Origin: an uncultured bacterium
GTDB taxonomy: Bacteria; Cyanobacteriota; Vampirovibrionia; Gastranaerophilales; Gastranaerophilaceae
NCBI GenBank assembly: GCA_947365485.1
Contig: CANAXK010000006.1
Location: 1-20,193 of the forward strand
Length of the DNA: 20,193 bases
Direction: 5' to 3'
Shown: piece after piece, positions 1 through 20,193 of the stretch
How positions within the stretch are numbered: position 1 is the stretch's first letter
Layout: the number at the start of each line of letters is the position of its first letter
Position numbers and translations under genes: made by a program
The notes under the pieces: generated by a model
What the model saw: the letters and a program-made list of their open reading frames with translations, nothing else
The model's database searches: none
What the model was told of the DNA's origin: nothing

Positions 1-83
1 AAGTAAAAAAACGCGAAAGATATGAAAAGCCTAGCGTAAAGAGAAAACGCAAATCAGAAGCAGCTCGCAAACGCAAGGTATAA
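1..83 (+). CDS. rpsU: 30S ribosomal protein bS21, C-terminal end (partial)
   Basis: This is the 3' end of a gene that begins before the window; the first whole codon is at base 3 and the stop TAA is at 81-83. The 26 visible residues read VKKRERYEKPSVKRKRK followed by SEAARKRKV. The Y-E-K-P-S-x-K-R-K-R-K pattern and very basic tail are the known C-terminus of ribosomal protein bS21, which sits on the 30S platform near the anti-Shine-Dalgarno end of 16S rRNA. No other family with this tail comes to mind. A palindromic terminator follows nine bases after the stop. Confidence 0.85.
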   Translation, partial: VKKRERYEKPSVKRKRKSEAARKRKV

Positions 84-91
84 TGTTTATA

Positions 92-123
92 AAGGGCGGT
101 TTGTCTTAAGACAAACCGCCCTT
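92..123. terminator. Perfect 32-bp palindrome, bidirectional terminator between rpsU and the TonB-domain gene
   Basis: The two 16-base arms are perfectly complementary with no unpaired centre (axis between 107 and 108, around CTTAAG). It lies between two convergent genes, just after rpsU on the plus strand and about 45 bases after the stop of the minus-strand TonB-domain gene. U-runs outside the stem are short on both strands, so termination efficiency is uncertain. Confidence 0.65.
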
Positions 124-166
124 CTCATAAAACCAAAAAGCTAACCGTAAATAACAACTAACAATC

Positions 167-520
167 CTAATTTTGAGTCTGAGCCTGAATATATTTCAGC
201 TGCACCTGAGTGTTTACCCCGTCAGCCGTAAAAGAAGCCGGAAGCGGCTTGTAAGGAGCCCCGTTTTTTACAGCGTTTATTGCAGAAGCATTTGCTTTCT
301 CATTCGTTGAATTAACTATCATAGGTTTTGTTATTTCGCCATTTTTCAGAACCCTAAATTGAACGGTAACTTCGTAATCCTTGTTAGACTTAAATGGTGT
401 CCAGCTGTCGTGCACAGCGTTTGGAAGATATTGGAAATATTCGTTAAGGTTCTGAATAGGAGCTTCGTCTGCAAACGCAGGAAGCAATAATACAGATAAA
501 ATTATCAGGAGTTTTTTCAT
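167..520 (-). CDS. Secreted protein with a TonB C-terminal-like domain
   Basis: The protein is 117 aa from the start I chose. An upstream in-frame ATG at 544 exists, but the ATG at 520 has the SD-like AGAGGA about 8 nt before it and opens directly into a signal peptide (MKKLLIILSVLLLPAFA, likely cut before DEAP). The rest, from about residue 30, resembles the TonB C-terminal fold (YEVTVQFRVLKNGEI, then a small-residue helix A-S-A-I-N-A-V and a P-Y-K-P-L-P segment), as in TonB/TolA-type periplasmic proteins. There is no retained membrane anchor or proline-rich linker, so it is not a classical energy-transducing TonB and more likely a soluble periplasmic module. It is the last gene of the minus-strand cluster after alr, separated from it by a repeat. 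Confidence 0.7.
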   Translation of the reverse strand: MKKLLIILSVLLLPAFADEAPIQNLNEYFQYLPNAVHDSWTPFKSNKDYEVTVQFRVLKNGEITKPMIVNSTNEKANASAINAVKNGAPYKPLPASFTADGVNTQVQLKYIQAQTQN

Positions 521-553
521 AGCGTGATTCCTCTCAAACTGCATGGGGGTTGT

Positions 554-599
554 CCCCTCACCCTAGCCCTCTCCCTAAGGAGAGGGAATACGGCGTTAC
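554..599. repeat. Intergenic palindromic repeat, copy R1
   Basis: It starts CCCCTCACCC, holds an 8-bp stem with a 4-nt loop (567-574 with 579-586) and ends ATACGGCGTTAC. The order of parts matches the copies at 3046, 8544 and 8983: a CCCTCAyCC end, a CTCTCCC/GGGAGAG-type hairpin, and an AyACGsCGyTTAC-like end. The TTA inside its end (596-598) is the stop codon of alr read on the minus strand. Confidence 0.6.
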
Positions 600-1717
600 C
601 TCACATAAACTCTTGGCAAACGCACTTTTAGTCTGCATGTAAGTTCGTAATTAATAGTATCTAATATTTTCGCCCAACTATCAAGCGTCAAAACCTCATC
701 ATCCAAAAGCGTTACCACATCGCCAACATTGGCTTCCACATCCGAAAGGTCAAACATCATTTGATCCATAGTAATATTGCCAACCTGACGAACTTTTTGA
801 CCGTTAATTTTACCATAAATCTTGTTAGAAAGACTTCTAGAAACCCCGTCAGCATAACCAATAGGGATGGTCGCAACCTTTGTTGGCTCGCAAGCAATAA
901 ACTTGTGACAATAGCTTACACCTTCTCCAGCTTTAACTTCATGAATATTGGTAATTCGACCTTTCAAACCCATAACTTGTTTAAGCTTAGGTCTATAATT
1001 ATATTTTGGCGGTAAATCCGGATAAAGCCCGTACAAAGAGATGCCGACCCGCACCATATTTGATTTAAAGTCGTACGAAAAAGTCGCAGCTGTGTTTTGA
1101 ATATGAATCAGAAGCCCTGCTGTATCAATATTTTCAATAACGCTATTCCATCTAGAAACTTGTTTCTCTGTCTCGTCCGGCTCTTCGGCTGCTGCAAGGT
1201 GGGTAAACACACCTTCAAATCGCAAGTACTCTGATTTTCTGACCTGTTCAATAAATTCAATCGCGTCTTCCGAGCGCACCCCAATCCTGTTCATGCCAGT
1301 ATCAATCTTTACGTGAACGATTGGTTTTATACCTGTTCTTTCGTAAACCTCGCGACAAACTTTCAGGTGCTCGTCATTAAATACTGAAAACGCAATATCG
1401 TTCTTTGCAGCGGATTCGATTGCCCAGAGTGGAATTGCGCCCACAACAAGAATCGGGCATTTGATTTTCACATTCCTCAAATCCAAGCCTTCGTCCACAG
1501 AAGACACGCCCAGCATATCGACTCCAGAGACGAGCATTGTCTGCGCAAGCATTGCAGCCCCGTGACCGTAGGCGTCAGCCTTAACGATTGCCATGAATTT
1601 CTTGTCTTTTGGAATCCCTTTTTTTATTTCGAGGATATTTTGCGCAAGAGATTCTAGATTAATCTCGACCCATGCGTCTTTGTGAATATTTACGTTTGAT
1701 TGTCTTACGTTTTTCAT
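596..1717 (-). CDS. alr: Alanine racemase
   Basis: This is a PLP enzyme that interconverts L- and D-alanine in the cytoplasm to supply D-Ala for peptidoglycan. The 373-aa length is normal. The PLP lysine is K46 in AIVKADAYGHG, and the second catalytic base is Y269 in GEGVSYCHKF from the partner subunit. Other family blocks are KIDTGMNRIG (137-146), MVRVGISLYG (221-230), IPIGYADG (284-291) and GNITMDQ (313-319). The typical C-terminus CRLKVRLPRVYV is present, so the gene is complete. The ATG overlaps the miaB stop as ATGA, with GGTGAG about 5 nt upstream, so translation is probably coupled to miaB. The stop codon falls inside repeat R1. Confidence 0.95.
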   Translation of the reverse strand: MKNVRQSNVNIHKDAWVEINLESLAQNILEIKKGIPKDKKFMAIVKADAYGHGAAMLAQTMLVSGVDMLGVSSVDEGLDLRNVKIKCPILVVGAIPLWAIESAAKNDIAFSVFNDEHLKVCREVYERTGIKPIVHVKIDTGMNRIGVRSEDAIEFIEQVRKSEYLRFEGVFTHLAAAEEPDETEKQVSRWNSVIENIDTAGLLIHIQNTAATFSYDFKSNMVRVGISLYGLYPDLPPKYNYRPKLKQVMGLKGRITNIHEVKAGEGVSYCHKFIACEPTKVATIPIGYADGVSRSLSNKIYGKINGQKVRQVGNITMDQMMFDLSDVEANVGDVVTLLDDEVLTLDSWAKILDTINYELTCRLKVRLPRVYVR

Positions 1718-3021
1718 ACCATCTCACCATTCAGGTACCAGGTGCGCGCATTTGTTATTTTCACATTTACAAACTCGCCTGTAATATCCTTGTAATAAGG
1801 TATATGAACAATCTTGTTATTTCTTGTGCGACCAGTAATTACGCTCTTGCCTTTTCTAATTTCAAACTTTTCAACAAGAACTTCCAATTCGCGTCCAACA
1901 TATTTTTTGTTAGAAGCCAGGCAGCAAGCGCGGTTGTGTTCGTTCAATCTCGCAAGACGTTCTGTCTTTACATCTTCATCGATATATAAATCAACCCACT
2001 TGGCTGCAACAGTTTTTTCACGCGGAGAGTAAGCAGCTGTGTTAGAATAATCAAGTTCTAATTCACTCATTGCCTTCAAAGTATTCTGGAACTGCTCTTC
2101 TGTTTCACCCGGGAATCCCGCAATAAAGTCGCTTGTAATCGTAACATCGGGAATCCGGCTTCTAAGATTGTCGCAAATCTTTTTGTAAGTCGCGTAATCA
2201 TACCTGCGGTTCATTTTTTTCAGGACATAATCATCGCCTGATTGCATCGGGATGTGGAAATACTCGCAAACCTTATCCAGCTCGATTACAGTATCAATAA
2301 GCTCTTCCGTAATATCAGTAGGATAAGATGTCACAAATCTTATTCTGAAATTTCCTTCTAGCGCGTTAACTTCTCTCAACAATCTTGAAAGATTCCAGCC
2401 CTCAAGGTCTTTACCATAAGAATCAACATTCTGCCCGAGGAGCGTAATTTCTTTAAACCCTTCTGAAAGCGCTTTTTTTGCTTCATTCAGAATAAGTTCA
2501 GGCTTTCTGGAACGCTCGCGGCCACGCGTGTACGGCACAATACAGTATGTGCAAAAGTTGTTGCAGCCTTCCATAATCGGAATCCAAGCATTAACGCTTT
2601 TTACACGGTTAATCTGGATGTCACTTTCTTCAAACGGCTTTTCTTCAACAGAAACAACCCTCTCACCAGCCTCGATTCTTTTTACAAGGTTCGGAAGTTC
2701 ATAAAGCCTTTGAGTTCCCAAAACCAAATCCACGTAAGGCGCACGACGGAACAGGTCTTTGCCAGCCTGCTGCGCAACGCAGCCGGCAAAAACAATCTTC
2801 AAATCAGGCTTGTTCTTTTTCCACTTACCCCAGACCCCGATTGCGCTGTATGCCTTGTCTTCTGAAAGCTGCCTGATAGAGCAGGTGTTGATAATAAGCA
2901 TGTCAGCTTCTTTCGGCTCCTCTGTCTGAGTGTAGCCAAGATGTTCAAGCATTCCGAACATACGTTCTGCATCAGATTTGTTCATCTGACAACCAAGTGT
3001 TTCTATATATACCTTTTTCAT
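1714..3021 (-). CDS. miaB: tRNA-2-methylthio-N6-dimethylallyladenosine synthase MiaB
   Basis: This radical-SAM methylthiotransferase adds the 2-methylthio group to i6A37 of tRNAs reading UNN codons. The 435-aa protein has the full architecture. The N-terminal UPF0004 domain carries cluster cysteines C11, C47 and C81. The radical-SAM motif is GCNNFCTYC (C153, C157, C160), followed by IVPYTRGRERSR. A C-terminal TRAM domain covers about residues 370-435. The block FHIPMQSGDD and the 47-NTCSIRQ-53 block favour MiaB over RimO or MtaB. The start has GAGGA 5 nt upstream. It lies downstream of gcvPB across repeat R2 and overlaps alr by 4 bp. Confidence 0.95.
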   Translation of the reverse strand: MKKVYIETLGCQMNKSDAERMFGMLEHLGYTQTEEPKEADMLIINTCSIRQLSEDKAYSAIGVWGKWKKNKPDLKIVFAGCVAQQAGKDLFRRAPYVDLVLGTQRLYELPNLVKRIEAGERVVSVEEKPFEESDIQINRVKSVNAWIPIMEGCNNFCTYCIVPYTRGRERSRKPELILNEAKKALSEGFKEITLLGQNVDSYGKDLEGWNLSRLLREVNALEGNFRIRFVTSYPTDITEELIDTVIELDKVCEYFHIPMQSGDDYVLKKMNRRYDYATYKKICDNLRSRIPDVTITSDFIAGFPGETEEQFQNTLKAMSELELDYSNTAAYSPREKTVAAKWVDLYIDEDVKTERLARLNEHNRACCLASNKKYVGRELEVLVEKFEIRKGKSVITGRTRNNKIVHIPYYKDITGEFVNVKITNARTWYLNGEMV

Positions 3022-3045
3022 TTTGTCCTCATATCCATTAAATCA

Positions 3046-3104
3046 CCCTCATCAGCCCTCCGGGCAGCTTCTCCCTTCAAGGGCGAAGCGTAAACGCGAT
3101 TTCT
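3046..3104. repeat. Intergenic palindromic repeat, copy R2
   Basis: It opens CCCTCATCAGCCCTCCGGGC, closely matching the outer part of the copy at 8989. Its second hairpin pairs 67-75 with 81-89 (numbers plus 3000), a 5-bp stem, one mismatch, then 3 bp around TTCAA. It ends GTAAACGCGATTTCTTA next to the gcvPB stop. It fills the gap between gcvPB and miaB, so any read-through transcript carries both hairpins. Confidence 0.6.
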
Positions 3105-3106
3105 TA

Positions 3107-4528
3107 TCAGCCCTTGTAGGTTAAATCCGGTTTTCTTGCAGCCAGTGTCTCGTCAACCTTCTTGATTGGCGTAGTTTGCGGAGATTTTAAAACCCCTTCC
3201 GGATTTTCTTCAATCTCACGCGCTATTTTTAGCATAATTTCTACAAAATTGTCCAGAACCTCTTTTGATTCAGACTCCGTCGGCTCAATCATCAAAGCTT
3301 CATGCACAATTAGCGGGAAGTAAACTGTTGGCGGATGACAATTTGAATCCATCAAACGCTTTGCAATCCCGAGCGTTGACACGCCCTGATGGTGCTGTTT
3401 TTCGCCAGACAGCACAAATTCGTGCATGCAAGGCTCATCATACGGCAAATCATAGGCGCCCTTGAGCTTTTCTTTCAAATAGTTCGCGTTCAAAACCGCA
3501 TCAGCGCTCGCAAGCTTAAGATTCTTGCCCATCATAAGGATGTAAGCATAAGCCCTTACAAGGATTCCGAAATTTCCGTAAAAACTTCTGACCTTGCCGA
3601 TTGAGTGTTTAATATCGTAATTTCTTACATACTTGCCATCAACACAATCAATAACAGGAGAAGGCAAATAATCCTTAAGCTTTTCTACAACCCCTACGGG
3701 GCCTGCACCCGGGCCGCCACCGCCGTGAGGTGTTGCAAATGTTTTGTGAAGGTTCAAATGCACAACATCAAACCCCATTAACGCAGGATTTGTCCAGCCC
3801 ATAACCGCATTGAAATTTGCGCCGTCGTAATAAAGCAAAGAGCCATTATCGTGCATCAATTTTGAAATCTCGAGAACTTTTTCCTCGAAAATCCCCAGAG
3901 TATTCGGGTTTGTCATCATAATTGCTGCAACTTTTTCATCCAGAAGCTCTTTCAAAGCTTCAACATCAACCTGACCTTTGTCGTTTGATTTGACTTCAAC
4001 AATCTCAAACCCGCACATCTTAGCACTTGCAGGGTTTGTACCGTGAGCAGAATCCGGAACAATAACCTTTGTTCTGTTTGTCTCACCCTTTACTTCAAAA
4101 TACTTTTTAATAACCATCATGCCGGTAAGCTCGCCATGCGCGCCCGCAGCCGGCTGCAAGGTTATTGCGTCCATACCTGTAATGTGTTTCAAGGCTTCCT
4201 GCAAATTGTACATAAGCTCCAATGCGCCTTGAGAATCCTCATCATCCTGGAGTGGGTGGAGGTTTGCAAACCCTTCAAGAGAGGCAAGGAACTCGTTAAC
4301 TTTCGGGTTGTATTTCATTGTACAGGAGCCAAGCGGATAGAAGCCTTTTTCAATACAGAAATTTCTGTCGCTTAGTTCTTTGTAGTGCCTCAAAACCTCA
4401 AGTTCGCCAAGCTGCGGAAGTCCAATTTCACCATCCCTCAACATTTCTGCCGGCAAGAAATCACCGAGTTTATAATCCCCTACTCCGATACCATCTGCCC
4501 CGTTACTTTTTTCAAATATTGTCTTCAT
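3107..4528 (-). CDS. gcvPB: Glycine dehydrogenase (decarboxylating) subunit 2
   Basis: This is the beta subunit of the two-subunit P-protein of the glycine cleavage system. It binds PLP, decarboxylates glycine and passes aminomethyl to lipoyl-GcvH. At 473 aa it has the normal length for GcvPB. The PLP lysine is K262 in HLNLHKTFATPHGGGGPGAG. Other family blocks are GFYPLGSCTMKYNPK (62-76), LQPAAGAHGELTG (124-136) and PDSAHGTNPASA (158-169). The partners gcvPA, gcvT and gcvH are not in the window. Its ATG lies inside the 3' end of the sigma-factor gene (17-bp overlap), implying coupled translation. TGA is followed directly by a second stop, TAA. Confidence 0.95.
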   Translation of the reverse strand: MKTIFEKSNGADGIGVGDYKLGDFLPAEMLRDGEIGLPQLGELEVLRHYKELSDRNFCIEKGFYPLGSCTMKYNPKVNEFLASLEGFANLHPLQDDEDSQGALELMYNLQEALKHITGMDAITLQPAAGAHGELTGMMVIKKYFEVKGETNRTKVIVPDSAHGTNPASAKMCGFEIVEVKSNDKGQVDVEALKELLDEKVAAIMMTNPNTLGIFEEKVLEISKLMHDNGSLLYYDGANFNAVMGWTNPALMGFDVVHLNLHKTFATPHGGGGPGAGPVGVVEKLKDYLPSPVIDCVDGKYVRNYDIKHSIGKVRSFYGNFGILVRAYAYILMMGKNLKLASADAVLNANYLKEKLKGAYDLPYDEPCMHEFVLSGEKQHHQGVSTLGIAKRLMDSNCHPPTVYFPLIVHEALMIEPTESESKEVLDNFVEIMLKIAREIEENPEGVLKSPQTTPIKKVDETLAARKPDLTYKG

Positions 4529-5153
4529 CTAATACCTGTTCCTGTTTTAACAAATCTTTTTTTATCTTCTCAAGCGCTGTCTGGATAATTCTTGAAATTC
4601 TCGACTGCGAAATATTGAACTCAACTGCAATATCTTTAAGCTTTTTATCATAGAAATACTTGGCTTCAATCAAGTCCTGTTCGCGCTGGGAAAGTTTTTT
4701 CATTGAATCGCAAATTCTTTTTTTGAGCTCAACAATCTCTGCTTTCTCCTCCGGAGTTCTCTGCGAGTCCTTAATCAGTGTCGGGTTTTCTGCGTCTGCA
4801 AGTTCGTCTATTGAAAGAATTGTTTTGTACACAGCGTCTTTGATTCTTTCTTGTTCAAAGTTTTCCTGTTCGCGCATAACGTGCCATTTGTAGCGCCTGC
4901 GCATTTCGTTTCTTATTGCCCACTTAATTGCTTTTACAATATAAGCCTGATTGTAGACTTCGTTTGACTTTGCGTTGTTTACAAGGTAGTAAACAGTGTA
5001 GTTTGCAAGACTTATGACTTCAGACAAGTCGATAAGGCCAAGAGATGAGATTTTTTTGTACTCAACTTTTGATATAGTTTCTATTAAATCTTTATACTGA
5101 GAAAGATTAGCCCGTTCTTCTCTCTCTCGGTTTATAGCATTTAAATCCTTCAT
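4512..5153 (-). CDS. Small sigma-70 family RNA polymerase sigma factor
   Basis: The protein is 213 aa. The region around residues 68-95 (AYIVKAIKWAIRNEMRRRYKW) resembles sigma region 2 with its aromatic/basic promoter-melting helix. The C-terminal 55 residues are a clear region 4: LSQREQDLIEAKYFYDKKLKDIA, then the helix-turn-helix EFNISQSRISRIIQ. There is no region 1.1 and little room for region 3, so it is an alternative sigma of the FliA/SigB/SigF size class rather than the housekeeping one. I cannot name the regulon, and no anti-sigma gene is adjacent. No Shine-Dalgarno precedes the ATG. A TATATT box lies 7 nt upstream, so the mRNA may be leaderless. The gene overlaps gcvPB by 17 bp. Confidence 0.85.
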   Translation of the reverse strand: MKDLNAINREREERANLSQYKDLIETISKVEYKKISSLGLIDLSEVISLANYTVYYLVNNAKSNEVYNQAYIVKAIKWAIRNEMRRRYKWHVMREQENFEQERIKDAVYKTILSIDELADAENPTLIKDSQRTPEEKAEIVELKKRICDSMKKLSQREQDLIEAKYFYDKKLKDIAVEFNISQSRISRIIQTALEKIKKDLLKQEQVLDEDNI

Positions 5154-5160
5154 ATCATAT

Positions 5161-5189
5161 AATATATCAGCAAATACGAAATTTTACAA
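5161..5189 (-). promoter_or_regulatory. Promoter of the sigma-factor gene cluster
   Basis: Read on the minus strand it is TTGTAA (5184-5189), a 17-nt spacer, then TATATT (5161-5166). The ATG begins 7 nt after the -10, which would place the transcript start at or within a base or two of the ATG. Its -35 lies on top of the -35 of the divergent promoter. Confidence 0.5.
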
Positions 5190-5211
5190 TTAGTATTAAA
5201 CATGCTAGAAT
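5183..5211 (+). promoter_or_regulatory. Promoter of the secreted protein / GH57 pair
   Basis: TTTACA (5183-5188), a 17-nt spacer, then TAGAAT (5206-5211). The spacer ends in TGC, giving an extended -10 (TGn). The predicted transcript start is near 5218, leaving a leader of about 20 nt that holds GAGAGGG before the ATG at 5239. Confidence 0.65.
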
Positions 5212-5238
5212 GTAGTTAAGTAAGAGAGGGTAAAGAAA

Positions 5239-5745
5239 ATGACTTATTTTAGATATATCAAATCAGCTGCACTGGTGATGTTGAGTGCAATGATTTTTAC
5301 AACGAGCGCAGTTTGTGTTGAAAAAGTTTCAGCCCAGCCAGCAGCAACAGCTCCGGCTGCAACACAGCAAGCTTATATTCCGGTAAAACCGCTTTCTGTT
5401 GTAAATTCACCAAAAGCTTATCTCAACAAATCAATCGTTATGAAAGCTAAGTTCGACAAATTCTCAACACTCGGACTTGATTACAAACCTGCATTCAAAT
5501 CATCAGACGATTACATCTCTTTTCTAATCCAGAGAGAAGACACAGCACACGACATTCCACTCTCTGAAATGAAATTATTCCTTAAAAGAGATGTTGCAGA
5601 AAAGTTTATTGATTTAAAGACCAACGACGAAGTTGAAATCAAGGGTGTTGTATTTTCAGATGCATTAGGCGATGCGTGGGTTGACGTAAAGCAGCTTACC
5701 GTAACGAAAAAGGCGCCTGAGGAAAACAAAAACGGAGTTAAATAA
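5239..5745 (+). CDS. Secreted beta-rich protein of unknown function
   Basis: The protein is 168 aa and I do not recognise a named family. Residues 1-32 form a signal peptide (hydrophobic core AALVMLSAMIFTTSAV), followed by an Ala/Pro/Thr-rich linker (about 33-48). The remainder has alternating hydrophobic strands: AYLNKSIVMKAKFDKFS, then ISFLIQREDTAHDIPL, then NDEVEIKGVVFSDALGDAWVDVKQLTV. This looks like a small OB-fold-like barrel of the kind found in secreted BOF or tRNA-anti-like proteins, but that is inference. The start is set by GAGAGGG 8 nt upstream. The gene ends 2 nt before the GH57 gene, so the two are co-transcribed and the protein probably acts in the periplasm or envelope. Confidence 0.7.
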   Translation: MTYFRYIKSAALVMLSAMIFTTSAVCVEKVSAQPAATAPAATQQAYIPVKPLSVVNSPKAYLNKSIVMKAKFDKFSTLGLDYKPAFKSSDDYISFLIQREDTAHDIPLSEMKLFLKRDVAEKFIDLKTNDEVEIKGVVFSDALGDAWVDVKQLTVTKKAPEENKNGVK

Positions 5746-5747
5746 AT

Positions 5748-8264
5748 ATGCCATTAGATAACTTGGAACAAGAAAAAGATAATAAAGACAAAAAGAAAGT
5801 TTTTCTAACAATACACGGTCACTTTTACCAGCCGCCAAGAGAAAACCCATGGCTGGAAGCAATCGAGCAGCAGGACAGCGCTCTACCGTTCCACGACTGG
5901 AACGAGAGGATTAATGCAGAGTGCTACAACCCGAACTCTGTTTCCAAAATCGTGGATTCGAAAAACCAGATTCTCAACGTTGTAAACAACTACGAGTACA
6001 TCAGCTACAACTTTGGCCCGACTCTTCTTTCGTGGATGGAAGAGTTTGCGCCGATGGCTTACGAGCGCGTAATCAAAGCGGACATCAATTCCAGAAGAAT
6101 GCACTCCGGACACGGAAACGCGATTGCGCAGGTTTACAACCACATGATTATGCCGCTTGCAAACGAAAGAGACAAGCAAACACAGGTAAAATGGGGTGTA
6201 AAAGACTTTGAATACCGTTTTGGCAGAAAGCCGGAAGGTATCTGGCTTGCAGAAACAGCGGTCGATGATGACACGCTCCGTGTTCTCGTGGAAAACGGGA
6301 TAAAATTCACCATCCTTTCGCCTTATCAGGCTCAAAGAATCAGAAAAGAGGGTGAAAGCACATGGCAGGACGTAAGCTGGGGCAACATTGACCCTGCGCG
6401 TTCTTACAGGTATTACATAAAATCAGCACCGGGAAAATATATTGACCTATTCTTCTATGACGGCGCAATTTCGCGTTCTGTTGCATTTGACGAGCTGCTT
6501 ACAGACGGAAACAAGTTTGTAAACCGACTCAAAGACGGGGTTTCTGATGTCAGAAATTACAACCAGCTTGTAAACATTGCAACCGACGGAGAAAGCTACG
6601 GTCACCACACCAAATTCGGCGACATGGCGCTTGCTTATGCGCTCAAGCTCAAGGTCAAAGACGCAGGGTTTATTATCACGAACTACGCAGAATACCTTGA
6701 CAAGTACAGAAGCGACTGGGAGGTTGAAATCAAGCCGGTTTCATCATGGAGCTGTTTCCACGGTGTAGGCCGCTGGTGTGATGATTGCGGTTGTTCAACA
6801 GGCGGGCATCCGGGTTGGAATCAGAAATGGAGAAAGCCGCTTAGAAACGCGCTTGACTTTTTAAGAGACGAGATGATTTGTGTTTACAACAAGCATGCAA
6901 AAAAATACTTCAAGAATCCTCAGGATGCTCGTGACAACTACATCAGCGTTATTCTGGACAGAAGCGACATGAGTGTTAAGAGTTTTCAGGATGAGTACTT
7001 CCTTCCTGATTTGGATGACGAGCAAAAGGTAAAAGCAATGGAGCTTCTTGAAATCCAGAGGCAGGCAATGCTTATGTACACAAGTTGCGGCTGGTTCTTC
7101 TCTGAAATATCAGGAATCGAGACCGTTCAGATTATGAAATACGCTGCAAGGGTTATGCAGCTTGCAAAATCGTTCCTCAAGAAGGATTTGGAAACACCGT
7201 TTTTGGAAATCCTCAAGGAAGCAAAGAGCAACATTCCTGAGTTTGGCACCGGTAAAGATGTGTTTGAAAAGTTTGTAAAACCTTCTGTTATCACGCCAAA
7301 GCAGATAGTAAGTTTGTGGGCAATATCTTCGCTCTACGCTGACATTGAGGACGAAGAGAGCGTTTATTGTTACAAAATCAAAAAGCGTTCTTACAAGCGT
7401 GTGCAGAAGGGCAACTCACAGCTTGTAATCGGGCACATTGAGGTGGAATCAAAGGTTACGCTGGAAAAATCCAACATGATTTTTGCTCTGCTCCAGTTCT
7501 CAGGCGGTGATTTCCACTGTGCGATAAAAGAATACTCTGAAAACTTTAGTGACATACAAAAAGAGCTTATCCGCACTTATCTTGTATCGCCGCTCACAGA
7601 GATTATAAGGCACATTGACAATTACTTTGGCAAAGAGTACTTCACGCTCAAGGATATATTTATTGAGGAAAGGCGAAAGATTCTTCAAACAATGCTCAAG
7701 GGCAAGTTGCAAATCTTTGCCAACACTTATGAGTCAATGTACAACGAGGGCAAGGGTTCGATTTACCAGATGCAGACGCTCGGTTTGGAGATTCCGAAGG
7801 AGTTCAAGATTTCTGCCCAGTATGTTCTTACAAAGCAGTTCAACGATTTGTTTGTGGATTCGCGCGGGTTTTTGGATTCGGATATAACCCAGCAGGCTTC
7901 TGACATCAACTTTGAGGCGAAGAGAATCGGGATTGAGATAGACAAGACTCCGACTTCAAGGATTTTCAGCAAGAAGATTGCGCAAAACATCAACAGGCTT
8001 TCTTATGCGCTTGATATTCAGCAGGTTGAGGCGACTTTAGAGCTTCTTGACTGTATTTCGAAGCTGGAAATCAAGGTTGACATTGCAGAGGCGCAGAACT
8101 ATTATTTCTCAAAGATTGTGACGAACATTGAGGAATTGATTCAGCGAATAACCTGTCAGGCTGACAGAGACTTGCTTGTGATGTTGTTTGAAATCGGCGA
8201 GAATCTGAACATCAACATGGATTATTACAAGCAGATGTTCGACAGGGCGCTGGTTAGAGGTTAG
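5748..8264 (+). CDS. Glycoside hydrolase family 57 protein with DUF3536 domain
   Basis: This 838-aa protein has no signal peptide, so it is cytoplasmic. The N-terminal GH57 barrel shows region 1 LTIHGHFYQPPRENPW (H23, H25), region 3 EGIWLAETAVDDDTL (nucleophile candidate E169) and region 4 NIATDGESYGHHTKFGD (acid/base candidate D280). A cysteine-rich block follows (SCFHGVGRWCDDCGCS, near residue 337), typical of the DUF3536 subgroup. The remaining C-terminal half or so is the helical DUF3536 part. GH57 enzymes are retaining alpha-glucan hydrolases, transferases or branching enzymes; the substrate of the DUF3536 subgroup is, to my knowledge, unproven. GGAG lies 10 nt before the ATG, inside the end of the upstream gene. 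A strong terminator follows. Confidence 0.9.
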   Translation: MPLDNLEQEKDNKDKKKVFLTIHGHFYQPPRENPWLEAIEQQDSALPFHDWNERINAECYNPNSVSKIVDSKNQILNVVNNYEYISYNFGPTLLSWMEEFAPMAYERVIKADINSRRMHSGHGNAIAQVYNHMIMPLANERDKQTQVKWGVKDFEYRFGRKPEGIWLAETAVDDDTLRVLVENGIKFTILSPYQAQRIRKEGESTWQDVSWGNIDPARSYRYYIKSAPGKYIDLFFYDGAISRSVAFDELLTDGNKFVNRLKDGVSDVRNYNQLVNIATDGESYGHHTKFGDMALAYALKLKVKDAGFIITNYAEYLDKYRSDWEVEIKPVSSWSCFHGVGRWCDDCGCSTGGHPGWNQKWRKPLRNALDFLRDEMICVYNKHAKKYFKNPQDARDNYISVILDRSDMSVKSFQDEYFLPDLDDEQKVKAMELLEIQRQAMLMYTSCGWFFSEISGIETVQIMKYAARVMQLAKSFLKKDLETPFLEILKEAKSNIPEFGTGKDVFEKFVKPSVITPKQIVSLWAISSLYADIEDEESVYCYKIKKRSYKRVQKGNSQLVIGHIEVESKVTLEKSNMIFALLQFSGGDFHCAIKEYSENFSDIQKELIRTYLVSPLTEIIRHIDNYFGKEYFTLKDIFIEERRKILQTMLKGKLQIFANTYESMYNEGKGSIYQMQTLGLEIPKEFKISAQYVLTKQFNDLFVDSRGFLDSDITQQASDINFEAKRIGIEIDKTPTSRIFSKKIAQNINRLSYALDIQQVEATLELLDCISKLEIKVDIAEAQNYYFSKIVTNIEELIQRITCQADRDLLVMLFEIGENLNINMDYYKQMFDRALVRG

Positions 8265-8269
8265 AAAAG

Positions 8270-8301
8270 AAAAGGTGCGGCAATGCCGCACCTTTTTATT
8301 A
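8270..8301 (+). terminator. Intrinsic terminator after the GH57 gene
   Basis: A 12-bp perfect stem pairs 8270-8281 with 8285-8296 around an AAT loop, GC-rich in its upper part (GGTGCGGC/GCCGCACC) and ending in TTTTTATT. It begins 5 nt after the GH57 stop. Confidence 0.9.
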
Positions 8302-8543
8302 ACAAAATGTTTGTTGAAAAGCTTCTTTAAGAGCATTACAAGCTCAATGAAGTCGCATGCTGCCATCATACTGCTTTCAGCCTGTGCGATGAACCAGCTG
8401 TTTCTTTCATCATAAGTTTTCTATCAAAAGGCATACAACTTAAACCCTTTACTGTACAGGTTTATCATATCTTTAAAAAATACTTATTTCTAATCTGACT
8501 TATAACCCTACAATGAATGTATAGAGCATTTTGTAGCAGATTT

Positions 8544-8610
8544 GTAAGCGCATATGTCCCTTCTCCCCTGTGTGGGAGAAGGTGGGCGGAGCTCGGATGA
8601 GGGGAGCAAT
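8544..8610. repeat. Inverted repeat copy R3, left border of the DUF559 cassette
   Basis: The core 8544-8604 matches the reverse complement of 8989-9049 at 56 of 61 positions by my alignment, and the match continues weakly to 8610. Inside, a 9-bp stem with a 6-nt loop pairs 8559-8567 with 8574-8582. The inner edge touches the stop codon of the DUF559 gene (8612-8614). Confidence 0.85.
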
Positions 8611-8611
8611 T

Positions 8612-8959
8612 TTACTCCCTAGAAATCAATTCTCTATACAAAAACTCCAAAACAATTTCCAGATGATTCAGAACATCTGTATTATAAAACCTAATAACCC
8701 GGAACCCAATATCCTCCAAATACTCGGTTCTGATTTTGTCTCTGATAATTCCGTCTTCCTCTAGATGCTCTCTGCCGTCTAGCTCAATGATTACTTTCTT
8801 TTCAAAACAGGCAAAGTCTGCAATATATTTATTAAGCAGAACCTGACGGCGAAATTTAAGCCCGAAAAATCGGCGTTCACGTAGTATGTGCCACATGATT
8901 TGTTCTGGACGAGTTTGCTCTTTTCTAAGCGTTTTTGCAAATTTTTTGAGGTGTTCCAT
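8612..8959 (-). CDS. DUF559 endonuclease-like protein
   Basis: This 115-aa protein has the DUF559 fold (PF04480), related to Vsr-type and PD-(D/E)xK nucleases. The N-terminal helix is AKTLRKEQTRPEQIMWHILR, followed by F-F-G-L-K-F-R-R-Q. The core is YIADFACFEKKVIIELDG, with candidate metal ligands D48, E59 and D61, then REH and the strand GFRVIRFYNTDV. Function in this family is not established; many members are stand-alone genes with scattered distribution. There is no Shine-Dalgarno. TGC-TAAAAT ends 6 nt before the ATG, so the mRNA is probably leaderless. The whole gene lies between inverted repeats R3 and R4, which suggests it travels with them. Confidence 0.85.
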   Translation of the reverse strand: MEHLKKFAKTLRKEQTRPEQIMWHILRERRFFGLKFRRQVLLNKYIADFACFEKKVIIELDGREHLEEDGIIRDKIRTEYLEDIGFRVIRFYNTDVLNHLEIVLEFLYRELISRE

Positions 8960-8965
8960 GATTAA

Positions 8966-8974
8966 ATTTTAGCA
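8966..8974 (-). promoter_or_regulatory. Extended -10 element of the DUF559 gene
   Basis: On the minus strand TGC is followed by TAAAAT (8966-8971), then exactly 6 nt (8960-8965) to the ATG. No good -35 is visible at 17 nt, where the repeat begins. The spacing predicts a leaderless transcript. Confidence 0.4.
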
Positions 8975-8982
8975 TGAAAACG

Positions 8983-9049
8983 ATTGTTCCCCTCATCCGC
9001 CCTCCGGGCACCTTCTCCCACACAGGGGAGAAGGGACATACGCGCTTAC
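8983..9049. repeat. Inverted repeat copy R4, right border of the DUF559 cassette
   Basis: This is the mirror copy of R3, with the outer end CGCTTAC at 9049 immediately before the rarA stop codon (9050-9052). It carries the GCCC-TCC-GGGC mini-hairpin (9000-9010), also seen in R2, and the CTTCTCCC/GGGAGAAG stem shared with R3. R3 has lost the mini-hairpin through substitutions. Confidence 0.85.
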
Positions 9050-10276
9050 TTATAAGTATTTCACCCCTACAAGTTCATCCGGCATAAACTGCTGCTCCAC
9101 ATCCGGCGCAGCATGCGTATAAACATAGCCCTCACCAAACCCGCATTTCTTCGCATCCTTGTAATGCGCGTCCCTCAAATGCATCGGAGGCGGAAAATCC
9201 TTGCCGTGCTCGATATCCGAAAGCGCCTTATCAATCGCCATTATTACCTTGTTCGACTTAGGCGCGTTCGCAACATAAACAACCGCATTGGCAAGCGGAA
9301 TCCTGCCTTCCGGAAGCCCGATTATCTCAACCGCGCGGTAAGCGTTTACTGCGATATTCATCGCATTTGGGTCTGCAAGCCCCACATCTTCCGCCGCACA
9401 AACAATCAAACGCCTTGCAATGAATCTCGGGTCTTCGCCGGCCTCTATCATTTTTGCAAGGTAATAAATCGCGGCATTCGCGTCAGACCCGCGCAAGCTT
9501 TTCTGGAACGCGGAAGCGCAGTCATAGTGTTCCTGGGTCGAATATCTCGTATTCCTTTTCTGCGTAATACTTTCCAGAATATCGACGCTCAAAAGCCTTG
9601 TGTCCTTCGAAAAATTGCTTGCAAAGTAAGAATTTTCAACAAGGTTCAAAGCGCAGCGCGCGTCTCCACGGGCGTTATTAACAATAAACTTCGTCACCTC
9701 TTCGTCGTACTGAATCGGCTGGTAATTCTTCTCCAGATACTCAAACCCGCGATTAACAATCTTTTCCATGCTCACATCATTAATCGGATTCAACCTTATC
9801 ACCTGCACCCTTGAAAGCAGTGCGGGAACAACCTGAAATGAAGGATTCTCCGTCGTAGAGCCGATTAGAAACACGGTTCCGTTTTCCACATGCGGCAAAA
9901 GCGCGTCCTGCTGGGTTTTTGAATACCTGTGGATTTCATCGATAAACAAAATCGTTTTCTGTCCGCTTCTCAAAGCCTGTCTTGCCTGCTCAATCGTCTC
10001 TTTGATTTCCTTTATGCCGGAAGTCACAGCAGAGAGTTCAATAAACTGCGCATTAACCTTTGTTGCGATAAGTCTTGCGAGCGTTGTTTTCCCGCAGCCC
10101 GGAGTTCCCCACAGGATCAAAGAAAAAAGTCTCTGGGTTTTTAAAAGATTTAAAAGCGGCGAATTTGGCGCAACAACATTTGACTGGCCGAGAAAATCGT
10201 CAAGAGTTTTCGGGCGCAGAATCTCCGCAAGCGGAATTTGTTTGTTTGCTTCTTCCAGTTGTGTGAATAAATCCAT
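9050..10276 (-). CDS. rarA: Replication-associated recombination protein A (MgsA/RarA AAA+ ATPase)
   Basis: The 408-aa AAA+ ATPase belongs to the clamp-loader clade and acts at stalled or gapped replication forks (MgsA/RarA in bacteria, Mgs1/WRNIP1 in eukaryotes). The family signature RPKTLDDFLGQ (21-31) leads to Walker A GTPGCGKT (57-64), Walker B ILFIDEIHRYSKTQQD (from 109) and sensor-1 GSTTENPSF. The C-terminal tetramerisation/MgsA region has RRLIVCAAEDVGLADP and DIEHGKDFPPPMHLRDAHY. The length is normal and the gene complete. No Shine-Dalgarno precedes the ATG; TGC-TAGAAT ends 6 nt upstream, suggesting a leaderless mRNA. The stop codon abuts repeat R4. Confidence 0.95.
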   Translation of the reverse strand: MDLFTQLEEANKQIPLAEILRPKTLDDFLGQSNVVAPNSPLLNLLKTQRLFSLILWGTPGCGKTTLARLIATKVNAQFIELSAVTSGIKEIKETIEQARQALRSGQKTILFIDEIHRYSKTQQDALLPHVENGTVFLIGSTTENPSFQVVPALLSRVQVIRLNPINDVSMEKIVNRGFEYLEKNYQPIQYDEEVTKFIVNNARGDARCALNLVENSYFASNFSKDTRLLSVDILESITQKRNTRYSTQEHYDCASAFQKSLRGSDANAAIYYLAKMIEAGEDPRFIARRLIVCAAEDVGLADPNAMNIAVNAYRAVEIIGLPEGRIPLANAVVYVANAPKSNKVIMAIDKALSDIEHGKDFPPPMHLRDAHYKDAKKCGFGEGYVYTHAAPDVEQQFMPDELVGVKYL

Positions 10277-10282
10277 ACCAAC

Positions 10283-10291
10283 ATTCTAGCA
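10283..10291 (-). promoter_or_regulatory. Extended -10 element of rarA
   Basis: On the minus strand ATATGC is followed by TAGAAT (10283-10288), with 6 nt between the -10 and the ATG (10277-10282). The -35 is poor, as is common with TGn extended -10 promoters. It sits in the short gap after the upstream 400-aa gene, so rarA may be transcribed independently. Confidence 0.45.
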
Positions 10292-10296
10292 TATAA

Positions 10297-11499
10297 TTAT
10301 TGAACTTTTGTATTTTGCTTCTTAGCGTTCTCGTATCTTTTTTTCGTAAAATGATTAGTCATGCCGGCAACAAAAAATCCCATCACCCCGATTGAGAACA
10401 CATAAGGAAGTCCTGATATCAAAACTTTCTGTTTAACAAGTGACTTGTATTCCTTTTCAGTCGTTGATTTTCTATCAGCTGCAAGTTTTTTTGCCAAATC
10501 TTCCAATTTATCAAACTCCGGCACCTTCAAATCCTTGCCAATCAAGTCTTTGCACTTGCCCATTTTGTAAAGCAGTTTCTTAAACCCTTTTTCAACAAGC
10601 TCGCTGCCGGTAATCACGTACAACCCGACAAGCGGAAATCTCGTTGCTGTCTCTTTCAAGTTCTCCTTACCTCTATCAGCAGAAGCGCCAAAATACCCCG
10701 CACCGCCAACCAGAACGCTTGTTGTAAGTTGACCTTTGCTCAAGCAGAGTTTGCCGTTCTGGCTATTAAAGTCCATGCAGAAGTATTTGTTAAAGAAATT
10801 CTTTGCCTTAGGAGAATCCTTAAACAATTTCGACCCCGGAGCAACAATGAACTCGGACACTTTTTGCAAAACTCTCGAGTCCTTACCCTTAGAAGCCAGA
10901 AGTGCTGCCATACCAAGGCAGCCGGCATACGCACCCGCTGCAAATCCGATATGTCTTTTTGCGCTCTTTCTCACTTTCTCCTGATGTTTTTTATCCTCCT
11001 GATTGTTTTCAAGTGAAGCGATGTTTTTAAAATCGCTTTTATTAAAAATTTTCAGCGTCATCAAATTTTTTATATAGTTCAAAGAAAATTCTGTTAGCGG
11101 AATCGCCATCGCAGCAAGCGCGATAGCCGCCTTAACAGGCAAAACTTTTTTATTATTTGCGCCATTTTTTTCAATGAGTTCGGCGCCAACTGTTGCAACT
11201 TCTTTTTTCAAGTTTTCCGGCAGACCTTTAGAAAAAGCTTTTCTTGCAACGTGTTGTCCAAGAACAGTAGGTACAACGTAGATCAGAGTTTCTTCAGAGA
11301 CTTCCAAAAAAGTATTTTCTGTTAAATCAGCAGCGCTTCTTGAGAACACGGCTTTTGGTATCAGGCAGGTTGAGAAATCCTGTATAAAGCGCGTGGTTGA
11401 GAGCCCTGACGCCTGTTCCTGATGTCTTACAAACTTTGCTGCCGGCTTAAGGGTTTTCGGTAAGCTATTAATAAGTATTTTATTGTTATTTGATGACAT
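10297..11499 (-). CDS. Multi-pass membrane protein of unknown function
   Basis: I do not recognise this 400-aa protein. It has no signal peptide; the first 70 residues are polar. Hydrophobic, Gly/Ala-rich segments lie at about 121-140 (VKAAIALAAMAIPLTEFSL), 184-203 (IGFAAGAYAGCLGMAALLAS), 258-272, 287-302 and 360-380 (ISGLPYVFSIGVMGFFVAGM). They are separated by basic, helical loops rich in Lys, and the C-terminus is basic. Pairing of short Gly-rich hydrophobic stretches with amphipathic helices suggests a membrane-remodelling or scaffold role at best, but nothing supports a specific function. AAAGGAATGG lies upstream of the ATG, behind a promoter at 11555-11583. Confidence 0.75.
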   Translation of the reverse strand: MSSNNNKILINSLPKTLKPAAKFVRHQEQASGLSTTRFIQDFSTCLIPKAVFSRSAADLTENTFLEVSEETLIYVVPTVLGQHVARKAFSKGLPENLKKEVATVGAELIEKNGANNKKVLPVKAAIALAAMAIPLTEFSLNYIKNLMTLKIFNKSDFKNIASLENNQEDKKHQEKVRKSAKRHIGFAAGAYAGCLGMAALLASKGKDSRVLQKVSEFIVAPGSKLFKDSPKAKNFFNKYFCMDFNSQNGKLCLSKGQLTTSVLVGGAGYFGASADRGKENLKETATRFPLVGLYVITGSELVEKGFKKLLYKMGKCKDLIGKDLKVPEFDKLEDLAKKLAADRKSTTEKEYKSLVKQKVLISGLPYVFSIGVMGFFVAGMTNHFTKKRYENAKKQNTKVQ

Positions 11500-11554
11500 A
11501 ATATTATTCCATTCCTTTAAAACTTGTGAATCTCGAAAATTGCTTTACCTCAAG

Positions 11555-11583
11555 ATATTGTTTACATTTGTTTACTTTCACAA
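11555..11583 (-). promoter_or_regulatory. Promoter of the 400-aa membrane protein gene
   Basis: Minus strand TTGTGA (11578-11583), 17-nt spacer, CAATAT (11555-11560); predicted start near 11548 and a leader of about 50 nt. The spacer holds a tandem GTAAACAAAT/GTAAACAAT repeat that could be an operator. Confidence 0.4.
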
Positions 11584-11646
11584 GCAGAAAATTGAGCAGA
11601 CAAAACCTTCGAGGTTTTAACTACCCATAAAAACTAAACAGAACAG

Positions 11647-11674
11647 TAAAAATTCGGGTAGTTAAACTAACCCG
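11647..11674 (-). terminator. Intrinsic terminator of the envelope operon
   Basis: On the minus strand CGGG, one bulged T, TAGT, loop TTA, ACTA, CCCG (11674 to 11655) is followed by AATTTTTA. It lies about 80 nt after the aldolase stop. An overlapping 10-bp inverted repeat (11617-11626 with 11656-11665) could form a competing longer hairpin. A separate 7-bp hairpin sits at 11602-11618. The rest of 11500-11756 shows no gene. Confidence 0.6.
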
Positions 11675-11756
11675 CGCCACCAATTTCTATTCAGATATTT
11701 TATCGCTGTTTTTTTCATTGCAAATTCAGTTTAGCGCACACAGGGCAATCTGTCAA

Positions 11757-12383
11757 TTACCTTAGCGCAAGAATCTTATCAGCCTCGTCTTTAGTCAAAA
11801 CTTTTGCGCCGCCAAGAATCTGTGTATTCAGCACAACCTGCGCATAGGATTCAGCGAGTTCCAGTTTCATATAAGCGTCTCTGATTGTCTTAGAGCCAAT
11901 AACAAACCCGTGGTTCGCCATCAAAACAGCGTCGTACTTATCAAAAAACTTAACCGTATTATCAACAAGTTCCATTGTTGAAGGGAGTGCGTATTCAGCA
12001 AGCGGGATTCCGCCAAAATAAAAAACATTCTCTGCCATAATTGGCTCCATCAGGTCTTTGCCCGCAGAAGCAAAAGTGCTGAGATAAGGAGAGTGGACAT
12101 GGATAATATAATTGAATTCCGGTCTCTTTTTATAAATCCCGATATGCAAAAACTTCTCGCTCGAAGGTTTTTTGCCAGCTTCAAGAGATTTTCCCTCAAA
12201 ATCAGTTTCCACAAGCTCATCCGCGCTCAAGTATCCGTTAGAAGAGCCGGAAGTTGTGATAAGCATACCATCCCGGTATCTTACAGAGATATTACCGGAA
12301 TATCCGGGGGTGAAGTTCTTTTCCCCGCACAATTTTCCGCAATCAATTATTTCTTGAATCAAAGTTTTTTTTCTACAGTACAT
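11757..12383 (-). CDS. Class II aldolase/adducin family protein
   Basis: This zinc-dependent sugar-phosphate aldolase/epimerase-fold protein is of the FucA/AraD type. From the ATG at 12383 it is 208 aa. The glycine loop GYSGNISVRYRDGMLIT and the TSGSSNGYL phosphate-binding block are present, as are the acid E in PSSEKFLH, the metal ligands in IIHVHSPY (two His) and the third His in MANHGFVIG. The substrate cannot be told from sequence; FucA-like L-fuculose-1-phosphate or a salvage sugar phosphate are options. The start is uncertain: an in-frame ATG at 12401 would overlap lptD by 29 bp, whereas 12383 gives an 11-bp overlap and fits the usual family N-terminus. It is the last gene of the operon. 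Confidence 0.85.
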   Translation of the reverse strand: MYCRKKTLIQEIIDCGKLCGEKNFTPGYSGNISVRYRDGMLITTSGSSNGYLSADELVETDFEGKSLEAGKKPSSEKFLHIGIYKKRPEFNYIIHVHSPYLSTFASAGKDLMEPIMAENVFYFGGIPLAEYALPSTMELVDNTVKFFDKYDAVLMANHGFVIGSKTIRDAYMKLELAESYAQVVLNTQILGGAKVLTKDEADKILALR

Positions 12384-14544
12384 CTTCCACCGTCTTAACA
12401 TCTTCGACTACAGCGCGTTGGAGTACAGGAGCGCGGTTAGAATTTCTAAATTCGTTCTCGTCCTCTTCAACAATTTCTTCGCTCTTTTTAGCTTTCTTAT
12501 CCTGTTTTATTTCCAGTCTTTCATAATCCAGCTGTGTACCTTTGGCATCCATCATCAGCTGGACAGTAAAGAAAGTGTTTTCTCTAATAAAGTCATACCC
12601 GAGGTTGACCTTGATATCATCCGGCCCGAGTGAGAAATAGAACGCGTTTTCCTGGAATTGTTTACCATTTGGAGAATCGCCGGAGAGGTTAATGGAGCCA
12701 AACCATGAAACAGTAAGCCATCTGCAGATTCTTAAGTATTCTCTCAAGTAAACATTTGACTGACCGTATCTATAAGCATCAAAAACCGGAATCGGAGAAT
12801 TGTCATCATATACAGAGTGGAAATACCCGATATCCTGCATCCAGCGTTTGTACTGGGTATGGAGCCTAGGGCCGATTCTTCCGATAATCTGGGTGTCGCC
12901 CGTTCCATAAAGAGACGCTGCGAGCTGTGCGGTCAAATCAATACTAAAAGCTTTTTGCTCTTCCTGATTTTTGTAGTTTATAATATTTTGATCAGCCTGT
13001 GCCATGTATCTAAAGCGCATAGTGCCAATCTGGTCGCCTCTTACAGCTCCGTAGTTTTTGTCTTCGTCAATATCGTGGTAATAACCGGCATCAAAACGGT
13101 GGGCGTATCTTGAAGCGTGGCCTTTCAGGAGAAAGTCGTTAGAAGAGTATCCGTTCTCATAAACCAGATTCATACCGTATTTAGGTCTGCGTCTTCCCAA
13201 GAACCATTCCTGCATATAGTCGTTCATACCGTATTGCAGGTAAAGGTTATCGTCCAGCATCTGTTTACCTCTTACCATAAACAAGCTTTTTGCCGTACCA
13301 TAAGCCACCTGGGTTCTGTTAGTAGCGGTGCTCAAGCGTCCGATACCGCCGACACCGATTCCGTGGTTATAGTTCAAAATCGGCATTGCCTTTAAAACAG
13401 AGCCTTTCGGGAGTTCAAATACAAATCCCGGGCCTAAATACATGCCAAGGCCTCTGAATGAACCCAATTCCCAGGAGTTTGTCTCGCCAAATTCGTGGTT
13501 CTTATTAGTATAGATTTTCAGCGCAGGAATCTTTATAACCCTTTTGCCGTTTTTAAATACCCTTGCCTGTTTAACAGAAAGGATTTCCAAATCACCTTTC
13601 TGGGTAATTTTCATGTCTTTTACGGTAACCTTGATAATACCTTGTTCCATGTCATTACTCAAGGTCTGGTCTTTTGGAACGAGCATTTCGCCCATATTTG
13701 GACCGCGGTTTGCAGAGCGGAAGTTTATTGGGAATGATTCATCCACTTTAATAGACCCGTGTTCCTGCACAATTTTATCGCCGTACACATAGCCTTTTTT
13801 CGCCTTGATTTCAATTGTGGCAGTCTGGGTCAGAGGGTTTTCAATAAGTGCGTTTTCTTCGTTCATGTCAACAAATATATAATCACCGGTAATTGTCTGC
13901 CCGTTTTTCAGAATCCTTACATTACCCTCTGCCTTAATTGTATTATTCATGCGGTCGTAAGTAAGTACATCTGCCTTAACATGTGTCCCCTGTTTTACGA
14001 ACTCAACATTAACGTCTCCGGTTGCCTTAACGCAGTATGTATCAGTGTCATAGTCCATGTTTTCACAATCAAGGATTATGTTTTCAGATTCTTCAACCTC
14101 TGCAACTTTATCCTTTTTATCTTTACGTGACCAGAAGTTTTTTGATTTCTTTTGTTCTGCAACAGCTTCTTCATCAGCCTCAAATCCATCAGGCATCATG
14201 TTTTCATCAAAGTTTTCTTCAATCTCCTTTGACGCATACTCAGAGGTTTCTGTACCTGCTGCGTAAACATCGTCCTCAAGCTGTGTAGGAGCGAGTTGCA
14301 ATTTTTTATCAGAATGCTGCTTTAGTTTCTTTTTAACGATAAGCCTAACTTTTTTTACAGGCGGAAGAGTCTTTTTACTTTTTGATTTCTTTGGCGCTCC
14401 GGCTTCTTCCTGTTCCTGAAAAACTGGAGGAGTAAAGAACGCGTCGCCCGTGAAATCAGCAGGGTCAACAAATGAATACTCTGCAAACGCTGCGTTTGAG
14501 AGAACAAAAGATGTTATTAATGCTGCAACTAGTTTTTTATTCAA
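12373..14544 (-). CDS. lptD: LptD-like outer-membrane LPS-assembly protein with OstA domain
   Basis: The 723-aa protein starts with TTG at 14544 (AGGAA 9 nt upstream) and a signal peptide MNKKLVAALITSFVLSNAAFA. A long charged linker (about 45-150, Lys- and Glu-rich) precedes an OstA/LptA-type beta-jellyroll (about 155-245: ENMDYDTDTYCVKATGDVNV, KADVLTYDRMNNTIKAEGNV). Residues 380-675 read as alternating amphipathic strands with many Tyr, Gly and Arg, consistent with the LptD beta-barrel. LptD receives LPS from the LptA bridge and inserts it in the outer leaflet. Two oddities stand out: the N-terminal linker, and a charged tail of about 45 residues after the last predicted strand, where LptD normally ends close to its last strand. 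LptE and LptA are not in the window. Confidence 0.75.
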   Translation of the reverse strand: MNKKLVAALITSFVLSNAAFAEYSFVDPADFTGDAFFTPPVFQEQEEAGAPKKSKSKKTLPPVKKVRLIVKKKLKQHSDKKLQLAPTQLEDDVYAAGTETSEYASKEIEENFDENMMPDGFEADEEAVAEQKKSKNFWSRKDKKDKVAEVEESENIILDCENMDYDTDTYCVKATGDVNVEFVKQGTHVKADVLTYDRMNNTIKAEGNVRILKNGQTITGDYIFVDMNEENALIENPLTQTATIEIKAKKGYVYGDKIVQEHGSIKVDESFPINFRSANRGPNMGEMLVPKDQTLSNDMEQGIIKVTVKDMKITQKGDLEILSVKQARVFKNGKRVIKIPALKIYTNKNHEFGETNSWELGSFRGLGMYLGPGFVFELPKGSVLKAMPILNYNHGIGVGGIGRLSTATNRTQVAYGTAKSLFMVRGKQMLDDNLYLQYGMNDYMQEWFLGRRRPKYGMNLVYENGYSSNDFLLKGHASRYAHRFDAGYYHDIDEDKNYGAVRGDQIGTMRFRYMAQADQNIINYKNQEEQKAFSIDLTAQLAASLYGTGDTQIIGRIGPRLHTQYKRWMQDIGYFHSVYDDNSPIPVFDAYRYGQSNVYLREYLRICRWLTVSWFGSINLSGDSPNGKQFQENAFYFSLGPDDIKVNLGYDFIRENTFFTVQLMMDAKGTQLDYERLEIKQDKKAKKSEEIVEEDENEFRNSNRAPVLQRAVVEDVKTVEDVL

Positions 14545-14559
14545 AGCTCTGATTTCCTA

Positions 14560-15672
14560 TTATATATAATTTAGCGGGTTATTAGGCTGCCCGTTTACCC
14601 TTACCTCAAAGTGGCAGTGCGGCCCGGTGCTGTAGCCTGTTGTGCCTTCATAGCCAAGAACCTGACCTTTTGAAACACGCTGACCTTTAGCAACAGCAGT
14701 AGAGTTCATGTGTGCGTACAAGGTAGTAATCGGTTTTCCGTTAACAATACCGTGTTCAACAATTACAACCTTCCCGTATCCGCCATACCAGCCGGAATAA
14801 ATAACCTTGCCGGAATTAGATGCGCGGATAGCGCCAAGATTAGGCCCACCTATATCAACTCCTGAGTGGAAAGATTTGCTGTTAAATATAGGGTGTGTTC
14901 TCCAGCCAAATGGCGAAGTAATTCTGCCCTGAATTGGCTTAATAAATCCGGAAGCCACCTGAATATCGGTATCTCGTGCTGTTTTATTAATATACGAACC
15001 AATACTTGCTGATTGCTTAGCAAGCTCTTTTTCTGCTTTTTGGTAAGCAATCCTGTCTGTTCTAAGCTTATTAATCATGTTTTCGTTTTTATTAATAGCT
15101 TTTTGGATATATGTTTGCTGAGAATTGAGTGAGGCAACAGAGCGTTCGAGATTGCGTTTTCTTGCTTCAATATTGTATTTGAGCATTGCAATTTCCTGCG
15201 CTTTTTTCTTCGCCACAACCATTCTGTCGTAATCTTCTTTAAGAATAATTTTTTGGAAATAAACCCTGTCAACGAGCATATTAATATCTTCCGAAGTAAT
15301 CAGAAGCTCAAAGAATGCCTTTCTCTGCACCTTGAACACTTTTCTAATATGCATAGCCAGCACAGAGTTAAGGCTGTTGTATTCAGCAGCCGCTCTATCA
15401 AGCTGCGCCTGCATTCCGTTCAATTCTTTCTGGGCGCTTAGAATCTGGGTTTTGGAGTTTTGAAGCGAGGTGGTCGCGTTTTCTAACTTTTGCTGGTTCT
15501 TATAAAGCTTGTTGGTTTCAACGCTTTCCAGCCATTTTAAATGATTAATTTTTGCACGGGTTTGTTTTTTCTTTGTCTCAAGATCAGAGGCTGCAAAAGT
15601 GGCACAACACGCGAATGTGTTGAGTATCAAAGCGAATAATACCAAGATGCCTAATACTTTTTTTCCAGCCAA
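14560..15672 (-). CDS. M23 (LytM) family murein hydrolase with coiled coil
   Basis: The 370-aa periplasmic endopeptidase resembles EnvC/NlpD-type cell-separation factors. A signal peptide covers about 1-28, followed by a long coiled coil (about 30-225, rich in K, Q, N). The C-terminal peptidase M23 domain covers about 248-370. The zinc ligands H269 and D273 (SFHSGVDIGG) and H354 (PHCHFEV), plus the catalytic H321 (TLYAHMNS) and H352, are all present. It should therefore be an active enzyme rather than a degenerate activator like EnvC. The start is TTG with GGGAG about 9 nt upstream. It follows the 37-aa membrane protein gene by 18 bases and precedes lptD by 15 bases. Confidence 0.9.
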   Translation of the reverse strand: MAGKKVLGILVLFALILNTFACCATFAASDLETKKKQTRAKINHLKWLESVETNKLYKNQQKLENATTSLQNSKTQILSAQKELNGMQAQLDRAAAEYNSLNSVLAMHIRKVFKVQRKAFFELLITSEDINMLVDRVYFQKIILKEDYDRMVVAKKKAQEIAMLKYNIEARKRNLERSVASLNSQQTYIQKAINKNENMINKLRTDRIAYQKAEKELAKQSASIGSYINKTARDTDIQVASGFIKPIQGRITSPFGWRTHPIFNSKSFHSGVDIGGPNLGAIRASNSGKVIYSGWYGGYGKVVIVEHGIVNGKPITTLYAHMNSTAVAKGQRVSKGQVLGYEGTTGYSTGPHCHFEVRVNGQPNNPLNYI

Positions 15673-15690
15673 AAATCAGTTCTCCCGTTT

Positions 15691-15804
15691 TTATTTACCG
15701 AGCGTTGGAAGTATCATCAAAAGCCCCATGCCAACAGTCCACAAGATAAATGATACTGCAATTAACCCAACTATCAATTTTTTATGTTCTCTAAAAAAAT
15801 CCAT
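15691..15804 (-). CDS. 37-aa single-pass membrane protein
   Basis: This short gene is easily missed. It reads MDFFREHKKLIVGLIAVSF, then ILWTVGMGLLMILPTLGK and TAA. One transmembrane helix covers about 10-32, with a basic N-terminal flank (REHKK) that predicts an N-in orientation. GAGGTG lies 4 nt before the ATG. A near-consensus promoter lies just upstream, and the next gene's ribosome site begins within 20 bases of its stop. It is therefore the first gene of the M23-lptD-aldolase operon. Function is unknown; the context suggests a membrane adaptor for the murein hydrolase or another envelope role. No family name can be given. Confidence 0.7.
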   Translation of the reverse strand: MDFFREHKKLIVGLIAVSFILWTVGMGLLMILPTLGK

Positions 15805-15820
15805 TTTCACCTCTTACTAT

Positions 15821-15849
15821 ATCATAGTACAAAAATAGATTTTGAGCAA
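15821..15849 (-). promoter_or_regulatory. Promoter of the envelope operon
   Basis: Minus strand TTGCTC (15844-15849), 17-nt spacer, TATGAT (15821-15826). The transcript would start near 15814, ahead of the GAGGTG that serves the 37-aa gene. Confidence 0.6.
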
Positions 15850-15870
15850 TTTGTAAATCTTTAAAATCTA

Positions 15871-15900
15871 TTGACTTTTATTACCTTATACTTCTAAAAT
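15871..15900 (+). promoter_or_regulatory. Promoter of the small HTH locus
   Basis: TTGACT (15871-15876), 18-nt spacer, TAAAAT (15895-15900). The predicted start is near 15907, 20 nt before the ATG of a 35-codon ORF and about 110 nt before the HTH protein. Confidence 0.45.
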
Positions 15901-15926
15901 AATCAAACCATAAAGTATGAGGTAGT

Positions 15927-16034
15927 ATGCAGAAACTTTGGTCAGAAATTGAAGAAAATAAAATTAAACTATCAAAGTCATTAAAAAATAAAAATAATAA
16001 AAATGAATTTTATTATTTATGTTTCGCATATTAA
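15927..16034 (+). CDS. Short 35-codon ORF upstream of the HTH gene
   Basis: It reads MQKLWSEIEENKIKLSKSL, then KNKNNKNEFYYLCFAY and stop. GAGGTAG before the ATG is a weak ribosome site. It follows a good promoter and overlaps the HTH ORF by 16 bases in another frame. The sequence is A-rich and low in complexity after residue 18. It could be a leader peptide, a real microprotein, or the broken front end of a former gene; I cannot tell which. Confidence 0.3.
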   Translation: MQKLWSEIEENKIKLSKSLKNKNNKNEFYYLCFAY

Positions 16035-16228
16035 ATCGTTCTATGAAAATTGCAATAAACATGTTTGAAGTTGAAACCATTGATAGTCAAGGAGATTTAC
16101 TAACAATATCTAAATGCGCAAAACACAAAGGTGTTCCAACTTCAACCATTAGATATTGGGTGGAAATTGGAAAAATTAAGCCTAGAAGTTATGCAAATGC
16201 AGGATACATGCTGTTTGCAAAAGATTGA
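16019..16228 (+). CDS. Small MerR-type helix-turn-helix protein
   Basis: The protein has 69 residues from the first ATG. Residues 27-68 form a winged-helix/MerR-like DNA-binding module (LLTISKCAKHKGVPTSTIRY, then WVEIGKIKPRSYANAGYML). This is the pattern of excisionases, HTH_17 proteins and the N-termini of serine recombinases. No Shine-Dalgarno precedes any of the in-frame ATGs (16019, 16043, 16061); 16061 would remove an unconserved-looking front. It stops right after the HTH, so it may be a stand-alone Xis-like factor or the remnant of a longer protein. The surrounding bases are much more AT-rich than neighbouring genes, which fits acquired DNA. Confidence 0.55.
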   Translation: MFRILNRSMKIAINMFEVETIDSQGDLLTISKCAKHKGVPTSTIRYWVEIGKIKPRSYANAGYMLFAKD

Positions 16229-16283
16229 AATCTTTCAACTTAAAAGTTAAATAATTCTTGTATAAACTTATTTCCATTTTCTT

Positions 16284-16584
16284 TTATAAACTATAGAAGT
16301 ACATTAGATTTTCAAAATGAGTATTTTCATCATCCAACTCAGGAAATTCATGGTATTTTTTTGTAGTTACATTTCTAATACCGTTATTTTCTAATTTTAA
16401 TTTATGATTTGGGAAGGTGGATAATAATTTTTCACCTTGTTTTATTTCCGACTCACGGTATGAAAGATAAGCCCCTTCGCATGCAGACTTATATTTTTGG
16501 TTAATTACCCATCTGGCATTAAATGACGGCTGATTTTGATTAGAAAATTTTGATAGCTGAATACAGACCTCTTTAATAAAAAAT
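16284..16584 (-). pseudogene. ORF remnant abutting the 3' end of tRNA-Leu
   Basis: An open frame of about 100 codons runs from the tRNA 3' end to a stop at 16284. The only in-frame ATG lies upstream of, and reads through, the tRNA gene, so it cannot be the real start. Within the frame (KYKSACEGAYLSYRESEIKQ, EKLLSTFPNHKLKLENNG) the composition looks protein-like, but I do not recognise it. AAAGAGGT lies 4 nt before an in-frame ATT, which could be a rare start codon. More likely it is a 5'-truncated gene left after recombination next to the tRNA. Confidence 0.3.
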
Positions 16585-16666
16585 TGTCGTAGGGGGGACT
16601 TGAACCCCCAAGGATTTCTCCACACGCCCCTCAAACGTGCGCGTATACCGATTCCGCCACTACGAC
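16585..16666 (-). tRNA. tRNA-Leu, anticodon GAG
   Basis: Read on the minus strand, the acceptor GTCGTAG pairs with CTACGAC and is followed by discriminator A; CCA is not encoded. The anticodon stem CACGT/GCGTG holds the loop TTGAGGG, giving anticodon GAG (CUC/CUU codons). The T arm is GGGGG-TTCAAGT-CCCCC. The long variable arm (class II) fits leucine. All arms pair, so the gene looks functional. Confidence 0.95.
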
Positions 16667-16702
16667 CCGTACTCTTATATATTCAATTTTCAATTATTGC
16701 CA

Positions 16703-16791
16703 GTCTTCGTGGCGGATGTTCCCTCAAGGGGAGCCCTCTCGGAAAACGTGACATTTAGTCACCTTTTCCTGCGGCAGAGTGCCACTACGAC
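16703..16791 (-). ncRNA. Candidate structured RNA upstream of tRNA-Leu
   Basis: A closing helix pairs 16781-16791 with 16703-16713 (9 of 11 pairs). Inside, 16741-16752 pairs with 16758-16769 (11 bp plus one mismatch, 5-nt loop), extended by CTCT/AGAG (16736-16739 with 16776-16779). A small hairpin sits at 16720-16732. On the minus strand the two mismatches of the closing helix are G-A and A-G around a U-A pair, a favourable non-canonical pattern; on the plus strand they are pyrimidine mismatches. A minus-strand promoter (16823-16851) would transcribe it into the tRNA. It matches no RNA family I can name; SRP, 6S, tmRNA and RNase P signatures are absent. Confidence 0.5.
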
Positions 16792-16822
16792 AAACATCAA
16801 TTATTTAATTTTCAACAAAACC

Positions 16823-16851
16823 ATATTAACACAAAAACTTTTTTGTTACAA
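16823..16851 (-). promoter_or_regulatory. Promoter for the structured RNA / tRNA-Leu transcript
   Basis: Minus strand TTGTAA (16846-16851), 17-nt spacer, TAATAT (16823-16828); predicted start near 16816. The tRNA begins at 16666, so the primary transcript would have a 5' leader of about 150 nt containing the structured element. Confidence 0.5.
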
Positions 16852-16865
16852 ATGTTATATTTTTA

Positions 16866-16894
16866 TTGACATGAAATTTCGTCTGTTTAACAAT
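16866..16894 (+). promoter_or_regulatory. Promoter of the small gene / dut pair
   Basis: Perfect TTGACA (16866-16871), 17-nt spacer, AACAAT (16889-16894). The start would be near 16901, with AGGAAAGG in the leader before the ATG at 16920. Confidence 0.55.
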
Positions 16895-16919
16895 TAAAAT
16901 ACAAGGAAAGGCAAGGCTT

Positions 16920-17150
16920 ATGAACGTATCATCAATTTCAGTATCAGACAACTGCAAACCTAGAAGAAACATGTTTATCAAATATGCAAACAGCTTCATG
17001 TCAATGATGAACAACGAAGAAAACCCTGTGGAAAAAGCACAAAAAGCCAACCTTCCTGCTGAAAAGAAAATCGACAAAACAATGGGAATCGAAACGCTTA
17101 CGATTTTCCCTAAAGAAGTTGTCGACGGAAAAACAATTATCACAGCCTAA
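16920..17150 (+). CDS. 76-aa protein of unknown function upstream of dut
   Basis: It has no recognised domain. The N-terminal half contains a short amphipathic stretch [18 protein letters not shown]. The C-terminal half is Lys-rich, then ends in a strand-like segment [19 protein letters not shown]. It has no signal peptide or transmembrane helix. AGGAAAGG lies about 10 nt before the ATG, a TTGACA promoter is upstream, and dut follows after 20 bases, so it is expressed with dut. It is probably a lineage-specific cytoplasmic protein. Confidence 0.6.
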
Positions 17151-17170
17151 ATATAGAGGGGAAGTATTTA

Positions 17171-17608
17171 ATGATTTTAAAGATTTTTAGAATGGAGCAC
17201 AATCGTTTTGTGCCTGAATACAAAACAGAAGGTGCTGCCGGAATGGATTTATGCGCTGCAATCGACGAGCCTGTCACTTTACAACCGCTTGAGCGAAAAC
17301 TCATCCCTACAGGTTTGAAAATCGAACTCGAGCATGGCTACGAAGCCCAAATCAGACCGCGCTCCGGACTTTCTATCAAGCACGGCATAAGTCTTATCAA
17401 CTGTGTCGGCACAATTGACGAAGACTACAGAGGCGAAGTTTGCATCCCTGTTGTAAACCTCTCCAACGAAGCTTACACAATCAACCCGGACGAAAGAGTT
17501 GCACAAATGGTAATCGCACGATGCGAGCAGGCTAAAATCGAAGTGGTGACTGAACTTACGGAAACAGTACGCGGCGCTGGCGGGTTTGGTTCTACCGGTA
17601 AATTATAA
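17171..17608 (+). CDS. dut: dUTP diphosphatase (trimeric dUTPase)
   Basis: It hydrolyses dUTP to dUMP and pyrophosphate, keeping uracil out of DNA and feeding dTMP synthesis. The 145-aa protein shows all five trimeric dUTPase motifs in order: [10 protein letters not shown] (21-30), RPRSGLSI (62-69), [12 protein letters not shown] (79-90, with D83 and Y86), [11 protein letters not shown] (105-115) and [10 protein letters not shown] (134-143). GAGGGG lies 9 nt before the ATG. It is the second gene of a two-gene unit and is followed by a hairpin terminator. Confidence 0.95.
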
Positions 17609-17646
17609 ATTTTATTAACTTTTATTGCACAAATTTCCCAAAATGC

Positions 17647-17675
17647 TTGACGGTTAAGGGAAAAAAGGTTAGAAT
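17647..17675 (+). promoter_or_regulatory. Promoter of the zinc-ribbon gene
   Basis: TTGACG (17647-17652), 17-nt spacer, TAGAAT (17670-17675), a near-consensus promoter. Its -10 overlaps the left arm of the dut terminator stem, so initiation near 17682 would start inside that hairpin. Confidence 0.65.
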
Positions 17676-17710
17676 AAAACCATAGCATACTAATTTGCTA
17701 TGGTTTTATT
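17673..17710 (+). terminator. Hairpin terminator after dut
   Basis: A perfect 15-bp stem (17673-17687 with 17696-17710) with an 8-nt loop ends in GGTTTTATT. It lies about 65 nt after the dut stop and overlaps the next gene's promoter. Confidence 0.6.
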
Positions 17711-17732
17711 AAATTATTTAGGAGACAATGTC

Positions 17733-18011
17733 ATGTACCAAGACGAAACGCTTATTTGTGAAGATTGCGGCAGTGAATTTATTTTCACAGCTGGCGAACA
17801 GGAATTTTATGCTCAAAAAGGTTTAGCAAATAAGCCAAAGAGATGCCCTGACTGCAGAAAAGCAAAAAAACAACAACACAGAGGCAAAAAGAGAATGTTT
17901 GATGCAGTTTGTGCAAAATGCGGTAAACAAACACAAGTGCCTTTCAACCCTACACAAGGCAGAGATGTATTGTGCAGAGAATGCTTTGAAGCTGAAAAGG
18001 CTGCTGTATAA
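17733..18011 (+). CDS. Zinc-ribbon protein (zf-trcl family)
   Basis: The protein is 92 aa. The first zinc ribbon pairs C9-x2-C12 (LICEDCGSEF) with C36-x2-C39 (KRCPDCRKAK) and is the zf-trcl 'probable zinc-ribbon' module (GEQEFYAQKGLANKPKRC). After a basic linker (QQHRGKKR), a second CxxC pair, VCAKCGKQTQVPF and VLCRECF, forms another ribbon. The biochemical role is unknown; the basic linker would suit nucleic-acid or ribosome contact, by inference. I chose ATG 17733 because AGGAGA lies 7 nt upstream and the family begins MYQD; an earlier in-frame ATG at 17700 lies inside the hairpin. Confidence 0.85.
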   Translation: MYQDETLICEDCGSEFIFTAGEQEFYAQKGLANKPKRCPDCRKAKKQQHRGKKRMFDAVCAKCGKQTQVPFNPTQGRDVLCRECFEAEKAAV

Positions 18012-18029
18012 AATCGAATAATATTAAGC

Positions 18030-18064
18030 AAAAATCAGAGGTCGTATTGAAGCCTCTGATTTTT
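18030..18064. terminator. Bidirectional terminator between the zinc-ribbon gene and nagZ
   Basis: A 12-bp stem (18030-18041 with 18053-18064) starts in A5 and ends in T5 on either strand, with an 11-nt loop. It serves both convergent genes; the last codons of nagZ (stop 18035-18037) lie inside the stem. Confidence 0.85.
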
Positions 18065-19000
18065 TAATGCCTGTATCCTATTATTAGCCTCAAAAATGCG
18101 AGCTCTCAATTCATCATTCTTTTGGGCCTCATAAGCAAGCCGCTCAATAACATCAATAGTTTCAGAATTAGCGTCTCTAAATATAAACATATCAACACCA
18201 GCAAGAATCGCCATGACACACGCTTCAAGCGAGCCAAAATCCTGCACGCCTTTCATCACCATATCATCGGAAATCACGACGCCATCGTATTTTAGCGTGT
18301 TCCTCAAATACCTGATTGCATTCTTACTCAAAGAAGCCGGAATCATCTCTTTGTCAAAACAGGTGCAGTGAAGATGCGCTGCCATAATCATGTCAGCCTC
18401 GCAGGTAAAAGGCTTTATATGAACTTTTTCCATAACCTCAAGCGGCAAATCGATTTGAGGAAGAGTTAAGTGGCTGTCTTTATCCGCATCGCCGTGCCCG
18501 GGGTAATGTTTAAGGCATGGTATTATCCCGTTTTTGCGGTATATTTTTGATACCAGATTCACGCCCTGTATCACCTCGTCAGTCTTATCAGAAAACGCGC
18601 GTTCGCCGATTATCGGGTTATCAGGGTTTGTATTAACATCCGCGCAGGGCGCAAAATTAAGGTTTATCCCATATTCAAAAAGTTCATGTGCGATTTTTTC
18701 AGTTTGTTCTGCTAAGAAATTTTCGCCTTTTTGAAAAGCAAAGCGCGGAGAAAGGTACCTTTCATGGATATTTTCTGTGCGCTCAACCCGTCCGCCTTCC
18801 TGGTCAATAGACAGGAAAGGAGGGATTAAAGATTTTTGTTTTATATCTGATATTAAAGATTCAAATTGTTCTTTTGATTCAATATCTCTTGTAAAAAATA
18901 TAACACCACCAAGCCCTTTTGAAAGAGCTTTATCCAGTTCTGCGCCGGTTCCTAAAATAAACATTTGATAAACTAGTTTTTCCATAAAACAATCATACAT
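18035..19000 (-). CDS. nagZ: Beta-N-acetylhexosaminidase, GH3 family (NagZ-like)
   Basis: It removes N-acetylglucosamine from GlcNAc-anhydroMurNAc-peptides during peptidoglycan recycling. The 321-aa length fits single-domain GH3 NagZ enzymes. Key blocks are DQEGGRVER (66-74), LKHYPGHGDADKDSH (163-177, with K164-H165 and the catalytic D175/H177 pair on the mobile loop) and VVISDDMVMKG (nucleophile D245). There is no signal peptide, so it is cytoplasmic as in Gram-negatives. The start is ATG 19000; ATG 18985 (MEKLVYQMF) is an alternative closer to the family's usual N-terminus. Neither has a Shine-Dalgarno. The 3' end overlaps a terminator shared with the zinc-ribbon gene. Confidence 0.9.
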   Translation of the reverse strand: MYDCFMEKLVYQMFILGTGAELDKALSKGLGGVIFFTRDIESKEQFESLISDIKQKSLIPPFLSIDQEGGRVERTENIHERYLSPRFAFQKGENFLAEQTEKIAHELFEYGINLNFAPCADVNTNPDNPIIGERAFSDKTDEVIQGVNLVSKIYRKNGIIPCLKHYPGHGDADKDSHLTLPQIDLPLEVMEKVHIKPFTCEADMIMAAHLHCTCFDKEMIPASLSKNAIRYLRNTLKYDGVVISDDMVMKGVQDFGSLEACVMAILAGVDMFIFRDANSETIDVIERLAYEAQKNDELRARIFEANNRIQALKNQRLQYDL

Positions 19001-19022
19001 TTAATTGATTAGAAAAATCAAC

Positions 19023-19051
19023 TTTTTATTATAATAGAATTAGGATATAAT
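19023..19051 (+). promoter_or_regulatory. Probable promoter of the TPR-like gene
   Basis: TTTTTA (19023-19028), 17-nt spacer, perfect TATAAT (19046-19051). A second TATAAT lies at 19030-19035 and overlaps one on the minus strand (19028-19033) that could serve nagZ. The -35 match is weak. Confidence 0.35.
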
Positions 19052-19080
19052 AGGGATAAAAGGAGTAAAACAGAGTCAGT

Positions 19081-19533
19081 ATGAAGAAAATAATATTAAC
19101 GATTCTTGCGGGATTTTTTCTATTATCGGCCATAAGTCTTGATGTTTCTGCGGCGAAGAAGTCTTCAAAGCTTTCAAAGGAAGCAATCACAGAGATGTCT
19201 GACAACATAGACAAGCTAACAGAAAAAATATACGGCAGGGCTCTTTTATCTCCGCAGGACAACGAGACCTTAATCGGGATAAAAATAAAACTTGATAACC
19301 AGATGCTTGTATCATCTTCAACCGAGCTTGCGCCTTTGTATTACAAGGCTGGCAATGTTTACAGGCTCCGTGACATGAAACCCGAAGCAATTGAGTGCTA
19401 TCAGACGATTTTAGAAAACTTCTCTGACACTGCACTGGCTCCAAAAGCACGCGCTGCGCTCGAAACACTCGGGGTAACAGTTACGACTCCGCAAAGTTCG
19501 GATGAAGAATCTGAAAGTGATGAAGGTATATAA
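19081..19533 (+). CDS. Secreted protein with a TPR-like repeat
   Basis: The 150-aa protein has a signal peptide (MKKIILTILAGFFLLSAIS, likely cut after DVSA, about residue 24). A helical region with one recognisable TPR-like hairpin follows (about 86-116: LYYKAGNVYRLRDMKPEAI, then ECYQTILENF), and an acidic Ser/Glu-rich tail ends the protein. One repeat is too few for a full TPR superhelix, so it may dimerise or cap a partner. AGAG lies 5 nt and AGGAG 15 nt before the ATG. It probably acts in the periplasm; no specific function is supported. Confidence 0.7.
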   Translation: MKKIILTILAGFFLLSAISLDVSAAKKSSKLSKEAITEMSDNIDKLTEKIYGRALLSPQDNETLIGIKIKLDNQMLVSSSTELAPLYYKAGNVYRLRDMKPEAIECYQTILENFSDTALAPKARAALETLGVTVTTPQSSDEESESDEGI

Positions 19534-19534
19534 T

Positions 19535-19566
19535 AAAAAAGACGGATTTTAAAATCCGTCTTTTTT
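19535..19566. terminator. Perfect 32-bp palindrome, bidirectional terminator
   Basis: Axis between 19550 and 19551. It begins A6 and ends T6, with GACGGATTTT as the rest of the arm, so it terminates both the TPR-like gene and the convergent coiled-coil gene. It begins one base after the TPR-like stop and ends one base before the other gene's stop codon. Confidence 0.85.
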
Positions 19567-19567
19567 A

Positions 19568-20167
19568 TTATTTTGTTGTTTGAATAAACAAGCTTATCAA
19601 ATCATTCAAAGCCGAGTACTGTTTCTGGTAGCTTTGTGATTGTTTTTCTAATGTTAAAATTTGTTTTTTGTATTCTTGAATAGAAGCCTGGCATTCGCGT
19701 GCAGAGACTTTCAAGTTTTCCTGAACCTGCTGCGCGTCTTGAAGAACGCTCTTCATAGAGATTCCAAGAGCTTCCATGGTTTGTTTAATAATCTGAGCAC
19801 CTGTGTGTCTAGATACACCGCTTGGCAGCTGGGAAATAAGCTTTTTCAAAACTGTAATATTTGCAGGCATCTCAAAAGATTCGCTCATTGTCTCAACAAC
19901 AGGAGTCTGAACAGGTTTTGGCTCTGCAAAGAAGGGGTCTTGCTCTTCTGCTATATCGTCAAAGAAATTACTGCTTGCAGCTTTAGCCGGTTTTGCAGGT
20001 TCTGCAAAAATATCATCATTAGAAGATGAAGCAAATATATCGTTATTAATAGGATTTGTAACAGGGGTTGATTCAAAGCTTACCGGCTCTGTTTCGAAAT
20101 CCATACTTTCTGCTTGTTTTTTCAAAGCTTCTACAATCTTTTTTCCAACACTTTCATTATTCGGCAT
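19568..20167 (-). CDS. Coiled-coil protein with acidic DIF/FFDD motifs, unknown function
   Basis: I do not recognise this 199-aa cytoplasmic protein. Residues 1-20 form a short helix (VGKKIVEALKKQAES). Residues 25-95 are disordered and acidic, with repeated short aromatic motifs NDIFASS, NDDIFAEP, NFFDDIAEE and DPFFAEP, separated by Pro/Ala. Residues 99-135 are a folded helical piece (ITVLKKLISQLPSGVSRHTG, then AQIIKQTMEALGISM). Residues 138-192 are a coiled coil rich in Gln. The layout, with short linear motifs in a linker plus a coiled coil, is that of an adaptor or scaffold. GGGAG lies 10 nt before the ATG. No partner gene is visible in the window. Confidence 0.7.
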   Translation of the reverse strand: MPNNESVGKKIVEALKKQAESMDFETEPVSFESTPVTNPINNDIFASSSNDDIFAEPAKPAKAASSNFFDDIAEEQDPFFAEPKPVQTPVVETMSESFEMPANITVLKKLISQLPSGVSRHTGAQIIKQTMEALGISMKSVLQDAQQVQENLKVSARECQASIQEYKKQILTLEKQSQSYQKQYSALNDLISLFIQTTK

Positions 20168-20193
20168 ATTTTTAATACTCCCTCATAGGTTTA

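Follow-up and report, generated by a model that had tools for sequence, protein, structure and literature searches.

A DUF559 nuclease gene bounded by inverted hairpin repeats as a candidate homing-type mobile unit present across many bacterial phyla

A nuclease gene and its repeats beside rarA

The window, by which we mean the whole stretch of 20,193 nucleotides analysed here, comes from a genome assembly (G000) of 1.63 Mb in 227 contigs that is 83.8% complete. Between a long ORF and a gene that we take to be rarA, the name also given in an earlier sequence-only reading of this DNA, lies a small gene for a DUF559 protein with an inverted repeat on either side. The features that matter for what follows are:

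549..606, minus strand: solo repeat R2, a near-exact copy (alignment score 43) of the repeat beside a second DUF559 gene (L009, contig C10)
3046..3110, minus strand: solo repeat R1, of the type of the window arms; the tract 3023-3110 is missing from two relatives (G046 and G011)
5748..8264, plus strand: 838-aa ORF, the other flank, which adjoins rarA in two relatives (G047 and G021) that have no unit
8544..8610, plus strand: left inverted repeat arm, a hairpin CCTTCTCCCCTGTGTGGGAGAAGG and then a tail GGATGAGGGG; 61 of its 67 positions equal the reverse complement of 8983-9049
8612..8959, minus strand: DUF559 nuclease gene, 115 aa (Pfam PF04480, 118 bits against a cut-off of 20.6)
8983..9049, minus strand: right inverted repeat arm, its outer end immediately following the rarA stop codon
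9050..10276, minus strand: presumed rarA, the flanking gene for the empty-site comparison

The sequence-only reading had described near-perfect inverted repeats enclosing nothing but the DUF559 gene, and this description is borne out: the local alignment of one arm against the other scores 63, where 200 simple base shuffles of the region reach no more than 19, and the DUF559 ORF is the sole gene between the arms. Its stop codon and the left arm are 1 nt apart. The protein retains E19 and an ExDGxxH motif (E59, D61, H65), which fall in invariant columns of the alignment. Its predicted structure (pLDDT 90) matches the catalytic domain of the homing endonuclease I-Bth0305I as well as Vsr, a PD-(D/E)XK fold of the EDxHD/Vsr type. 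Sequence searches of the PDB matched 3hrl and 3r3p; the other matches, with E-values of 0.076 and above, were taken as weak or due to chance, and PvuRts1I (4oky, 4oq2) recurred at 0.015 in another such search.

Clean empty sites had been proposed as a sign of mobility, and they are present at the rarA locus of two relatives (G047 and G021), in which no more than a few tens of bases separate rarA from the 838-aa ORF, with neither repeat nor DUF559 gene between them. A third relative (G046), with a rarA 99% identical to that of the window, has the unit at the same site in the opposite orientation (L082): positions 8544-9046 align in reverse at 95.6%, while the flanks align forward at 93-94%. This inversion, seen in the genome whose rarA is most like that of the window, suggests that the arms of the unit may recombine or be flipped. 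The same relative is missing window positions 8302-8543, a stretch of roughly 240 nt that separates the left arm from the end of the 838-aa ORF region.

The sequence-only reading had also reported two gene-less relatives of the window repeat. Both exist and R1 is indeed of the arm type, but R2 turns out to resemble, in the repeat alignment, the repeat flanking L009 and not the window pair. Since L009 is the only other DUF559 gene found in G000, each solo repeat of the window has a cognate unit in the genome. For the one solo copy compared, R1, the empty site is clean in both relatives, with flanks 95-97.5% identical in G046 and 73-84% identical in G011.

Inverted repeat pairs around DUF559 genes at large

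DUF559 is present in 41 of the 58 genomes of the window's genus, and the inverted C-rich hairpin pairs around it vary between loci but are alike within one locus. A scan of named genomes for DUF559 gave a best-80 list of loci from many phyla, of which 79 were used (L155 was dropped, its flank being under 60). An inverted pair scoring at least 20 within 250 nt on each side is found at 55 of these 79 best-listed loci and, among 244 further ORFs of these loci taken as controls, at 1 (Fisher 1e-41); 24 of the 79 lack a pair at this score. Requiring a strict hairpin on both sides leaves 49/79 against 1/244. Among 41 loci labelled as lying outside the window's group, one of which (L148) is really inside the genus, 29 reach a score of 20 in a slightly wider search; the titles of these outside loci include Planctomycetota, Nitrospira, Mesorhizobium, Dyella, Flavobacterium and a Legionella metagenome bin. 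The recurrence of such ends around DUF559 genes, which the sequence-only reading had named as support for mobility, thus extends well past the window, and the palindrome-bounded layout is, as judged from these alignments, general across many bacterial phyla. L148 itself is titled uncultured Acinetobacter and carries the repeat pair of a locus in the window's genus (L066), so its title looks wrong.

Pooling all material gave 185 distinct units (215 domain places minus 30 duplicates), with a pair at a score of 16 in 88 of 112 stand-alone units and 46 of 73 in-frame units, the latter lying in frames of more than 200 aa. The idea that the repeat tail always faces the gene was dropped: across the 185 units, upstream tails point towards it in 32 cases and away in 17, downstream tails in 34 and 23, and on both sides towards it in 17. 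A cruder palindrome count gave 98 outer and 72 inner, and the orientation of the tail is not fixed.

The repeats also vary together with the enzyme. Nuclease identity correlates with repeat similarity over all pairs of units under 70% identity (rho 0.28), within the genus (rho 0.27) and between groups (rho 0.26), with 0/300, 0/500 and 0/300 permutations, respectively, reaching such values; this set comprises 134 of the 185 units, the other 51 having no inverted-repeat score of 16 or too short a flank. Of the 58 genus genomes, 6 contain the window-type repeat, including all three whose nuclease is nearest to the window's on the tree (Fisher p 6.5e-4), i.e. G000 itself, G046 (97% identical) and G034 (56% identical, the next best being 52%), the tie of G034 to the window clade being one of path length and not of a well-supported fork. 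Three other genomes (G045, G039 and G017) have window-type repeats and no nuclease near the window's. A generic C-rich repeat pattern occurs in 33/58 genus genomes, with a control pattern giving 0 in all. Per genome, its association with DUF559 is only modest: 27 of 41 genomes with DUF559 have it and 6 of 17 without (Fisher p 0.044; rho 0.39).

These counts bear on whether DUF559 is merely a passenger that landed among ordinary REPs moved by a RAYT-type Y1 transposase. Y1_Tnp (PF01797, RAYT family) is encoded in 33 of the 58 genus genomes, and one counter-example to a tie with DUF559, the 99% complete genome G043, has 25 generic repeats and two Y1 genes with no DUF559 match, both as this explanation would have it. 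Against it, the two genomes that hold the window unit, G000 (83.8% complete) and G046 (99% complete), have no PF01797 match, and Pfam gave no Y1_Tnp in the window protein, where it reported DUF559 and, below its cut-off, MTES_1575. In addition, of five Y1 loci opened, the four that were readable upstream (L355-L358) all bear a different hairpin, GGTTGGG..CCCAAC, headed by GTAG in two of the four, and the C-rich hairpin pattern has no match upstream of any of them; the window arms begin GTAAGCGC and contain no GTAG. A RAYT was therefore rejected as the mover of the window unit and, given the covariation of the repeats with DUF559, we regard the passenger explanation as highly improbable.

Units inside host genes and their pattern of spread

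Many of the 73 in-frame units lie inside housekeeping genes. A Pfam scan of 19 frames found domains other than DUF559 in 17, with L182 and L155 showing DUF559 alone. These domains are HydF, PrmA, Mur ligase, radical SAM, UvrD-type helicase, epimerase, MetH, GH31, class I tRNA synthetase and N6-methylase; MurD is among the genes with in-frame units. Host domains lie on both sides of DUF559 in 13 of the scanned frames and on one side in three (L034, L069 and L078), with L184 unplaced. From sequence context, other hosts are presumably RecG, LeuRS, PriA and an M14-type peptidase, as judged from motifs, and five long open frames (L169, L209, L215, L229 and L239) have no recognisable host. The repeats are translated together with the gene, for example as PPAPEGGA ... 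APPSGAGGA in a Flavobacterium MetH. One MetH fusion (L202) still scores above the cut-off of the metH model and has no intein or Hint domain at E <= 0.001 (Pfam) or 0.01 (NCBIfam); no such domain was found by Pfam in the other 18 scanned frames. Two frames, the MetH of L238 and the LeuRS-like L274, hold two DUF559 domains each, at two different sites of the host protein.

PrmA and MetH were compared across relatives, using the best 30 loci for each plus the DUF559-bearing ones. In PrmA, the insertion sits at one site in 6 genomes (in one of them split between contigs), and 29 of 35 aligned rows do not have it. Among the rows without the insert, L130 keeps what appears to be one hairpin in decay, and an extra stretch is present in L131. 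In Flavobacterium, where 48 of 101 genomes have a DUF559 match, some of them weak and partial, the MetH segment before the B12 domain measures 44-46 aa in 22 of 30 loci and 181-197 aa in 6; the remaining two (L282 and L283, with longer MetH frames) were not matched by the pattern and are absent from both this count and the MetH tree. In both proteins, inserts at the same site are scattered among relatives, with clean empty alleles present.

On the host trees, the scatter amounts to 9 changes for MetH (13 filled and 22 empty rows; the shuffled mean is 10.7-10.8, and well-supported branches force at least 6) and 5 for PrmA (5 filled and 30 empty rows; shuffled 4.8, at least 2 forced). The PrmA tree was built without L034, the PrmA N-terminus of which is on another contig, and with L127, which is absent from the earlier PrmA alignment. 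The DUF559 tree, by contrast, groups copies by host site: 13 changes are needed for 12 groups, where the minimum is 11 and the shuffled mean 39.1, and 0/200 shuffles are as low, in a tree of 114 columns with 87 of 181 inner forks weak. Scattered host insertions combined with mostly site-specific DUF559 lineages make up the pattern that is predicted by homing into one site. For 12 MetH inserts (66 pairs), the identity of the inserts is weakly correlated with that of their hosts (rho 0.32), and part of the descent may therefore be vertical. The scatter on the host trees could also reflect repeated precise loss, as gain and loss look the same in such trees.

These data lead us to consider that the window unit is probably a palindrome-bounded, homing-type selfish mobile element. 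In the proposed mechanism, the DUF559 nuclease would recognise and cut its own repeat, the empty site or both, and repair from a unit-carrying copy would install the unit at the cut site; occasional ectopic events would place units or bare repeats at new sites. Where the site is in frame, the host protein would carry the nuclease as an extra domain, and such copies would persist because the repeats and the gene read through without stops. The sequence-only reading of a mobile unit made of a nuclease and its ends, with gene-less offspring, is supported by the recurrence around DUF559 and by the clean empty sites; that DUF559 itself moves the unit is an inference here, as it was in that reading.

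A different way for DUF559 to do so would be RAYT-like transposition, in which it acts on the hairpin ends, perhaps as single strands or cruciforms, and pastes units and bare repeats, same-site insertion then reflecting target preference. The closest fold matches, however, are another DUF559 protein, a homing nuclease and Vsr; no target-site duplication is obvious by eye at R1, the single site inspected; and the same-site insertions and mostly site-specific lineages fit homing better. We therefore think such transposition unlikely, although less so than the passenger explanation.

Known systems, host function and implications

Set beside known systems, the unit combines the layout of RAYT/REP elements with another enzyme, the spread of a homing element and an in-frame life like that of Rickettsia palindromic elements (RPE). 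As in REPtrons and REPINs, a gene for a DNA-cutting enzyme lies between two inverted palindromes and gene-less copies occur in the genome, and the passages seen on Stenotrophomonas describe alike repeat and enzyme trees (PMC2817692). The RAYT/REP analogy of the sequence-only reading holds for the layout; it does not extend to the distribution over host genes, which follows a homing pattern, or to the many units inserted in frame in housekeeping genes. Moreover, RAYTs are HUH Y1 transposases and DUF559 is of the PD-(D/E)XK type, the window arms lack a GTAG head, and DUF559 units occur in many phyla. I-Bth0305I, an EDxHD homing endonuclease, differs in that DUF559 units are bounded by palindromic repeats with no intein domain in the scanned frames, and it is described as having a long DNA-binding region (PMC3943268), for which the 115-aa window protein has no room. 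RPEs are likewise palindromes that are translated in frame in unrelated genes, but the passages at hand describe no enzyme for them (PMC10969869; PMC3733652), whereas the DUF559 insert contains a whole nuclease domain. The ShiLan insertion in a phage methylase is also in frame, homes, carries a nuclease and does not splice; its nuclease, on the other hand, is of the HNH type in another reading frame, and its abstract mentions no bounding palindromes (PMC11855218).

Earlier accounts of DUF559, to the extent of the passages available, have, in a treatment of inteins, classed one gene as an EDxHD homing nuclease (PMC9403480), listed a Deinococcus gene (PMC6712171) and proposed Caulobacter VsrA (DUF559) as a short-patch repair nuclease (PMC12907096); flanking repeats are not mentioned in the DUF559 passages of these three papers. 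No link between DUF559 and repeats appears in titles or abstract openings among the matches listed, with most subscription papers and bioRxiv outside the scope, and the link may have been published before.

Following the VsrA proposal, DUF559 might instead serve the cell as a Vsr-type nuclease of repair or defence, its surroundings being rich in palindromes by chance. The Vsr fold agrees with this, as does E. coli ycjD, a DUF559 gene in the order sapF-ycjD-fabI (L221 and L312) that adjoins sapF in most complete E. coli genomes, with at least 80% of the query covered in 3362 of 5426. On the other side of the balance, in-frame copies are scattered among relatives in MetH, PrmA and other enzymes, and the repeat pairs are locus-specific. 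The window protein is far from Vsr itself, with 18.2 bits against a cut-off of 97.85 for TIGR00632, and the best match to the PADLOC defence models has an E-value of only 0.011. A function for the host as the main explanation hence seems quite improbable. E. coli does not offer a clean empty site, as all three opened genomes without ycjD (L313-L315) have efflux genes directly after sapF, and ycjD is not in a neat inverted unit.

Taken together, the sequence comparisons show a unit that is repeated in different phyla, that has clean empty sites, that lies inverted at its site in one relative and whose repeats covary with its nuclease. A wider proposal is that DUF559 genes at large are the engines of a cross-phylum class of homing elements, bounded by palindromes, which place a translated nuclease domain in housekeeping proteins without splicing, and that widespread bacterial C-rich hairpin repeats are their gene-less remains; this we hold tentatively, as falling a little short of an even chance. 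If true, a large family that owes its name to an unknown function, and with it E. coli K-12 ycjD, would gain a role, and a class of bacterial palindromic repeats would have its maker named. It would also mean that enzymes such as methionine synthase can house a nuclease in frame with no splicing. The proposal is directly testable in E. coli K-12 and Flavobacterium.

Two further DUF559 loci have arrangements of their own. In Neisseria gonorrhoeae (L353), C-rich hairpin repeats flank the gene, and the two closest copies are direct and not inverted; the neisserial dRS3 was rejected as partner of this gene, there being no match to its CGTC pattern within 3.3 kb around it. At L221, three C-rich repeats lie downstream of ycjD, and a near-perfect palindrome of another kind extends as far as its start codon.
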